Source: Dyadobacter sp. MSC1_007
GTDB taxonomy: Bacteria; Bacteroidota; Bacteroidia; Cytophagales; Spirosomataceae
Assembly: GCF_023667495.1 (NCBI RefSeq)
Contig: NZ_JAMOZL010000012.1
Location: 124,001-188,000 of the forward strand
Reading direction: 5' to 3'
DNA length: 64,000 nucleotides
Shown here: one piece after another, positions 1-64,000 of the stretch
Layout of the letters: each line of letters begins with the position of its first letter
Numbering within the stretch: position 1 is the first letter of the stretch
Position numbers and translations under genes: made by a program
The notes under the pieces: generated by a model
What the model was told of the DNA's origin: nothing
Database searches by the model: none
What the model saw: only the letters and a program-made list of their open reading frames with translations

Positions 1-1
1 C

Positions 2-1336
2 CCATTGGTTGCGGGCTCATGGCTGGGCATGCCGGCCAGTTATGCCGGTGCGGAAATCATTGGTCTGCTACTCTGGCTGGCTACCGTTGTTTTGCTCTAT
101 CAGTTTTGCCGTCTTTTTGCGGGCTCAGCAATTAGTCTGATAATTGTTTGGGGGCTTTGTATTTTTCTGGGCACCATAAGCCCGATTTTTGCAGCCTATA
201 ACTCGGAGCACGTCAGTATTTTTATGATTACAGCCGCTATCAGCGGGTTATTTCTGTACGTATACAGACGGTGGAACTCGGGTCTGATCGCCTCCGCACT
301 CGGGATTCTGCTCGGAAGCCTTGTTTATGCCAAATTTCAGAATGCACCCATGGGGTTGCTCATTGGCTTTTTCTTGCTCTGGGCCATGGCGGGTAGGAAA
401 GATTGGAAAAATATTGCCTTTCTGATCGCAGGAAGCCTTTTGCCTACGGCGTTGTTGAATGTTTATTACGCATCAATGGGTAAGCTGGAAGTGTTCTGGA
501 ATAATTACTTCTGGAATTATTTTTATTACTCATTTACCACGCAGTTTTCTCCGATGCCTATTGCCGAACGTTTCAGCATTGGGCGCATCCTGCGGTTTTT
601 GTTTTACGCAACCAGCTCCGGCGTCTATTTGCTAACGTTATGTTCGCTTGCCGCTGCCTTGGCACTCGCTAATATCAGGCAATGGAAAAGAATATCTCCC
701 GAAAAGCCTCCTATTCTGTTTGTATTCACATTTCTTTTGCTAATACTAAGCGTTTACGCCGTGTTGCAAGCGGGGAACGATTTCGAGCATTACAAATTAT
801 TCCTGTTCATTCCTTTGCTGTTGTTCATTGGCTTGACACTTTCAGTCAGCACACCCTTTGTCCGCAAATATGCGGTTGCATTTCTGATGACAGGCTGCGT
901 TTTGCAAACAGGTATTAATCTGAAATACCTTTCAAAGGACCTTCCATACGACAAGCGAACCACACTTGACCATAAAATTGTAAATCACATTGTTCAAAAT
1001 ACCGGTACCAATGATCCTGTGGTAGTTTGGGGCTGGCGCGATGGCCTGCTCGTGAACGCGGGCCGGGCAATGGGCTACCGCGATGTGCATGCATTTCACT
1101 TTTCATTGAAATCGCCGCTCGTTCCGTTCTGGACCAAGGATTTCCTCGACGATATGGAACAAAATAAGCCCAAATTGTTTATCGAAGCCATGATCCGCGA
1201 CTATTCCGAGCGCGGACATTTGTTTTTGCCCCACGACCAGGTTCCGGTCATCCGGGAATATGTGCGACAGCATTACCGGCTTGTGGACCAGATGGATGGC
1301 GTCCGGATTTTCAGGAGGATTGAAGGGGTGGAGTAG
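2..1336 (+). CDS. Polytopic membrane protein, glycosyltransferase-39-like (5' end missing)
   Basis: The reading frame is open to the window edge, so the true start lies upstream; the first possible start inside (TTG at 5) is not convincing. About ten hydrophobic segments fill residues 1-310, followed by a soluble C-terminal domain of about 130 residues (motif VVVWGWRDG, then a closing MDGVRIFRR). This layout of many membrane helices plus a small extracytoplasmic C-terminal domain ending in an R-rich strand is common in Bacteroidota lipid-linked sugar transferases (GT39/ArnT-like). No catalytic acidic motif can be checked because the N-terminus is absent. It could also be an unassigned membrane protein. 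The next gene, a histidine kinase, follows closely on the same strand. Confidence 0.6.
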   Translation, partial: PLVAGSWLGMPASYAGAEIIGLLLWLATVVLLYQFCRLFAGSAISLIIVWGLCIFLGTISPIFAAYNSEHVSIFMITAAISGLFLYVYRRWNSGLIASALGILLGSLVYAKFQNAPMGLLIGFFLLWAMAGRKDWKNIAFLIAGSLLPTALLNVYYASMGKLEVFWNNYFWNYFYYSFTTQFSPMPIAERFSIGRILRFLFYATSSGVYLLTLCSLAAALALANIRQWKRISPEKPPILFVFTFLLLILSVYAVLQAGNDFEHYKLFLFIPLLLFIGLTLSVSTPFVRKYAVAFLMTGCVLQTGINLKYLSKDLPYDKRTTLDHKIVNHIVQNTGTNDPVVVWGWRDGLLVNAGRAMGYRDVHAFHFSLKSPLVPFWTKDFLDDMEQNKPKLFIEAMIRDYSERGHLFLPHDQVPVIREYVRQHYRLVDQMDGVRIFRRIEGVE

Positions 1337-1393
1337 TGTTAAATAGTGTTAAACCCTCGAAAACGTCCCGGCGGGCATGTAGATTTGTATACC

Positions 1394-2806
1394 ATGAACC
1401 GCCGTATCCGATCTATTTTCTGGCTGATGACCGCCTGCATTGTTGCGATCAATGCATTTCAGGGCTATTGGCTATGGACAACTTATCAATTAAACCGGCG
1501 GCAATTTGCACAAACAGCCCAGGACGCGCTGTTTCAGGTAGTGGAAGGGCAGCAGATCAAAGATGCCAGTGTATTGTTTGGCGATAGTGCTGTTACCGGT
1601 CGCTACCATGCCGGTGAGCGTTCGCGGGTTTTGGTGAAAAGAGATGGTGTTCGAAGCATTCATACTAATTTTTTCTATAAAATAAGTGTCGATACAACGC
1701 GGGATATCCGGGTCGGAAAGTCTGCGGACACGCTGGCGAGGCGCATTTCAAACCTGGTTGTCCGGGGGTGGAGGGAAAGTCGTCGTTTTGACAGGCCTGC
1801 ATTGGATTCTGCTTACCGGGATGAGTTAATGCGCCGGGGCATTGTCACACCATTTGTGTTAGATACCCTAACGATCCGGCCCAAAACTTCCGAACAAAAC
1901 GTCCTGATATTTGATAATAGTGGACAAATGTCGGAAACCGGCTATGAGGTAAAAACTGGCCCGTTGCCTCTCAATCCAGTACAGCATCTATTTTTGCAGG
2001 CCTCGTTTAAAACACCATTACCTTATCTGCTGGGCCGAATGGCATGGCTGCTGGGCGCTTCCGGTCTCTTGTTGCTACTCACGACGGGCTGTTTTGTTTG
2101 GATGCTTAGGACCATTCTGAAACAGAAACGACTTTCGGAGGTTAAAAATGATTTTATCAACAATATGACCCATGAGCTCAAAACGCCTATCGCAACGGTA
2201 ACGGCAGCGGTAGAGGCGCTGATGAATTTTGGTATATTAAATGACCCTCAAAAAACGCAGGATTACCTCAGTATCTCTCAAAATAACCTGCAACGACTTT
2301 CTGACCTGGTCGAAAAAGTACTAAACCTGGCCGTCGAAGACAAACAAGAGATCGAACTGAACAGGGAACGCGTGAGCCTCGCAGCGATGATCAGCGAGTT
2401 GGCTGCAAGCCATAGGGTTCGCGCCGTGAAAACGGTTATTTTCAATATGCATATCCCATTCGGAGCCACCGTTGAAGTCGACCGGATGCATTTTGGAAAT
2501 GTGCTCAACAACCTGATCGACAATGCGATCAAATACTCCCACGACCGGGTCACTATTTCGTTCGACTTCCGGCAGCACCCACAGGGATGGCAGCTGATAG
2601 TGGCCGACAACGGCATCGGTATTCCGAAAGCATACCAGTCATCCGTTTTCGACCGGTTTTTCAGGGTGCCGACTGGTGACCTGCATCGCGTGAAGGGCTT
2701 TGGACTGGGGTTAGCATACGCGCGTCAGGTGGTCGAAAAGCATGGGGGGAGCATCAGCGTGGCGAGTGAGCCGGGAAAGGGAAGTGAATTTGTTTTAAAA
2801 TTTTGA
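1394..2806 (+). CDS. Sensor histidine kinase
   Basis: A membrane-bound two-component sensor kinase of about 470 residues. Two membrane helices (about residues 8-28 and 216-238) enclose a periplasmic sensor region of about 190 residues with no recognised fold. The dimerisation/phosphoacceptor helix carries the H-box around MTHELKTPIATV with His260. The ATPase domain shows the N-box (NVLNNLIDNAIKYS), G1 (DNGIGIP), F-box (FDRFFRV) and G2 (GFGLGLAYA). An upstream GTG at 1346 would add a polar 16-residue extension, so I prefer the ATG at 1394, directly before the first membrane helix. The stop lies 4 nt before the response regulator start, so the two are surely co-transcribed and are a cognate pair. 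Confidence 0.93.
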   Translation: MNRRIRSIFWLMTACIVAINAFQGYWLWTTYQLNRRQFAQTAQDALFQVVEGQQIKDASVLFGDSAVTGRYHAGERSRVLVKRDGVRSIHTNFFYKISVDTTRDIRVGKSADTLARRISNLVVRGWRESRRFDRPALDSAYRDELMRRGIVTPFVLDTLTIRPKTSEQNVLIFDNSGQMSETGYEVKTGPLPLNPVQHLFLQASFKTPLPYLLGRMAWLLGASGLLLLLTTGCFVWMLRTILKQKRLSEVKNDFINNMTHELKTPIATVTAAVEALMNFGILNDPQKTQDYLSISQNNLQRLSDLVEKVLNLAVEDKQEIELNRERVSLAAMISELAASHRVRAVKTVIFNMHIPFGATVEVDRMHFGNVLNNLIDNAIKYSHDRVTISFDFRQHPQGWQLIVADNGIGIPKAYQSSVFDRFFRVPTGDLHRVKGFGLGLAYARQVVEKHGGSISVASEPGKGSEFVLKF

Positions 2807-2810
2807 GGTC

Positions 2811-3485
2811 ATGGCTAAGGTATTACTGATAGAAGATGAGGCCGCATTGGGTATGATTGTCCGCGACAGTCTCGTTTTCCGCGGATTTGATGTGCTGTAT
2901 GCCGATAATGGTATGGATGGCCTCGCGAAATACCGGGAACATCAGCCGGATATCGTCGTCGCCGATGTGATGATGCCCGATATGGACGGTTTTACCATGG
3001 CAGAACACATTCGCCGCGACGATCCCCATGTTCCGATCATGTTCCTGACAGCCCGTTCGCAGACAGCGGATGTGGTCCGCGGTTTCGAACTGGGCTGCAA
3101 TGATTACCTTAAAAAGCCATTCAGCCTCGATGAGCTCATCGTGCGCATTAACGCGCTCCTGCGAACAGGCGCTACGCGTACAGAACCACCCGCGACGTTA
3201 CGTATCGGGAAATATTCTTTTGATCCTGCCAAACAAAAATTAATCTGTAACGAACAGGAAACGCCGCTTTCGCATCGCGAAGCAGAACTGCTCCGCAGGC
3301 TGTACGAACAACGTAACCAGGTGCTGGAAAGGGGAGAAGTGCTCATCGAATTATGGGGAGACGATTCGTTTTTCAACGGCCGCAGCCTCGACGTTTTCAT
3401 CACCAAACTAAGGCGCTACCTCCGCGACGACCCCAAAATCCAGATCATCAACATCCGCGGAAGAGGGTATAAGTTGGTGCTTTGA
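2811..3485 (+). CDS. OmpR/PhoB-family response regulator
   Basis: Cytoplasmic transcription factor of 224 residues. The receiver domain (1-115) has the acidic pair E8/D9, the phosphoacceptor Asp52 in ADVMMPDMDG, the switch Thr80 (FLTA) and the conserved lysine in LKKPF (Lys102). The C-terminal winged helix (about 130-224) ends in the typical hairpin IINIRGRGYKLVL. The length is standard for the family. It lies 4 nt after the histidine kinase, which presumably phosphorylates it. No target site can be pointed to in the window. Confidence 0.95.
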   Translation: MAKVLLIEDEAALGMIVRDSLVFRGFDVLYADNGMDGLAKYREHQPDIVVADVMMPDMDGFTMAEHIRRDDPHVPIMFLTARSQTADVVRGFELGCNDYLKKPFSLDELIVRINALLRTGATRTEPPATLRIGKYSFDPAKQKLICNEQETPLSHREAELLRRLYEQRNQVLERGEVLIELWGDDSFFNGRSLDVFITKLRRYLRDDPKIQIINIRGRGYKLVL

Positions 3486-3496
3486 AAAAGTTTTGA

Positions 3497-5212
3497 TCAT
3501 TTCGCCGAAGCCGGTTTTCCTGGTTTGGGAAACACCTGATGTGACCTGGCCCATTGTTGCCAGAGTGCTGCCAGGTGTTTTACTTTTTCCGGATGGATGG
3601 CGGCTAAGTCGTTGGTCTCCGATTGATCGTTGGACAAATCATACAAATGCCAGGTCGAATCAGATGCCAATGACACCAGTTTCCAATTGCCCTGTCGTGC
3701 ATACCGTGCGCCGAAATGCTCGTTGAATAATGTGGAATGACCTTTTGATGGCTTTCCGGTGAAGGAAGCGACAAAGCTGACTCCCGTGGTAGGCTTAATT
3801 GCATTTCCGTTAAACCACGCCGGATACTTGGCGCCAGTCAATTCGCAAAATGTACTCATCAAGTCCATCACGTGTCCGGTATGCTCGCTGAAACTACCCT
3901 TTTTCGCAGAAATACCTTTCGGCCAGAAGGCGATTACGGGCGTGTTGATCCCTCCCTCGAACGATTCTGCTTTGTAGTAGCGATAAGGTGTATTGGCGAC
4001 ACTCGCCCACCTTTGATCAATGGAAGCGTAGCTGGTTTGGGGGCCAGGCATTACTTGTTTCTGCGTCGCGTAGATAATCTTGCGCCCGTCGCGGGTCTCG
4101 CTCGGACGGTCGAAGCCTGGGCCGTAATTGGCGCAGTTTTCCGGACTAGCGCCGTTGTCGGTTAGGAAGAGAATGAGCGTATTTTCAAGTTCACCGGTCT
4201 GTTTCAATGCATTAATGATTCGCCCGATGCCCTGGTCCATCCGGTCGATCATCGCGGCGTGAACCGCCATGGCGTGTGCATCCCATTCTTTGGTGGGATT
4301 ATCCTCCCATTTCATAGCACCTTTCGGGTTTTCAGGAAGTTTCGTCCGTTTTGGGTCGATGATCCCCAGGTTGATCATTTTGTTGTAACGGGCTTGCCGG
4401 ATTGCGTCCCAGCCAGCTTTATAAGTGTCTTTATACTTTGCAATGTCTTCTGGTTTCGCCATCAGCGGCCAATGCGGCGCATTTTGGGCAACATATAAGA
4501 AAAATGGTTTGTCAGATTTAGAAAATTCCCTGATGTAGGAAACCGTCGTATCGTTGATAGCGTCGGTATGGTAATAGTCCGCTGGTACCTGCCGGACTGG
4601 TTCTGTGCCATTAACCAGACTGAATGGATCGAAAAAGTCGACAACTCCCCAGATCGTTCCGAAGAACTTGTCGAAACCACGGCTGGTGGGATATTGTTCG
4701 ATCGGCGAAAAAGCCCCGAAATCTTTCTGATGGTTCAGCCAGGCCAGCTGATCCTGTGGAGTTTTTTGTGTGAAAGTATTGGAAACGTGCCATTTGCCGG
4801 TCATACCTGTCTGGTAACCTGCCGTTTTTAACACTTCTGCGAGCGTCACGGTGTTTTTGGTGATATGTCCCTGATATCCTGGCTGGTTTTCGGCTTCGGT
4901 CATCTTGCCAATTCCCGCCTGCTGGTTATACAAACCCGTGAGCAGGGAAGCGCGCGTTGGACAACATCTTGAAGTGTTGTAAAACTGCCGGTACCGGATG
5001 CCGTTTTGGGCCAAATAGTCAAGATTCGGCGTGTTGATTTCCCCTCCATAACACCCGATATCCGAATAGCCCAAATCGTCGGCCAGGATGACAATAATAT
5101 TTGGACGCTTGTCGGCGGCAGGCGAATTGACAGACTTTCTGCTTTTCAAGGTCAGGAATCCTGTGGTGACAATCAGAACAGTGAAAAGTAAAGACAGTTT
5201 AACTTTGGACAT
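3497..5212 (-). CDS. Arylsulfatase (formylglycine-dependent sulfatase)
   Basis: Hydrolyses sulfate esters, probably in the periplasm or outside the cell. Counted from the ATG at 5212, residues 1-30 form a signal peptide or membrane anchor (KLSLLFTVLIVTTGFL). The metal-binding ADDLGYSDIG follows at about 44-53, then the sulfatase signature CCPTRASLLTG with the formylglycine Cys83 in a C-x-P-x-R context. Further support is TGKWH and the metal-binding TDNGA. The length of 571 residues fits the arylsulfatase A-like group. A longer start at 5248 adds 12 residues before the hydrophobic segment and is less likely. Its stop lies 12 nt from the converging response regulator. Substrate unknown; no anaerobic maturase or formylglycine-generating enzyme is adjacent. 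Confidence 0.92.
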   Translation of the reverse strand: MSKVKLSLLFTVLIVTTGFLTLKSRKSVNSPAADKRPNIIVILADDLGYSDIGCYGGEINTPNLDYLAQNGIRYRQFYNTSRCCPTRASLLTGLYNQQAGIGKMTEAENQPGYQGHITKNTVTLAEVLKTAGYQTGMTGKWHVSNTFTQKTPQDQLAWLNHQKDFGAFSPIEQYPTSRGFDKFFGTIWGVVDFFDPFSLVNGTEPVRQVPADYYHTDAINDTTVSYIREFSKSDKPFFLYVAQNAPHWPLMAKPEDIAKYKDTYKAGWDAIRQARYNKMINLGIIDPKRTKLPENPKGAMKWEDNPTKEWDAHAMAVHAAMIDRMDQGIGRIINALKQTGELENTLILFLTDNGASPENCANYGPGFDRPSETRDGRKIIYATQKQVMPGPQTSYASIDQRWASVANTPYRYYKAESFEGGINTPVIAFWPKGISAKKGSFSEHTGHVMDLMSTFCELTGAKYPAWFNGNAIKPTTGVSFVASFTGKPSKGHSTLFNEHFGARYARQGNWKLVSLASDSTWHLYDLSNDQSETNDLAAIHPEKVKHLAALWQQWARSHQVFPKPGKPASAK

Positions 5213-5310
5213 ATCGGCGGACAAATAATAGAAAGAATTGGCGCTCACAATATAAGTCCGTCAAGTTTTCAAACGGATCATTTTAGCCAAAAAAGTATCG
5301 GGAATATTCA

Positions 5311-5708
5311 TCACAATTTCAAAAACCAGTCCGACCATGTAGTGCCTGCTGCTGCTACCCTGAAGACGTAAGTCCCCGCTGGAAAATCGCAGATAGCCAG
5401 ACTGACAGGTTCGCCCGCATCCGCCGATTGGCGAAGTACCGGCGTGCCAACCTTGTCAAAAATTGTGATTTGCACCGGTTGAATGTTCTTGCCAACCGAT
5501 AAATAAATCCTGTCAGTTGCCGGATTGGGAGACAATTCAAAGTCAGGAATAACAACCTGCTTAATGTGAATAATAGTAGAAAAGCGATATGAGCCATGGA
5601 GATCGAGCCTGCGGCCTGGTTGTTAAACTGGTAAGGAGCCTATGCATTCACCGTGATGTGTGCGAGACTGGTGACGAGGTGCGTGAATAATATCAATAAC
5701 CATTTCAT
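5311..5708 (-). pseudogene. Decayed secreted protein with type IX secretion sorting domain
   Basis: Reading the minus strand from the ATG at 5708 gives a clean signal peptide (MKWLLILFTHLVTSLAHITV) interrupted by TAG at about codon 23. The same frame continues as APYQFNNQAAGSIS up to about 5600. The sense then moves to another frame (HGSYRFSTIIHIKQVVIPDFE) and runs on to a textbook type A sorting domain, LSPNPATDRIYLSVG and onward to DWFLKL at 5311. One stop and one frameshift within about 40 codons therefore separate a signal peptide from a C-terminal sorting signal. The ancestor would have been a small (about 130 residue) protein exported by Sec and then the type IX system. Sequencing error could explain one lesion but less easily both. 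Confidence 0.7.
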
Positions 5709-5911
5709 ATTGAACAGGGAGATAGAATGATGATCCAAAATTATCCTGTCGAATATCTTAATACACAGCTTGTTGAGTAGGCTGCATTATTTTTGTGTAG
5801 ATGGTCTTAATAGTTATGGTTTGAGCATTGATGCCTGCTCAAAAATACGTTCTAAACCATTGGTTGTGTAAAAAACTTGCGTAATTTTTAGGCACATTCC
5901 ATCTCAAAATC

Positions 5912-6268
5912 ATGGCGTTGAAACCCAAATCCGTAGACGAATACATAGCCGCATTTCCAAAAGAGGTTCAGGCAATATTGCAGGAGATCCGGGCGACAAT
6001 TAAAGAAGCGGCGCCCGATGCAGCAGAAACCATTTCGTATGATATGCCGACATTCAACCTCAACGGAAAATATCTGATCTATTTTGCCGGCTGGAAGAAA
6101 CATGTTGCATTGTACCCGATAGACGAAAAAATCCTAACGGCATTTTCTGAGGAACTGGCAGGATATAAAGGAACGAAGGGCTCGGTACACTTTCCACTGA
6201 ACAAACCTATGCCGCTGAACTTGATCCGGAAGATCGTAGCATTAAGAGTGGCGGGAAATATGCATTGA
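5912..6268 (+). CDS. DUF1801 (YdhG-like) protein
   Basis: A 118-residue cytoplasmic protein of the DUF1801/YdhG family. Recognised by the N-terminal helix pattern VDEYIAAFPKEVQAILQEIRATIKEAAPDA, the core ETISYDMPTF, the strand YLIYFAGWKKHVALYP and the C-terminal KGSVHFPLNKPMP. Family length and motif order are complete. The fold resembles iron-sulfur scaffold frataxin-like proteins, but no biochemical function is established. It stands alone between the decayed secreted gene and the RES/Xre pair. Confidence 0.88.
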   Translation: MALKPKSVDEYIAAFPKEVQAILQEIRATIKEAAPDAAETISYDMPTFNLNGKYLIYFAGWKKHVALYPIDEKILTAFSEELAGYKGTKGSVHFPLNKPMPLNLIRKIVALRVAGNMH

Positions 6269-6304
6269 AAGCCTTTCTCAGTAAGCAATGTCGTTCGACA
6301 GGCT

Positions 6305-6778
6305 TTAACTTTTGTTGTATTTTTTCAGGATTTCCTCAATGCGTTCGTCCGGAACCAGATTTGTAACGGATACAAGCTCAACCTGATGGTAATCGGGATG
6401 TAATGTGTTGATGACATAGTTAAATGCTTCCGGCATGACCGCAGAAGGAACTTTCAAGGCGAGCGATTTCCCCGACTCAAACCATTTATCCCCCAAAGGC
6501 TGACATTGCGAATAGTCGTTAGGATCACGCCAACCCATTTCCAGGTCCGTATCCGAAACAAGATCAATGGACGCGAGCGTAGGAATGTTGATGAACATGA
6601 TTTTGAAATCATCATTAAAACCCACTCCCTGCCGTCTCACCATATTTTCAAGAAACGCCAGCGGAATGGAGTCTGCGGCATAGATTACCTTATTGCCCGC
6701 ACTGTTCCACCTCCCTTTCATCCCGGAAGCAAATAGAGTTTTACTGTAAATGTGGTGTACGATCCTGTAAACGAGCAT
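6305..6778 (-). CDS. RES-domain toxin
   Basis: A 157-residue RES-family toxin, whose characterised members degrade or modify NAD+. The name-giving conserved residues can be located: Arg5 in VYRIV (and Arg23 in GRWNSAG), Glu44 in LAFLENM and Ser112 in VPSAVMP. Size is typical. It starts 3 nt after the stop of the Xre/MbcA-type gene upstream on the same strand, the standard antitoxin-toxin order, so both are translated from one mRNA. The N-terminal TLFASGMKGRWNSAG stretch matches the usual opening of the family. Confidence 0.9.
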   Translation of the reverse strand: MLVYRIVHHIYSKTLFASGMKGRWNSAGNKVIYAADSIPLAFLENMVRRQGVGFNDDFKIMFINIPTLASIDLVSDTDLEMGWRDPNDYSQCQPLGDKWFESGKSLALKVPSAVMPEAFNYVINTLHPDYHQVELVSVTNLVPDERIEEILKKYNKS

Positions 6779-6781
6779 AGG

Positions 6782-7204
6782 TTATACAGGATAACCTTGT
6801 GCCAGCTTATCCAGCTCTTCACTCAAAAAATCAACACCACCCCCTGTATTAAGCCATTCGGCAGGCCTCTCGGCAGAGTTCCAGAATGGCTTTTGAAGCC
6901 AGTAATTAAACTCGTCAACCGTTCCAAACAGCTCTTCGCCTTTTTCAAACAAGGCTATCAATTTGAGAAGGTGCTCGCCATAGAGTGGTTCAAGGCTCTT
7001 TTTAGATTCTTTATAGTTGCTGATCGTTCTTGCAGAAAGGTTCATAATGGCCGCCAGGTTCTTTTCGGGCATTTTGATCGCCTCCGCAAAGTCATAGAAG
7101 ATTTTCGTATTCAGCCCTTTCCGGGCAGACAACACGATTGAGAAATTAGTGTCCATATCAATGTGATTGAATTTTGATTTCAAATTGCTGTTCAAGGCTT
7201 TCAT
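6782..7204 (-). CDS. Xre/MbcA/ParS-type antitoxin (DUF2384)
   Basis: Antitoxin partner of the RES toxin: an N-terminal helix-turn-helix-like Xre region (about residues 40-75, MPEKNLAAIMNLSARTISNYKES) and a C-terminal toxin-binding domain with the conserved GEELFGTVDEFNYWLQKP and LNTGGGVDFLSEELDKLAQG. I chose the ATG at 7204: a promoter -7 box (TACATTTG) lies at 7232-7225, so the upstream ATG at 7267 would not be on the transcript. ATG at 7156 is a further option. These proteins normally bind both the toxin and their own promoter. Confidence 0.87.
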   Translation of the reverse strand: MKALNSNLKSKFNHIDMDTNFSIVLSARKGLNTKIFYDFAEAIKMPEKNLAAIMNLSARTISNYKESKKSLEPLYGEHLLKLIALFEKGEELFGTVDEFNYWLQKPFWNSAERPAEWLNTGGGVDFLSEELDKLAQGYPV

Positions 7205-7224
7205 AATATGGACCGTTAAGTATC

Positions 7225-7232
7225 CAAATGTA
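7225..7232 (-). promoter_or_regulatory. Bacteroidota -7 promoter box of the RES/Xre operon
   Basis: On the minus strand the octamer reads TACATTTG, a full match to the Bacteroidota -7 consensus TAnnTTTG. It places the transcription start near 7220, about 15 nt before the ATG at 7204. The -33 element is weak (GTTT/TTTT about 19-20 nt upstream). Inference from consensus only. Confidence 0.5.
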
Positions 7233-7386
7233 CGAATTTTTTCGGAATTAAAAACGAATTTTTTCAATTTATCCTAACCTCTTTTCAATCGAAGTTGATG
7301 TTGCAAAAGCATTCATAAGTATAAACGAGTCCTGCTCTTGCTTTTTTTCTCAACTTTCAAAGATATATCCCAAACTCAGATACAAT

Positions 7387-10209
7387 ATGATGAGGTTATC
7401 CCACATCTTAATTCCCCTGTCGGTCGCGCTGGTTACGTTACCGGTCGGCCATGTTACTGCACAAGAGTCTAAACCTGCTTCGACTCAGAGCACGGAAAAA
7501 TTCGACCGGGATTATGCTCTTGAAGCGACCATGCTGGGCTTTTTCGCCAAAGACGGGGCCCGTAACCCAACCCTGAAAGCGAATAAGGGGGATAGGGTCA
7601 GGATCACGATCACGAATGGGGAGCTCATGACCCATGATATTGCTTTGGAAAAACTGGGTATAAAAAGCAAAGTGATCATTGAGAAGGGTACAAGCACCAG
7701 CATTACATTCAAGGCAGAGCAAAGTGATACCTATTTCTGTTCCGTGCCAGGTCACCGGGCGGCGGGAATGGTAGGCAGTTTCGAGGTTGTGGAAGGTGTG
7801 ATTTCTGACGTTACCGTGGCAGGCGGGCTTCCCATGAAGGATGGGCAGCCGCTAAACCTGAATTTTGAAACAGGCAGCCTGAAAGACTGGACAGTCACCG
7901 GGGACGCATTTGCCAATCCGATTTTCAACTCAGACCCTTCGCCGGTTCATGAAAAGGAAATGCATATCGGTTTCGAAGGAAAGTATTTCCTGAGCAGCGG
8001 AGGCAATACCAACTACAAGCTGACGGGAACATTGACATCGGTCCCCTTCAAAGTGACCGATCCATTTGCAGCATTCAAGGTCTCGGGCGGCGCATTGCAG
8101 GATACCCGCGTCGAAATCGTGACAGCCAGCGATAACAAGGTGATCTACCATATCACCGGACAAGGCCGGGCCACATTGCAGCCTGCTGTGGTGGATTTAC
8201 AACCTTATCTGAACAAAGAAATATTTATCCGGATTATCGATAATGAGACAGGTATTTCCCAAATCCCCTACATTCAGAATGACAAATGGGCGCACATTAA
8301 CTTCGATGACTTCCTGTTCTACCCGAGTCGGCCGGAGTTTGCCAATGAGCTGAAACAAAAGGATATCATCATTCTTCCACCACTGGATCCGGTTTTAAAT
8401 GCAGGGCTTTCAGGGATCGACGCGGCGAAAGCGATGACGCCTCCGAAGGGTTTCAAGATTTCGCTGGCCGCCGCTGAGCCGGACATTGTCCGTCCGATCA
8501 GCTTCACGATCGACTCGCGGGGCAGGTTATGGGTTGTTGAAGGCCATACTTATCCAGTTCGAGCCGCAGAAGGCCAGGGCAGGGATAAAATCCTCATCTT
8601 CGAAGACACTAATGGCGACGGTACACTCGACAAGCGCAAAGTGTTCGCAGAAGGCCTCAACCTTGTTAGCGGTATCGAGGTCGGAATGGGCGGTGTATGG
8701 TTGGGTGCGGCACCGTATTTATTATTTATTCCAATTGATGCAAAAAATGACAAACCGGCTGGTCCTCCGCAAAAATTGCTGGACGGCTGGGGATTGGAAG
8801 ACACTCACGAAGTGTTGAACAGCCTCCGTTGGGGGCCAGATGGCTGGCTTTATGGAACCCATGGCGTATTTACACATTCCAATGTCGGCAAACCGGGCGC
8901 ACCGGACTCGGAAAGGACGAAAATCAATGCCGGGGTATGGCGGTATCATCCTACAACACATAAGTTCGAGGTATTCGCGGAAGGGTCGAGCAACCCCTGG
9001 GGGATCGACTTCAATGATTATGGCCATCCATTCATTACCGTTTGCGTGATCCCGCACATGTACCACGTCATTCAGGGCGCGCGGTATCAGCGGCAGGCAG
9101 GAAAGCATTTCAATCCATACACTTACGACGATATCAAAACCATTGCCGACCACGTGCATTGGGTAGGCGATCGCGGGCCGCACGCGGGTAACTTCCGTTC
9201 TGCATCCGCTGGGGGCGGTCATGCGCATGCTGGAGCGATGATCTATCTGGGTAATTCATGGCCGAAGGAATATCGTAATGATATTTTCATGAACAATATC
9301 AACGGCGCACGTTTGAATATCGACCATCTCGCCCGCTCGGGATCAGGTTATGAAGCCGCACACAAAAACGATTTTATGGCCATGAACGATTCATGGTCGC
9401 AATGGCTGAATTTTAAATACGACGCCAGCGGCTCGGTATGGGCGATTGACTGGTACGACAAAAACCAATGCCATAGTCCAAACCCTGACGTTCATGACAA
9501 AACAATGGGCCGGATTTTCAAAATCACACATGAAAATGACAAATGGGTGCAAGTCGATTTATCCAAAGCCTCGGATATGGAACTGGTGAACTATCAGTTA
9601 AATGCAAATGAATGGTATGTAAGACAAGCTCGCACCATTTTGCAGGAAAGGGGGCCAAACAAGAAAGTCCACAAAGCATTGAAAGAAATTCTTGCTAAAA
9701 ATCCGGATGAAACGCGGCAGCTGCGCGCATTATGGACGTTGCATGTGACTCAGGGACTCACCGAAGTTGAACTCGCCGGCTTGCTTTCCAGCGGCAGCGA
9801 ATATATTCGCAGCTGGGCCATTCAGCTACTCACCGAGGATCAAAGTGTGTCGCCCGAAACCTTAAAGCGCTTTGCGGAAATGGCCCAAAAAGACAATTCC
9901 AAACTAGTAAGGCTTTATCTCACCTCGGCGATGCTTCGCCTGGCGCCTGCACAGCGCTGGGATGTGCTCGACGCATTAGTACAAAAAGCGGAAGACAAGG
10001 ACGATCACAATTTACCACTTATGTTATGGTACGCCGCTGAACCGCTCGCTCCGATCGATGTCAGACGTGCATTGCAATTGGCCGAAAAATCCAAATACGA
10101 GAAAATGATGCCCTACATGATCAAGCGCGTAGAAGCCATCAACACCGAAGAATCCAAGAAGGTCCTGAACGACTTCACCAAACGCGTAGGAGCCCTCCAT
10201 GTCCACTAA
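7387..10209 (+). CDS. PVC-type membrane dehydrogenase with N-terminal cupredoxin domain
   Basis: A 940-residue exported protein. Signal peptide 1-25 (ending HVTAQ), then a plastocyanin-like cupredoxin domain (about 40-135) with a complete type-1 copper ligand set: His83 (MTHDIA), Cys118, His123 and Met128 in FCSVPGHRAAGM. Residues 150-320 look like a carbohydrate-binding/lectin-like beta sandwich (NFETGSLKDWTVTGDAF). Residues 345-740 are the PVC-type dehydrogenase beta-propeller (PPKGFKISLAAAEPDIVRPISFTIDSRGRLWVVEGHTYP). HEAT-like helices follow to the end. No CxxCH haem motif is present, unlike the paralogue at 15159. The copper domain may replace cytochrome c as electron carrier (inference). 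Substrate unknown, probably a sugar or alcohol. The stop codon abuts a palindromic repeat. Confidence 0.85.
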   Translation: MMRLSHILIPLSVALVTLPVGHVTAQESKPASTQSTEKFDRDYALEATMLGFFAKDGARNPTLKANKGDRVRITITNGELMTHDIALEKLGIKSKVIIEKGTSTSITFKAEQSDTYFCSVPGHRAAGMVGSFEVVEGVISDVTVAGGLPMKDGQPLNLNFETGSLKDWTVTGDAFANPIFNSDPSPVHEKEMHIGFEGKYFLSSGGNTNYKLTGTLTSVPFKVTDPFAAFKVSGGALQDTRVEIVTASDNKVIYHITGQGRATLQPAVVDLQPYLNKEIFIRIIDNETGISQIPYIQNDKWAHINFDDFLFYPSRPEFANELKQKDIIILPPLDPVLNAGLSGIDAAKAMTPPKGFKISLAAAEPDIVRPISFTIDSRGRLWVVEGHTYPVRAAEGQGRDKILIFEDTNGDGTLDKRKVFAEGLNLVSGIEVGMGGVWLGAAPYLLFIPIDAKNDKPAGPPQKLLDGWGLEDTHEVLNSLRWGPDGWLYGTHGVFTHSNVGKPGAPDSERTKINAGVWRYHPTTHKFEVFAEGSSNPWGIDFNDYGHPFITVCVIPHMYHVIQGARYQRQAGKHFNPYTYDDIKTIADHVHWVGDRGPHAGNFRSASAGGGHAHAGAMIYLGNSWPKEYRNDIFMNNINGARLNIDHLARSGSGYEAAHKNDFMAMNDSWSQWLNFKYDASGSVWAIDWYDKNQCHSPNPDVHDKTMGRIFKITHENDKWVQVDLSKASDMELVNYQLNANEWYVRQARTILQERGPNKKVHKALKEILAKNPDETRQLRALWTLHVTQGLTEVELAGLLSSGSEYIRSWAIQLLTEDQSVSPETLKRFAEMAQKDNSKLVRLYLTSAMLRLAPAQRWDVLDALVQKAEDKDDHNLPLMLWYAAEPLAPIDVRRALQLAEKSKYEKMMPYMIKRVEAINTEESKKVLNDFTKRVGALHVH

Positions 10210-10362
10210 CCCAGGGTTTAAACCCTGGGCCCAGCCCGGCGCCAGGTCGGCCCAGCCCGGGGATACGGGGCGAGCCATCCGACCATCGGCGGATCACCGG
10301 CGGACATAGGACGTGCCCACACACCGGGCACCCTAACCCAGGGTTTAAACCCTGGGTTAGGG
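10210..10362. repeat. Pair of long palindromes flanking a GC-rich spacer
   Basis: Two perfect palindromes share the same 20-bp core, CCCAGGGTTTAAACCCTGGG. The first occupies 10210-10229 directly after the stop codon of the cupredoxin gene. The second occupies 10331-10362 and is extended to 32 bp by CCCTAA/TTAGGG arms. The spacer of about 100 bp is GC-rich and contains GGCCCAGCCCGG twice (about 10228-10240 and 10249-10260). The paired palindromes could fold into strong hairpins in RNA or single-stranded DNA and might act as a transcription terminator, but no T-run follows. They resemble REP-type intergenic repeats. Confidence 0.8.
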
Positions 10363-10454
10363 GTGATGGATATCTTTTTCTTTGACAACCAGATCTAGAA
10401 ATAGTTTTTCAGGCATAATAATTGGAGATTGCTTTTTCTCAATCATTAATCAAT

Positions 10455-10937
10455 ATGCAAAGGGGAAAAGTTAATTTTTTTGAAAGAATGGCTACCAAAA
10501 TCACCTCGTGGACTGGTAGCTCGATGGCATTCGGTATAGCGTTCAGTGTGATTTTGGTCTGGGGTATCACCGGCCCGATTTTTGGGTATTCTGACACCTG
10601 GCAGCTCGTGATCAACACCGGAACCACCATCATCACCTTCTTGATGGTATTCCTTATCCAGAAATCGCAGAACAAGGATTCCAAAGCCATCCAGCTCAAA
10701 CTCAACGAACTACTGGCGGCCAGTCGGTTTGCGAGCAACAGAATGGTGGATATTGAAGACCTGAGTGAAAACGAGCTGGACGTTCTGCGGAAATTTTACC
10801 AGAAACTCGCTGAAATGGCTGAAACAGATTCGGATATCCACACATCCCACTCGATCGACGCTGCGCAAAAACTGCATAGGCATAAAAAAGAATCACTTTC
10901 GGGGTTTAGCAATGGCGATACCGGCTCGCACGAGTAA
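10455..10937 (+). CDS. Low-affinity iron permease family protein
   Basis: About 160 residues. Two membrane helices (about 20-43 and 49-70) follow an amphipathic N-terminus (VNFFERMATKITSWTGSS). The segment between them and the LIQKSQNKDSKAIQLKLNEL that follows are characteristic of bacterial members of the low-affinity iron permease family (PF04120). The C-terminal half is charged and probably coiled. I chose the ATG at 10455; the upstream TTG at 10422 adds a non-conserved extension. Transport of iron is a family name rather than a demonstrated activity for these short proteins. It converges with the AsmA-like gene without any gap. Confidence 0.85.
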   Translation: MQRGKVNFFERMATKITSWTGSSMAFGIAFSVILVWGITGPIFGYSDTWQLVINTGTTIITFLMVFLIQKSQNKDSKAIQLKLNELLAASRFASNRMVDIEDLSENELDVLRKFYQKLAEMAETDSDIHTSHSIDAAQKLHRHKKESLSGFSNGDTGSHE

Positions 10938-12110
10938 TCAATCTTCTTTTTTAGCGTCTCTCTTTTTATCCTTCTTACCGTCTTTTCCGGAGAAGATCTT
11001 TTGTAAAAAGGTCTTCTTTTCTTTTGGCTCTTCTTTCACTGAATTGATATTGATCTCGTTATCGATCGCCGGTTGCAGCGCATGGATAAATGCATTTTGC
11101 AGGATGCTGGTGATCGCCTGCCAGACGTTTGTTTTTGGGTCGTCAAGCCTTCCTTCGAATGGGACTTTGGTAGCAACCTGGTCCTTTTTTTTATTTGAGA
11201 AGAGCTTTCCGGCCCCACCGGCCACCGCCTCCCACAATTTTTGAAGAACGTTGTCCTTGCGGTCTTCTTTCCCGAGGACATCCAAATCCTTGATCAATGG
11301 CTTCACATATCCTCTGAATGCTTTGTCCTTGGCCGCCACCTCCGTGTATAGTCCGAACCGCCCCTTGTTCACGTCCACTTTTGCATAGGCCTGGAAGAAG
11401 TCGTTCAGCTTGACAAGGTCTGTATTGTTCAGTTCGGCACTCATGTCGAAGGTTGGCGAATCGGCGAGGGGATTAAGCTTGGCATCAAAACGCAGTTTGC
11501 CCTCATACACATCGGCAGTAGCATGGATCGAAGCAGGAAGCACGGCAGAAGAATCATAGCTATTGCGCAGGTTTTGAGCGAGCAAATGCATATTGGTCAT
11601 TGCGATGTCCACTTTCGGGGTTGAACCGAAATCCTTGTACTGTATTTTGCCGTCACGAAGTTCGCAACGGTTGATATTCAGGGGCATAAATTTGTCGAGA
11701 ACCTTGCGGAAGTCGGCAGAGTCCTTAACGACCTCTTTCGGTTCCACTTTATCTTTGGTAAACAACAGATATGGGCCCTGGAAAACCATCTCACCGACAA
11801 TAGAACCTTTAAACAACGCCTTCCATTCTATCGAAAGATCAACCACCTTCGAAGCGAAAAATGGTGTTTGCTTGCCGGAAACAGAATCTTCCTTGTTAAT
11901 ATAAATACTATCGATCTTATATGCGCCCCGGATGACAGCGAGGTCGATGTCTTTGATATGCCCGTAATAGCCGTCCATTCCTGCCAGACTTTTATTCGCA
12001 AAATGCAGGACCACGTAAGGAAGTGCCAAACGAACGGCAACGATCAGCACAAGGAGAATGAGCAGGATTTTTGCGGTACGCCGCTTTCGCGACTGTGTGT
12101 GGGGAGCCAT
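10938..12110 (-). CDS. AsmA/DUF748-like membrane-anchored protein
   Basis: About 390 residues with one N-terminal membrane anchor (KILLILLVLIVAVRLALPYVVLHF) and a long periplasmic part of repeated beta segments (LAGMDGYYGHIKDIDLAVIRGAYKIDSIYI, then RCELRDGKIQYKDFGSTPKVDIAMTNM). This pattern is that of DUF748/AsmA-like proteins, relatives of bridge-like lipid transfer proteins at the cell envelope. The C-terminal 40 residues are almost purely Lys/Glu/Asp. ATG at 12110 is chosen over the GTG at 12116. Cargo and partners are unknown. Confidence 0.75.
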   Translation of the reverse strand: MAPHTQSRKRRTAKILLILLVLIVAVRLALPYVVLHFANKSLAGMDGYYGHIKDIDLAVIRGAYKIDSIYINKEDSVSGKQTPFFASKVVDLSIEWKALFKGSIVGEMVFQGPYLLFTKDKVEPKEVVKDSADFRKVLDKFMPLNINRCELRDGKIQYKDFGSTPKVDIAMTNMHLLAQNLRNSYDSSAVLPASIHATADVYEGKLRFDAKLNPLADSPTFDMSAELNNTDLVKLNDFFQAYAKVDVNKGRFGLYTEVAAKDKAFRGYVKPLIKDLDVLGKEDRKDNVLQKLWEAVAGGAGKLFSNKKKDQVATKVPFEGRLDDPKTNVWQAITSILQNAFIHALQPAIDNEININSVKEEPKEKKTFLQKIFSGKDGKKDKKRDAKKED

Positions 12111-12278
12111 AATCACTAATATCTAAGTTTAACACGCCATTGCATTAAACAATCATACCAGGCTGTGTAATAGCTATTTTCAATGATTTGTATCTTTTTT
12201 GAAAAAAAATCCTAAACTGTTGTCCAGTTCACGCATTGCCGTTCGTCAATCGATTTTAACCATCAAACTTTATATAAA

Positions 12279-12620
12279 ATGAAAGACTTCATGTTTGTTT
12301 TCAGAAGCGAACCGTCCTTGCTGGCCGACCGATCACCCGAAGAATTGCAGGCTAACATGCAACGCTGGATGGACTGGATCGGAGGCATTGCCGCACAAGG
12401 AAAACTGATCGATCGTGGTAACCGTTTGGGTTTCGAAGGTAAAGTCGTGGGACCGACCCAGGTCATCACCGACGGCCCATTTATCGAGATCAAAGAATCC
12501 ATCGGAGGTTATACGATGGTCAAAGCCGAATCACTGGAAGAGGCGGCAGAAATGGCCAAAGGTTGCCCTATATTGAATATTGGCGGCAATGTGGAGGTCA
12601 GGCCGATCGATACCATGTGA
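12279..12620 (+). CDS. YCII/DGPF-domain protein
   Basis: A 113-residue ferredoxin-like-fold protein of the YCII-related family. It opens with the usual KDFMFVFRSEP and carries the diagnostic DGPF motif in TDGPFIEIKESIGGYTMVKAES. The fold suggests a small-molecule binding or enzymatic role, which is not defined. Proteins of this type are characteristically encoded beside ECF42-group sigma factors, and exactly such a gene follows at 12684. A strong intrinsic terminator sits between them, so the two may be separately transcribed. Confidence 0.92.
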   Translation: MKDFMFVFRSEPSLLADRSPEELQANMQRWMDWIGGIAAQGKLIDRGNRLGFEGKVVGPTQVITDGPFIEIKESIGGYTMVKAESLEEAAEMAKGCPILNIGGNVEVRPIDTM

Positions 12621-12643
12621 GTAATCAGGTAGTAAGTTATTCC

Positions 12644-12674
12644 AAAAGCCTTTGTAAATCGCAAAGGCTTTTTT
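12644..12674 (+). terminator. Intrinsic terminator after the YCII gene
   Basis: Perfect 11-bp stem AAAAGCCTTTG / CAAAGGCTTTT around a 7-nt loop (12655-12661), followed by a run of six T. It ends 9 nt before the ATG of the sigma factor gene. Confidence 0.85.
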
Positions 12675-12683
12675 AGTTAGCTG

Positions 12684-13919
12684 ATGGAAAACCAGGAATT
12701 AATCCCTCATTTGTTCAGGACTGAGTACCGGAAGATCACTTCGGTATTGAGCAAGGCTTTTGGTCTTCAGCACATCGAGATCGCACAGGATATTGCAAGC
12801 GATACGTTTTTGCTGGCATCGGAAATATGGGGGATCAAAGGTGCCCCTGACAACCCGGTGGCCTGGTTGTACACTGTTGCCCGTAACAAAGCCCGCGATT
12901 ACCTGCGCAGGGATAAACTGTTCAAGGACAAGATCAGTGCCGGTATCATGTACAGTTCGGAGACTACGGAAGAAATAGAGATCGACTTATCCGACCAGAA
13001 TATTGCCGATAGCCAGTTGCAGATGATGTTCGCGATAAGCCATCCCTCGATTCCGATCGAAGCGCAGATTGGCCTCTCTCTGACCATTCTTTGTGGATTC
13101 GGGATCAATGAAATTGCCGCTGCTTTCCTGACCAACAAAGAAAATATCACCAAAAGGCTCTACCGGGCACGTGAAAAGCTGCGTGAGCATGGCGTGAAAA
13201 TGGAATTTCCGGGTGCAGATGAGGTCGACAGCCGGTTGGAAGCAGTCATGAGGACACTTTATCTTCTTTTCAATGAAGGCTATTATGCCGCAGGACGTGA
13301 TGTGACACTGCGCAGGGACGTTTGTTTGGAAGCGATGTGGCTCACCAGGTTACTGACCGAAAATCCCGGAACCGACAAGCCGCCAGTCAGTGCATTGCTT
13401 GCATTAATGTGTTTTCATGCATCAAGATTTGAGGCTCGGACCAATTTACAGGGTGAAACCGTGCTTTATGAAGATCAGGACGATAAGCTTTGGGATGCAG
13501 AACTGATTGTCCACGGAGAATATTACCTCAACAGGTCTTCGATAGGGCATCAGCTTTCGAAATACCATCTCGAAGCAGCCATTGGTTATTGGCATACGAT
13601 CAAAAGCGATACGCCCGAAAAGTGGCAGCGCATTCTTCAATACTACAACCATCTTCTTATCATCGAGTATTCGCCCATCGCTGCATTGAACCGGACTTAC
13701 GCCTTATCCAAAGCTAACGGCAAGCCGGAAGCCATTCGCGAAGCTGAAAAACTCAATCTGGCCGACAACCATCTTTATCACTCATTGCTCGGAGAGTTGT
13801 ATACCGGCATCGATAATGTCCGGGCGGTCAGTCATTTTCAAACCGCATTAAGCATTGCAAAGTCAAAGGCGGATCAGGCCGTCATTTCGAAAAAGATTGC
13901 AAAGCTGGGCATTTCATAA
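12684..13919 (+). CDS. ECF42-type RNA polymerase sigma factor
   Basis: A 411-residue sigma factor of the SigJ-like/ECF42 group. Region 2 spans about 8-80 (LRRDK at its end, with NPVAWLYTVARNKARDYLRR), region 4 about 110-175 (SLTILCGFGINEIAAAFLTNKENITKRLYRAREKLRE). A C-terminal extension of about 230 residues contains the family hallmark LYLLFNEGYYAA and TPR-like helices (ALNRTYALSKANGKPEAIREAE). In ECF42 proteins this extension takes the place of a separate anti-sigma factor in controlling activity. Its expected partner, a DGPF protein, is the preceding gene. Signal and regulon are unknown. Confidence 0.92.
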   Translation: MENQELIPHLFRTEYRKITSVLSKAFGLQHIEIAQDIASDTFLLASEIWGIKGAPDNPVAWLYTVARNKARDYLRRDKLFKDKISAGIMYSSETTEEIEIDLSDQNIADSQLQMMFAISHPSIPIEAQIGLSLTILCGFGINEIAAAFLTNKENITKRLYRAREKLREHGVKMEFPGADEVDSRLEAVMRTLYLLFNEGYYAAGRDVTLRRDVCLEAMWLTRLLTENPGTDKPPVSALLALMCFHASRFEARTNLQGETVLYEDQDDKLWDAELIVHGEYYLNRSSIGHQLSKYHLEAAIGYWHTIKSDTPEKWQRILQYYNHLLIIEYSPIAALNRTYALSKANGKPEAIREAEKLNLADNHLYHSLLGELYTGIDNVRAVSHFQTALSIAKSKADQAVISKKIAKLGIS

Positions 13920-14035
13920 CCGCCGACGGTTTGTCGCTTGGTAAATAGTACCTGCCGTTGATCATCTATCGAGTGCAGTTTGGAAATAAGACATCTGAAC
14001 CGCATCCGTTTTAAGACTCAATGAGTTATATTTAA

Positions 14036-14239
14036 ATGAAGAATTTGAAAATCATGAAAAATCTCAAATCCACAAAGACACTGCATGTAACGTTTGCCGA
14101 TGATGTAAAGGACACTCCGTTCCACTATATGATAGGTAAAGCTGTCAACACCAAGGATTCTATCAATGCCTATTTAAAGGGTGAGATATCAATCCGGGAA
14201 TTACATGCAGGTGGAATCAAATTCGTCAACACCTTATAG
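14036..14239 (+). CDS. Small protein preceding a DUF6169 protein
   Basis: A 67-residue polar protein (core KTLHVTFADDVKDTPFHYMIGKAVNTKDSINAYLKGEISIRELHAGGIKF). No membrane segment or known motif is visible. Its 3' end overlaps the start of the DUF6169-type gene by 35 nt in another frame, which argues for translational coupling and a functional pair. The opening MKNLKIMKNLKS contains a second in-frame start six codons in (14054). Function unknown; the tight two-gene arrangement is toxin-antitoxin-like but nothing in the sequence proves that. Confidence 0.6.
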   Translation: MKNLKIMKNLKSTKTLHVTFADDVKDTPFHYMIGKAVNTKDSINAYLKGEISIRELHAGGIKFVNTL

Positions 14240-14708
14240 TTTTTTCTACAACCCGGACACCGGGACTTATCATTTTGATACCAAATATAACATAGACTTT
14301 ACGGTCTACTTTGCACTCGATTCTTCCTGGTTTCCTTCAAATCCTCAATTCTCACAGGAGGTTTACACCTTTGGTTTTTGGACCAGTGCTGGTAGTAAGA
14401 GGGACAGCCGGGTGATGACAACGATCGCAGCTACCGTAGTGGAGCATTTCTCAAAGAACAAAAACAGCATTCTAACATTCATTTGCGACGATGACGACCA
14501 GAAGCAAATAAACCGCATGCGAAAGTTTAACGGATGGTATTTGTTGCGCGCCCGTCCGGATATCATCAAGTTGGACAAAGACGTGGTGTTCGAAAGCAAG
14601 ACCAAGCACACATCGTTGGTAATGCATATCGAAAATCTCCATTTCGAAGTGGTCAGAGAAATCTATCTTTCGGCGGACGCGGACGTTACCTGGAAAATAC
14701 TAGACTAG
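14205..14708 (+). CDS. DUF6169-like protein
   Basis: About 167 residues starting MQVESNSSTPYSFFYNPDTGTYHFDTKYNIDFTVYF. The repeated YxFxT and FxVYF strands, the FGFWTSAGSKRDSRVMTTIAATVVEHF block and the ICDDDDQKQINRMRKFNGWYLL block match my memory of a Bacteroidota-restricted family (DUF6169). I chose the ATG at 14205 because the upstream start at 14181 falls deeper in the small gene it overlaps. Cytoplasmic, no catalytic signature. The partner gene overlaps its 5' end. Confidence 0.65.
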   Translation: MQVESNSSTPYSFFYNPDTGTYHFDTKYNIDFTVYFALDSSWFPSNPQFSQEVYTFGFWTSAGSKRDSRVMTTIAATVVEHFSKNKNSILTFICDDDDQKQINRMRKFNGWYLLRARPDIIKLDKDVVFESKTKHTSLVMHIENLHFEVVREIYLSADADVTWKILD

Positions 14709-15158
14709 TTCGGTTTAGTCCCGGACTTCATTGTTTCTTTAACAATTGTGCATTAAAGTCTCGATTACCCTCGCGTTAATCTTTTATTAATCCTCTGTTA
14801 ATGTTATTGGCCTATTTTGCCACGCTTTTGGTATAGTAGGGTTGCCTTGCTGTTACTTGTTGCCATCGACAGATTTGACAGTTAACCAAACTTTAATAAT
14901 CCGAAGCATTAAAAATATTGGTTCTTGTCCTCTTAACTCCATGTATGGACATGAACACAAATTAATGAAACCCCTATTCCTAAGCCTGACCCTTTTTAAC
15001 TCAATTGCCGAAGCTAGATTGCACAGCCACCGGGTTCCATTGGGATCCGGTACAACAAGCCCGCCTGGAATTTCTGGGCGGGCTTTCTGCCTTGTGTGGC
15101 ATTGAGAACAGGACAATCTTAATATTTACCTGATAACCCCTATCAACCTAAAACCCTT
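14709..15158. other. 450-bp intergenic region
   Basis: No credible coding gene is seen. An open frame begins at an ATG near 14968 with a signal-like MKPLFLSLTLFNSIAEA but then turns into low-quality sequence running through the hairpin below, so I do not call it. The right part contains a GC-rich hairpin (15057-15085). The rest is AT-rich and presumably holds the promoter of the dehydrogenase gene at 15159. Confidence 0.5.
15057..15087 (+). terminator. GC-rich hairpin, possible terminator or leader attenuator
   Basis: Stem AAGCCCGCC (15057-15065) / GGCGGGCTT (15077-15085) with an 11-nt loop, followed by only TC. The short T-tract makes termination uncertain. It stands about 75 nt upstream of the dehydrogenase start. 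A smaller hairpin with ACCGG/CCGGT arms lies just before it. Confidence 0.45.
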
Positions 15159-17390
15159 ATGAATAAAAAAATATGGATCGCCGGAATACTAGCAGCAACA
15201 CTGGTTACGTGCCAGGTATCCCGGCATAATGGCTCCAAAGACAATATTTTACGCACCACCGACGAATCCGTGAGCGCTATCCCCGCATTCACCGATAATC
15301 CTTCGCCGACACACCTCACGCCGGAGCAAAGCATTAAAACATTCAAATTACCCAAGGGTTACCACCTCGAACTCGTTGCAAGTGAGCCGATGATCCATGA
15401 ACCCGTCGCGATAGCGTGGGACGGGAATGCGCGCATGTATGTGGCCGAGCTGAATACCTACATGCAGGATGTGGAAGGTACAAACGAGCACGCGCCTACA
15501 AGCCGCGTTATGTTGCTGGAAGACACCAACAATGATGGTAAAATGGACAAAAGCTCAGTATTTATAGACCAGATGCTTTTGCCTAGAATGCTGCTTTGTG
15601 TCGGGCATGAACTGCTTGTGAATGAAACGGATACCTATAATATTTATAGCTATAAAGACACGAATAAGGACGGCGTGGCCGACGAGAAAAGACCTGTTTA
15701 CACACCTGACAAAAAAGCGCCAGGCAACCTCGAACACCAGCGCAGCGGTCTGGATTGGAACGTGGATAACTGGATTTATATGGCCGTGGATGCGGTCAGG
15801 TTCAAATATTCCAATGGTATCCTGAAACCCGATTCCATTCCAAGTGGGTCGAGCGGGCAATGGGGGATCACCCATGACAACTATGGCCGTTTGTATTTCT
15901 CTTCTGCCGGTGGAGAAACGCCTGCATTGGGTTTCCAGATCAACCCGATCTATGGACGCATGGAATTCAATGATCAATACACAGAAGAGTTTAACGAAGT
16001 GTGGCCGATCATCAAAACGCCGGACGTGGAAGGTGGTTTGAAAAGGCTTAGGCCCGATACCACTCTTAACCACTTTACCGCAAGCTGCGGACAGGTGGTT
16101 TTTCGGGGCGACAGGCTCCCAAAAGACCTGGAAGGTGATTTGCTGATCAGCGAGCCGGTAGGACGGTTAATCCGTCGTGCCAAAGTGACAAACAAAAACG
16201 GCAAAATCACGCTGGAAAATGCCTACCAAAAGGAAGAGTTTATCGCTTCGACAGATATGAATTTTCGTGCCGTGAATATGTACACCGGTCCGGACGGCTG
16301 CCTGTATATCGTGGACATGAACCGCGGCATTATCCAGGAAGGAAACTGGACGGGCCCGAAAAGTTACCTTCGCCCGCAGATCAAGAGGTTGGGTTTGGAT
16401 AAAAACATCCAGCACGGACGCATTTACCGGCTCGTGCACGACAGCATGAAGCCCGGCCCGACGCCTAAAATGCTCGACGAAACCTCTAAAAAGCTGGTAA
16501 CCTATCTCGCTCACCCCAACGGATGGTGGCGCGACAATGCACAAAAGGAGCTGATCATCCGAAATGACCAATCGGTAGTGCCGGTATTGAAAGCATTAGC
16601 AGAAGGACGGGATAACGAAGTGATCCAGTCTCCGTCCGCATTAGCGCGCCTGCATGCGTTGTGGACTTTGGAAGGGTTGGGTGCTTTGGACAGAAATATC
16701 ATCATTCATGCATTGAAAGACAGTGATTTTGAGATTAGAAAGGCAGCCGTCCAGATGACAGAGCCTTATCTGAAAAAGGATGATAGCTTCATGACAGAGC
16801 TGGCTGCATTGAAATCCGATCCGACCACAGATGTAAGGAAGCAGCTTCTGTTTTCGCTGGCGCATAGCAAATCGGAAAAAGCGAAAGCATTGTCGAACGA
16901 GATCGTTTCAGGCTCATTTACCAACGAAGTGCTTGCACGTACGCAACGCAGTATTGATAAAAACGAAGATGCCAAGAAATTCGGGATGCGCCTGGGGCGG
17001 CTGGATGCGCCGGACCGTGCATTGGTGCTTAATGGAGCTGTGATCTACAAATCGTTGTGCGCGAGTTGCCACGGTTCGGACGGAAAAGGATTGACCAGCA
17101 AGACTGCACCCCCATTGGCAGGTTCCAAACGCCTGAACCGCAATAATACGGCTGCTTCGGTCAGGATTTTGCTTCACGGGCTTTCCGGTCCGATTGATGG
17201 CAATTCATATCCCGCCGAAATGCCTTCCATGAAAGATAATGATGATCAATGGGTGGCGTCGGTATTGAGTTATGTCCGGCATGAGTTTGCCAACGCACCA
17301 GCTGTGCGTCCCAACGATGTGAAAGCAGTCCGCGAGCAGACGGCTTCGCGCGATAAGGCTTATACATTGGATGAATTATCAATCCAATAA
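15159..17390 (+). CDS. PVC-type haem-binding dehydrogenase with C-terminal cytochrome c
   Basis: A 743-residue lipoprotein candidate (lipobox LVTC with Cys18). Residues 60-420 form the PVC-type dehydrogenase propeller (LPKGYHLELVASEPMIHEPVAIAWDGNARMYVAELNTYMQD). HEAT-like repeats cover about 430-590. A c-type cytochrome domain follows at about 620-715 with haem motif C634-A-S-C637-H638 (YKSLCASCHGSDGKG) and a probable Met ligand in AEMPSM. It would oxidise a carbohydrate or alcohol and pass electrons to the haem. It is a paralogue of the protein at 7387, which has a copper domain and no haem. Confidence 0.88.
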   Translation: MNKKIWIAGILAATLVTCQVSRHNGSKDNILRTTDESVSAIPAFTDNPSPTHLTPEQSIKTFKLPKGYHLELVASEPMIHEPVAIAWDGNARMYVAELNTYMQDVEGTNEHAPTSRVMLLEDTNNDGKMDKSSVFIDQMLLPRMLLCVGHELLVNETDTYNIYSYKDTNKDGVADEKRPVYTPDKKAPGNLEHQRSGLDWNVDNWIYMAVDAVRFKYSNGILKPDSIPSGSSGQWGITHDNYGRLYFSSAGGETPALGFQINPIYGRMEFNDQYTEEFNEVWPIIKTPDVEGGLKRLRPDTTLNHFTASCGQVVFRGDRLPKDLEGDLLISEPVGRLIRRAKVTNKNGKITLENAYQKEEFIASTDMNFRAVNMYTGPDGCLYIVDMNRGIIQEGNWTGPKSYLRPQIKRLGLDKNIQHGRIYRLVHDSMKPGPTPKMLDETSKKLVTYLAHPNGWWRDNAQKELIIRNDQSVVPVLKALAEGRDNEVIQSPSALARLHALWTLEGLGALDRNIIIHALKDSDFEIRKAAVQMTEPYLKKDDSFMTELAALKSDPTTDVRKQLLFSLAHSKSEKAKALSNEIVSGSFTNEVLARTQRSIDKNEDAKKFGMRLGRLDAPDRALVLNGAVIYKSLCASCHGSDGKGLTSKTAPPLAGSKRLNRNNTAASVRILLHGLSGPIDGNSYPAEMPSMKDNDDQWVASVLSYVRHEFANAPAVRPNDVKAVREQTASRDKAYTLDELSIQ

Positions 17391-17424
17391 CTAAAGACGA
17401 AATTTATGAGAAGTTGCGGGATTT

Positions 17425-19884
17425 TTATTCCGTTTTGAGAGATTTGACAGGATTCATGAGGGCGGCTTTCAGGGTTTGGAAACTTACGGTAAATAATGCA
17501 ATGCCAATTGCCAGCAAGCCCGCTACCACAAATATCCACCATTGCATTTCAATACGGTAAGCAAAATCCTGCAACCAGTTTTCCATCGCATACCACGCTA
17601 TCGGGGATGCGATGACGATTGCCACAAGCACCAGTTTGAGAAAATCACTGAAAAGCAGCGACATAATGCTGGCAACAGATGCGCCCAAGACCTTTCGTAC
17701 TCCGATCTCTTTCGTACGTTGTTGTGCCGCAAAAGTGGCAAGTCCGAACAAGCCCAGGCAGGAAATGAAGATCGATATTCCGGCGAAGATCCTGAAAGCG
17801 TCGAAGACAAGCTGTTCCACCATGTAGCCTTTTGCCAGTGATTCATTAAGGAAAGAATATTCATAAACGTCCTGGGGGAAAATGCTCTTCCAGGTCTTTT
17901 CAATGCTTTTTAAGGTGGGACCGACATTTACCCATGCGCCATTTGTCATGTGCATGGCCACGTGGATTTGTTCGTAAAAATCAGAATTCCAACACATCAT
18001 CACGCAGGGCATGATGGCCTGTTGCAGGGACACGTTGTTAAAATCTTTCACAACGCCGATGATCGGTGCTTCGCCCTCACTGATAGTGATCATTTTATTG
18101 ATCGCAGTCTCCGGTGTAAGGCCCAGCATTTTGACCATCGTTTCATTGACCACAAATCCGTTGAAGCCCGAGCCGTCTTCGAGCATATTCGACTGATCGA
18201 GCCATTTTCCAGCAATCAGTTTCAATCCAAAAAGTGATTCATATTTTAAATCCACCACCTTCATTTCGGCCTGCCTGTCCATCGATTTATCTTCCGATTT
18301 GAGCCGGAAATTGGTGCCATAATGGTTGTTGGTAATGGGCGCACCCGACGAAAAGCTGACTTCCCTCACGGACGGATTTTGTAAAAGTTGCTGTCTGAAT
18401 GCGCTCATTTTGCTGATAACCTGGTTACGCGGGCCGTTGATCGTGATCACAGCATCTTTGGTAAAACCAAGGTCCATATTCTGAAACAGGTTCATTTGGC
18501 CTGATGCAACGAATGTGCCTACCAGCAATCCGTAAGTGATACAGAACTGCCCGACAATGAGCCCTTGCCGTAACGTGATACCACTCCGCCGGGTACTGAC
18601 CGTATTTTTGAGCGCCTGAACCGGCCGGAAGCGCGATATAACCACTGCCGGATAAAAGCCAGCCGATACCGCAACAATCAACACCATTGCACTGCTGAAC
18701 AACCACACATGCATATCCGGACTAAGGTCGAGGTTGATGATAGTCAGGGAGCTGTTCAGCCATTTGAGGACAAAGCCCATGGTGAGGAGCGCTACAATGC
18801 CCGCCAGCGACGCTACCATGAGTGTTTCGCCAATAAACTGAAAAAACAGCTGCGCCTGCGTGCTTCCGACTACCTTGCGTACGCCTACTTCCTTGCTCCT
18901 CCGCAGCGCCCGGGCCGTGGTGAGATTAATGAAATTGAAGGATGCTATTAAAATGAGGAAGGCTCCAAGGCTAGTTAACCCCCATAATATATTGCGACTG
19001 ACGAGATATCCTCCCAGAAAATCCTCGTAAAGCGGTTCGGTATGGATTTCGGTGAGTGGTTGCAGAAAGTATGAAATGCGGTTATCGTCGTCTTTGGTCA
19101 TGTACTTTTTCTTCATCGACGCGAGTTGTCTTTCAAAAGTCTTCGGATCCATTCCATCTGCGAGCGTCACAAATGTTGTTCCCAGGTAGTTGCCCGACCA
19201 GTTGTTGGCCCGGTATTGGTTGTTGTTTTTGAAAAACTGATAGTTCACCAGCATGTCAAACAGTAGATTAGTATTACCTGGCGGGTTGCGAATGACAGCG
19301 GATACCACCAATGGGTCGCTATTGTTCAATACCAGCGTTTTACCAACGACTTGCTCAAAATTTCCGGTGTATTCGGCAAAATAACGTTCCGCCAGTTTTT
19401 GGGTGAGCACCACCGAATTGGTTTGACTGAATGCGGTTTCTGCATTCCCTGCGAGCCATATGCCTTTTGGATAGATATTTTGAAAGTCGAATGTCCGGAG
19501 GTATTGATTGTCCGTAAACATCAGCCTGCTTTCTTCAAACCGGTGCACGGTTCCCTTGCTGTCCGTCGAGCTGATAATGCGGGCCAGCGGACCCGCTGTC
19601 TGTGTTACCTTTACGCCCGGAATGTTTTGGCGGATTGCCTCAGCGAGCGGATATGCGGTGGTAGGCCAATGCTGCACGCCGTCCGACTTTTTACTATGCT
19701 CAACAATGCGATAAGTGCGTCCCGAAGCGGAATGGAAACTATCAAAACCCAACTCATATCGAACAAACATATAAATGACCAAACAACACGTCATGCCCAG
19801 CGCGAGGCCGAGAATATTGATCGTCGAGCTGGTTTTATCGGTCCATAACCGGCGAAAGGAAATTTTCAGGTAGTTAATAAGCAT
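17425..19884 (-). CDS. FtsX-type ABC transporter permease (MacB-like)
   Basis: About 819 residues with the Bacteroidota double-FtsX layout: a first helix (INILGLALGMTCCLVIYMFV), a large extracytoplasmic MacB-type periplasmic domain, an FtsX domain of three helices (FILIASFNFINLTTARALRRSKEVGVRKVVGST), a second helix and periplasmic domain, and a last FtsX domain (GLFGLATFAAQQRTKEIGVRKVLGASV). Both copies of the coupling motif KE(I/V)GVRKV are intact. I chose the ATG at 19884 (MLINYLKISFRRLW); 19902 adds six residues. No ATPase is adjacent. Substrate may be an envelope peptide or lipoprotein (inference). Confidence 0.92.
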   Translation of the reverse strand: MLINYLKISFRRLWTDKTSSTINILGLALGMTCCLVIYMFVRYELGFDSFHSASGRTYRIVEHSKKSDGVQHWPTTAYPLAEAIRQNIPGVKVTQTAGPLARIISSTDSKGTVHRFEESRLMFTDNQYLRTFDFQNIYPKGIWLAGNAETAFSQTNSVVLTQKLAERYFAEYTGNFEQVVGKTLVLNNSDPLVVSAVIRNPPGNTNLLFDMLVNYQFFKNNNQYRANNWSGNYLGTTFVTLADGMDPKTFERQLASMKKKYMTKDDDNRISYFLQPLTEIHTEPLYEDFLGGYLVSRNILWGLTSLGAFLILIASFNFINLTTARALRRSKEVGVRKVVGSTQAQLFFQFIGETLMVASLAGIVALLTMGFVLKWLNSSLTIINLDLSPDMHVWLFSSAMVLIVAVSAGFYPAVVISRFRPVQALKNTVSTRRSGITLRQGLIVGQFCITYGLLVGTFVASGQMNLFQNMDLGFTKDAVITINGPRNQVISKMSAFRQQLLQNPSVREVSFSSGAPITNNHYGTNFRLKSEDKSMDRQAEMKVVDLKYESLFGLKLIAGKWLDQSNMLEDGSGFNGFVVNETMVKMLGLTPETAINKMITISEGEAPIIGVVKDFNNVSLQQAIMPCVMMCWNSDFYEQIHVAMHMTNGAWVNVGPTLKSIEKTWKSIFPQDVYEYSFLNESLAKGYMVEQLVFDAFRIFAGISIFISCLGLFGLATFAAQQRTKEIGVRKVLGASVASIMSLLFSDFLKLVLVAIVIASPIAWYAMENWLQDFAYRIEMQWWIFVVAGLLAIGIALFTVSFQTLKAALMNPVKSLKTE

Positions 19885-20062
19885 GGTGCAGACGGTTTGC
19901 AAGGCGTTTTAGCTGGCTGCGGAAACAATTGTACCAAGCGCAAAAGCGGCCATTCTCGCATTGCTATGCTGATTTCGCCTTAAAGACTGTCCACTTTCGA
20001 ACAGCGCCATGTTCGTTGGCAACTGCGCTGGGGCACTCAGACTACGGTGATATTGTTTCGAC

Positions 20063-20093
20063 TTTGGAGGATTGTCTGAATTTTGTATTTTTA
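20063..20093 (+). promoter_or_regulatory. Bacteroidota promoter of the UPF0175/DUF3368 operon
   Basis: TTTG at 20063-20066 followed after exactly 19 nt by TATTTTTA at 20086-20093 (7 of 8 against TAnnTTTG including the free positions). The box ends 5 nt before the ATG at 20099, so the mRNA would start at or beside the start codon, a nearly leaderless transcript. Confidence 0.5.
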
Positions 20094-20098
20094 CTGAC

Positions 20099-20326
20099 AT
20101 GACAACGATTACACTACAAGTCCCGGACACGCTTGGCGAGTATCAAAACGATACGGTCAGATTTATAGCGGCTAAACTTTATGAATCGGGAAAACTGTCG
20201 TTGGGGCAGGCAGCAGAAATGGCTGGTGTTTCGAAACGCACATTCGCTGAGTTGCTAGGGGATTATGGTGTTTCGCTCCTAAATTATCCGGTGTCGGATA
20301 TGCTTGCCGATGCTGACAGAATATGA
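20099..20326 (+). CDS. UPF0175-family antitoxin
   Basis: A 75-residue protein of the UPF0175 family: N-terminal strand ITLQVPDTL, then a helix-turn-helix-like region with the family core AAKLYESGKLSLGQAAEMAGVSKRTFAELLGDYGVSLLNYP. These proteins are the DNA-binding antitoxin partners of PIN-like DUF3368 toxins, and such a gene overlaps its end by 17 nt. Start chosen at 20099, since the upstream alternative at 20072 lies inside the promoter. Confidence 0.9.
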   Translation: MTTITLQVPDTLGEYQNDTVRFIAAKLYESGKLSLGQAAEMAGVSKRTFAELLGDYGVSLLNYPVSDMLADADRI

Positions 20327-20774
20327 GATTGTCATTGCAGATACAAGCTGTTTTATTTTACTGGATAAAATAGGTGAGCTCGGGCTTTTAAGATCCCTTT
20401 TTAATCAAATCACAACTACACCGGAAATTGCCGGGGAATTTGGCAAACCACTCCCGCCTTGGGTTCGGTTCAAATCTGCAAAAGATAACCGTCTCTTCCT
20501 GACTCTGGACGTGGATCGCGGCGAGGCAAGTGCCATTATGCTGGCATTGGAATCGTCATCGGCGTTGGTGATTTTAGATGATGCGAAGGCACGTAAGACA
20601 GCTCAGAAACTGAACTTAACAATTACAGGTACACTTGGAATTCTACTGAAGGCGAAGAGAAACGGGATCATAGACAATGTAAAACCGTTGCTTGAAAAAA
20701 TTCAGCAAACCAATTTTCGTTTCTCTGATGCTATCGCAGCGGAAATCTTGGCACTTGCTCAGGAGAGTTACTAA
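20310..20774 (+). CDS. DUF3368 PIN-like nuclease toxin
   Basis: About 154 residues, PIN-like fold. The acidic residues expected for metal-dependent RNA cleavage can be seen: Asp in VIADTSCFILLDK near the N-terminus, Glu in DRGEASAIMLAL, and Asp pair in LVILDDAKARKTA. The start ATG at 20310 lies inside the antitoxin gene (17-nt overlap), giving the usual translational coupling. The stop overlaps the stop region of the converging LytR gene by 4 nt. Confidence 0.88.
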   Translation: MLTEYEIVIADTSCFILLDKIGELGLLRSLFNQITTTPEIAGEFGKPLPPWVRFKSAKDNRLFLTLDVDRGEASAIMLALESSSALVILDDAKARKTAQKLNLTITGTLGILLKAKRNGIIDNVKPLLEKIQQTNFRFSDAIAAEILALAQESY

Positions 20775-21478
20775 ATGCTTAATACCCGCGCTACCTCCTC
20801 CTTATAATTCCTTCCAATCGGGATCTGATATTTGTCCCAGATGATGCGGTTGTGCTCGATGCGGCGGATCTTGTCGGTAGCGACGATGAACGACTTGTGC
20901 ACGCGAATGAAGCGGGATGGTGGGAAAATGTCGAGCATGGCCTTCACGGAGCCTTTGATCACCACTTTGCCGGAACCGGTATGGATAATCGCATAGTCTT
21001 TTAAGCCCTGAATGTGGGTTACGTCGTCAAAAGCAAGCCTCACACGCTGTACACCGCTCTTGACAAAAATAAAATCAGGTTTGTCTTCCGGGCCGTTTTG
21101 TTCGAGATTGGTATTTTGTTCTTTCAGTTGCAGGAAATCCTTTACCTTTTCAATCGCATGCACGAAACGAGCATAGGAAATCGGTTTCAGGAGAAAATCG
21201 ATGACACCGAGCTCATATCCTTCAAATGCGTAATCGCGGTAAGCGGTCGTGAAAACTGTCACAGGCGGCTGAGGTAGCGATTTAAGAAAGTCAATCCCAT
21301 TCATTTCCGGCATTTCAATATCCAAAAACAAAACATCCGGCTCATGCGCCTGTAAATATGCGAGGGCGTCACGGGCGTTACCGAATTGCGCGATCTCTGT
21401 CAAACCCGATTTTTGAAGGTAGCCCACCAATATTTCCCGGGCAAGGGGCTCGTCATCGATGATCACGCATTGCAGCAT
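20771..21478 (-). CDS. LytTR response regulator
   Basis: A 235-residue DNA-binding regulator. The receiver domain has D8/D9 and phosphoacceptor Asp53 (LFLDIEMPEMNG), with the TTAY switch and FLLKPI lysine. The LytTR domain occupies about 135-235 (FVKSGVQRVRLAFDDVTHIQGLKDYAIIHT, then FIRVHKSFIV and IPIGRNYKEEV). It is the last gene of a minus-strand operon whose first gene encodes a LytS-type kinase, surely its partner. Confidence 0.93.
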   Translation of the reverse strand: MLQCVIIDDEPLAREILVGYLQKSGLTEIAQFGNARDALAYLQAHEPDVLFLDIEMPEMNGIDFLKSLPQPPVTVFTTAYRDYAFEGYELGVIDFLLKPISYARFVHAIEKVKDFLQLKEQNTNLEQNGPEDKPDFIFVKSGVQRVRLAFDDVTHIQGLKDYAIIHTGSGKVVIKGSVKAMLDIFPPSRFIRVHKSFIVATDKIRRIEHNRIIWDKYQIPIGRNYKEEVARVLSI

Positions 21479-21505
21479 ACGTTAGGATTTGGTCTCAGGG
21501 AAAAT

Positions 21506-22006
21506 TCAGTTTACGACCCGGTTGAATGTGTAGCTCAGATAATCGCCGCCTACCATCAGTTTCTTTGAACCGTCCAGTATAAATAGCACATTTTCGTCGC
21601 CTTTTAGCATAAAAACCGATTTTTCCGGCTGGTCGGGATCCAGTTGGATAACGATGGCGTCCGGATCGTCGGCTGTACCTCGCACAACGGCCCATTTCCC
21701 CTCGCGTACTTTTTCGCGATAAAGTGATCCCTCCCATTTATAGGTCGTTGGCTGTTTGGTTTTGGGGTCTACAAAAAAAGTAAACCGCCATTTTAGCTTG
21801 TCACAATTGGACTCCATTTTAATGTGCAGGACCGGCGCCATTGGCTGGCATGGTACGCGTCCCTCAAACGAGCCCCAGACATCCGGACCTGCCGGTAGGG
21901 GGTTGCGCGAAGCAGTTTTGGACGGCACATTTAAAAGTGCAGTAGTCTGGGCCGCAACATTTTGCTGCAACCATAGCCCCGCAATAAGCATAAGTACTGT
22001 TTTCAT
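21506..22006 (-). CDS. Secreted protein, NlpE-like paralogue A
   Basis: A 166-residue exported protein with a signal peptide (MLIAGLWLQQNVAAQ). The mature part has FEGRVPCQP, CDKLKWRFTFFVDPKTKQPTTYKWEG, EGKWAV and a closing LFILDGSKKLMVGGDYLSYTFNR. The F-x-G-x-x-PC start and small beta-barrel-like strand rhythm recall NlpE N-terminal domains, a tentative comparison. It is clearly related to the adjacent upstream protein (22027), sharing the PC motif, C-D-x-x-K-W-R and the G-x-x-S-Y-T-x-N end. Both lie between a LytS kinase and its LytR regulator, 20 and 27 nt from their neighbours, so they may report or modulate the signal. Confidence 0.7.
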   Translation of the reverse strand: MKTVLMLIAGLWLQQNVAAQTTALLNVPSKTASRNPLPAGPDVWGSFEGRVPCQPMAPVLHIKMESNCDKLKWRFTFFVDPKTKQPTTYKWEGSLYREKVREGKWAVVRGTADDPDAIVIQLDPDQPEKSVFMLKGDENVLFILDGSKKLMVGGDYLSYTFNRVVN

Positions 22007-22026
22007 GACTAATAGATTTAAAATCC

Positions 22027-22518
22027 TCAGTGAGTGATCTGTTTATTCAAAGTATAACTAAATCCACCATTCCCGATCATCAGGTTTTCTTTGGGATCCA
22101 GTAAATGCAGCAACCGGTCGTTGAGTTGCAGAAAAGAAACAGGAACAGGAGAAGAGTCGGGGTGAAGGGTGAAAATGTTCTTACCAGGATTCTTGCCTTT
22201 GTTTTCCTTAATGCTCCATTTGCCGGAAATCTCTTTGGTGGTACCGTCATTCATAAAACCCTGGGTGCCAGCTTTGGTCATGCCGTAAGTGTAATTCAAT
22301 GCAAACAGGTAAGGATCCTGGTTGCGTGGGTCACGACGCAGGGCCAGCCGCCATTTGATCATATCGCAGTCCAGGTTCGCTGGAATGGACAACATATGTC
22401 TGGCCACAGGATCACAAGGCGTGGCGGCAACGAATTGCTCTGGCTCTGGTGAGGGTGCAATCCCCTGGCTAAGCACCAAAATGAGTGCAAGGAGCGGAAG
22501 TTTTTTTGATGGTTTCAT
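22027..22518 (-). CDS. Secreted protein, NlpE-like paralogue B
   Basis: A 163-residue exported protein (signal KLPLLALILVLSQGIA). Mature features: ATPCDPVARHMLSIP, then CDMIKWRLALRRDPRNQDPYLF, SGKWSIKENKGKNPGKNIFTL, and LLHLLDPKENLMIGNGGFSYTLNK. The same motif order appears in the next gene (21506), so these are tandem duplicates that have diverged. Located 11 nt after the LytS-type kinase stop, in one operon with it. Function unknown; a periplasmic ligand-binding or NlpE-type stress-sensing role is a guess. Confidence 0.7.
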   Translation of the reverse strand: MKPSKKLPLLALILVLSQGIAPSPEPEQFVAATPCDPVARHMLSIPANLDCDMIKWRLALRRDPRNQDPYLFALNYTYGMTKAGTQGFMNDGTTKEISGKWSIKENKGKNPGKNIFTLHPDSSPVPVSFLQLNDRLLHLLDPKENLMIGNGGFSYTLNKQITH

Positions 22519-22529
22519 AGCTATATTAT

Positions 22530-23606
22530 TTAAATGTGGGCAAGATTGATTTCCATAAATACGCTAAACCGTTCCTGCTGATCCTCCACCCGCAGGCTGT
22601 GACGTGCAGGATATAGCAGTTCGAGCCTTTTGCGAAGGTTTGTCAAACCAATTCCGCCTTTTCCTTCCTTACCAGGCGTATTGGATTTACTGTTTTCAAT
22701 CGTGATTTCCAGCGCCGACGGGCTCACCCGGATCTTTCCATGCAGCCAGCCCTTGTCAGATTTTCTGCTCACGCCATGCTTGAATGCATTTTCGATGAGC
22801 GGCAGCAATAACAAAGGCGCGATTTCTTTGCCGTCAGGGTCGCCCGCCACTTCCAGCGAAATATCCGGATTGTTGTCATAACGGATCCGTTCCAATTCAA
22901 TGTAATTGTGAAGGTAACTGATCTCCTTATTGAGGGATACCGTCGTGTCGTCGCTATCGTAGAGCATATATTCCATCATTTCAGACAGTTTCAGCACCAC
23001 TTCCGGCGCCAGATCCGATTTTTTGAGGGTTAATGCATACAGGTTGTTCAATACATTGAAAAGAAAGTGCGGGTTTACCTGCGAACGTAGGAAGTTCACT
23101 TCGGCATTCAGCTTTTCTACCAGGATCTTTTGAAGGATGCGCTGCTGTTCGTACCAGTCGAGGCTCAGTTTCAGGGCCAGCATCAATGCGAGATACCAGA
23201 GTGTGCTGAAAAAATTGTAAGATACGGCTTCAAGCAGGTTGCTGTTACGCATCGGGCCGATCACATAACCATACAGGTAATAGTCAAAAAGGCTCTGGAT
23301 GAGCAGGTAACCTAATATCGAAAGCAGCACCATGCCGAAATACATGGCGTACCGCTTCTTCAAAAGGTATTTTGGTAAAAAATAATGCAGGTTGAGGTAA
23401 GCGATCACGATCAGCAGGGCGACCCGGCCGATGACACAAATGGCGAAATAATTCAAGCTCGCCTTATGGATGAGATAACGCTTTTCGTAAAGAAAAAAGC
23501 CGGTCACCAACAGCCAGTAGCCGGTATGGACCAACGCATATTTGACCGTTACCGGCCGTGCCGACAGCGGAAACCTGATTTGTCTTTCAAAGAAGGGCGT
23601 GTCCAT
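22530..23606 (-). CDS. LytS/YehU-type sensor histidine kinase
   Basis: About 358 residues. Four to five membrane helices between about residues 24 and 148, then the His_kinase (LytS/YehU) domain with phosphoacceptor His180 in QVNPHFLFNVLNNLYAL, and the ATPase domain (LLLLPLIENAFKHGVS, GKGGIGLTNLRKRLELLY). I place the start at the ATG at 23606 (MDTPFFERQIRF); the longer frame upstream to 23675 has a poor, non-conserved sequence. First gene of a four-gene operon ending in the LytTR regulator, an arrangement broken only by the two secreted proteins. Confidence 0.93.
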   Translation of the reverse strand: MDTPFFERQIRFPLSARPVTVKYALVHTGYWLLVTGFFLYEKRYLIHKASLNYFAICVIGRVALLIVIAYLNLHYFLPKYLLKKRYAMYFGMVLLSILGYLLIQSLFDYYLYGYVIGPMRNSNLLEAVSYNFFSTLWYLALMLALKLSLDWYEQQRILQKILVEKLNAEVNFLRSQVNPHFLFNVLNNLYALTLKKSDLAPEVVLKLSEMMEYMLYDSDDTTVSLNKEISYLHNYIELERIRYDNNPDISLEVAGDPDGKEIAPLLLLPLIENAFKHGVSRKSDKGWLHGKIRVSPSALEITIENSKSNTPGKEGKGGIGLTNLRKRLELLYPARHSLRVEDQQERFSVFMEINLAHI

Positions 23607-23825
23607 AAGTGGCGAATTAAATTGGTGTGGTAAATGAATGGAAAAGAATGCAGCCGGCGAAATTATATCGACCAACTGCCGAAAAAATAGAGCAAATGCG
23701 GTGTACCTGTAATTCGCTATTTCTTAACGGTTTAATGATCTGTTTTTAATTAAAATATCGATTATTTAATTGTAATTTTAAAGGAATAGTTTTAATCATT
23801 CTTTCAACTCAACCCAACGAACCAA

Positions 23826-24674
23826 ATGATGAAAATTCTATGCAAGTTTGGTATGGTATGCATGGTGACTGCCCTGTTTTGGGGATGCCAGGATCATGAC
23901 ACGCCGCAGGATGTAGTCAAGCAAAGCGCGCTGCCCGTGTGCGGTGCACAGGAGTTCCCGGCCAAGATTAGTAATGCGACAGGCTGGGCAGATGTTTCTT
24001 ACAATAAAACGACCCATATGCTGAGCTTTACGCTCAATTGGGCCAATCTGACCGGAACTCCCACAGGCGCACACATTCATGGCATTGCCGCGCGTGGCGG
24101 TAATGCGGGCATCAAGTACGACTTCTTTCCATTAATTCCGAAAACCACGACGGGAACGTACTCCGGGGCCGTACTGGTAGACGAAATCAGTATTAAAGAA
24201 GCGGATCTGCTTAATGGAATGTATTACTTTAACCTTCACACACCGACTAACCCGGGTGGCGAGATACGAGGACAGATCGAATTTTATAACCAGCCACATA
24301 TAGTTTACAAGAAGGGATTGCCGCTGGTCGGCGGACAGCAGGTGCCGCCAGTCGCGACCGCCGCCTGGGGAACCGCCGACGTCATGTACAACAAGTCCAC
24401 GCATTTGCTGAGCTATTTTATCAAATGGAGCGACCTGACCGCCACCCCGACTGGCTCACACATCCACGGAACAGCCACACCGGGAAACAACGCCCCTATT
24501 CAACACGATTTCTTCACCAATTTCCCTAAAACCCTTTCCGGTGAATATTCGAACTCGGTAATGGTGGACGGCGTGAAAATCAAGGAGATGGAGCTGCTCA
24601 ACGGGCAGTATTATTTCAATATCCACAATATCATTTATCCGGCCGGCGAAATCAGGGGCCAGATCGTGTTTTAA
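23826..24674 (+). CDS. Lipoprotein with two CHRD domains
   Basis: A 282-residue lipoprotein (lipobox LFWGC, Cys21). Two tandem CHRD domains, about 38-150 and 158-282, each with the same elements: an opening GAQEFP or GGQQVPP, WADVSYNKTTHMLSF / GTADVMYNKSTHLLSYF, THIHG or SHIHG, and a closing NLHTPTNPGGEIRGQI / NIHNIIYPAGEIRGQI. CHRD domains were first seen in chordin; bacterial ones are surface or secreted proteins of unclear role. It lies upstream of the SusC/SusD pair with a terminator between. Confidence 0.92.
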   Translation: MMKILCKFGMVCMVTALFWGCQDHDTPQDVVKQSALPVCGAQEFPAKISNATGWADVSYNKTTHMLSFTLNWANLTGTPTGAHIHGIAARGGNAGIKYDFFPLIPKTTTGTYSGAVLVDEISIKEADLLNGMYYFNLHTPTNPGGEIRGQIEFYNQPHIVYKKGLPLVGGQQVPPVATAAWGTADVMYNKSTHLLSYFIKWSDLTATPTGSHIHGTATPGNNAPIQHDFFTNFPKTLSGEYSNSVMVDGVKIKEMELLNGQYYFNIHNIIYPAGEIRGQIVF

Positions 24675-24693
24675 TTGAGTATCACCATTTCAG

Positions 24694-24738
24694 AAGGCGA
24701 TCCCGCTTCCGGCAACCCCGGGGGCGGGATTGCCTTTT
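24694..24738 (+). terminator. Intrinsic terminator after the CHRD gene
   Basis: Stem AAGGCGATCCCGC (24694-24706) / GCGGGATTGCCTT (24724-24736) with one G-T pair, then TT. It separates the CHRD gene from the SusC gene. Confidence 0.8.
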
Positions 24739-24937
24739 GATAACTACCTCTCGACAGACGCCGTCAGTAAGCATTACTACGTCATTTTTATTCTACAAAT
24801 GCATTCTGCCGATCTATCTGGTAGTCGGTCGATCCATGCCCGTTTTTCTTCGCTAAGCGTCCTAAGATGCTGTATTATTGGAGTTGTTGTGCCCACCCGT
24901 TCGTGAAGCATTTATAACAAACCAATCCATATATAGC

Positions 24938-27900
24938 ATGAAAAATATCTATTCACTCTTATGTATGTTGCTGCTGCCTGCCATGTATGTGGCGGCACAA
25001 CAACGGACGGTAACCGGCTCCGTCACCGCCAAAGACGATGGTACCCCGCTTGCAGGGGTTAATGTCAAGGTCAGGAATTCGAATGTGGGCACGCAAACCG
25101 GAGAAAACGGCATGTTTACAATTACGGCCGACTCTGACACTGCCGTGTTCGTGTTCAGTTACATCGGTTTTATCAGCCAGGAAATTAAAATCGGGTCGAG
25201 ATCAAGGCTGGAAGTGGTTTTGGCAGAGGATACCCGACTGCTGGGGGAAGTCGTCGTGACAGCATTGGGCATCAGGCGGGAGGAGAAATCAATCGGGTTT
25301 GGCGCGCAAAAGCTTTCTGGTAGTGAACTGAGCAATGTAAGAGAGCCCAATCTGGTCAATTCGCTTTCCGGCAAACTCGCAGGTGTGCAGGTGGCGGGCA
25401 GTCCGGGTAATATGGGTGGTTCTGCCAAGATCAATATCCGTGGTGTGAATTCGATCTTCGGAAACAATAACCCGCTGTTCGTCGTAGACGGAATGCCGAT
25501 GGAGAACCGGAATACCAACTCAACCGAACAACAGCGCGGCGCAGGCGGGTATGATTACGGAAATTCCATTCAGGACTTGAACCCTAACGACGTTGAGAAC
25601 GTGACGGTGCTCAAAGGTGCCGCTGCAACTGCATTGTACGGCAGCCGGGGTTCAAGCGGGGTGATCGTCATCACGACCAAAAAAGGCAGTAAATCCAATA
25701 AGCCCAACCTCTCGTATTCCATTGGCTATAACATTGATAAGGTGTATAAGTTGCCGCGTTACCAAAACAAGTACGGGGGAGGTTATGAATTTGAAAAGCT
25801 CTATTACAATGAACATCCCGAAGCATTTCCAGACGACAGGAAAGGCAGTTATGACGATAATGACGGTAAAGGACGATACGATCTGCTTCCTGAATACTCA
25901 ACGGATGAGTCGTGGGGGCCCAAATTTGAAGGACAGCTTTACCGGCCCTATTGGAGCTGGGATAAGGACCGTCAAAACCCCGATTTTGGAAAAGTGGTAC
26001 CCTGGGTTGCACAGCCCAACAACATCCGCAGCTTTTTCGAGACCGGAGCTACTTTTAACCACAACGTGGCATTGGACGGTGCCAGCGACAAGGGCTCTTA
26101 CCGCATTTCTTACTCTAATCTCGACCAGAAGTACATCCTCCCCAATTCGAAGCTGATCAGGCATAATGCGAGTATCAATGCAAGTTTCGAGGCCATTAAA
26201 AACCTCACAATTTCGGGCTCGGCAAATTTTTCGACGCATTCCGCAAAAGGAAGGCCCGGCACCGGTTATCCCGACGATGGTACCAATGTGATGATCCAGT
26301 TTACACAATGGGGACAGCGGCAGGTGGATTTTAATAAAATGAAAGAATATGCATTGCCCGATGGTACGCAACTCGCCTGGAACCGCGTTTCCTGGGCCAA
26401 CCCGATGCCGCAATACTCCGATAATCCGTATTGGGTGAGACATAAAAATTACCAGACTGATGGCCGGACACGCGTTTTCGGGAACCTTGCGGCCAATTAC
26501 AAACTGGGAGACCATCTTACCGCCGAAGTCAAATACATGACGGATACTTATTTCGAAAATCAGGAAGAGCGGGTGTCGATCGGGTCGCAGTACACACCTT
26601 CTTATTGGTTGACTAAATACAGCCATCTTGAAAACAACTTCCAGGGATTACTGTCCTATAACCGCTCGTTTGGAAAGGATTTTTCGTGGAATGCAAACGT
26701 GGGAGCGAACAGGATGACGCGGAACGGGACCAATTTGATCTCCAAAACAGTAGGCGGCCTGAGCTCAGATGTGTTTAATCTGGAAGCTTCCGTTGGTCGG
26801 CCGGATATTCAGGATGTAAAGACTAAAAAGCAGATCAATTCTGTTTTTGCCAGTTCTTCGCTGGGTTATAAAGACCTGCTGTTTCTTGACCTCGGTGCCC
26901 GAAACGACTGGTCGTCGGCATTGCCGGTGAAGAATAACTCTTACTTTTACCCGTCAGGATCGTTGTCGTGGATTGCTTCGAGCCTGATGGATATCCGGTG
27001 GCTCAATTTCCTCAAAGTAAGGGCGGCGGTGGCGCAGGTAGGAAACGACACGGACCCTTACAATACGATTTTGGCTTACCAACTCAATCAGCCTTTCGGA
27101 AACTATTCCAGGGTGTCGGTTCCTAATACCTTTCCAAATCCGGACCTTAAACCGGAGCTGACTTCTGAATACGAGTTTGGTACTGAATTTAAAGTTCTCG
27201 ACAATCGGATCGGCCTCAATTTATCCTACTATAACCGAAGGACCCGGAACCAGATCATTCCATTGAGCCAGTCGGCGGCGTCGGGCGTAACTTATAAATA
27301 CATTAATGCCGGTTTGCTTGAAAACAAAGGCATCGAGGTCAGCCTGAATGCAAATCCTGTCCGGACAGACAATTTCAGCTGGGACATCACCTTCAACTGG
27401 GCCAAAAACAATAACAAGATAGTGAGACTGATGCCAGATCAAAAGATTATGGTACTGACCAGCGCCTCGTTCGCGGTCCAGCTTCAGGCACGGGAAGGCG
27501 AGACATTCGGGTCGATCGTCGGTTATGATTTTACTTATGATGATAAGGGCCGGAAGCTGGTGGATGAGGACGGTTTTTATATTCGCTCAGACGACCAGAA
27601 GGTGCTGGGCTCGGTTTTGCCCTCGTTCACCGGTGGGATGATTAATGCGCTCCGGTACAAATCATTCAACCTTTCTGCGCTCGTCGATTTTCAAAAAGGC
27701 GGCAGTTTCTTCTCCCAGACACAGATGTTCGGGCGGGAAACGGGCATTCTTGAAGAAACTGCCGAAGGTAATATCCGCGAGGAGGGGATTATATCGGAAG
27801 GTGTGAAGGAAGATGGCACTCCAAACGACAAAACTATCACGGCCAAAGAGCATTTCAGCAGTGACGGCAATGGCGGTTATAACATTAATTCTATTGATGT

Positions 27901-28153
27901 GATCGATGCGAGTTATATCTACCTGCGGGAAATAAGTCTGGGTTATACGCTGCCTGCCGGTATTGTGTCCAAAACGCCGTTCAGCAAGGTGAGACTTTCA
28001 CTGGTAGGACGGAATCTCTGGTTAATGAAATCGAACTCAAAGCACGTAGATCCTACCAATATCACCAATTCGATCACGAACTGGCAAGGACTGGAAGGCG
28101 GTGCATTGCCGTCGATCCGCTCCATGGGTGTGAATGTATTGTTTGGATTTTAA
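24938..28153 (+). CDS. SusC/RagA-family TonB-dependent outer membrane receptor
   Basis: About 1070 residues. Signal peptide (MKNIYSLLCMLLLPAMYVAA), carboxypeptidase D regulatory-like domain (about 25-100, VTGSVTAKDDGTPLAGVNVKVRNSNVGTQTGENGMF), SusC signature LLGEVVVTALGIRREEKSIG, plug domain (NIRGVNSIFGNNNPLFVVDGMPMEN, VLKGAAATALYGSRGSSGVIVITTKKG) and a long 22-stranded barrel ending GVNVLFGF. ATG at 24938 sits at the signal peptide. Imports large nutrients across the outer membrane with its SusD partner 2 nt downstream. No degradative enzyme or sigma factor is next to the pair, so the substrate cannot be inferred. Confidence 0.96.
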   Translation: MKNIYSLLCMLLLPAMYVAAQQRTVTGSVTAKDDGTPLAGVNVKVRNSNVGTQTGENGMFTITADSDTAVFVFSYIGFISQEIKIGSRSRLEVVLAEDTRLLGEVVVTALGIRREEKSIGFGAQKLSGSELSNVREPNLVNSLSGKLAGVQVAGSPGNMGGSAKINIRGVNSIFGNNNPLFVVDGMPMENRNTNSTEQQRGAGGYDYGNSIQDLNPNDVENVTVLKGAAATALYGSRGSSGVIVITTKKGSKSNKPNLSYSIGYNIDKVYKLPRYQNKYGGGYEFEKLYYNEHPEAFPDDRKGSYDDNDGKGRYDLLPEYSTDESWGPKFEGQLYRPYWSWDKDRQNPDFGKVVPWVAQPNNIRSFFETGATFNHNVALDGASDKGSYRISYSNLDQKYILPNSKLIRHNASINASFEAIKNLTISGSANFSTHSAKGRPGTGYPDDGTNVMIQFTQWGQRQVDFNKMKEYALPDGTQLAWNRVSWANPMPQYSDNPYWVRHKNYQTDGRTRVFGNLAANYKLGDHLTAEVKYMTDTYFENQEERVSIGSQYTPSYWLTKYSHLENNFQGLLSYNRSFGKDFSWNANVGANRMTRNGTNLISKTVGGLSSDVFNLEASVGRPDIQDVKTKKQINSVFASSSLGYKDLLFLDLGARNDWSSALPVKNNSYFYPSGSLSWIASSLMDIRWLNFLKVRAAVAQVGNDTDPYNTILAYQLNQPFGNYSRVSVPNTFPNPDLKPELTSEYEFGTEFKVLDNRIGLNLSYYNRRTRNQIIPLSQSAASGVTYKYINAGLLENKGIEVSLNANPVRTDNFSWDITFNWAKNNNKIVRLMPDQKIMVLTSASFAVQLQAREGETFGSIVGYDFTYDDKGRKLVDEDGFYIRSDDQKVLGSVLPSFTGGMINALRYKSFNLSALVDFQKGGSFFSQTQMFGRETGILEETAEGNIREEGIISEGVKEDGTPNDKTITAKEHFSSDGNGGYNINSIDVIDASYIYLREISLGYTLPAGIVSKTPFSKVRLSLVGRNLWLMKSNSKHVDPTNITNSITNWQGLEGGALPSIRSMGVNVLFGF

Positions 28154-28155
28154 AA

Positions 28156-29652
28156 ATGAGACAAGCTATGAAAAGCATTAAAAATATTACTCAGCTTCTT
28201 TTGGTCACCTGTATTACTGCCTGTACAGGAGATTTTGAAGAAATCAATAAAGATCCCAACGGCGCTGCTGACGTAAGTTCCAGCCAGCTGCTGACCAATG
28301 CGCAATTCAATTTTTCCAATAACATTACCGACGAATGGAACAATGGTCGGTTCGGAATGTATTATGCACAGTATTGGTCTTCAACCTATTATACCGAAGA
28401 AAGCCGCTATCAGATCCGTGAAACTGTAAATCAGACCATGTGGAACACGTTTTACACCGATGTGCTGTATGAATTGCAGGAGCTACAGAAATTGGAGCGC
28501 GTGTCCCAACGCCCCGGATTCGAAAACCGGATCGCGATTTCCGAGATTATCAAAACGCTCACATTCCATTTCCTCACCGACATTTACGGCGGCCCCATTC
28601 CGTACAAGGAAGCATTGGATCCGGATGTCGTGACGCCAAAGTACGACAGCGGCGAGGAGGTTTATCTGGGCATGCTTGCCTCATTGGAAGAGCAGGTAAA
28701 GGCTCTGGACGATGCCCAGCCGGGCTACACGAGCGGAGATGCCGTTTACGATGGAGATGTTGCAAGATGGAAGAAATTTGCCAATTCGCTACGTCTCAGG
28801 ATTGCATTGCGCATGATCGATGCGAAACCTGCGGAAGCTACCGAGGCGATCAAAAAGGCGCTGGATCCGGCAAATGGAGGAATTATCAGCAGGCAGGAGG
28901 AGAGTGCGTTGTTCACATGGCTTTCTGCCGCGCCGAATAACAATCCGTTGAACGAAAGCTTTAAGGTCCGGGTCGATTTTTCGATGTCGAAGCCATTTAT
29001 AGACCATCTCAAATTATATACTGATCCGCGTCTGCCGGTTTTTGCCAGACCGTTGCTAAATACCAACAACTACGTCGGCGAGGTTTATGGACTTAACAAA
29101 GGCAGCGGTAATTCGAATGGCGACCGTACGACTGTGAGCTTGCCCGGCGATTACGCGATCGGCGCCGAAGCGCCTACAATCTGGCTTGATCTTGCGGAAG
29201 TGAAGTTTATGCTTGCTGAGATCGCTGCACGCGGATTGAATGTCGGTTTGAAGGGAACTGCGGAACAATATTATAATGAGGGCATTACGGCTTCCATGCA
29301 GTCTGCAGGCGTTGGCAATACAGCCATTACGGATTATCTGAAAAAGGTACCCTATAATGCTGCAAAATGGAAGGATTGTATCGGAACACAGAAATGGATC
29401 GCGATGTACACCCAGGGGATCCAGGGTTGGCTGGAACGTTTGCGACTTGATTTCAAAGACCCTTACACCGGCAAAGCCATTTTCGCGCTTCCCGCGGCAG
29501 GCTCGCTGGATTCCGATGTGAAAGACGTATCCACACGCATGAGTTATCCCCTCACAGAAGTCTCACTGAATGGCGCACATTATAATGCGGCGTTGGAGAG
29601 GCTGGGAGGTAGAAATACTAAGGCAGTGAAGAGCTGGTGGGATAAATACTAA
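28156..29652 (+). CDS. SusD/RagB-family surface lipoprotein
   Basis: A 498-residue SusD-like lipoprotein (lipobox ITAC, Cys23; mature end CTGDFEEINKDPNGA). The pattern QYWSSTYYTEESRY and IIKTLTFHFLTDIYGGPIPYKEAL, with TPR-like helices and the LAEVKFMLAEIAARG segment, is that of the SusD/RagB-like (SusD_2 type) group. It forms the lid of the SusC transporter encoded 2 nt upstream. Start 28156 or the ATG at 28168 are both possible; the second gives a more usual signal peptide length. Confidence 0.94.
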   Translation: MRQAMKSIKNITQLLLVTCITACTGDFEEINKDPNGAADVSSSQLLTNAQFNFSNNITDEWNNGRFGMYYAQYWSSTYYTEESRYQIRETVNQTMWNTFYTDVLYELQELQKLERVSQRPGFENRIAISEIIKTLTFHFLTDIYGGPIPYKEALDPDVVTPKYDSGEEVYLGMLASLEEQVKALDDAQPGYTSGDAVYDGDVARWKKFANSLRLRIALRMIDAKPAEATEAIKKALDPANGGIISRQEESALFTWLSAAPNNNPLNESFKVRVDFSMSKPFIDHLKLYTDPRLPVFARPLLNTNNYVGEVYGLNKGSGNSNGDRTTVSLPGDYAIGAEAPTIWLDLAEVKFMLAEIAARGLNVGLKGTAEQYYNEGITASMQSAGVGNTAITDYLKKVPYNAAKWKDCIGTQKWIAMYTQGIQGWLERLRLDFKDPYTGKAIFALPAAGSLDSDVKDVSTRMSYPLTEVSLNGAHYNAALERLGGRNTKAVKSWWDKY

Positions 29653-29657
29653 TTATC

Positions 29658-29696
29658 AAAGGGTCGCAATTGCGTTTTTTCGCAGCGGCCCTTTTT
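29658..29696 (+). terminator. Intrinsic terminator after SusC/SusD
   Basis: Stem AAAGGGTCGC / GCGGCCCTTT (one T-G pair) with a T-rich loop containing a small GCG/CGC pairing, followed by a T-run at 29691-29696. Confidence 0.8.
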
Positions 29697-29709
29697 GGTA
29701 TTTTTGTTG

Positions 29710-30195
29710 ATGAAAAAAGTATACACACTATCACTAGCTTTTACATTTAATGCTACCGGTAAAAAAGTCGACGCAATGGCATCCCCAGCAACCCAAAGTG
29801 AATTGGCGGAGTCAAAACATTGCTTCCGATTTAACTTTATAGCTTTGAGTAAGAGGTATTCAGTATACAAGCTGCAAGTTGGCCAAGATCCGACCATTCA
29901 AGGACTGGTCGCTTTCCGGCCGACTCCTGGTGCTATGGAATGTACTAATATGGAGATCTGCGAAACCAATAAACACGGGAAGCCGGTATATAATGGTGTT
30001 GGCAAGGCGATGGTCGCACTATGCTGCAAAGTATCGTTCGATGAGGGATTGGATGGGTGTATATACTTTGATGCAAAAAATAGATTAATCCCATACTATC
30101 GACGGTTTGGGGCAAGGCACTTCTTTGGATTGCGTATGGGCTTCGAGCAGAAGGAAGCAATGAAACTAATTGATTTATATTTTAAAAATGCTTAA
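29710..30195 (+). CDS. GNAT-like N-acetyltransferase fold protein
   Basis: About 161 residues. The C-terminal half has a GNAT-like acetyl-CoA binding pattern: NGVGKAMVALCCKVSFDEGLDGCIYFDAKNRLIPYYRRFGARHF (Gx(G)xA loop, helix, strand, then Y-x-x-x-G-F/A-R). The N-terminus has LSLAFTFNATGKKVDAM and RYSVYKLQV strands. Start chosen at ATG 29710; an upstream GTG/ATG frame at 29695 adds five hydrophobic residues. A small, very acidic protein follows after 8 nt. The family is not one I can name; a toxin-like GNAT is possible but unsupported. Confidence 0.65.
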   Translation: MKKVYTLSLAFTFNATGKKVDAMASPATQSELAESKHCFRFNFIALSKRYSVYKLQVGQDPTIQGLVAFRPTPGAMECTNMEICETNKHGKPVYNGVGKAMVALCCKVSFDEGLDGCIYFDAKNRLIPYYRRFGARHFFGLRMGFEQKEAMKLIDLYFKNA

Positions 30196-30203
30196 ATTTA
30201 GAT

Positions 30204-30395
30204 ATGGAACCGATTTTGAAAGAGAGAGAAGAAGAGGAAGAATTCTTGTCGGAAGATGAAGATCCGAAAGGGCCAATGATGCATTGGGAAGGACCAAGAT
30301 CCGATGAGGATGTGGAGTTTATGAGCAACTGGTTTTTGGCTCGAAAAGCTGAGCTTGCAAAAGAACAAGCCCATTCAACCCATAAGGCCGAATAG
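30204..30395 (+). CDS. Small acidic protein paired with GNAT-like gene
   Basis: A 63-residue protein with a stretch of glutamates (ILKEREEEEEFLSEDEDPKG) and a helix at the end (FMSNWFLARKAELAKEQ). No known motif. It begins 8 nt after the GNAT-like gene on the same strand, so it is likely translated with it. Could be an inhibitor or scaffold of its neighbour; no evidence beyond position and charge. Confidence 0.55.
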   Translation: MEPILKEREEEEEFLSEDEDPKGPMMHWEGPRSDEDVEFMSNWFLARKAELAKEQAHSTHKAE

Positions 30396-30407
30396 GCTTG
30401 TTTCATT

Positions 30408-32597
30408 TTAAAAACTTTTCATATACCGCACTGCCAATGCCCGGCCGGGCAGGTTATACCCGCGCTTCTCGTAGTAATTCTCATCAGTCACATTATTCAG
30501 CTTCAATGCAATAATGTGGCCGCCGGAAATCTTGAATTGAGCTACAAAATCCAAAACCATATATTTCGGATACTCGATTTCCGGGTTAATAGGGTCGGTA
30601 TAATCAATGTCTTTTCTTGTGCCAACCGATCTTCCGGATATTCGAAGTTGCAGCCATTTGAGATTGTCGTAAGCTAATCCAAAATTAAAAGTGTTCCGGG
30701 CGACGTTTTGAATGTCGCGGCGAACTTCGGCTGCATCCGTTCCGACAATTAGCTCCCTGGCATTGATTATTGAATTTCCGTTCCAGAATGCTTTTAGCGA
30801 ATATTTATAATCACTTTTTGCTCCCAAATCATAAGAGATTTCTGTCTCTAAACCAGAAATTTGAGCGTCCGCGGCATTTACAAAAGTCGCTCTGGAAGTT
30901 ATCACATCTCCATTTGGCAAAGGTTCGTTAACGATCCGGATAATCTTTGCAATACGGTTATCGACCTTTGTTGAATAGAATGTAACATTCACAGCAAAAC
31001 CTGATTTAGGTTTGTTAAAATCAATCCCCAAATCCCAGCTAAGACTGCTTTCATTTTTTAAATTTGCATTACCAGTGGTCACAGCTATCCTGCCTTTAGA
31101 ATCACGGATTTCGTTGTATCCAGCTACACTATAAGCATCCGTCGTGACGAATGCACGTCCGACGTTGGCTTTCAATCGCATAGATGGCAGGAGTGCATAA
31201 GTAACTCCAAGACTTGGGCTTGTAAACGGTGTTGTTTTCTTACCCGCTTTGTAAGTAGGAAGCAGGGGCGTTTCGCGAACGTCGAAGGTGATGTGGTCGA
31301 CGCGGATGCCTGGCTGGACGGTTAATTTTTCGAAATTGAGCAATGCCTGGCCGAAAAATGCACTGGAAATAATGGCATATTCGGGCTGGGTTGGAGCGCG
31401 CTCCGTGGTGTCGTTGGTCCAGCGGCGGCTCATAGTGGACGCATTGAGATAATCATAACCGAGAATCAGCGAATGCATTCCGAGCCTCCAGACGTCCTTC
31501 ACCTGCAAGCCTTTCCACGCATTGTGGCCGCGAGCGGAGCGGAAAGGGATTACAGGTTTTCCTGAGACATTCTGGGTGTAGTTTTTAGTATTTTCTTCCG
31601 AATTAAAAACCTTCACACTCGCATTGTGACGGCCAATTTGTCCATTCAATGACACGTCAAGCGCCTGCCGGTCGACATCCTTGGTACTCGCTTCGGTGCT
31701 GCCGGATGAAAGCTCCCCAGGCGATTCCACATCCCTGGCCTGAAACTGCTCGCCACGCACATCGACCCGCCAGCGGTCATTGAGCTGATAACCAAGTCTT
31801 AATGCACCAGAAAAGTAATGTAATTGGGTAAACGGCCTCCGCTGCCCGTCACCGGTTGTCTCATCTGTTTTTTGAACCGGCCTGTCTGTATAATTCTTCT
31901 GTGCCTCGTCATAGCCAAATGCACCTCTCAGCCAATTGTTTTTACCGATTTTGTAATCTTTTGATCTTTCAAAGTAGGCAAATGACAGGTCATAATCGAG
32001 TTTTTTGGTGAGGTTACCGCCAGTATTGATACCAGCCTGCAAACTCTCGAAACTACCATATTCCAAGAACGCATTGCCTCCCGGGATACCTTTTGAACGT
32101 TGCGTAATGACGTTGATCACCCCACCCATAGCCTGCGATCCGTATAATGACGAAGCCGGACCTTTGAGCACTTCAATGCGATCAACGCCATTCAGGTTGA
32201 TTTGCGACAAGTTGGTAGCACCGGCCGGTCTGCCGTCAATGAGCAGTAAAGTTCTTTGGTTCAAACCCGAGAACTGAGGGCGAAAACCTCTAATACCGAT
32301 GCCTGACGAAAGGTTAGGATATTGAATAACATCGACAGCCGCCGCCTTCCTCACGATGTCGGTAAGGTCATTGGCGGGCGTCATTTGAATGTCTTCCTTT
32401 GAAATAAGATTGAGTTTCTGAGCTATCTGCTCTTTTTTTGTTTCAAAGCGCGTTGCCGTGACGACCACCTGGTCAAGCTGCTTGTATTGGGACGAATCAG
32501 TAGCGTTTTGCTGAGCGAAGATTGTCGGGGTTGTGAAAAGTACGAAAAGCAGCCCGGCAGCTAGTGTCCGGTAATTTTGGTAAAACTGAATATGCAT
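30408..32597 (-). CDS. btuB: TonB-dependent receptor, BtuB-like (cobalamin uptake)
   Basis: About 729 residues, outer membrane. Signal peptide (TLAAGLLFVLFTTPTIFAQ), TonB-box region LDQVVVTATRFETKKEQIAQKLNLIS, plug domain (GIRGFRPQFSGLNQRTLLLIDGRPAGATNLSQINLNGVDRIEVLKGPASSLYGSQAMGGVINVIT) and a barrel ending GRALAVRYMKSF. The ATG at 32597 is chosen since upstream sequence in the same frame lies inside the preceding gene. Sequence alone says siderophore/vitamin receptor; the B12 role is inferred from its position, second in an operon with a cobalt-type transporter behind a cobalamin riboswitch, next to the B12 synthesis operon. Confidence 0.85.
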   Translation of the reverse strand: MHIQFYQNYRTLAAGLLFVLFTTPTIFAQQNATDSSQYKQLDQVVVTATRFETKKEQIAQKLNLISKEDIQMTPANDLTDIVRKAAAVDVIQYPNLSSGIGIRGFRPQFSGLNQRTLLLIDGRPAGATNLSQINLNGVDRIEVLKGPASSLYGSQAMGGVINVITQRSKGIPGGNAFLEYGSFESLQAGINTGGNLTKKLDYDLSFAYFERSKDYKIGKNNWLRGAFGYDEAQKNYTDRPVQKTDETTGDGQRRPFTQLHYFSGALRLGYQLNDRWRVDVRGEQFQARDVESPGELSSGSTEASTKDVDRQALDVSLNGQIGRHNASVKVFNSEENTKNYTQNVSGKPVIPFRSARGHNAWKGLQVKDVWRLGMHSLILGYDYLNASTMSRRWTNDTTERAPTQPEYAIISSAFFGQALLNFEKLTVQPGIRVDHITFDVRETPLLPTYKAGKKTTPFTSPSLGVTYALLPSMRLKANVGRAFVTTDAYSVAGYNEIRDSKGRIAVTTGNANLKNESSLSWDLGIDFNKPKSGFAVNVTFYSTKVDNRIAKIIRIVNEPLPNGDVITSRATFVNAADAQISGLETEISYDLGAKSDYKYSLKAFWNGNSIINARELIVGTDAAEVRRDIQNVARNTFNFGLAYDNLKWLQLRISGRSVGTRKDIDYTDPINPEIEYPKYMVLDFVAQFKISGGHIIALKLNNVTDENYYEKRGYNLPGRALAVRYMKSF

Positions 32598-32601
32598 TGT
32601 T

Positions 32602-33231
32602 TTAAAATTGAAATGATTCGTAAAGCGTTGCTGCGCCGATGAGTACTGAAAATGTGCCGACCAGATAGTTGACAGTCCTGAGAAATAGCTCACGCCGTTC
32701 AGCAAACCGGTGGATTGAGAAGGTGAAAAGGTAGCCGTAAGCCGACATTGAGAGGATAATGCCGGCACTTTGCAGGATGATAATCCATAAAGCGGTCGTT
32801 GCATCGCTCGCGGCGAGCGTCAGCGCTACGGCACAGGCGCCGCCCGTTCCCGCAAGGCCATGGACCATCCCCACCCAAAACGAACGGCTCACTTTCCGCG
32901 CAGCCGGTGACGTTAAGGCAGGATCTTTTCGGAAGTTTCTCCGGATGGCCAAAATCCCAAGCCAGATCATCAGTGGGCCAATGAGCAATTCGACTTTACC
33001 GGCAATGTCCAGTGAAAGTGTCGATTTGAGTAATAGGACGAGAACCGCAAAAACGATAAGGGTAAAGGAATGTCCCAATGCCCAGTGCGACGACCGCCAG
33101 ATGAGCTTCCAGCGCTGCGCAGCAGTTTTGTTTTCCTCCGTAGCAAGTACCGAAACCGCAGCCATATGGTCGGGTTCGAACGAATGCTGCACGCCAAGGA
33201 GGAGTGAGTCAATAAGCAGGTAATGAATCAT
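32602..33231 (-). CDS. Cobalt/nickel transporter-like membrane protein (UreH/NicO type)
   Basis: A 209-residue inner membrane protein with six predicted helices. The first helix holds GVQHSFEPDHMAAV (His16, Asp21, His22), equivalent to the H-x4-D-H metal-recognition motif of NiCoT-type permeases. A second signature GMVHGLAGTGGACAVALTLAA is typical of UreH/NicO-like and related transporters. It follows the minus-strand cobalamin riboswitch by about 120 nt and precedes the BtuB-like receptor by 4 nt, so cobalt uptake for B12 synthesis is the best reading. A different divalent metal remains possible. Confidence 0.8.
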   Translation of the reverse strand: MIHYLLIDSLLLGVQHSFEPDHMAAVSVLATEENKTAAQRWKLIWRSSHWALGHSFTLIVFAVLVLLLKSTLSLDIAGKVELLIGPLMIWLGILAIRRNFRKDPALTSPAARKVSRSFWVGMVHGLAGTGGACAVALTLAASDATTALWIIILQSAGIILSMSAYGYLFTFSIHRFAERRELFLRTVNYLVGTFSVLIGAATLYESFQF

Positions 33232-33300
33232 TTAGATGTCCACATAAATTAAGAAATTAACTTATGGGAGAATGCAGGGAGAAGCCAGGCCACAGCGCAG

Positions 33301-33359
33301 CCTGCCGTTTCCTCTTGCCTTTCTTCCCGAAAGCAAAACCGGATATTTTCAACGGCAGG
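33301..33359 (-). promoter_or_regulatory. Expression platform of riboswitch 1 (competing stem)
   Basis: On the minus-strand RNA the aptamer 3' strand ACCTGCCGTT (33360-33351) is followed downstream by AACGGCAGG (33309-33301), its exact complement over 9 nt. Pairing of the two would compete with the aptamer closing stem, a plausible on/off switch. A smaller hairpin, CTTTC-GGGAA-GAAAG, sits between them (33333-33319) and has a close counterpart after riboswitch 3. No T-run is seen, so the mechanism is not obviously termination. Confidence 0.5.
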
Positions 33360-33586
33360 TCTTCTGGCTTGTTCAACTCTTGCGCCTTCCCTCGGGAATC
33401 TGAATTTTCAATGATTGAATGACTGAATGATTGAATAAAAAATATTCGGTCATTCAGTCATTCGGTCATTCAAAATTGACCGAAGTGACATCTTACAAGA
33501 GCATTGTTAATGAACTTACAGCAGCGGGTACTGCTCCGGATTTGCACCGGATTCCCTTTTAATCGCACCGAGGGCGCGAACCAATG
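33354..33586 (-). ncRNA. Cobalamin riboswitch 1 (cobalt transporter/btuB operon)
   Basis: Minus strand. Core motifs in order: AAAAGGGAATCCGGTG, CAAATCCGGAGCAGT, CCCGCTGCTGTAAG, then a peripheral region, then AAGCCAGAAGACCTGCC as the 3' closing strand. These match the cobalamin aptamer consensus (GGGAA..GGTG..AATCC..., CxGC..CTGTAA, GCCxGxAGACCTGCC). A stem GCTCTTG/CAAGAGT bounds a peripheral hairpin composed of 8-nt repeats (33411-33472). The RNA leads into the cobalt-type transporter and BtuB-like receptor genes, expected to be shut off when adenosylcobalamin is plentiful. Confidence 0.93.
33411..33472. repeat. Octamer-repeat hairpin inside riboswitch 1
   Basis: Left arm on the plus strand reads GATTGAAT, GACTGAAT, GATTGAAT (33413-33436), then a short A-run, then the right arm ATTCGGTC, ATTCAGTC, ATTCGGTC (33444-33467) and ATTCAAAA. 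The two arms are inverted copies of a degenerate 8-nt tandem repeat, so they form an imperfect hairpin in the RNA. Equivalent elements occur in the other two riboswitches. Confidence 0.85.
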
Positions 33587-33592
33587 AAGTCG

Positions 33593-33600
33593 CAAAGCTA
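33593..33600 (-). promoter_or_regulatory. -7 promoter box for riboswitch 1 transcript
   Basis: Minus strand TAGCTTTG, a full match to TAnnTTTG. TTTC lies about 18 nt upstream as a weak -33 element. Predicted start near 33586, about 30 nt before the conserved aptamer core. Confidence 0.55.
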
Positions 33601-33659
33601 GGGGTTTTTGAAAGATTGAAACCAGAAAAATGAACTATTAATCCTAACTTTACAGTCTG

Positions 33660-33864
33660 ACAAGTTCTTTACTTTCTTTCTCCAACAGAAAAAGAGTCTG
33701 CATTTCAATGCATTCCAGGGGAATCGTGTGAAAATCACGAGCTGTCGCGCAACTGTAAGAGGATTAATGAGTGAATGAGTGAATGAGTGAATGTCTATTT
33801 AAAATAGTCACTCATTCACTCATTCAAAATTCACTCATTAATTTCTCAAGCCAGGGCACCTGCC
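33660..33864 (+). ncRNA. Cobalamin riboswitch 2 (upstream of cob synthesis operon)
   Basis: Plus strand. Motifs: CCAGGGGAATCGTGTGAAAATCACGAGCTGTCGCGCAACTGTAAGAGG, then a long repeat hairpin, then CTCAAGCCAGGGCACCTGCC ending at 33864. This is the cobalamin aptamer consensus with a fully formed P3-type stem (CGTG/CACG). It is divergent from riboswitch 1, with about 60 nt between the two 5' ends. The first gene on its strand is cobB, but 678 nt away with a minus-strand toxin-antitoxin pair in between. The 5' boundary is approximate. Confidence 0.92.
33765..33842. repeat. Octamer-repeat hairpin inside riboswitch 2
   Basis: Left arm: three exact-to-near copies of GTGAATGA (33771-33778, 33779-33786, 33787-33794) preceded by ATTAATGA. 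Right arm: the inverse pattern TCACTCAT, TCACTCAT, TCAAAAT, TCACTCATTAAT (33808-33841). The loop contains TATTTAAAATA. The hairpin sits directly between the CTGTAAGAGG and CTCAAGCC motifs of the aptamer. Confidence 0.87.
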
Positions 33865-34008
33865 TTTTTTCTTGTTGACAATGCTTTCGCGGTTTGAAGC
33901 AGGGTCTGGTTTGGATATTTTTCGGGATTTTTTCCTGATACCGGGCGGTTTTGCCGTTCGGGAATACCTTTCTACTCTTTGCTGATCGCCATTCCGGATC
34001 AGCGCCAT
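33865..34008 (+). other. Leader downstream of riboswitch 2
   Basis: Starts with a T-run straight after ACCTGCC (33864-33870). A 34-codon frame at 33881-33985 (MLSRFEAGSGLDIFRDFFLI...) exists but I cannot show that it is translated. A 7-bp hairpin GCTGATC / GATCAGC (33981-34003) follows, just before the end of the converging toxin gene, and may stop transcription from either side although no long T-run is present. The region would be the expression platform, but the switch is not clear. Confidence 0.4.
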
Positions 34009-34341
34009 TCAGATTTTGATTTTTCTGGCCGCCCTGATCTTCGACGGGCTGCGACTGCTATGAATGATGTTTAGGACCTCAATGCGTTCAGCTCGAACGC
34101 GGTAAATGACGAGGTATTTGCCATGCGCGAGATTTCGGTACATACCGGTTTTGGAAGGAATAAACCGACAGATTGGATGAAGATGATAATCAGAGGAGAG
34201 ACTGTTGATCCGGCTATAAAGCTCTTCTATAAAAACGGTAGCGGAAGAAAAGGAGAAAGTTTCGAGGCCATACGAATAGATATTTTCGAGGCTTTCGATG
34301 GCAAGATCGCTGATGACTACTTCGCGAATTTCGATTTCCAT
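34009..34341 (-). CDS. ParE/RelE-family toxin
   Basis: A 110-residue toxin of the ParE/RelE superfamily: N-terminal EIREVVISDLAIESLENIYSYGLETFS helices, then the core HPICRFIPSKTGMYRNLAHGKYLVIYRVRAERIEVLNIIHSSRSP, with the typical Y-R-(x)-Y/V-R and final I-x-H-x-x-R. ParE members poison gyrase, RelE members cleave mRNA on the ribosome; the two cannot be told apart safely here. Its start overlaps the antitoxin gene by 25 nt. The pair runs antisense within the leader of the cobalamin operon. Confidence 0.88.
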   Translation of the reverse strand: MEIEIREVVISDLAIESLENIYSYGLETFSFSSATVFIEELYSRINSLSSDYHLHPICRFIPSKTGMYRNLAHGKYLVIYRVRAERIEVLNIIHSSRSPSKIRAARKIKI

Positions 34342-34481
34342 TCAGAGATTTTAACTTTTAAATCCTGCATAGAATGAAATTTGCCGTTTTGCGCTTCCTG
34401 GATCATCTTCTTCGCCTCAGCTTCGCTCATAGGCTGACCCGGAAGTGCATAGTCGGTTTTCAATGTTTTTGTTTTTCCCAT
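34317..34481 (-). CDS. Small antitoxin of the ParE/RelE pair
   Basis: A 54-residue protein: MGKTKTLKTDYALPGQP, then SEAEAKKMIQEAQNGKFHSMQDLK and VKISEWKSKFAK. The middle part, E-A-x-x-M-I-x-E-A-x-N-G-x-F-x-S, is the usual toxin-wrapping helix of ParD/RelB-like antitoxins of Bacteroidota. It starts upstream of the toxin gene and overlaps it by 25 nt. Its own promoter box (TATATTTG, 34493-34486) stops 4 nt before the ATG, so its mRNA may be leaderless. Confidence 0.82.
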   Translation of the reverse strand: MGKTKTLKTDYALPGQPMSEAEAKKMIQEAQNGKFHSMQDLKVKISEWKSKFAK

Positions 34482-34485
34482 AAAT

Positions 34486-34493
34486 CAAATATA
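34486..34493 (-). promoter_or_regulatory. -7 promoter box of the ParDE-like operon
   Basis: Minus strand TATATTTG, full match to TAnnTTTG; the -33 element is poor (TTCA at the expected distance). The box ends 4 nt before the antitoxin ATG, so the transcript should start at the start codon or within a base or two. Confidence 0.5.
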
Positions 34494-34542
34494 ACAATCG
34501 TTTGTGCGAAAATGAAATATCCGGTATGAATATAACCACCCT

Positions 34543-35931
34543 ATGACAAACCGTAAATCCAGTTTCCTTATTTCGGCGCCTTCTAGTAATTCGGGGAAAA
34601 CTACCCTGACTTTGGGGTTGTTGCGTGCGCTTAAAGATCGCGGTTACCGCGTGCAGCCATTCAAATGCGGGCCGGATTATATCGATACGATCCATCATAC
34701 TACCGCGGCAGGCGCACCAGGCATTAATCTGGACACTTTTATGTCGTCGGAAGCTCATGTGAAGAATATTTACCAAAGATATAGCGACTCGGCGGACGTG
34801 TCGGTGACGGAAGGCGTGATGGGGCTTTTCGATGGGGCCGACAAGATGCGGGGCAGCAGTGCCGAAATAGCGGCATTGCTAGATATCCCGGTTGTGCTGG
34901 TGATTAATGCACAGTCGATGGCTTATTCGGCCGCGCCTTTGATCTATGGGTTTAAAAACTTCTATCCGGGGATCCGGGTGGTTGGTGCGATCTTCAATTT
35001 TGTGAATACCGAGTCGCATTACCGGTTTTTAAAAGACGCTTGCGAGGATGCGGGTGTCGAAGCATTGGGATATTTGCCAAAAAACGAAGATTTACATATC
35101 CCGTCGCGGCATTTAGGGCTGCATATTTCTGCCGAAACCGACTATGACCACATCATCAGCAGATTAGCAGAAATTATCCTGAAAACGGTAAACCTGGAAC
35201 GGCTGCTCGAAGTCACGTCAGTGGATCAAATCTTTGAAAATGAATCTGTTTTAGTTGATCAAAAAAGAATAAAACAGGCCAATGCCAATGCACGAAACCT
35301 GCGGATAACGGTTGCCAGGGACGAGGCTTTTTCATTTTTTTACCATCAAAACATAGAGGCCTTGCAGACGATCGGCGAAGTGCGCTGGTTTAGTCCTTTG
35401 GATGATACCCAACTGCCTGAAACCGACCTGTTATACCTTCCGGGCGGCTATCCCGAGCTTTTTGCCAGAAAGCTTTCCGAAAATAAACCGATGTTGCGAA
35501 GTATTCATAATTACTGTGCGAACGGAGGTCTGACGTATGCCGAATGCGGCGGACTGATGTATCTGGGAAAAGCCATCACAACCAGTAAAGACGAAAGCTA
35601 CTCGATGGCGGGCGTTCTCGGTTGTGAAACCACACTTAAACATTCTAAAATGACGCTGGGCTATCGTACCCTGCATTGGGATGACCTGGAAATCCGGGGC
35701 CACGAATTTCATTATTCGGTATTTAAAGATCAGGATATGCAGGCCGAGCCTGCCCGTATTACCAATGCAAAATGCATCCCGGTCGACGCCCCGTTTTTTA
35801 GAACAAAAAATACATTTGCCTCTTACACACATCTTTACTGGGCCGACAAACCGGAATTTATCCAACACCTCATCAATAAATCCAACCTAAAAGCCGACGG
35901 CCGATTGCTGAAAGCCGACAGCCAAAAATGA
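34543..35931 (+). CDS. cobB: Cobyrinic acid a,c-diamide synthase
   Basis: Glutamine-dependent amidation of the a and c carboxyls of (hydrogeno)byrinic/cobyrinic acid, ATP-driven (CobB/CbiA). 462 residues: N-terminal P-loop-like [16 protein letters not shown] (11-26), [10 protein letters not shown], the [11 protein letters not shown] motif, and a C-terminal class I glutaminase domain with the nucleophile Cys335 ([12 protein letters not shown]) and a histidine in GHEFHYS. Full family length. First gene of the operon; its stop overlaps the cobN start (ATGA). Called cobB rather than cbiA because the cobaltochelatase next to it is of the CobN, late-cobalt type. Riboswitch 2 is 678 nt upstream. Confidence 0.95.
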
Positions 35932-38900
35932 AACGCCAACGCATTACACGTTCCGACGGAAAGGCCATTAACCTCGTGCAGCGCAGGGGTCATCTTTCGT
36001 ATTGCTACAATGCCTGTTGCTGCGGCCGCGTCGATCGGGGTTACGCGCCGGTTCCGGTTGAACTCTACAAAGGCGAATGGCTTCGTCGTAAACTCCGGAA
36101 TGTAGTGCATATGACCAAAGGTGGTTGTCTGGGGCCATGTACGCTCGCAAATGTCGTTACGCTGCTGTTTGACGGACATTCAGTATGGTTCCATTCTATT
36201 AACTATGATTGGCAGATCATCGCGATTTTCGATTATATCGAAAGTTTGGTCAAGGCCGACCGCTACCTTGTGCCGCCGTCGGACCTGGCGGAATATGTTT
36301 TTCAATTTTATACCTGGAAAGGTTCAGAAACATCCACGGAAAGTGGGTTAACTGCTCTGCCCACGGACGGTATCGTGTTCCTAACACACGCCGACACGGA
36401 CCTACTTACGCTGGATCGGGCGATGCAGTTGTTACCCGATGATTTTCCGAAAACTACGGGTATCAGTCTGCTGGCCATTAAGAGCGAGGAGCAGATGCAA
36501 CAACTGCTTCAAAGGGAAATTGCAGAGGCCAGGATCATTGTCATACGCATTCATGGTCGCCTGAGTAGTATTCCTGGTTTCAATGAGCTGGTAAAACTAG
36601 CTGGGCAACGCGGACAGCATTTAGTCGTGGTAAGCGGTACCGGAGAGTTGAACCCTGAATTTGCGGCCGTTTCAACGGTTTCGCCAGCCATTTTGCATGA
36701 AACTTTGGCCTATTTACAGGCCGGGGGTTATAACAACCTGATATCGCTTCTCAGCTTTTTGTCTGACCACCTGTTAATGACCGGTTTTGGCTCAGAAGCA
36801 CCGGTGGCCTTGCCGGAACACGGCATATATCATCCAGATTTGCCTGAAAATGCGGATAAGGCAGATTGGTTGAAAAATTACAATCCGGCGCTGGCAACTA
36901 TTGGGATTACTTTTTACAGGGCGCATTGGTTGAGCGGCAATACCAGTTTTGTCGATGCTATGGTCCGTTCGCTGGAAGAAAGAGGTGTGAATGTGTTGCC
37001 TGTTTTTACATCGTCCTTGAAATCGGTCAATTCCGAAACCGGAAAGCCCTGGGCGTTTAAATATTTTGAAAATACAGGCGCTGAGATTGATGTGCTTGTC
37101 AATACCATTTCGTTTGCGATGACGGATATCAAACCGACAGGGCACGATAATGCGCCTGCGCTCGTCAATTTGAATGTGCCGGTTTTGCAGGCGATCACAA
37201 GTGGAATGGGCCGCGGGCCCTGGGAATCGTCGGCGCGGGGACTTAATCCGCTCGACACTGCGATGAATGTGGCTATTCCTGAATTTGACGGCCGTATTAT
37301 CACGGTTCCGGTTTCGTTTAAAGAAAAAGGAAAAGATCACAAAGGTTATGAGCCGATTGACAATCGCGTCGATCGGGTAGCGGGATTGGCGGTGCGTTTT
37401 GCACAGTTGAGACATCTTAAAAACGCCGATAAAAAGATTGCATTCATTTTTACCAATTCCAATACAAAAGCTTCACAGATTGGCAATGCTGTGGGACTGG
37501 ACGCGCCAGCTTCTTTAATGAATATTCTTAGAGCTATGCAGGACGAGGGTTACCGGATTGATAATTTGCCCGATACCGGCACCCAACTGATCCATGAGTT
37601 GATCGACAGATGTGCATATGACGAGAATTTCCTGACACCCGGGCAACTTGCGCAAGCAGCCGGTCGGGTGTTGGCAACACAATATCAGGAATGGTTTGAG
37701 GAACTGCCTGATGTGCCTCGCCAAAAAATGCTGAAACAATGGGGTCCGGCACCGGGCGAAACCTATGTGCACGACGGCCATATTGCACTCGCTGGACTGG
37801 ATCTTGGCAATGCATTTGTGGCTTTGCAGCCGCCGAGAGGCTACGGTATGGACCCCGACGCGATTTACCATCAGCCCGATCTTCCACCTACCCACCACTA
37901 TTATGCATTATACCGGTGGCTGCGTGACGGCTGGGGTGCCGACGCCATTGTACACGTAGGGAAGCATGGCACGCTGGAATGGTTGCCCGGAAAGGGGATA
38001 GGGCTCTCCGAAAACTGTTTTCCCGACGCTTTTCTGGGCGATTTGCCATTATTTTACCCATTTATAATTAACGATCCCGGCGAAGGTTCGCAGGCTAAAA
38101 GACGTGCTCATGCCGTGGTGGTCGACCACCTGACGCCACCGATGACTTCCGCGGACAGTTATGGAGAACTGGCACAACTAACTCAGTTGGTGGACGAATA
38201 TTACCAGGTCGAAAGTCTGGACCCATCGAAATTACCGCTGCTGCAAAGGCAAATCTGGGAGCTGATCAAACAAACGAATCTTGATACCGACCTCGCGGCA
38301 ATGCTCAGCCGCGACCATGGCGACCATAAGCACGACTGGGACGATGATATGACGCCGGAAGGTGTGCCGGTAACCCTGACCGAAATGGATGGAAAGGACA
38401 TTGCACATTTAATAGAGGATATTGATGGTTACCTGTGCGAATTAGGCGCTGCACAGATCCGGAACGGGTTGCATACTTTGGGCCAAATGCCCGAGGGTGA
38501 TGCTTTGATTGATATGTTACAAGCACTTACGCGCCTCCCGAATGGCCCTGTGCCCGGATTGCAGAAGGAGCTTGCCATTGTGTATGATTTTGATATTGAA
38601 ACACTTTATCAACAAAAAGGACAAAAATTAGAACGTGCAAACGAAGATTTTGTGGCATGGGCAGGCAGGCCGGTGATTACCAGTGCCGACGCACTCGAAG
38701 TGCTTGACGAAATGGCCAGCCATCTGATCCGGCTTTTTGAATACCACAGGTTTAATGTGAAATCGGTTGATCAGGTGGTTTTTGAAGGCGTAAATCAAAA
38801 TCCTGAGAAATCTGAGTTGGACGGCATCCGGAATGTTTTGAAGTTCATCTCCCAGGAACTTGTGCCGAACCTTGCAAGAACGGATGAAGAGATTACAAAC

Positions 38901-40199
38901 TTACTACACGGCCTTTCGGGCGGATATGTTCCTGCTGGTCCAAGTGGTGCGCCCACCCGGGGAATGGCGCATATCCTGCCTACGGGACGGAATTTTTATG
39001 CTGTGGATCCGCGAGTCCTTCCTTCAAAAGCCGCGTGGGAAGTGGGGCAGCAACTCGCCAGGGAAGTGCTTGACAGGCATTTGAAGGAAACCGGCCGCTA
39101 TCCCGAAAGCGTGGGAATCAGCATTTGGGGCACGAGCGCCATGCGTACACACGGGGACGATGTAGCTGAAGTGCTCGCATTACTGGGCGTGAGGCCCCTT
39201 TGGCAGGCGGAAAGCAGGCGGATAACCGGTATCGAACTCATCGGATTGGAAGAGCTCGGCCGTCCGCGCATTGACGTTACTACGCGAATCAGCGGGTTTT
39301 TCAGGGACGCATTTCCGCATTTGATTGAGTTGATGGATGATGCGGTACAAATGATCATCGCCGCGGATGAGCCCTTGGAAGAAAATTTTGTCAGAAAGCA
39401 TTATCTGAAAGAGCTGGTTGAATTGCAGAAAGACGACGCATTCTCGATCGAAGAGGCCGAGGAGAAGGCATCGTACCGCATTTTCGGGGCGGCTCCGGGA
39501 AGTTACGGTGCCGGGATATTGCCTTTGATCAATGAAAAAAACTGGCAGACGGATGCCGACTTTGCGCAGGCATATATTAACTGGGGCGGATATGCCTATT
39601 CAAAAAGTGCCCAGGGAGTGGATGCGCGCCCTGAGTTCACCCGGCGACTGGCAGGTGTGGAGGTTGCGCTGCACAATCAGGATAACCGCGAGCATGATTT
39701 GTTCGACAGCGACGATTACCTGCAATTTCACGGCGGAATGATAGCCACAATCCGTAACCTTACCGGTCAGCAGCCCCGCCACTACTTTGGCGATTCGCAG
39801 GACCCGTCGCGGCCGGTTGTGAGGGATTTGAAGGAAGAAACTTTACGCGTATTCCGCTCGCGGGTGGTTAACCCCAAATGGATCGAAAGCATTCAGAAAC
39901 ATGGCTATAAAGGCGGTTTGGAACTGACTGCGACGGTCGACTATCTTTTTGGATACGACGCTACCGCGCAGGTCGTGGACGACTGGATGTACGAAAAGGT
40001 GGCCGAAACCTACGCATTGGATGCCGCAATGCAGCGATTTTTTGAGGAAAACAATCCATGGGCGCTCAATGCCATTGCCGAACGGTTGCTCGAAGCTACC
40101 CAACGCGGCATGTGGGAAAATCCGACGGAGGAAACACTGGACGGTCTAAAAAACCTGTATTTAAAAAGCGAATCATTACTCGAATCGCGAACCGAATAG
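35928..40199 (+). CDS. cobN: Cobaltochelatase CobN with N-terminal ferredoxin-like domain
   Basis: Large subunit that binds hydrogenobyrinate a,c-diamide and inserts cobalt. CobN proper begins near residue 150 and shows the family blocks: [21 protein letters not shown]-type motif (residues near 680), [62 protein letters not shown] and SYGAGI. At 1423 residues it is longer than usual CobN (about 1250). The extra N-terminus (1-145) is a thioredoxin-fold [2Fe-2S] ferredoxin-like domain with Cys26, 30, 31, 32 and a C67-LGP-C71 pair (GGCLGPC). The extension is in frame, with no stop or restart. Cytoplasmic; works with the ChlI/ChlD-like protein encoded next. Confidence 0.95.
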
Positions 40200-40226
40200 A
40201 CAACAGAAGCTTGAAATGGCATTAAA

Positions 40227-42047
40227 ATGATATTATACCCGTTTTCCGCGATAGTCGGACAGGATAAATTGAAGAAGGCACTATTGCTTTGTGCCGTAAA
40301 CCCCGGCATAGGCGGAGTGCTTATCAAAGGCGAGAAAGGGACAGCAAAAAGTACTGCCGTACGAGGGTTGGCGGCTGTGATGCCTGCACTCGAAGCCAGC
40401 GGTGAGCCGGTTCCATTCGTGGATTTGCCGCTCGGTGCTTCGGAGGATCGCGTGTTAGGCAGTCTGGATATTGAGGCTGTTCTTTCCGATAAAACAAAGA
40501 AATTACTACCTGGTTTGCTCGCTTCTGCGCACGAGGGCGTCCTTTATATTGATGAAGTCAATTTGCTTGCGGATCATTTGGTCGATGTCTTACTTGACGT
40601 TGCTGCCTCTGGTGTCAATACCGTTCAGCGGGAAGGATTATCTGTGAGCCATCCGGCGCGTTTTGTGTTGATAGGTACCATGAACCCGGAAGAAGGTAAT
40701 CTACGGCCGCAATTTCTGGACAGGTTCGGATTGATGGTAGAGGTAGGCGCACAAACGGATGTTCAGGCGAGGACGGAAGTTGTGAGAAGGCGGATCGCAT
40801 TCGAGCAGGACCCGGTTAAATTTGGAGTGTTGTGGGAATATGAGCAGCAATTGGTACAAAAAAAGATCACTGCGGCAAAACAGTTATTACCCGAAGTACA
40901 AATGCCCGATGGTTTACTGAGCATGATCAGCCAATTATGCATTGAATGGGGTGTGGGCAGCTTACGGGCCGATATTGTGTTATACAAAACGGCCATCACA
41001 CTAACGGCATTAAACAATCGGCGTAAAGTAACGGCCGACGATGTTCATGAGGCGGCAGAGCTGGTATTAATGCATAGAAAAGGAAAGAAAACACCGCCTC
41101 CACAGTCTAACAATTCGTCAAATGGGGCCGATGACACGCCTATGGCGCCCCGTCAAAAGGAAAACGCTTTGGAGAAAGATCAATCTGATGATTGTGGAGA
41201 GGGGAATTGTGATAAAAGTGATGATGATGAACAGGTAGCGGATATTAATTTTAGAATAAATGTTCTAAAATTAGAAGAAAAAGTGCCGTCGGCATCAGCA
41301 GCCTTGCCGGAAGGCAAGGCGGTAAAAGCAAAAGCTACTGTTAAAGGATATCAGATCAGAACAGAAAAAAATGCTTTCGCAACGGAGATAGCCATTAATG
41401 ATACCGTTATCTATGCATTGACCCGTAATTCTGATCGGTTAGAAGTGGGTAGAGACGATTTATTTGAAAAAGTGAAGAACGGAAAAACAGTTCATCTCAT
41501 TCTGTTTGTGGTAGATGCGTCCGGCTCAATGGCGGCGGGAAAGCGTATGGAGGCTGTCAAAGGATGTGTGATGAGTTTGTTGCAAGATGCATATCAAAAG
41601 CGTAATACCGTTGGCGTAATTGCCTTCCGGGGCGTGGAAGCCACTGTTCTGCTTGAACCAACCCGCAGCATCGAACTGGCCGAACAAGCTTTGGAAACAC
41701 TTCCCACGGGAGGCCGAACGCCATTGCCCCATGCATTGCAACTGTTGCAAAAAGTACTGCAATTTAAAAGTTATGACGCTAATATACAGACTTTTATAGT
41801 GTTACTGACCGACGGGAAAGCAAATGTGCCACTCGCTGGTGGAGACGCATGGCAACAGTCGCTTGACCTAAGCCGGAGGATAGCGGAAGCCGGGCATCGC
41901 GCATTGGTACTGGATACCGAAAGCGGTTATGTCCGCCAGGGAAAAGCGAAGGCACTGGCCGACGCGTTAGGCGCAGAATATCTTCCGCTTGACGAACTTT
42001 CAACTGACGAAATAATGGACTCACTTGCCGGAAGGATAGTAATCTAA
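40227..42047 (+). CDS. Cobaltochelatase/magnesium-chelatase-type ATPase, ChlI-ChlD fusion
   Basis: 606-residue AAA+ plus von Willebrand A protein that powers metal insertion by CobN. Walker [10 protein letters not shown] at 35-43, Walker [12 protein letters not shown], sensor motif [11 protein letters not shown], lid about 230-290. A Ser/Asp/Glu-rich linker (about 290-350) precedes a VWA domain with the MIDAS motif D430-A-S-G-S-M and TDGKANVPL. It combines the roles of BchI and BchD in one chain; no CobS/CobT type subunits are present, consistent with the CobN plus ChlID form of the aerobic chelatase. 27 nt after cobN. Confidence 0.94.
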
Positions 42048-42052
42048 GGACA

Positions 42053-43522
42053 ATGGATTTGAAAAAATTAAGACCGATCATGTTCGTCGGCACCGGTTCT
42101 GACGTTGGGAAAAGCGTGATTGCGGCTGGTTTTTGCAGGATTTTTAAACAGGATGGATACGAGCCCGCTCCCTTTAAAGCTCAGAATATGTCCCTGAATA
42201 GCTTTGTTACACCCGACGGACTGGAACTGGGACGAGCGCAGGCAGTACAAGCAGAAGCGGCACAAATCCCTTGTGAATCGGATATGAACCCGGTATTGCT
42301 CAAACCGACCAATGACAAGTCCTCCCAGGTCGTTTTGAACGGAAAGCCGGTGGGTAATCAGTCTGCTTACGAATATTTTATGGCGAATGATCGCCGCGAG
42401 CTCTTCACAGCTGTTAAAGATGCATTTGACAGGCTTGCTTCGAAATATTCACCCATTGTAATGGAAGGTGCAGGTAGTATTTCGGAGCTTAATTTAAAAC
42501 ACCGGGATATTACGAATCTTAGAATGGCCGCGCATGCGGGAGCCGCCGTTTACCTCGTCGCGGATATCGATAAGGGCGGTGTATTTGGTAGCGTTTACGG
42601 CACCATTGCACTACTAACGCCGGAGGAGCGCGCTTGTATGAAGGGTATTATTATTAATAAATTTCGGGGTGACGGAAGGTTGTTCGAGGACGGCAAAAGA
42701 AAGCTCGAAGAGCTGACTGGATTGCCGGTTATAGGCATTTTGCCCTATTTCCGAGACATTCATATAGAGCAGGAGGATTCCGTTTCGCTGGAATTGAAGT
42801 ACAAATCGGCCGTGGAGGGAAAGGTGAATATCGCAGTGGTTTTGCTCAAACGGCTTTCCAATTTTACTGATTTCGACAGATTGGAAAAAGACCCGCGAGT
42901 CAACCTGTTTTACTCGAACGATCCATCCGAAATTAGTAAGGCTTCAATTGTCATTATTCCGGGAAGCAAAAATACGATTGGGGATATGCTCGCGATCAAA
43001 AACAATGGAGTGGCAAAAGCCATTTATGATGCACATAAAGCGGGAAAGACTGTGATTGGTATTTGCGGCGGTTACCAAATGCTCGGAGAAAGTATAATGG
43101 ACCCACATCATATTGAGGGGGATATTGAGCAAATCCCCGGGCTGGGTTTGCTGCCGGTCACGACGGTTCTGCAACCGGAAAAAACTACATTGCAATGCAT
43201 CTTCGAGTTCCAGGGAATGGAAGGGACAGGCTATGAGATCCATATGGGAGAAACGACAGCATTGAGCCCGGGCCAACCGGTTGCAACGCTAGCGGACGGG
43301 CGACGTGATGGGTATTACCTTGATCACAAGACATGGGGAAGTTATATTCACGGAATATTGGATAATAGTGCGGTGATCAACAGCATTCTTGCTCCTTATA
43401 CCGACGAAAAGGGTATACATTATGACTATAAGAAGTTTAAAGAGGGGCAGTATGACAAGCTCGCCGAATTGCTTCGCTCACATATCCATATGGATTTGAT
43501 TTACAAAAGTTTAGCTATATAG
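42053..43522 (+). CDS. cobQ: Cobyric acid synthase
   Basis: Amidates carboxyls b, d, e and g of adenosylcobyrinic acid a,c-diamide. 489 residues. N-terminal dethiobiotin-synthetase-like domain with FVGTGSDVGKSVIAAGFCRIF and the cobyric acid signature FKAQNMSLNSFVT; central VMEGAGSISELNLKHRDITNLRMA; C-terminal glutaminase domain with nucleophile Cys338 (VIGICGGYQMLGE) and GYEIHMGET. Starts 5 nt after the chelatase ATPase gene. All expected blocks are present. Confidence 0.97.
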   Translation: MDLKKLRPIMFVGTGSDVGKSVIAAGFCRIFKQDGYEPAPFKAQNMSLNSFVTPDGLELGRAQAVQAEAAQIPCESDMNPVLLKPTNDKSSQVVLNGKPVGNQSAYEYFMANDRRELFTAVKDAFDRLASKYSPIVMEGAGSISELNLKHRDITNLRMAAHAGAAVYLVADIDKGGVFGSVYGTIALLTPEERACMKGIIINKFRGDGRLFEDGKRKLEELTGLPVIGILPYFRDIHIEQEDSVSLELKYKSAVEGKVNIAVVLLKRLSNFTDFDRLEKDPRVNLFYSNDPSEISKASIVIIPGSKNTIGDMLAIKNNGVAKAIYDAHKAGKTVIGICGGYQMLGESIMDPHHIEGDIEQIPGLGLLPVTTVLQPEKTTLQCIFEFQGMEGTGYEIHMGETTALSPGQPVATLADGRRDGYYLDHKTWGSYIHGILDNSAVINSILAPYTDEKGIHYDYKKFKEGQYDKLAELLRSHIHMDLIYKSLAI

Positions 43523-43525
43523 AAA

Positions 43526-44548
43526 ATGTTATATGGGCACGGGGATGACGGATACCGGTATGACAGGCAGATCATTGCTGATTTTAGTACGAATGTCTGG
43601 TATGGCGGAGAGCCAGTGGGGTTGAAGGAATATGTTTTCGGACGTTGGTCGCAGGTCAACCGTTATCCGGAAGTGGTCGCTGAAAGCTTGCGGGAAAAAA
43701 TAGCGCGTCATCATCAGATCTCAGCCGGTCAGGTTTTGGTGTGCAGCGGTACGACTGAAAGCATTTATTTGGTCGCGCAACTGTTCACCGGCAAGCGAAC
43801 GACGATTGTCACACCTTCATTTTCTGAATATGAAGACGCCTGCCAGTTGTTCGACCATGAGATAACATATTTGAACTGGCAGGATGCGCTTGAAATACCG
43901 CGATTAAAAACTGATCTGGTATTTATTTGTAGTCCTAATAATCCCACCGGACTGCTATTTCAGGATTTGCAATATTGGCTGAAACTCAATCCGCAATGTC
44001 TTTTTGCTGTTGACGAGGCGTTCATTGATTTTACCTGGGAGCGGAATTCGGTTATTTCTTTAATGAAGAAATTCCCTAATCTGTTGATTATGCGTTCGCT
44101 TACAAAAACGTACGCGATCCCGGGCCTGCGTCTGGGTTACGTATTGGCACACAAGGATATTTTTAGTCAACTGATCAGGATCAAACAACCATGGACGGTC
44201 AATGCGATGGCACTGGCTGCCGGCGACTTTATCTTTGATCATTTTGAAAGCATTCAGCCTCCTGTTTCGCAACTTTTAGAAGATAAAAGAACGTTCGTTC
44301 AAGAATTAAGTAAGATAGAAGCTTTGCAGATTTACAAAAGTGATACCCATTTCTTTTTGGGGAGAACAATGGTACGCAATGCGGCCCAATTGAAAGAATA
44401 CCTCGTAGAAAAGCACGGGTTGTTGATCCGTGATGCATGTAATTTCCGAGGTCTTACCCGGCAACACTTTCGCCTGGCCACCCAAAGCCCGGAAAGCAAT
44501 GAGAAAATAGTTAACGCATTGAGAGAATGGCAGAAGCTTTATTACTGA
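43526..44548 (+). CDS. cobD: Threonine-phosphate decarboxylase (CobD-type aminotransferase)
   Basis: PLP-dependent class I/II aminotransferase fold of 340 residues. The PLP lysine is Lys194 (RSLTKTYAIPGLRLGY), the cofactor aspartate Asp163 (FAVDEAFIDF), and SPNNPTGLL is the usual substrate-binding loop. N-terminal YGHGDDGYRY and DFSTNVWYGG match the CobD/HisC group opening (YHGG..). In B12 context it makes (R)-1-amino-2-propanol phosphate from threonine phosphate. HisC activity is the alternative on sequence alone; position between cobQ and cbiB decides. Overlaps cbiB by 22 nt. Confidence 0.88.
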   Translation: MLYGHGDDGYRYDRQIIADFSTNVWYGGEPVGLKEYVFGRWSQVNRYPEVVAESLREKIARHHQISAGQVLVCSGTTESIYLVAQLFTGKRTTIVTPSFSEYEDACQLFDHEITYLNWQDALEIPRLKTDLVFICSPNNPTGLLFQDLQYWLKLNPQCLFAVDEAFIDFTWERNSVISLMKKFPNLLIMRSLTKTYAIPGLRLGYVLAHKDIFSQLIRIKQPWTVNAMALAAGDFIFDHFESIQPPVSQLLEDKRTFVQELSKIEALQIYKSDTHFFLGRTMVRNAAQLKEYLVEKHGLLIRDACNFRGLTRQHFRLATQSPESNEKIVNALREWQKLYY

Positions 44549-45459
44549 TTCTGCCGTTGATAGCGGGGTATTTGCTGGATTTTTGGCTAGGGGATCCGGA
44601 CGGCTGGCCTCATCCGGTGCGTATTTTTGGGAATGCAATCGCGATTGGAGAGAAGTTTCTGAATGGAGACCGTTTTCGGTTTTTGAAAGGAGCGCTGTTG
44701 AGTTTGGTGCTGATAGCAAGTACCTTCCTGTTTTTTTACTACCTGAATCAATGGCTAGCGGAAGTTGCCTGGTTGTTTTTAGTTATAAACAGCATTTTCG
44801 TTTACTACGGGCTGGCTAATAGGTCCTTGATCACCGAAGGGCGTAAAGTATTTTCAGTGCTGGAAAACGAAGGTCTTGAAGCCGGGCGCAGGCAACTTTC
44901 CAGGATTGTAGGGCGGGATACTTCTGGGCTGACTGCGCAGCAAATACGCATCGCAGTATTGGAAACGATGTCGGAGAACCTGAGTGACGGGGTAGTAGCG
45001 CCGTTATTTTATTATGCAATCGGTGGGCTTCCTGGCATGATGGCTTATAAAATGATCAATACTATGGATTCGATGCTGGGCTACCGGAGCGAACGGTATG
45101 AATGGTTCGGAAAATTCGCTGCACGGCTAGACGATGTCGCTAATTTCGTTCCCGCCCGTTTGACAGCATGCCTGATGATCCTTGTTACAGGGAGTGCAAA
45201 AGGTTTTGAATTTGTCCTGAAATTCGGGAATAAACATAAGAGTCCCAATGCGGGTTACCCGGAGGCGGCATTGGCAGGGATACTAGATTGCAGGTTCGGC
45301 GGCCCGAATATCTATCACGGGGTTTTGGTCGAAAAGCCGTTTATAGGCGAAAGGGAAAGGGGCATCGCAAATGCTGAAATTGATCTCGTCAGCGCAGTTA
45401 ATCAGCGGGTATGCCTTGCAATGGTGGTTTTGGTGGTCATCACAATTTACCTTCTTTGA
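44527..45459 (+). CDS. cbiB: Adenosylcobinamide-phosphate synthase
   Basis: Integral membrane enzyme of 310 residues attaching the aminopropanol arm to adenosylcobyric acid. Features: LIAGYLLDFWLGDPDGWPHPVRIFGNAI at the N-terminus (the P-H-P-V-R motif), the loop RQLSRIVGRDTSGLTAQQIRIAVLETMSENLSDGVVAPLFYYAIGG, KMINTMDSMLGYRSERYEWFGKFAARLDDVANFVPARLTA, and the closing PNAGYPEAALAGILDCRFGGPNIY. Five or so membrane segments. Last gene of the first cob block; its 3' end overlaps the converging nuclease gene by 20 nt. Confidence 0.96.
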   Translation: MAEALLLILPLIAGYLLDFWLGDPDGWPHPVRIFGNAIAIGEKFLNGDRFRFLKGALLSLVLIASTFLFFYYLNQWLAEVAWLFLVINSIFVYYGLANRSLITEGRKVFSVLENEGLEAGRRQLSRIVGRDTSGLTAQQIRIAVLETMSENLSDGVVAPLFYYAIGGLPGMMAYKMINTMDSMLGYRSERYEWFGKFAARLDDVANFVPARLTACLMILVTGSAKGFEFVLKFGNKHKSPNAGYPEAALAGILDCRFGGPNIYHGVLVEKPFIGERERGIANAEIDLVSAVNQRVCLAMVVLVVITIYLL

Positions 45460-46348
45460 CCTTATTTACAAATTCGATTGATTCGCCAACGAAGTGGGCA
45501 ATTTCTTCAACGGAATACGGAGTTTCTTTTAAAAGCTTTTTTGTAAAGGCAATTGCTTTTTGCTGTCCACCCTGTTCTATTCCAATCTGAATGCCTTCCT
45601 TCTTTGTCCTGTCCAGTATGAATTCCTCGATTCCCATAGTCTTTCTTTTTTGAGTGATGTGATCCAGTGCTTCTTCAAATTTACGTTCTGTTTCGCTGTT
45701 TTCAAAACGGACATAATACTTTATAAATGTCATCAGTTTCCTAATTTTCGTTTTGCTGATCTGTTGAGAAAGCAATCGTCGTGCCAGGTCTGTTTTTAGT
45801 AGAAGCGCCTCTGTTTCAGTTAATTTTTTACTTTTTAATGCAGTTTTTGCGGCTAGCACAACCAATGCGAAAGGATTGTCGCTGGCAAGGAGCTCCTCCT
45901 CATGCTGGTCTGCGATTTTGTAATAATTGAACTCATAAGTTACTCTGGTCCCCCAGAATGAACGCTCGTATTTTTCCGGACAGAAAGCGTGGTCGTCGTT
46001 GGTCAGAATGGCGAATGCGGAGATGGGTTTGTCGTATTTGTCCAGGACACGATAATAGTAAGCAAACATGCGTTTTGCGAAATTCGGGTCGCGGTAGCCC
46101 TGTACTTCGATATGGACAAGTATCCATTGATCCTCACCGTCTTTACAATAAACTTTTACTAATTTATCGACAAAGCGCGTAGCATATTCCTCGTTTTCTG
46201 GCGGGAAAAGTTGTTCTAGCTCCTTATCCAGGAATTCAAACCCTTTACTAAAATCAAAAACAGAAGTGGCTTCGGGATGGAAGAATAAAAGGAAATCGTC
46301 AAAAACATCTTCCAGGATCGATTTCCAGAGGGTATCGTCTCTTTTCAT
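45440..46348 (-). CDS. Rpn-family PD-(D/E)XK nuclease/putative transposase
   Basis: About 302 residues. An N-terminal PD-(D/E)xK-like core typical of the Rpn (recombination-promoting nuclease) family: WKSILEDVFDDFLLFFHPEA, VDKLVKVYC, WILVHIEVQGYRDPNFAKRMFAYYYRVLDKYDKPISAFAILTNDD. The H-I-E-V-Q and following residues form the presumed metal site. The C-terminus ends with KKLLKETPYSVEEIAHFVGESIEFVNKVKEGKL, a common ending of this family. Start ATG at 46348 chosen because the longer frame runs back through riboswitch 3. It lies antisense between the two cob gene blocks, so it is probably an insertion. Confidence 0.85.
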   Translation of the reverse strand: MKRDDTLWKSILEDVFDDFLLFFHPEATSVFDFSKGFEFLDKELEQLFPPENEEYATRFVDKLVKVYCKDGEDQWILVHIEVQGYRDPNFAKRMFAYYYRVLDKYDKPISAFAILTNDDHAFCPEKYERSFWGTRVTYEFNYYKIADQHEEELLASDNPFALVVLAAKTALKSKKLTETEALLLKTDLARRLLSQQISKTKIRKLMTFIKYYVRFENSETERKFEEALDHITQKRKTMGIEEFILDRTKKEGIQIGIEQGGQQKAIAFTKKLLKETPYSVEEIAHFVGESIEFVNKVKEGKL

Positions 46349-46398
46349 GTATGTAAGTGTGTGGAGTAAAACGATGCAATGTAAAACAATAAAATCAT

Positions 46399-46406
46399 TA
46401 GTTTTG
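46399..46406 (+). promoter_or_regulatory. -7 promoter box for riboswitch 3 transcript
   Basis: TAGTTTTG, full match to TAnnTTTG; no good -33 element. Predicted start near 46411, about 30 nt before the aptamer core, the same geometry as at riboswitch 1. The divergent nuclease gene starts 50 nt away on the other strand. Confidence 0.5.
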
Positions 46407-46410
46407 CGCA

Positions 46411-46657
46411 TCACAAGGTTTGCGCATTCGTGCGCAATTAAAAGGGAATCCGGTGTAAATCCGGAACAGTCTCCGCTGCTGTAAGTCCAAAACAACGGCT
46501 CTTGCAAAATGTCACTTGGAAGTCAATGAGTAAATGAGCTAATGAGTGAATGGGTGAGTATTCTTATTTAATAACATTCACCCGTTCACTCATTCGTACA
46601 TTCACTCATCAAATGTCCGGGGAAGGCGCAAGAGTTGGACGAGTCAGAAGACCTGCC
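46411..46657 (+). ncRNA. Cobalamin riboswitch 3 (btuF-cobUTSC operon)
   Basis: Plus strand. Motifs in order: AAAAGGGAATCCGGTGTAAATCCGGAACAGT, CTCCGCTGCTGTAAG, a flanking stem GGCTCTTGC/GCAAGAGT, a long repeat hairpin (46525-46610) and GAGTCAGAAGACCTGCC ending at 46657. Closely similar to riboswitch 1 in both core and flanking stem. It precedes btuF and the nucleotide-loop genes. Predicted to repress them when B12 is available. Confidence 0.93.
46525..46610. repeat. Octamer-repeat hairpin inside riboswitch 3
   Basis: Left arm AATGAGTA, AATGAGCT, AATGAGTG, AATGGGTG (46525-46556). Right arm CATTCACC, CGTTCACT, CATTCGTA, CATTCACT, CATC (46575-46610), the inverse of the left. Loop AGTATTCTTATTTAATAA. 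Four degenerate 8-nt units per arm. Confidence 0.87.
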
Positions 46658-46678
46658 TTCTAACGCTTTAAACAATGG

Positions 46679-46693
46679 CTTTCGGAAGAAAGG
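46679..46693 (+). promoter_or_regulatory. Hairpin over the btuF ribosome-binding region
   Basis: CTTTC-GGAA-GAAAG hairpin (extended by GGC/GCC with a bulge) 22 nt after riboswitch 3. Its right arm AGAAAGG is the best Shine-Dalgarno-like sequence and lies 10 nt before the btuF ATG at 46704, so the hairpin may hide it. The same hairpin appears after riboswitch 1. Confidence 0.4.
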
Positions 46694-46703
46694 CCAGTGC
46701 ACG

Positions 46704-47876
46704 ATGATTTTTAAAAAGACGATTGCAGTTCTTCTGCTGCTCGGCGCAATGGCCGCTTGCAGCACTTCTTCTTCGCTCTACGAGAAGAGCGATACACAGT
46801 ATTCCGGCAAAGATTTATTCCCTGAAAAAGTGACGCTGGCGCATGCGCGGGGCTTTTCCATTTCTTATCATGGCCATTACAAAATCGTCAAAATCGTCAG
46901 TCCGTTTGAAAAAAGTACGGATACGATGTCATATGTGCTTCTGCAACGCGGCAAATCGCGTCCGCCTGGTTATGAGGACAGCCAATTGATTGAAATTCCG
47001 GTGCGCAGCCTGGTGGCGATGTCTTCCCTGCACATTGGATTAGTTGGTTTTCTGGAATCGGAGGAAATCCTGACCGGATTGGGCAATCTTAAATATGTGT
47101 CGTCGCCCAAAGTCCTGAAAAGGATTGCGGCGGGCAATATTATGGAAGTGGGTAAGGATCAGGGATTTAATGAAGAGCTACTCATTACAATGCACCCCGA
47201 TCTTATCATGGCTACCGGGACTCCAACATCCAAAATGGCACGTTACGCTTCACTCAATCAGGCGGGAATCCCTGTTATGGTCAATTCAGAATGGGTGGAA
47301 ACTACACCACTTGCCCGTGCCGAATGGGTGAAGCTACTGGCAGCGCTTCTGAACAAGGAAAAGTTTGTGAATAAGCAGTTTAAAAATGTGGAGGCGGAAT
47401 ACAACCGGCTGGCGGGACTCACTAAAAATGTTACGACCAAACCCAGCCTCATCACCGGCATGAACTCCAAAGATGCGTGGTTCGTGCCAAATGGTAATAG
47501 TTATGTAAACCGGTTTTTCCGGGATGCGGGCGCCTCATACCATTGGGCAGAAACGAAGGCTACCGGAAGTTTGCCATTGAGCTTCGAAACTGTTTATCCT
47601 GTGGCTTTGAATGCTGACTACTGGCTGAACGTCAGTATCGGAAATGTGCAAACGAAAAAAGATATTCTGGCCCGCGATGCAAGGTATGCCGATTTCAAAG
47701 CATTTAAATCCGGGAAAATATACAGCTATAATAGCCGTATGAATGCACAAGGTGCAAACGACTACTGGGAGTCCGGTGCCGTCAACCCGCAGCTGGTTTT
47801 AGCGGATCTTATTAAAATTATCCATCCGGAGTTGCTGCCGGATCATCGTCTTTTTTATTATAAATCAATCAATTAA
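46704..47876 (+). CDS. btuF: Cobalamin-type ABC transporter substrate-binding lipoprotein (BtuF-like)
   Basis: A 390-residue periplasmic binding protein. Lipobox MAAC (Cys19), then a class III (TroA/BtuF) fold: RSLVAMSSLHIGLVGFLESEEILTGLGNLKYVSSPKVLKRIAAGNIMEVGKDQGFNEELLITMHPDLIMATG, a long connecting helix, and the second lobe with AGASYHWAETKATGSLPLSFETVY. The ATG at 46704 is preceded by AGAAAGG; the frame extends upstream into the riboswitch and is not used. B12 or cobinamide as ligand is inferred from riboswitch 3 and the cob genes that follow directly. No BtuC or BtuD gene is adjacent. Confidence 0.88.
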   Translation: MIFKKTIAVLLLLGAMAACSTSSSLYEKSDTQYSGKDLFPEKVTLAHARGFSISYHGHYKIVKIVSPFEKSTDTMSYVLLQRGKSRPPGYEDSQLIEIPVRSLVAMSSLHIGLVGFLESEEILTGLGNLKYVSSPKVLKRIAAGNIMEVGKDQGFNEELLITMHPDLIMATGTPTSKMARYASLNQAGIPVMVNSEWVETTPLARAEWVKLLAALLNKEKFVNKQFKNVEAEYNRLAGLTKNVTTKPSLITGMNSKDAWFVPNGNSYVNRFFRDAGASYHWAETKATGSLPLSFETVYPVALNADYWLNVSIGNVQTKKDILARDARYADFKAFKSGKIYSYNSRMNAQGANDYWESGAVNPQLVLADLIKIIHPELLPDHRLFYYKSIN

Positions 47877-48461
47877 ATGAAAATATACACAAAAAAAGGT
47901 GACAAAGGCACCACAGGTTTATTTGGTGGGAGTCGTGTGAGTAAAGACGACGTTCGGATCGAGTGCATTGGTACGCTGGATGAGGCTAATTCTACAATCG
48001 GGTTGTTGCGTGTGAAATTGGGTGCCGAACATGCCTGGCAGCCTAATCTGCATAAAATTCAAAAAGACCTGATGGATATGATGTCGCATCTGGCACGGCC
48101 TTCTGATGCCAAAAAGGAAAATAAAAACCCGATGCCGGTCGATGGGGCCACGTTTTGTGAAGAGTGGATTGATGAGCTGGAAGCTGGAATGACTTCACCT
48201 TCGGATTACTTTTTGCTGCCGGGCGGAAATGAGGTTTCTGCATTATGTCACGTGGCCCGTACACAAATGCGCCGCGGAGAGCGCCGGTTAGTGTCTTTGA
48301 TACTGACCGATAAGGTACATGAGGCCATTCCAGCTTACATTAACCGGCTTTCTGACCTGTTTTTTACCCTTGCCCGGGCAGAAATGGACAAAGCCGGAGT
48401 AGCCGAGGAAAAGTGGCAGCTCTTTCTGTACAAGCGTTTTAAAACACCCGAACCGTCATGA
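47877..48461 (+). CDS. pduO: Cob(I)alamin/cob(I)yrinate adenosyltransferase, PduO type
   Basis: Transfers the adenosyl group of ATP to the reduced cobalt. 194 residues, PduO family: MKIYTKKGDKGTTGLFGGSRVSKDDVRIECIGTLDEANSTIG at the N-terminus (ATP site T-K-x-G-D-x-G-x-T), and NEVSALCHVARTQMRRGERRL with the conserved R-x-x-x-R-R and FFTLARAEM near the end. The start codon abuts the btuF stop (TAAATG). In a synthesis operon it most likely adenosylates the a,c-diamide. Overlaps cobU by 4 nt. Confidence 0.93.
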   Translation: MKIYTKKGDKGTTGLFGGSRVSKDDVRIECIGTLDEANSTIGLLRVKLGAEHAWQPNLHKIQKDLMDMMSHLARPSDAKKENKNPMPVDGATFCEEWIDELEAGMTSPSDYFLLPGGNEVSALCHVARTQMRRGERRLVSLILTDKVHEAIPAYINRLSDLFFTLARAEMDKAGVAEEKWQLFLYKRFKTPEPS

Positions 48462-48976
48462 TTATTTATGTGACAGGTGGCGTGCGGAGCGGGAAAAGCC
48501 GGTTTGCAATGGAAATGGCATTGCAGAAAAGCAAAAACCCGGTGTACGTCGCGACGGCGAAGGTTTGGGACGATGATTTTGCCCAACGAATTCGAAGGCA
48601 CCAGGATGAACGTGGACCTGATTGGACTTCATTTGAAAGTGAAAAAGATCTGCATTTGCTTCCGCTGGCTGGTAGGGTGGCGGTGATTGATTGCGTCACG
48701 TTGTGGTTAACGAACCTATTTTTTGAATTTGAATACAACATTGAAAAAACACTGACCGCCTTTAAAGCCGAAATCGATGCACTGGCGCGGATCGACGCGA
48801 CTTTGATCATCATTTCCAATGAAATAGGCATGGGCGTGCATGCCGAAACGGAAGCCGGACGCAAGTTCACCGACTTGCAGGGATGGGCAAACCAATATGT
48901 AGCTTCGGTGGCGAGTGAGGCCATTTTGATGGTTTCCGGGCTGCCATTAACACTCAAAACAACTAAAATAGGATGA
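48458..48976 (+). CDS. cobU: Adenosylcobinamide kinase/adenosylcobinamide-phosphate guanylyltransferase
   Basis: Bifunctional enzyme of 172 residues that phosphorylates adenosylcobinamide and transfers GMP. P-loop VTGGVRSGKSRFAME at 5-19, then VYVATAKVWDDDFAQRIRRHQDERGPDW with the guanylylation histidine (about His46), and VIDCVTLWLTN and IISNEIGMGVHAET blocks. Complete length. Starts inside the stop of pduO and ends in the start of cobT (4-nt overlaps both). Confidence 0.95.
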   Translation: MIIYVTGGVRSGKSRFAMEMALQKSKNPVYVATAKVWDDDFAQRIRRHQDERGPDWTSFESEKDLHLLPLAGRVAVIDCVTLWLTNLFFEFEYNIEKTLTAFKAEIDALARIDATLIIISNEIGMGVHAETEAGRKFTDLQGWANQYVASVASEAILMVSGLPLTLKTTKIG

Positions 48977-49995
48977 ACATCGAAACCGTTACCAGTCAGG
49001 AGATCAGCGCGAAAATTGATTTGAAAACCAAACCACTCGGTGCATTAGGTGCGTTGGAAAAGCTGGCATTTCAGATCGCGTCGGTGCAAAATACATTGTC
49101 GCCGGAGTTGGTTAAGCCACATATTATTGTTTTTGCGGCGAGTCACGGGATCGCGTCCCAGGGTGTGAGCGCTTATCCTTCCGAGGTGACCCCGCAAATG
49201 GTGCTGAATTTCATCGGCGGCGGTGCGGCAATTAATGTGTTTACCCGCCAGCACGGGATTCGTCTGTTGCTGGTAGACGCCGGGGTTGATTATGATTTTG
49301 GAAAAAATGAAAGACTGATCGATGCCAAGGTGGGTTACGGCACCAGGAGCTTTACGAATCAGCCCGCCATGACGGCCGTGGAATGTCAACAATGCATTGA
49401 AAAAGGAGCTGAACTGGTAAAGGAAGTGAAAGCCAGCGGATGCAACGTGATCGGTTTTGGCGAAATGGGGATTGGCAATACTTCGGCGGCCTCGGCGATA
49501 ATGAGCCGTTTACTGAATATGCCTATCGCGGAGTGCATTGGAAAAGGGACCGGCCTTAGCGATGCCCAACTCTCGCAAAAAACTGCCATTCTTACTACTG
49601 CATTGGAAGCGCATCGGGAAGTTGCCAATGATCCTGAAACAGTTCTAGCAACGTTTGGTGGATTTGAAATCGGGATGATGTGCGGTGCAATGATGGAAGC
49701 GGCGCGACAGGGAATGCTTGTGTTGGTGGATGGTTTTATTGCGTCAGTCAGTTATTTGTGCGCTTTTAAAATGGATTCATCCATTCAGAAATATGCTGTT
49801 TTTTGTCATCAATCCAATGAAAAAGGGCATAGGTTGCTTTTAGAATCTATTGGTGCTGAGGCGATCCTGAAACTGGACATGCGCCTGGGCGAAGGTACAG
49901 GCTGCGCGCTCGCCTACCCGCTCCTGCAAAGCGCGGTGGCCTTCCTGAACGAAATGGCCAGCTTCGAAAGCGCTGGGGTAAGTCAGAAAGAATGA
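48973..49995 (+). CDS. cobT: Nicotinate-nucleotide-dimethylbenzimidazole phosphoribosyltransferase
   Basis: Makes alpha-ribazole phosphate from the lower base and nicotinate mononucleotide. 340 residues. Typical blocks: LGALGALEKLAFQIASVQ, VFAASHGIASQGVSAYPSEVTPQMVLNFIGGGAAINVFTRQHG, GFGEMGIGNTSAASAI, and the catalytic-glutamate loop RLGEGTGCALAYPLL near the C-terminus. Ordinary length. Overlaps cobS by 4 nt. No dimethylbenzimidazole-forming BluB is in the window, so the lower ligand source is not visible. Confidence 0.96.
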   Translation: MNIETVTSQEISAKIDLKTKPLGALGALEKLAFQIASVQNTLSPELVKPHIIVFAASHGIASQGVSAYPSEVTPQMVLNFIGGGAAINVFTRQHGIRLLLVDAGVDYDFGKNERLIDAKVGYGTRSFTNQPAMTAVECQQCIEKGAELVKEVKASGCNVIGFGEMGIGNTSAASAIMSRLLNMPIAECIGKGTGLSDAQLSQKTAILTTALEAHREVANDPETVLATFGGFEIGMMCGAMMEAARQGMLVLVDGFIASVSYLCAFKMDSSIQKYAVFCHQSNEKGHRLLLESIGAEAILKLDMRLGEGTGCALAYPLLQSAVAFLNEMASFESAGVSQKE

Positions 49996-50777
49996 TAAGG
50001 CGACAGATTGATTTGTTTTTTGCAGCCCTGCAATTTTATACCCGCATTCCGGCGCCGGGCTGGGTGACGTATCGTCCCGAAAATCTGAGTTTGGCGACGG
50101 CGTATCTGCCTTTAATTGGCTGGATTGTCGGACTTGTGGCAGGTGCGACATTGCTTTTGGCAGATTACTTGACCAATATTAATATCGCTGTATTGCTTTC
50201 CATGACGGCCTCGATCCTGCTGACTGGCGCATTTCATGAGGATGGATTTGCGGATGCGTGCGATGGCTTTGGAGGCGGATGGACAAAGGAAAAGATCCTT
50301 GCGATCATGAAAGACAGTCGGGTAGGAACCTATGCTTCAATCGGATTGATACTGATTCTTGGCTTGAAATTTACATTGACCCAATCTATCTGGGCATTCG
50401 AGCCCGGTGTTCCAATGTTGCTGATATTGGTAAGCGGGCACGCTTTAAGCCGCTTGATGCCTGTTTTTGTCATCTATATATACCCTTATTCCCGGGATAC
50501 CGACAGCAAAGCTAAGCCCGTTGCCGAAAAGCCGCCGTTCTGGGTTTTGGCAATGGCGGTTGTTTTTGGCGTAGTTCCTTTGTTTGGACTGGCTCTGTAT
50601 TGCAGGCAGTCATTGCTTCTATTAGCCGTTATTTTGTTAGGAATGACGACTTTAATGATGGCCCGTTACTTCAAAAAATGGATTGGAGGCTACACAGGTG
50701 ATTGTCTGGGTGCGATCCAGCAGGTATGTGAAATTGTATTTTACCTTTTTCTGGTCGTCTTGTGGAAATTTATTTGA
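49992..50777 (+). CDS. cobS: Adenosylcobinamide-GDP ribazoletransferase (cobalamin synthase)
   Basis: Membrane enzyme joining adenosylcobinamide-GDP and alpha-ribazole (phosphate), the last assembly step. 261 residues with six or so helices. N-terminal FFAALQFYTRIPAP and the acidic metal-binding motif HEDGFADACDGFGGGWTKEKILAIMKDSRVGTYA are diagnostic. The C-terminal GYTGDCLGAIQQVCEIVFYL is also conserved. Overlaps cobC by 16 nt. Confidence 0.96.
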   Translation: MIRRQIDLFFAALQFYTRIPAPGWVTYRPENLSLATAYLPLIGWIVGLVAGATLLLADYLTNINIAVLLSMTASILLTGAFHEDGFADACDGFGGGWTKEKILAIMKDSRVGTYASIGLILILGLKFTLTQSIWAFEPGVPMLLILVSGHALSRLMPVFVIYIYPYSRDTDSKAKPVAEKPPFWVLAMAVVFGVVPLFGLALYCRQSLLLLAVILLGMTTLMMARYFKKWIGGYTGDCLGAIQQVCEIVFYLFLVVLWKFI

Positions 50778-51301
50778 TCCGCCACACGACGCCAGTTTTG
50801 GAGCCTGGCCTTATTTATGGAAGAACGGATTTGGCCCTGCACACCGATTTTCCAATTGAGCTGGAAGCAGTTAAGAAAAAGCTGGACATTGATTTTGATA
50901 TCGTTTATTCAAGCCCGGCGTTTCGGTGTACTGAATTGGCAAGGGCATTGTCACTAGGCTTCACCACCGACTTGCGCTTGCAGGAGCTCGATTTCGGTGA
51001 ATGGGAGGGCAAAACATGGGATACTGTGGATCAGATAGCATTGCAGCAATGGATGGACGACTACGTACATGCTTGCGTGCCTGGGGGCGAGAGTATGATG
51101 CAAATGCACAGCCGTGTGGCTGCATTTTGGCAAGAGCTGCTTCAAAGTGATTTTAAAAAAGTTGCCATTGTAACCCACGCAGGTGTGATCCGGTTGATCC
51201 TTTCCATCGTCCGGCAAATTGCATTAAAGGAGGTTTTTGATATCAAATTGGCTTATGGCGAAGTGATCCGGGTAGATGGTAAGGTTCCCGACAATTTGTA
51301 A
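50762..51301 (+). CDS. cobC: Alpha-ribazole phosphatase (histidine phosphatase family)
   Basis: A 179-residue phosphoglycerate-mutase-like phosphatase. The RHG-type motif is LIRHTTPVLEPGLIYGRTD, a form typical of CobC; a second site is SSPAFRCTELA, then LQELDFGEWEGKTWDTV, and the second catalytic histidine lies in IVTHAGVIRLIL. Removes the 5'-phosphate from alpha-ribazole phosphate or the product of CobS. Last gene of the second cob block. Confidence 0.92.
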   Translation: MEIYLIRHTTPVLEPGLIYGRTDLALHTDFPIELEAVKKKLDIDFDIVYSSPAFRCTELARALSLGFTTDLRLQELDFGEWEGKTWDTVDQIALQQWMDDYVHACVPGGESMMQMHSRVAAFWQELLQSDFKKVAIVTHAGVIRLILSIVRQIALKEVFDIKLAYGEVIRVDGKVPDNL

Positions 51302-51335
51302 ATTAAGGTCCCAAACCTTTGACCTGAACGTCCCT

Positions 51336-51908
51336 ATGGAAAAAGAGTATCTTGAGAGCGCCCGGAAACAATTTGAATATTATAAAATGCTGGGAGAGAA
51401 AACGATGGCGCAGGTTAGCGACGAGCAACTTTTCTGGAAGTATAACGAGGAAAGCAACAGCATTGCCACGATTGTCAAACATTTGTGGGGCAATATGCTT
51501 TCCCGCTGGACCGATTTCCTGACAACCGACGGAGAAAAAGAATGGCGTAACCGCGAAGCGGAGTTTGATAACGACATTGCCGACCGTGCGGAACTGCTTG
51601 CCAAATGGGATGAAGGCTGGAATTGTCTTTTCAATGCATTGGATTCATTGAATGAAGCCAATTGGGATACAACTATTTACATTCGGAATCAGGGACATTC
51701 GGTAATGGAGGCTATTAACCGGCAACTGGCACATTATCCGTACCATGTCGGGCAAATCGTTTTTATTGGGAAAATGGTGCTGGATGAAAAGTGGGTTTCG
51801 CTATCAATACCGAGGGGTAAATCTCAAAACTATAATGAAGAGAAGTTCGCGAAACCGAAAGCTAAGGCGCACTTTACAGATGAATATATCAAAAAGCCGG
51901 GCAGCTGA
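51336..51908 (+). CDS. DUF1572/DinB-like protein
   Basis: About 190 residues, helical-bundle DinB superfamily (DUF1572). Core features: MLGEKTMAQVSDEQLFWKYNEESNSIATIVKHLWGNMLSRWTDFLTTDGEKEWRNREAEF with the metal-type His in KHLWGN, and NRQLAHYPYHVGQIVFIGKMV with two more histidines. These three His sites usually form a metal centre. The function of the group is not settled; some members are thiol-dependent enzymes. Start chosen at ATG 51336 since the longer frame begins inside cobC. Confidence 0.85.
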   Translation: MEKEYLESARKQFEYYKMLGEKTMAQVSDEQLFWKYNEESNSIATIVKHLWGNMLSRWTDFLTTDGEKEWRNREAEFDNDIADRAELLAKWDEGWNCLFNALDSLNEANWDTTIYIRNQGHSVMEAINRQLAHYPYHVGQIVFIGKMVLDEKWVSLSIPRGKSQNYNEEKFAKPKAKAHFTDEYIKKPGS

Positions 51909-51924
51909 AAAAGCATTCGATCTC

Positions 51925-52245
51925 TCAGAAAATGCCTGAAATCCAGTTCCAGGCAGATTTCATCCATTTAAAGCCACTTCTTTCAAGAATTGGTATCCGT
52001 TTTTCAACCTGATCGACGACCTCGATACTTTCCTGTAACCGGTTGAATATCCGGTTTGAAATTTCAGGGTCTATCTCCTGGGAAGCTGCGAAAATCTTGC
52101 CGGTCTCGGAATTCATTACTTCGTCGAAAACCCATTTGCCGACTGGTGTTTGCAAATGCGTGAAGATTTCATCCTGCTCTTCCTCAGTGCATTGTCCTGA
52201 TATGTATTTGTAGGAAAGGTTTCTAATATAGATTTCCTTGTCCAT
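51925..52245 (-). pseudogene. Truncated FecR-type anti-sigma factor (N-terminal part only)
   Basis: A 106-residue frame that looks like only the cytoplasmic N-terminus of a FecR-type anti-sigma regulator: YIRNLSYKYISGQCTEEEQDEIFTHLQTPVGKWVFDEV, the sigma-binding helices, then GFKWMKSAWNWISGIF where the membrane helix and large periplasmic domain should begin. Full FecR proteins are over 300 residues. There are only 16 nt to the neighbouring converging gene, so no room for the rest. It may still express a soluble domain. Partner sigma gene, also shortened, is 14 nt upstream. Confidence 0.55.
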
Positions 52246-52259
52246 AGCTTGAAGTTCTG

Positions 52260-52571
52260 TCAGTGCCGGACTTGAAGTGCCGGAGTGTCGGAAGAAACGG
52301 CGCGCGTAAGAGTTTGCAGAATGTGGCTCTTGCAGATTTTAGTAAGGCAACCTTTCAGCGAAAACTCTTCATTCAGGCTTTCCCTGTTTTCCCAAAATTT
52401 GAGAAATACATCATGTACCACCTCCTCAGCGTGTTCGGATGATTTCAGAAACCGCAACGCGAGCTGGAAAAGATAAGCGTGGTAGGTTTCATAAATCTTC
52501 GCAAGGCAGGCCATATCACCCTTTTGGATATTGATGGCCAGGAAATGATCATTGACGGTCAGTTCTTTCAT
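52260..52571 (-). pseudogene. Truncated ECF sigma factor (region 2 only)
   Basis: A 103-residue frame with a good sigma region 2: MACLAKIYETYHAYLFQLALRFLKSSEHAEEVVHDVFLKFWENRESL, followed by LKGCLTKICKSHILQTLTRA and an early stop. Region 4 (the -35 recognising domain) is missing; ordinary Bacteroidota ECF factors are about 180-200 residues. The stop is 14 nt before the FecR-like frame. The pair therefore looks like a sigma/anti-sigma module that has lost both 3' halves. Confidence 0.6.
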
Positions 52572-52659
52572 CGGAGTGCTTTGTGAGGGTTATTTGGTAT
52601 TTTTATCTATAAGTGCACCGCTGGCTATTTCTACTTTTGTAACTGTTACGCTTGAATTT

Positions 52660-54792
52660 TTAACGCATCAGATAAACATTGACCGATTGTTGGACCTCTT
52701 CTAATGTACGCTCCGGTTTAATGTAAGGAGTGGATATATACTGTTTTGACAAAGTTTGTAAATACAAAACCCACGCATCGCGCCACCAAATCGCCTCTTT
52801 TTGCTGCTTCAAAAGCCTTCCTGCGACATTAGCGTGAATTTCCGGATCGATGCTGTTCTTCACATCTGCCCATTCTTTTTGCATCCATTTAACCGAATCG
52901 GCACCGGTGTAAAAACGGAAACAAAGCTCATCCCACAATGTGCGGCCGGAGCTCAGCTTCTGCTTCCAGGGAATATGGTGGAACCAGAGCAAATAAGGCA
53001 ACGGACAGGTTTTGGGGTCGTTCCATTGCTTTTGTACTTCGGGACGATATTGTCCCAATGCGCCGCTACCGTTGGGCGTACGGTCGAATCCCAGTCCGAT
53101 CGAGTCGGCTCGGTGGTAGTAAATAGCGGTCCAATCGGGGCGGGAACTACGGTTTTGCCAGGGCTCGGGTGCGAAATGGCTGCCTGTCCAGGGCCGTGAG
53201 AGGCCGAGCGGTGTATTGTAATTGACATAAATATCCCTGGAACGCAGCAGTATATTGCTGATTTTCTTGACTGATGGTTGGTCATGAGTCAGCGTCATTT
53301 TGGTCCATTCGTCAGCAATGGCTTCGGAAGAGAGCGAATGGTCCCAGGCCAGCCTGCCGAAAGCATACCAGTTGGCCTGCGCCATCGGATGCCCCGTCCA
53401 GTTACGGTCGGAGCCGGTATTTGCTACGCCGGCCATGCATGTGATCGGATAGTTATGCAGGCTGCCGTCCACGATCCGTGCCACCGTCGAGCCTTTACCC
53501 TGCACATAAGTATCCGATTCGAGGCATTCCTTGAAAATTGGTGCTTCATACACCATATGGGTTGCGAAGCCGAGATATTCCTGCGTGATCTGGAATTCCA
53601 TCCCCAGCGGCGTTTTAGGCATATTTCCAAACAAAGGAGAGAATGGCTCCCTGGGCTGGAAATCAATCGGGCCGTTTTTAACCTGGATCATCACCTGCGG
53701 ATCGAATTTCCCGTCCAGCGGTGCGAATTCATCATATGCCGCCTTGAAACGGTCGGCTTTGGGATCGGCTTTATACACAAATGCACGCCAGATCACCACA
53801 CCATTATAAGGTTTGATCGCCTCTGCAAGCATATTGGCGCCGTCCGCATGCGTACGTCCATAATCCTGCGGGCCGGGTTCACCTTCCGAATTCGCTTTGA
53901 CCAGCAATCCGCCGAAATCGGGAATGATCTGGTAAATTTCTTTGACCTTATCCTTCCACCATTGCCTTACCTCCGGGTCCAGGGGATCGGAAGTTTTGAG
54001 TCCGCCCAGCGTTTTTGGGGCAGCGAAATAGACGGATAAATAGGTTTTGATCCCATACTGACGAAAAACCGCAGCCAATGCGGCGACTTTATGCAAATAT
54101 TCGGCAGTGAGGAAGCGCGCGCTCGCATTCACATTGTTAACCACCGTTCCATTAATACCGATTGATGCATTAGCCCTCGCATAATCACGGTAACGTGGAT
54201 CGACGGTTTCGGGCAGGTCGTACCATTTCCAGAGCGATGAACCTGCATATCCGCGTTCAATAGGGCCTTCGGGATTATCCCAGTGGTTGAGCATTCGCAG
54301 TTTTACCTTTGGACTACTGACCCCGAGCGCGGTTTTGAGTGGTAAATGTTGCTGTATGTTTCGGAGCAATGCAAAGCATCCATATAATACGCCCACATTC
54401 TGGTTGGCCATAATCGAAACATTGCCAGAAGCCATCGAAATCATATAACCTTCTTCGTTTTCCGGACGGGGTCCTTTGTAGGAAGGAATTATCAAGCCTA
54501 ATGCAATGCCGGTTTTGCCTGCAATCGAAAGATTTACAATTGGCACAGTAACACCCAGCAAGCCAGCGAGCCCCTTTTGAAGTTCCTCGGCCGCCACCCG
54601 TAAATGTGGATTATTGGGTGAAACCGCTATGAATTCCGCTGATTGAATATAGCTTTTCCTGATTGTTTCGTCTTGTATCGGATCAAATTTAAGCCAAAGT
54701 CTATACCCATCGTCGGCAAGTGATTTCGTGCTGAATGTCAGAGAGATAAGGATGAAAAAAAAGAGAATGAACGTGATGCGGAAGTGGATCAT
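52660..54792 (-). CDS. Alpha-glucuronidase, glycoside hydrolase family 67
   Basis: A 710-residue exported enzyme removing (4-O-methyl)glucuronic acid from xylan oligomers. Signal peptide about 1-26 (FILFFFILISLTFSTKSLA). N-terminal GH20b-like domain (SPNNPHLRVAAEELQKGLAGLLG), then the GH67 TIM barrel with RMLNHWDNPEGPIERGYAGSSLWKW, FGGLLVKANSEGEPGPQDYGRTHADGANMLAEAIKPYNGVVIWRAFVY (acidic active-site residues), and the C-terminal helical region (GSHFAPEPWQNRSSRPDW, IYYHRADSIGLGFDR). Family-typical length. No xylanase or transporter flanks it. Confidence 0.94.
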   Translation of the reverse strand: MIHFRITFILFFFILISLTFSTKSLADDGYRLWLKFDPIQDETIRKSYIQSAEFIAVSPNNPHLRVAAEELQKGLAGLLGVTVPIVNLSIAGKTGIALGLIIPSYKGPRPENEEGYMISMASGNVSIMANQNVGVLYGCFALLRNIQQHLPLKTALGVSSPKVKLRMLNHWDNPEGPIERGYAGSSLWKWYDLPETVDPRYRDYARANASIGINGTVVNNVNASARFLTAEYLHKVAALAAVFRQYGIKTYLSVYFAAPKTLGGLKTSDPLDPEVRQWWKDKVKEIYQIIPDFGGLLVKANSEGEPGPQDYGRTHADGANMLAEAIKPYNGVVIWRAFVYKADPKADRFKAAYDEFAPLDGKFDPQVMIQVKNGPIDFQPREPFSPLFGNMPKTPLGMEFQITQEYLGFATHMVYEAPIFKECLESDTYVQGKGSTVARIVDGSLHNYPITCMAGVANTGSDRNWTGHPMAQANWYAFGRLAWDHSLSSEAIADEWTKMTLTHDQPSVKKISNILLRSRDIYVNYNTPLGLSRPWTGSHFAPEPWQNRSSRPDWTAIYYHRADSIGLGFDRTPNGSGALGQYRPEVQKQWNDPKTCPLPYLLWFHHIPWKQKLSSGRTLWDELCFRFYTGADSVKWMQKEWADVKNSIDPEIHANVAGRLLKQQKEAIWWRDAWVLYLQTLSKQYISTPYIKPERTLEEVQQSVNVYLMR

Positions 54793-54906
54793 AACGAGGC
54801 GTTTTTTACAGCTTTGAGAAGGCCTTACTTGCTGTGTTCTACTGACTGGCGCAAATGCCCCCTAACAATGCCGTTTTCACACAGCATCTGCCGTGTTTGC
54901 ACCTGT

Positions 54907-54914
54907 TAGTTTTG
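54907..54914 (+). promoter_or_regulatory. -7 promoter box of the DoxX-like gene
   Basis: TAGTTTTG, full match to TAnnTTTG, 45 nt upstream of the ATG at 54960. The -33 region is not a clear TTTG. Confidence 0.4.
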
Positions 54915-54959
54915 TATCAACCAATCAATCAAACAAAAACAATATAAACCAACGAAATC

Positions 54960-55364
54960 ATGGAAGCGACATTTGTCAATGAAACCGCAAAAAATCAAAG
55001 CAGCAAAGGTGTGCTGGCCGGGAAGATTATCAGTGCATTATGCATTCTGTTTTTGCTTTTTGATGCTATTATGAAAGTCATCAAGGAATCGCATTCGATC
55101 GAAGGATCGGCGCAGTTGGGTTGGCCTGTTGATCAGGTGCAGAGCATTGGTATCGCGTTGCTTATCTCGACCATTCTCTACATTATCCCCCGTACAGCTA
55201 TCCTGGGTGCCATTTTGTTAACCGGCTACCTTGGCGGTGCTATCGCGATCATGGTAAGGGCAGGGCAGCCACTCTACTTTGCTGCGGTGTTCGGTGTGCT
55301 TGTGTGGGCGGGGTTGTACCTGCGTGACGAAAAGCTGAGAAAGTTGATCCCGTTCAAGGAATAG
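54960..55364 (+). CDS. DoxX-like membrane protein
   Basis: A 134-residue membrane protein with four helices (KIISALCILFLLFDAIMKV, SIGIALLISTILYIIP, ILGAILLTGYLGGAIAIMV, LYFAAVFGVLVWAGLYL). The helix pattern with LFDAIMKV and TGYLGGAIA(I) is that of the DoxX-like family of small membrane proteins. Role not defined; relatives are linked to quinone or thiosulfate metabolism or redox stress in other bacteria. Confidence 0.88.
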   Translation: MEATFVNETAKNQSSKGVLAGKIISALCILFLLFDAIMKVIKESHSIEGSAQLGWPVDQVQSIGIALLISTILYIIPRTAILGAILLTGYLGGAIAIMVRAGQPLYFAAVFGVLVWAGLYLRDEKLRKLIPFKE

Positions 55365-55396
55365 CATTATCAGATTACATATCATCAACAAACAAA

Positions 55397-55428
55397 CGGG
55401 CAGGCTGCGAAATATTCGCTCCTGCCCG
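55397..55428. terminator. Bidirectional terminator hairpin
   Basis: Stem CGGGCAGG / CCTGCCCG with an inner GCGAA/TTCGC stem, between the converging DoxX-like and phospholipase C genes. Confidence 0.75.
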
Positions 55429-55445
55429 GTTCCATTGTGTTTATT

Positions 55446-57923
55446 TTAAACAATACCTCCCATCAACGGGTCGGTTTTAGTGACTGCGCCGGTTTCAACG
55501 TGTCCTGCAAAACGTTCCTCAAATGCTTCATAGCCCATCACCTTCACGCTGAAATCATACCAATGGAATGATTTGGCGAGATCCAGCATAATAGTCGCTT
55601 TGCCACCGGCGGCGATGGTTTTGCTTTTGCTTCCCGTTTTGTAGCTGTTGTCCGTAATGGTAATGCTGTGACTTTTGGAGTCGCTGTTAACTATGATAAT
55701 GGCCACATTTCCTGTTAGTTTAGATGCCTTGGCCTCATATTCGCAGGTTACTTTCAGCAATGGGTTGGTTGCGTTACCGGTCAGCTCCCTATAAAAACCA
55801 TTCGGGCCATAAACGCGGAGGTGATAGTTACCTTTTTCAAAATCATTGATATTCCATTCGTCTTGCAAAGTATCCCCGGCGGCGACGCTGTAATCCCACG
55901 ACTGTAGTGGATCATTTTTGAATGCATTCATTGCATAAACACGGTAAGGTATCCCACTTGCATTCTTGCCAAAAACATTATTCCCAGCTCTGAAGCTTAG
56001 TTGCAGGCTGTTTTTGGTTTTGTCAAAATGGCTATTCACGTAAGGCTCATAAGGCAGCGGACAAGCGGGACGGACGCCTTTTTCTTGTGTCGGGAAAAAG
56101 GGATTGGGATCGTTAGTATTTACTTTCTTAAAATTTTCCGGCGCTTCTTTGAACTGTGCCTGGTGAATGCTTTCAATAAATGATTTTTGTTCTAAAAACA
56201 CAGGTTTTTCGATCTTTTCGCCATTATAAGGACGGAAAACGGATGTCAGGTCGCCACAGATCGTGCGCCGCCATTCGGTGATGTTCTCTTCTTTCACCTT
56301 TTTTTTAAACTTCTTTTCCAGGAAGTTTTCGAGGAATTGTAGCGAAGAAGTATGGTCAAATACCTCTGAATTGACAAAACCACCACGCGACCAGGGCGAT
56401 GCAATGATCATCGGAACGCGGTAGCCCAGGCCGATTGGTCCTTCACGCAGGTTACTTTCTGTGGACGAAGGATTTGTCTGCTGATCGCGCAGTGCAAAAT
56501 CGAGCCTGGCATCAATGCCCTTGGAGACTTTTCCTGTATTTTCTTTGTATGGATTTGGAATGGTAAAAGGCGGTAAATGGTCAAAATAGCCGTCATTTTC
56601 ATCATAAGTCACGATAAAAATAGTCTTCTTCCACACCTCCGGATTTTGGAGCAGTATTTCCATTGCTTCACTCACATACCAGGGCCCGAACCACGGTTCA
56701 CCGGGATGATCCGAAAAGCGGGCCGGAGACATCAACCATGAAACGGTTGGCAGCGTACCGTTCTTCACATCCTCCCGGAACTGATGGAATATGTCGCCTT
56801 TGGGGACGTTCAATGTCCGTTCGGCCCCTTTGTCATTGTAAGCCAGGGCAGTAAGTTCGTGGAAATGCGGGTCGGTGATATTGGTTGTGAATGCCTTGTC
56901 ATTCAGTTTTTTATCCCTTTCCGACAGCCCGGCGTAGGTTTCCTTGTTGAATTTTATTTGTGCAGTTTCGATGTTTTTCAACAGCCTTTTGGCTGCTGCC
57001 AGCCGCTGCGGTGCCTTGCCATCCGCCGTTTCCTTTTCAAGTTCTGCGATGGTTTGCAGCACGGTCGCTCTTTTGCTTTCCAGATTGGCAATGCCGCCCT
57101 CATGGAACCGCACATTGTACGCTTTAAAATATTCCAGGACATTGGTTCCGAAATTACTCAGCCACTCGCTTTCTTCGCCTTTCAGGCCATAACCCATCGT
57201 CAGTTCGTTCTGGTACACTTTCCAGCTCACGCCGTTTTCTTCCAGGCGTTCCGGATAGGTTTTCCATTCTAGTTCGGGATATTCATAATTGCTGATGTTC
57301 CACAAATGGGCGATGCCTTCGGGCGTGTTTTTCTCACGAACCGTGCCTGTCATCCAGTAATAGCGGTTAGGGTGCGTACCCGTAATGCTCGAACAGAAAT
57401 TATGGTCGCAAACGGTGAATGCATCTGCAAGTGAGTAGTAAAAAGGGAAGTCGGACCGGTCGCAATAGCCCATTGTGAGCGGGATATGCGCATATGCTTT
57501 GTTTCTTGGCGCTTTTACATCGAGCCATTTGTCATACTTGCCATTGTTCATGGCGTCGGTCTGGTCGGTCCAGCCGTGCGGGATTGAGCCCATCCAGGCC
57601 ACTTTCGTATCCTTTACATTCAAACGGAACGGGCCGTAGGTATCGCCATCCTTATTTGTCTGGAACCACACTTTGTTTTTATTGGGAAGTTGGATCGCGC
57701 GCGGGTCGTTAAAGCCACGGACGCCTTGCAGCATACCTAGCTGGTGATCGAACGAACGGTTTTCCTGCATCAGGAATACAATATGCTCGGCATCATAAAA
57801 AGTGCTTCCGGGAGCGGGGTCGATTGCCAGTGCTTTTTGTATGACCGGTGGTAATGCATTAGCCATCGTGCCTGTTCCTGCGAGGAGGGCTGCTTTTCTA
57901 AGAAATTCTCTTCTTGAATCCAT
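55446..57923 (-). CDS. Phosphocholine-type phospholipase C, Tat-exported
   Basis: An 825-residue bacterial phospholipase C. Twin-arginine signal SRREFLRKAALLAGTGTMANA at the N-terminus. Phosphoesterase domain with HIVFLMQENRSFDHQLGMLQGVRGFNDPRA (catalytic E-N-R-S-F-D-H), CDHNFCSSITGTHPNRYYWMTGT, TVSWLMSPARFSDHPGEPWFGPWYVSEAM and FIVTYDENDGYFDH. Two C-terminal beta domains of the DUF756 type cover about 610-800 (SFRAGNNVFGKNASGIPYRVYAMNAF). Length matches the phosphocholine-specific group. Acts on exogenous phospholipids; no phosphate-regulatory gene is adjacent. Confidence 0.95.
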   Translation of the reverse strand: MDSRREFLRKAALLAGTGTMANALPPVIQKALAIDPAPGSTFYDAEHIVFLMQENRSFDHQLGMLQGVRGFNDPRAIQLPNKNKVWFQTNKDGDTYGPFRLNVKDTKVAWMGSIPHGWTDQTDAMNNGKYDKWLDVKAPRNKAYAHIPLTMGYCDRSDFPFYYSLADAFTVCDHNFCSSITGTHPNRYYWMTGTVREKNTPEGIAHLWNISNYEYPELEWKTYPERLEENGVSWKVYQNELTMGYGLKGEESEWLSNFGTNVLEYFKAYNVRFHEGGIANLESKRATVLQTIAELEKETADGKAPQRLAAAKRLLKNIETAQIKFNKETYAGLSERDKKLNDKAFTTNITDPHFHELTALAYNDKGAERTLNVPKGDIFHQFREDVKNGTLPTVSWLMSPARFSDHPGEPWFGPWYVSEAMEILLQNPEVWKKTIFIVTYDENDGYFDHLPPFTIPNPYKENTGKVSKGIDARLDFALRDQQTNPSSTESNLREGPIGLGYRVPMIIASPWSRGGFVNSEVFDHTSSLQFLENFLEKKFKKKVKEENITEWRRTICGDLTSVFRPYNGEKIEKPVFLEQKSFIESIHQAQFKEAPENFKKVNTNDPNPFFPTQEKGVRPACPLPYEPYVNSHFDKTKNSLQLSFRAGNNVFGKNASGIPYRVYAMNAFKNDPLQSWDYSVAAGDTLQDEWNINDFEKGNYHLRVYGPNGFYRELTGNATNPLLKVTCEYEAKASKLTGNVAIIIVNSDSKSHSITITDNSYKTGSKSKTIAAGGKATIMLDLAKSFHWYDFSVKVMGYEAFEERFAGHVETGAVTKTDPLMGGIV

Positions 57924-58048
57924 CAGTTTCAGTGAGTTTTAAGGGTGCCAAATATATCTGATGCCCGGCTGGCCGCTGTTATCCTGCGGTTATGATATCA
58001 TCATTTTTATATGATTATATTTGGAAAAGCACTTATACGAACTGATTT

Positions 58049-58810
58049 ATGGCTGCAATCGAAATTATTTCCGAAAAACCGGCAAATCCTACTGCAATCG
58101 GATTCACTGAAAAGATGGAAACCTACCATTCGCCCGCGGAAGCGATGAAACTGATGCGGTATTTCAAAACCGGGGAAGGTGAATACGGCGAAGGGGATAT
58201 CTTCATGGGCGTTCGGATGGGGCAGATCTTTGCTTTGGCAAAAGCCTATATCAATATGCCGCTGGAAGAAATCGAAAAGCTGTTGGATAGCCCGATCCAC
58301 GAAATCCGGACGGGTGCATTGAGTATCATCGACAAGCAAGCACGAAGTAAAAAGACGACTTTGGATCAGCGCAAGCTGCTTTATGAACTATACCTGAGAA
58401 AACACGACCGCATTAACAACTGGGACCTCGTGGATATTTGCGCGCCGCATGTCGTTGGGGGATACTTATATCTTTCGGGTGCGCCGAGGGATGTGCTTTA
58501 CAAACTCGCGTTGTCGGAAGTGATCTGGGAGCGCCGCACGGCCATCGTCGCGACCGGCTATTTTATAAAAAAAGGAGACATTGAGGACACTTTCCGGATC
58601 GCCGAGTTATTGCTTGGGGATAAGCACGACCTGATCCATAAGGCCACCGGATGGATGCTGCGTAGCGCCGGGCAGGTTCACCGGGGACAATTGCAGAAAT
58701 TTTTGGATCAATATGCCGCTACCATGCCCCGAACCTTGCTGCGTTACGCCATCGAGCATTTCGACAAGCCTTTGCGCAGCCATTATATGGGTTTGAAAAG
58801 GGCAGGGTAG
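58049..58810 (+). CDS. DNA alkylation repair protein, AlkD-like
   Basis: A 253-residue HEAT-like repeat protein of the AlkC/AlkD DNA glycosylase superfamily, which removes bulky alkylated bases. Motifs: FKTGEGEYGEGDIFMGVRMGQIFALAKAY (the helix with G-E-G-D-I-F-M-G-V-R), IHEIRTGALSIIDKQARSKKT, NNWDLVDICAPHVVGGYL (the catalytic aspartate region), WERRTAIVATGYFIKKGD and HKATGWMLRSAGQV. Complete length. No adjacent repair gene. Confidence 0.93.
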   Translation: MAAIEIISEKPANPTAIGFTEKMETYHSPAEAMKLMRYFKTGEGEYGEGDIFMGVRMGQIFALAKAYINMPLEEIEKLLDSPIHEIRTGALSIIDKQARSKKTTLDQRKLLYELYLRKHDRINNWDLVDICAPHVVGGYLYLSGAPRDVLYKLALSEVIWERRTAIVATGYFIKKGDIEDTFRIAELLLGDKHDLIHKATGWMLRSAGQVHRGQLQKFLDQYAATMPRTLLRYAIEHFDKPLRSHYMGLKRAG

Positions 58811-58824
58811 CGGTTTTTTGAAAG

Positions 58825-59787
58825 TTACTTAGCTGGTGTGATCACGATATTGCGGTACTCAACCGGGCCGTGGTCACCCTGGATGTAGAGCGGGCCCGGT
58901 TCGCCTTCATTGCTGTCCAAAGCGCCGCCGGTAATGCCGGGAATTTCCTGATTGCTGATCACCGTTTTACCGTTGGCAACCAACGTCAACATTCTTCCGA
59001 TCAATGTAATGTCAAATGTATTCCATTCACCGGCTTCCTTAGCTACCATTTCGCTTGGACTGATAAAGCCGTAAACTGCGCCCATTTGATCCAATGCAGG
59101 TTCCATACCTTTGGCGTCGGTTACCTGCACTTCGTATCTGCCACGGAGGTAAACACCGCTATTGCTGCCTTTTGGAATGCGGAATTCAACATGCAGTTTG
59201 AAATCGCCGAATTTCTGATCGGTAATCAGGTTAGCTCCTGACTTTGGACTGCGCAGGATGCCGTTTTCAGCGATCCATTGATTTTCGCCGGTTGCATGCC
59301 AGCCTTTCATTTCGTTTCCTGCTGTCAGTTTGATAGGAGTGCCCCATGCAGGCGCCGCTTTTGCGCGTAGGGACGGGGCCCGTACGCCTTTCCAGGAGTA
59401 AGTTTTGCCTTCCGGCGTTGTCATGGAACCGCTGATCGCTTCACCGGACAAGGTGCCTTCCACGGAAAGGTTCTTGTCGCCGCGCTCCCATTGTGGAGGG
59501 ATTTCAAAGCTCAGTTTGCCATCTTTGAAATGCACTTCCGAAATCGGACGTGCGCTGCCAGAAAAGCCTGTAAACTGCCCTACGAGCGTGTGGTTGCCCG
59601 AGTGGCGTACTTCGAGCCACGAAGGGGACGGTTTTCCGTTGACATCAACAGTAATGTCCCAGCGACCTTCCAAAGTGGAGGCGAGGGGAGCAGCTTGCGT
59701 AGAAAAGGCGGCGATCAGCGCAGTTCCGGCTGAAAGCAGCAACCGCCGGGAAGCCCGGTACAGGTTGTTTAGGGATATTTTCTTCAT
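58825..59787 (-). CDS. DUF1080 (3-keto-disaccharide hydrolase-like) secreted protein
   Basis: A 320-residue exported protein. Signal peptide (LLLSAGTALIAAFSTQA). The first half (about 35-150) is a small beta domain (LEGRWDITVDVNGKPSPSWLEVRHSGNHTLVGQFTGFSGSARPISEVHFKDGKLSFEIP). The second half (about 165-318) is the DUF1080 domain: FGDFKLHVEFRIPKGSNSGVYLRGRYEVQVTDAKG and EWNTFDITLIGRMLTLVANGKTVI, a lectin-like fold. Some members hydrolyse 3-keto-glycosides, matching the presence of sugar-oxidising dehydrogenases in such genomes; not demonstrated here. Confidence 0.9.
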   Translation of the reverse strand: MKKISLNNLYRASRRLLLSAGTALIAAFSTQAAPLASTLEGRWDITVDVNGKPSPSWLEVRHSGNHTLVGQFTGFSGSARPISEVHFKDGKLSFEIPPQWERGDKNLSVEGTLSGEAISGSMTTPEGKTYSWKGVRAPSLRAKAAPAWGTPIKLTAGNEMKGWHATGENQWIAENGILRSPKSGANLITDQKFGDFKLHVEFRIPKGSNSGVYLRGRYEVQVTDAKGMEPALDQMGAVYGFISPSEMVAKEAGEWNTFDITLIGRMLTLVANGKTVISNQEIPGITGGALDSNEGEPGPLYIQGDHGPVEYRNIVITPAK

Positions 59788-59863
59788 AAATTTTTTAGGT
59801 ATTAAAGGTTGGGAAAGTTAGAGCTTAGTTTTCGTCCGGCATAATGTTCATTTGAAAAATATT

Positions 59864-60973
59864 TTAAGCGTCCATAGCCAGCTGATAACTAGTACTTCTT
59901 CCACCGCCGGTTGCGACGAGGCATTGTATTTCGGCAAGATGCTGCAAATCGCGCGTGGCCGTGGCTTTGGAGGCCTTGGTGATCGATATGTATTTTTTCG
60001 CTGTCATCCCTCCTTCGAAACCATGCGGGCCTGCTTCGAGCATTCTATTGACTGCCTTTGTTTGTCGTTCGTTGAGCAAATGGCTAAACCGGTCGAAAAA
60101 GCGGGTTTTCTTTAAGATAAAATCCAGTAAATACTTCGTTTCCACTTGCGCATTCACAATAGTTTGGACGAAATAGTGGATCCAGCCAGTTATTTCGTTG
60201 CTCTTTTGGGCTGTTTCAAGCGATTGATAATACTTTTTGCGCTCCGCTTCAATGGTTCTCGAAAGGCTTAGCATGACTGGTCGGCCGAGCGTTTGAGATA
60301 ATGCTTTTTCGGCTAATACACGCCCGATGCGGCCATTTCCATCTTCGAAAGGGTGAATAGATTCGAAATATAAATGCGCGATAGCTGATCGTACCGGAGC
60401 CTTTTTGATCTCGCTTTTTCCACCCGGACCGGTTGCATTGAACCAATTGATAAATCGCGCCATTTCCGAAGCAACCCGGTCGGATGGTGGTGCTTCGTAA
60501 TGTACTTTTTCTTTGCCGATTGCGCCGGATACCACCTGCATAGGAGCGGAGTCCTTTCGCCATGCACCTGTATTGATGGTCTGACTATCTTTGAGGAGCA
60601 TTTTGTGCCATTCAAATAGCATTGACTCACTTAACGGCTCGGCAAATGAGTTGCGGGAGCTTACCATTAATTCGCCCGCACCCTTCGCCTTTTTGTCTTT
60701 AACCGGTTCGGGTTGCGGTGCAATGCCAAGATTATTCCGTATGGATGAAACAACATCTTGCCGACTCAAAAATTCGCCTTCAATCTCCGAGGTCTTAATT
60801 GCTTCGATTACCAATGTATTAATGAGCGCTTCGATCTGGATCGCATCGGGAGTCGCTTTTAACAAACCTGTGATATGGCCCGTTTCTTCCGCAAAAGCAA
60901 ACAGCAAATCCTCGATTCCGGAGAGATTGTACCGGAATTCAGGCCAGTCGGATTGTTGCCAGTTATACGCCAT
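59864..60973 (-). CDS. Fic-domain AMP-transferase with winged-helix C-terminus
   Basis: About 369 residues. N-terminal inhibitory helix with the class II motif (S/T)xxxE(G/N) in IKTSEIEGEFLS (Thr61, Glu65, Gly66), the Fic core HPFEDGNGRIGR with catalytic His207, and a C-terminal winged-helix region MTAKKYISITKASKATATRDLQHLAEIQCLVATGGGRSTSYQLA. Such proteins transfer AMP to a protein target and are self-inhibited. The chosen ATG at 60973 lies inside a repeated motif that may be an operator. No target gene or antitoxin partner is adjacent. Confidence 0.92.
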   Translation of the reverse strand: MAYNWQQSDWPEFRYNLSGIEDLLFAFAEETGHITGLLKATPDAIQIEALINTLVIEAIKTSEIEGEFLSRQDVVSSIRNNLGIAPQPEPVKDKKAKGAGELMVSSRNSFAEPLSESMLFEWHKMLLKDSQTINTGAWRKDSAPMQVVSGAIGKEKVHYEAPPSDRVASEMARFINWFNATGPGGKSEIKKAPVRSAIAHLYFESIHPFEDGNGRIGRVLAEKALSQTLGRPVMLSLSRTIEAERKKYYQSLETAQKSNEITGWIHYFVQTIVNAQVETKYLLDFILKKTRFFDRFSHLLNERQTKAVNRMLEAGPHGFEGGMTAKKYISITKASKATATRDLQHLAEIQCLVATGGGRSTSYQLAMDA

Positions 60974-61045
60974 GAGCCGATTAAGAATGTTATTCGGCTC
61001 AAATATAATCAAAAATTGAGCCGAATAGGAAAATTATTCGGCTCA
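60973..61045. promoter_or_regulatory. Four-copy TTATTCGGCTCA operator-like array at the Fic promoter
   Basis: The 12-mer TTATTCGGCTCA or its reverse occurs at 60973-60984 (reverse, TGAGCCGATTAA, overlapping the Fic start codon), 60990-61001 (forward), 61017-61027 (reverse, last base changed) and 61034-61045 (forward). Copies 1-2 and 3-4 are inverted pairs; 2 and 3 also face each other. The arrangement is expected for a dimeric helix-turn-helix regulator. The Fic protein itself has a winged-helix domain, so autoregulation is likely (inference). Confidence 0.65.
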
Positions 61046-61088
61046 TAACGATTCAAATCATTCTGACTGGTAGGCTTTCAGTTCTGGA

Positions 61089-61170
61089 AGTTTAAAGTTC
61101 AAAGTTTAGAGTTATGAGTTTAAAGTTCAGATTTCGACTCATAAACTCTAAACTCATAACTCAAACCTCA
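61089..61170. repeat. Heptamer-repeat hairpin
   Basis: Left arm (61089-61130) AAGTTTA, AAGTTCA, AAGTTTA, GAGTTAT, GAGTTTA, AAGTTCA. Right arm (61137-61170) read on the other strand gives TTGAGTT, ATGAGTT, TAGAGTT, TATGAGT. The arms are inverted degenerate 7-nt tandem repeats with a short centre. Lies between the divergent Fic and metallophosphoesterase genes. Similar in kind to the octamer hairpins in the riboswitches but with another unit. Confidence 0.75.
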
Positions 61171-61252
61171 ATTGGTATCCCCACTATCTCCGCATTGGAT
61201 CAATATTTTTAGGAGGTTCGTCATGAAATTCGGGCTTAATTAAAAGATGATT

Positions 61253-61984
61253 ATGAAACGGATTGCACAGATAACGGATATTCATTTGAACGAGGAATGG
61301 TCGGTAAAGCATGGATCCGATCCGGAAACGAACTGGAAATTGCTATTGCAGGACGTAGGCGCACGGGGTATCAACGATATCATTTTTACGGGCGATATTG
61401 GGGATGCAAGTGGCTATGAGCGGTTTTTCGGTATGCTGAAAGACTTCGATTTTACCGTTATTCCCGGCAATCATGACACTTTTGCTAACATTAAACCCTA
61501 CTACAACCCAAGTTATCTTACCGGAAGAGATGAAATGTACCACAGCCGGGAAGACGGGCCATTTAAGTATATTTTCCTGGATTCTTCGACAGACGAAATC
61601 AGTCCAAAACAATTAGAGTGGCTAGAAAACGAGTTGAATACGCCTCTGAAAATCCTGCTTTTTATACATCATCCCATTCTCCGCGTAATTACGGCAGTCG
61701 ATCAGAAATATCCGCTATTGAACCGTGACGCCGTCAGAACTGCATTGTTCCGGAGTGGAAGGGATGTTACCGTTTTTTGCGGACATTATCATACGGATGA
61801 CTTTGATAAAGAGGCGAATATCACGCAATATGTAACACCAGCGGCTTCGGTACAAATGGAAAAGAACCCACTGGAAATCATCATCCATAGCCGTTACTAT
61901 GGTTATCGCATTATTGAAATTGAAGACGAAACCATCCGGACGCAGGTGGTGCTGAACCACGGCAGTGGGTTTGATGTGGTTTAG
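61253..61984 (+). CDS. Calcineurin-like metallophosphoesterase
   Basis: About 243 residues. All metallophosphoesterase motifs are visible: QITDIHLNEEW (D-x-H), IIFTGDIGDASG (GD), VIPGNHDTF (GNHD), LLFIHHPI, and VFCGHYHTDDF (GHxH). The size fits the CpdA/Icc-like group, which hydrolyses cyclic nucleotides or other phosphodiesters. Start ATG at 61253 is preferred over 61247 two codons before. Stands alone with a repeat-rich region downstream. Confidence 0.92.
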   Translation: MKRIAQITDIHLNEEWSVKHGSDPETNWKLLLQDVGARGINDIIFTGDIGDASGYERFFGMLKDFDFTVIPGNHDTFANIKPYYNPSYLTGRDEMYHSREDGPFKYIFLDSSTDEISPKQLEWLENELNTPLKILLFIHHPILRVITAVDQKYPLLNRDAVRTALFRSGRDVTVFCGHYHTDDFDKEANITQYVTPAASVQMEKNPLEIIIHSRYYGYRIIEIEDETIRTQVVLNHGSGFDVV

Positions 61985-62005
61985 ATTGATACCTGGAAGA
62001 ACGGT

Positions 62006-62174
62006 GCCGCACTTGCCGTTGCTCAACCCAACACAGGGCAATGGTGTTCAATCCATTACGGTAGCCACGACACCGTTTATCGGTACTCGGGATTATGTTG
62101 ACAAAAGGCGCCGCACTTGCCATTGTTCAAATCTTCGCAGACCAATGGTATTTAAACCATTACGGTAGTTACGA
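62006..62174. repeat. Two tandem 65-bp repeats
   Basis: Copy A 62006-62070 and copy B 62110-62174 both begin GCCGCACTTGCC and end CCATTACGGTAG(C/T)(C/T)ACGA, with the same length and an offset of 104 bp. In B the middle holds a palindrome TGGTATTTAAACCA. They directly follow the metallophosphoesterase gene. Confidence 0.75.
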
Positions 62175-62242
62175 GCCAGTATTTGTATGCTCAACAAACA
62201 TATCATCTTTCAAAACACAATCCAATCCCGCAGGATAAACGT

Positions 62243-62374
62243 CCCATCACTACCCGTCGACTTCAGTCGACGGAGGGGCGGCAAACGAATGAACATGGTT
62301 TAGCAGGCGGTTCGCTGACGTATATCCATGAATCTCAGCGAGCCCCATCACTAACCGTCGACTTAAGTCGACGG
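62243..62374. repeat. Two 31-bp palindromic repeats
   Basis: Copies at 62243-62273 and 62344-62374 share CCCATCACTA(C/A)CCGTCGACTT(C/A)AGTCGACGG with two differences, 101 bp apart. The palindromic part CCGTCGACTTAAGTCGACGG is perfect in the second copy and supplies the stop codon of the DUF1330-like gene. Resembles REP-type repeats common in Bacteroidota intergenic DNA. Confidence 0.75.
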
Positions 62375-62689
62375 AAAGCGAGATGCTGGGGCCGAAGCCT
62401 CCTTCACCATCAAAACCTTCGCTACCGACTCTTCTTTCAGGTAGAGGCTCTGCTCGCGGACTTGGTCTGATGCGTATGCAGCAAAGTCGGCTTCATTTTC
62501 GAAACTAACCAAATGCACCTCATAAGGTACTTCCAGCTCGCCTTCGATCAGTTGCGCCTCGTTGGTGCGGAGGCGGAGCAATAGCTTGCCATTGTATTTC
62601 GATAGCAATGGCAAAACGAGCGATTCGAACTTATGAAATATATCCTCCTTGCCCTCCCGGACGTAGACGAATTGCGTGATCGTGATCAT
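62363..62689 (-). CDS. DUF1330-like small protein
   Basis: A 108-residue protein with a ferredoxin-like strand-helix pattern: ITITQFVYVREGKEDIFHKFESLVLPLLSKYNGKLLLRLR, then PYEVHLVSFENEADFAAYASDQVREQSLYLKEESVAKVLMV. This fits the DUF1330/EthD-like dimeric alpha-beta barrel group, function unknown. Its last codons and stop are formed by the palindromic repeat at 62355-62374, so the C-terminal ASRFPST tail is probably a late replacement. Confidence 0.75.
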   Translation of the reverse strand: MITITQFVYVREGKEDIFHKFESLVLPLLSKYNGKLLLRLRTNEAQLIEGELEVPYEVHLVSFENEADFAAYASDQVREQSLYLKEESVAKVLMVKEASAPASRFPST

Positions 62690-62870
62690 ATAATTTGGTT
62701 TTTATCCTAATCTCCAAAAGAAATCATTTTTGCTGCAACTTTCATACCGGATTTATTCTCTTTTTTATAATTGATGGCCATCAGGATTTTGGTGCGAACG
62801 GACGGGAGATTTTACATTCCCGGAGAGCAGTTTGTGTGTTTGTTTTTACAAATTTTTACCCCTGATAGCC

Positions 62871-63533
62871 ATGAAAATCAAGAGAATTATTGCACCCATC
62901 ATCATTTTACTGGCAATGCTGCCGGTACTCATTGCCCCAGCTGCGGCCCAAACTTATGTGGAATCCGACAAAGGTTACTGGCAGGTCCACACTGACCCTA
63001 ACTCCCGCAATACGATCGTACAGTTTTTTGACGGAAGCAACCAGCTTTTGTATCAGGAAACGATGTCTAAAAAGTACATTAAGCTCAATAAACGCAATAT
63101 CCGGCAGTTCGATGAGTTGCTTGGCAAACTGATGGCCCGCGAACTGCTTTCCGGCAAAGTGAAGTCCTATGACCTGGTTGCCGATAGCCGGATGGATTTT
63201 AGAGAAACCACCAGACCGGATATGGAAGCCGTTGCTTCAAGTAACAATAGTTTGAAAACGGCCGTCTCCAATGTGTATGTGGTAAGGCAGGGGAAAATGA
63301 AGGTGATCCTGAAAGATCCTGTGGATACAACCTACGACATCCGTATTCTGGACGATCAGCTGCGGACAATCTACTTTGAGAAGGTGAAAACTTCCGGATA
63401 TGGTCGCTGGTTTGACATGTCGAAACTACCCGAGGGATCATATAGCATTCATATCAATGGTCCGCGGAAGCGATTGAACTACAAGCTGACGGTGGATGAT
63501 TATCTGGGTTACAACCTGGAAGAGCTGCGATAA
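62871..63533 (+). CDS. Secreted protein of unknown function
   Basis: About 220 residues. Signal peptide RIIAPIIILLAMLPVLIAPAAAQ, then TYVESDKGYWQVHTDPNSRNTIVQFFDGSNQLLYQETM and, near the end, DTTYDIRILDDQLRTIYFEKVKTSGYGRWFDMSKLPEGSYSIHINGPRKRLNYKLTV. The final part looks like the beta-sandwich of secreted Bacteroidota proteins in the manner of a sorting-type domain but lacks its SPNP opening. I do not recognise the family. Start at ATG 62871, just before the hydrophobic stretch. Confidence 0.75.
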   Translation: MKIKRIIAPIIILLAMLPVLIAPAAAQTYVESDKGYWQVHTDPNSRNTIVQFFDGSNQLLYQETMSKKYIKLNKRNIRQFDELLGKLMARELLSGKVKSYDLVADSRMDFRETTRPDMEAVASSNNSLKTAVSNVYVVRQGKMKVILKDPVDTTYDIRILDDQLRTIYFEKVKTSGYGRWFDMSKLPEGSYSIHINGPRKRLNYKLTVDDYLGYNLEELR

Positions 63534-63550
63534 TCGGAAGAAAACGTGTA

Positions 63551-63588
63551 AGGTCCTGCCATTGGTTAACTGGTGGCGGGACTTTTTT
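63551..63588 (+). terminator. Intrinsic terminator
   Basis: Stem GTCCTGCCA (63553-63561) / TGGCGGGAC (63574-63582, one T-G pair), then six T. Confidence 0.85.
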
Positions 63589-63680
63589 GTGTTGGATAAA
63601 TCGGAAACATATCATTGCATATCTACATTTTTTAATTTACTTTGTATTTCAAAGTTCTTTTATATTGATTATTGTGAGGT

Positions 63681-64000
63681 ATGAAATGGTTTGTGAATGA
63701 AGGTTCTATTGTGCGGGAGATCTGGGGAAAGGCGGACACCATCCTGTTTATTTTTGCCGGTGCCTCTGCGGAATTTGCATTGAATAAGTCGGTTGACTGG
63801 CTGTATTTCACGGGAAGACTGCCTGCTGACCCATTAGCGCGACTTTTTTCGACAGTGGAATATGCCCGCCAGATTGTTTTTTCGAAGCATGACGACGCGA
63901 TGCATGCGATCCGACAGATTGCTGCGATCCATCAGGGTGTAGAGCAAAAAAGAGGCGCAAAAATTCCGGAAAGCGCTTATCGTGATGTTCTTTTTATGCT
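63681..64000 (+). CDS. MpaB/DUF2236-type oxygenase (3' end missing)
   Basis: The first 106 codons of a gene cut by the window edge. It opens MKWFVNEGSIVREIWGKADTILFIFAGASAEFALNKSVDWLYFTGRLP and continues DPLARLFSTVEYARQIVFSKHDDAMHAIRQIAAIHQGVEQKRG. The S-I-V-R-x-I-W start, A-G-(A/G)-R/S-A-x-x-x-Q/E and the later helix with histidine in IAAIH are the layout of the oxygenase MpaB/DUF2236 (latex-clearing-protein-like) haem family. GTGAGG upstream may be its ribosome-binding site. Confidence 0.72.
   Translation, partial: MKWFVNEGSIVREIWGKADTILFIFAGASAEFALNKSVDWLYFTGRLPADPLARLFSTVEYARQIVFSKHDDAMHAIRQIAAIHQGVEQKRGAKIPESAYRDVLFM

Follow-up and report, generated by a model that had tools for sequence, protein, structure and literature searches.

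Octamer-repeat hairpins at a peripheral helix tip of Dyadobacter cobalamin riboswitches

The B12 riboswitches of Dyadobacter often carry a long hairpin built of octamer repeats, apparently far above chance placement. They are best explained as resident members of a short-tandem-repeat hairpin family of Dyadobacter that is dispersed and mostly fills intergenic spacers. The repeat recurs above chance at one particular peripheral helix tip, and the aptamer that carries it is still a full match to RF00174. We consider it probable (about 0.6) that arrays of this family grow at the DNA level and are kept at the riboswitch tip as a tolerated foldback insert.

Octamer hairpins in three cobalamin riboswitches

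The window, a 64,000-nt stretch from Dyadobacter sp. MSC1_007 (genome G000), holds three cobalamin riboswitches and the following features:

32602-33231, minus strand: NicO/HupE-like metal transporter gene, with riboswitch 1 upstream
33337-33600, minus strand: cobalamin riboswitch 1 (RF00174; Rfam match, 98.5 bits, E 2.3e-23)
33377-33501, minus strand: host stem framing insert 1, by sequence (CTCTTG 33377-33382 / CAAGAG 33496-33501)
33400-33482, minus strand: hairpin of octamers inserted in riboswitch 1 (approximate arms 33403-33438 and 33443-33479), composed of GAATGACC/GAATGACT/GAATGATT units
33677-33881, plus strand: cobalamin riboswitch 2 (RF00174; Rfam match, 54.6 bits)
33763-33843, plus strand: hairpin of octamers in riboswitch 2 (approximate arms 33763-33794 and 33806-33843), composed of the unit GAATGAGT
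from 34543, same strand as riboswitch 2: cobB/cbiA
46399-46674, plus strand: cobalamin riboswitch 3 (RF00174; Rfam match, 102.1 bits)
46499-46634, plus strand: host stem framing insert 3, by sequence (CTCTTG 46499-46504 / CAAGAG 46629-46634)
46520-46618, plus strand: hairpin of octamers inserted in riboswitch 3 (approximate arms 46523-46559 and 46574-46610), composed of GAATGAGT/GAATGGGT units plus degenerate copies
46701-47876, downstream of riboswitch 3: periplasmic-binding-protein gene, putatively BtuF-like (Peripla_BP_2, E 3.9e-20)

All three riboswitches scored well above the gathering score of 31.5 (54.6 to 102.1 bits) and matched model positions 1-189, which is the whole RF00174 model. 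Each has a cobalamin-related gene downstream. Riboswitch 1, which in correction of the original prediction lies on the minus strand, precedes the transporter gene, for which the NicO and HupE_UreJ_2 Pfam matches are weak and below the curated cut-offs, and a TonB receptor gene. Downstream of riboswitch 2 are cobB and cobN, with a ParE-like gene on the opposite strand between the riboswitch and cobB/cbiA.

As predicted, each of the three riboswitches has, in the expected place, a hairpin with two arms made of inverted arrays of octamers. When we searched the 64 kb for GAATGANNGAATGANNGAATGA with up to three mismatches, all 14 matches fell inside the three hairpins (0.16 expected; none of 100 shuffles was as high). 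RNAfold gave minimum free energies of -33.8 for the riboswitch 1 insert (z = -6.5) and -39.6 for that of riboswitch 3 (z = -7.9), each against 60 shuffles. The CTCTTG/CAAGAG frame said to be common to riboswitches 1 and 3 was also found. Riboswitch 2 is without the usual distal arm, and its octamer hairpin occupies that place on a shorter helix. The units had been thought to differ from one riboswitch to the next; instead they are phases and variants of a single octamer family, GAATGANN, which rules out three unrelated repeat units. The whole genome has five RF00174 matches, two of which do not contain the octamer.

The octamer is a dispersed repeat family

In G000 the octamer GAATGANN matched 142 times with overlaps counted, 87 times forward and 55 times reverse, and the reversed-pattern control had no match. 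It is thus a short unit of 8 nt, arranged head to tail and dispersed, as in STRR-type repeats. Matches occurred in 28 of 36 other Dyadobacter genomes (0 to 295 hits per genome) and in one of 22 genomes outside the genus. So many dispersed copies rule out a repeat confined to riboswitches.

Positions were listed for 100 of the 142 matches, which form 43 clusters and were read in 39 loci; because the detectors differed slightly, 41 clusters entered the intergenic check and 43 the arm check. By a simple ORF caller, 40 of the 41 were intergenic, often spanning the whole gap from gene to gene. No known RNA overlapped the dispersed copies in the 39 loci searched, and the single tRNA lay about 2.8 kb from the array of its locus. 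The original prediction had proposed a genome-wide search for such hairpins and held that random scatter with no preference for riboswitches would count against it. The scatter is real, and the repeat is no peculiarity of riboswitches, but the preference for riboswitches stands.

Like REP, REPIN and MITE-type repeats, which are dispersed intergenic palindromes, the octamer family is dispersed, intergenic and palindromic. One possibility is that it is a mobile element of this kind that inserts preferentially into hairpin loops, with the riboswitch tip as one target. Copies of the family are frequently flanked on the outside by AATTTTGAATGA/TCATTCAAAATT, and the repeated gain and loss at one loop and the use of a second loop described below would also agree with it. 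However, we found arrays of varying number in place of a fixed unit length or body, and no defined length with terminal repeats: length and content vary from copy to copy, 22 of the 43 clusters in G000 are one-armed, and mixed-word copies are common. At two orthologous spacer sites, each read in 30 genomes, octamers were present in 16 and 14 genomes respectively, the others having other repeats or nothing; such spacers have been re-filled with different words instead of being just empty or filled by a single element. A mobile element is therefore quite unlikely.

The octamer is over-represented in cobalamin riboswitches

Eight low-copy Dyadobacter genomes together have 87 array clusters, and 18 of these lay inside cobalamin riboswitches where 0.14 were expected, a share raised by the picking of these eight, which have complete position lists, from 16 low-copy genomes. 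Left out were G001 and G022 (one cluster each, outside riboswitches), G029 (no cluster), G007, G019, G023, G032 and G026. In seven of the eight, two or three clusters were inside cobalamin riboswitches. In G000 the excess was smaller: two of 43 listed clusters compared to 0.07 expected (p = 0.002, computed for 42). The expected numbers assume a non-coding share of 10%, and since the genomes are related, the cluster counts are not independent events.

RF00174 had 160 matches in 41 genomes, of which 150 were listed; we examined 89, namely 86 of those listed, taken mainly by length, together with the three copies in the window, two of which the list of 150 already includes. Octamer pairs were present in 55 of these 89 riboswitches, a set chosen mainly for length, compared to 5 with the reversed control; with one mismatch the numbers were 54 and 0. 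The repeat thus lies inside structured RNA genes, as STRR-type repeats do. The remaining 62 listed matches are 138-239 nt long. Of 15 that were checked, 14 were without octamers and one (L164) had a single pair, and three more (L308-L310) had none. Riboswitches were scanned for in 36 of 80 named loci; as these loci overlap with the numbered genomes, the two are not independent samples.

The octamer was absent from all 15 CCCATTG-class cobalamin riboswitches examined and from the checked members of a 200-nt class. Among TPP riboswitches, none of 103 hits exceeded 121 nt, which by length leaves no insert, although the stricter Infernal filters could lose forms with long inserts; none of 30 TPP loci checked had octamers in the aptamer. 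With the same filters and the same caveat, the RNase P RNA hits were 394-416 nt in 41 of 41 genomes, again with no insert by length.

It could be speculated that any functionless loop or spacer fills with repeats and that riboswitch tips are merely tolerant. The spacers filled from gene to gene, the other repeat words that occupy the same places and the modest excess in G000 are consistent with this. Neutral space alone is nevertheless somewhat unlikely, as seven of the eight low-copy genomes have two or three clusters in cobalamin riboswitches, and TPP riboswitches and RNase P RNA, which also have peripheral loops, have no insert by length.

The insert is gained, lost and rewritten at one helix tip

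Of the 55 octamer-bearing riboswitches examined, 53 have the insert at its usual site, a particular peripheral helix tip flanked by CACTGG and CCGGGAAGG (CACUGG...CCGGGAAGG in the RNA). The 53 inserts are 38-188 nt long (median 99). These riboswitches depart from the usual RF00174 form in that an octamer hairpin stands where the distal peripheral helix would have its tip. The core is intact and the matches span the whole model. A second site, the tip of a shorter helix, is used by riboswitch 2, both in the window and in L026 and L008.

In a gene tree covering 29 species, with presence and absence labelled by eye, the presence of the insert changes six times, and three of these changes are forced by well-supported branches. 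Of 29 riboswitch 1 orthologs, the tip is bare in seven and occupied by a different insert in two; the D. beijingensis form (L023) has a bare tip and the D. fermentans form (L007) the hairpin. Across the D. koreensis clade, the insert was inherited vertically and its arms still pair. The original prediction of a stem of octamers that changes in copy number with pairing retained was borne out between species: octamer number, order and flavour differ while the foldback is kept. Flavour follows clade: in 11 genomes the riboswitch inserts contain GAATGATA units, and 10 of these genomes carry GAATGATA elsewhere too, compared to five of the 17 genomes whose inserts lack it.

For a tolerated foldback insert, the arrays would lengthen and shorten by slippage, and the two arms would be held alike by DNA-level copying between them. 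The tip may retain arrays because a foldback insert merely extends a stem directed away from the riboswitch core, and the effect of a longer stem on folding or regulation is expected to be small. The insert would be inherited along with its riboswitch while spacer copies turn over. We suggest more tentatively, and with considerable doubt, that cobalamin riboswitches are the preferred long-term home of this genome-wide repeat, a module that adds, removes and rewrites a self-folding arm at one fixed point. If so, it would supply heritable switch-length variants without touching the core, possibly with regulatory consequences.

The arms fold back but show no RNA-level signature

Compared to the dispersed copies in G000, riboswitch copies were more often two-armed (52 of 54 versus 21 of 43, p = 8.5e-8) and had shorter loops (median 20 versus 59, p = 2.9e-5). 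With a stricter three-unit detector the two-arm excess was much weaker (9 of 18 versus 15 of 69, p = 0.035). Both features may partly be a detection effect, because Rfam, with which the riboswitches were found, may miss long or unpaired inserts.

Base pairing had been proposed to be retained in the stem, but there was no sign that an RNA-level constraint on single pairs keeps it. Arm mismatches in the 53 inserts comprised 39 G-U and 57 A-C, which is no preference for G-U and differs from a 5' hairpin of the same riboswitches (26 G-U and 3 A-C, p = 1.9e-6). The peripheral host stem had 12 G-U and 11 A-C, and the absent preference may therefore simply mark peripheral stems. In an alignment of eight orthologs, seven of 78 consensus pairs had two-sided changes, only one of the seven lay in the insert (columns 138-233), and the covariation term was 0.3. 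Growth and arm copying at the DNA level, with foldback as a filter, fit this pattern; base-by-base selection on the RNA does not.

Another explanation is selection on the hairpin as an adjustable element of the switch: aptamer folding or co-transcriptional timing would be tuned through the length or stability of the arms, and slippage under selection would set the length of the array. The over-representation in cobalamin riboswitches, the two-armed foldback and the vertical retention with pairing arms in the D. koreensis clade all argue for it. Selection of this kind is unlikely, however, as riboswitch 1 orthologs can have a bare tip or another insert, the arms have neither a G-U preference nor more than the one two-sided change, and the CCCATTG-class and checked 200-nt-class riboswitches are without the repeat. 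The tolerated insert suggests that arms can perhaps go on pairing in the absence of the usual RNA-level signature, a point of importance where covariation is taken as proof of structure in repeat-rich stems. Riboswitches with and without the arm form a natural length series of one switch, on which the role of the peripheral stem in cobalamin switching is directly testable.

Relation to short repeats in other structured RNAs

Among the matches listed from open-licence PMC papers, we found no report of repeat-built riboswitch stems or of the Dyadobacter octamer. The closest parallels are heptamer hairpins of cyanobacteria, in the trnL intron and in rnpB. STRR sequences are reportedly present in the RNase P RNA (rnpB) of heterocyst-forming cyanobacteria, an observation ascribed to Vioque in 1997. 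As there, a dispersed short tandem repeat lies within a conserved RNA gene; unlike there, the RNase P RNA of Dyadobacter is without an insert by length, and the unit is an octamer and not a heptamer.

In the tRNA-Leu(UAA) group I intron of Nostoc and Calothrix, the P6b stem-loop consists of the heptanucleotide repeats TDNGATT and NNTGAGT; these short degenerate repeats pair with each other, whole units are inserted or deleted on one or both sides, and one repeat class is replaced by another (PMC4476775). Both cases are peripheral stems of a structured RNA made from short degenerate, mutually pairing repeats, and they differ in that ours are octamers, in Bacteroidota, in a ligand-sensing riboswitch and in several riboswitches per genome. 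Fast-evolving short tandem repeats can thus live inside a riboswitch without disturbing its core, as in the cyanobacterial trnL intron, and within one genus this occupation recurs at a single helix tip.

Octamer hairpins in the window riboswitches

The window holds a locus for cobalamin synthesis and uptake with three RF00174 aptamers, numbered here by position:

33337-33600, minus strand: riboswitch 1, RF00174
33677-33881, plus strand: riboswitch 2, RF00174
46399-46674, plus strand: riboswitch 3, RF00174

As the original prediction had claimed, each aptamer contains a hairpin made of inverted arrays of 8-nt units. Matches to three tandem units numbered 14 in the whole window, where 0.16 were expected, and every one fell within the three hairpins. 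The units had been described as differing between hairpins, and they do; however, they vary at the variable positions of GAATGANN and by phase, and they therefore belong to one family rather than being separate units. Inserts 1 and 3 folded much better than their shuffles (z = -6.5 and -7.9). The octamer hairpins are real, not due to chance, and wider in scope than was first noted from the sequence alone.

The hairpins of riboswitches 1 and 3 lengthen the distal peripheral helix at its tip, where (C/T)CACTNN and GGGAAGG of the Rfam model flank them. In riboswitch 2 the distal arm is missing, and the hairpin sits on a shorter helix shortly 3' of CTGTAAG. Both arrangements recur in orthologs from other Dyadobacter. 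Among closer relatives, riboswitch 2 has a bare tip in L023 (D. beijingensis), a half copy in L006 and a two-armed hairpin in L026, L008 and the window; because all three states occur, this site was probably filled separately from the usual distal tip.

In riboswitch 2 orthologs L010, L015 and L016, the entire distal arm has shrunk to a short helix without octamers. In two Siphonobacter cobalamin riboswitches (L034 3127-3409 and L038 3135-3406), a different peripheral stem carries the hairpin, and its repeats are of another type (GAGTTTAG-like in L034). Riboswitch 2 of the window is parted from its presumed target, cobB, by an intervening ParE-like toxin gene on the other strand (34009-34341, minus strand, PF05016, E = 6.4e-10).

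Dispersed arrays in Dyadobacter genomes

The window's own 7.45-Mb assembly (G000) contains dispersed octamer arrays, with 87 overlapping matches on the forward strand, 55 on the reverse and none to the reversed pattern, which rules out a riboswitch-only repeat. The repeat was absent from the other two cobalamin riboswitches of this assembly. Octamer matches (range 0 to 295) were present in 28 of 36 other genomes of the genus and in one of 22 outside it, the latter with nine matches on one strand.

By a simple ORF caller, 40 of the 41 G000 clusters examined were intergenic: 23 between same-direction genes, 11 convergent and 6 divergent. Many fill almost the entire gap from gene to gene. The dispersed copies are modular, combining octamers with the 22-nt word GAATGAGCCGCCGTGGAACGGG, a CGCCGG-rich word and purine-rich words. 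GAATGAGCCGCCGTGGAACGGG and a CATCGCACCGGCGACCCGGTCA-like word are mixed with octamers in L093, L095, L106, L113 and other loci, and the CATCGCACCGGCGACCCGGTCA-like word also occurs in G031 and G033, other species, within their riboswitch inserts.

Two orthologous spacers were read in 30 genomes each, and 16 and 14 of these, respectively, had the octamer; the rest had other repeat words or just a short spacer. One orthologous spacer (L252, L246, L280, L299) holds very different short repeats by species, several of which apparently fold back; filling spacers with repeats may therefore be a general habit of Dyadobacter. Similar octamer stretches lie near contig starts in G026 (C1:118, C16:13, C28:13) and G004 (C4:189, C5:197, C7:189, C12:82), as if beside multi-copy sequence that breaks assembly.

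Over-representation in cobalamin riboswitches

A search of 41 genomes with RF00174 yielded 160 matches, of which 150 were listed, and 89 riboswitches, selected mainly by length, were read. When two mismatches were allowed, octamer pairs were present in 55 of the 89, in 26 genomes (reversed control 5); with one mismatch the number was 54 (reversed control 0). In 53 of these 55 the array lay inside the distal tip, flanked by its two halves; the others were window riboswitch 2 and one of G010.

Position lists were complete for eight genomes, in which 18 of 87 clusters fell in cobalamin riboswitches; a uniform spread of arrays over non-coding DNA, assumed to make up 10%, would give 0.14. Because the genomes are related, the counts in this section are of non-independent events. 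Seven of the eight had two or three riboswitch copies each and G013 had none. The eight were chosen from 16 low-copy genomes, two others of which (G001 and G022) had one cluster each, outside riboswitches. For G000, two of the 43 clusters among those listed were in riboswitches (0.07 expected, p = 0.002, computed for 42). Octamer arrays are thus over-represented in cobalamin riboswitches, and in low-copy genomes the riboswitch tips hold a large share of them. The scatter outside riboswitches that was looked for exists, but together with this preference. By length, no insert was seen in TPP riboswitches (103 matches, none >121 nt) or RNase P RNA (41 matches, 394-416 nt).

Pairing of the hairpin arms

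Arrays were two-armed in 52 of 54 riboswitch inserts compared to 21 of 43 dispersed G000 copies (p = 8.5e-8); a stricter detector in other genomes gave 9 of 18 and 15 of 69, respectively (p = 0.035). The median innermost loop was 20 in riboswitches and 59 in dispersed copies (p = 2.9e-5). These data therefore suggest that riboswitches tolerate mostly fold-back inserts, although Rfam detection may favour compact ones.

The arms of 53 inserts had 39 G-U and 57 A-C mismatches, with no G-U excess, compared to 26 and 3 in a 5' hairpin of the same RNAs (Fisher p = 1.9e-6). The host stem had 12 and 11, and dispersed copies, for which strand is arbitrary, 33 and 21. In an RNAalifold analysis of eight orthologs, two-sided changes affected 7 of 78 pairs, one of them in the insert; the covariation term was 0.3. 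We read this mismatch pattern and the little covariation as pointing to a DNA process, e.g. copying between inverted arms, that would keep the arms alike, beside which a coarse folding filter would act on the inserts. Base-by-base RNA selection would be disfavoured as the cause of arm pairing.

Relation to known repeat-built stems

STRR sequences, reportedly described by Vioque in 1997 in the RNase P RNA of heterocyst-forming cyanobacteria, are the second precedent for the Dyadobacter hairpins; the nearest is P6b, a stem-loop in the trnL intron of Nostoc. The Dyadobacter hairpins work like both, with a different unit length, phylum and host RNA. P6b consists of heptamers from either of two classes; whole units are gained or lost on one side or both, and one class can replace the other (PMC4476775). 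Hairpins of short tandem repeats are thus a known feature of peripheral helices in structured RNAs, and here they stand in riboswitches. No report of repeat-built riboswitch stems was found among the open-licence papers listed.

Gain, loss and inheritance of the inserts

Across 29 species, riboswitch 1 had an octamer insert in 20, a bare tip in 7 and another insert in 2. Mapped onto the tree of the gene downstream, insert presence needed six changes, three of them forced by well-supported branches.

GAATGATA units were found in the riboswitch inserts of 11 genomes, 10 of which (not G006) also had the unit outside riboswitches, compared to 5 of 17 genomes whose inserts are without it. The riboswitch copies therefore seem to go the way of the family as a whole within each clade. 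Unit flavour tracks clade, although the two are inseparable in these data. Species of the D. koreensis clade have inherited, alignable arrays, with the order of 3'-arm units differing in some of them.
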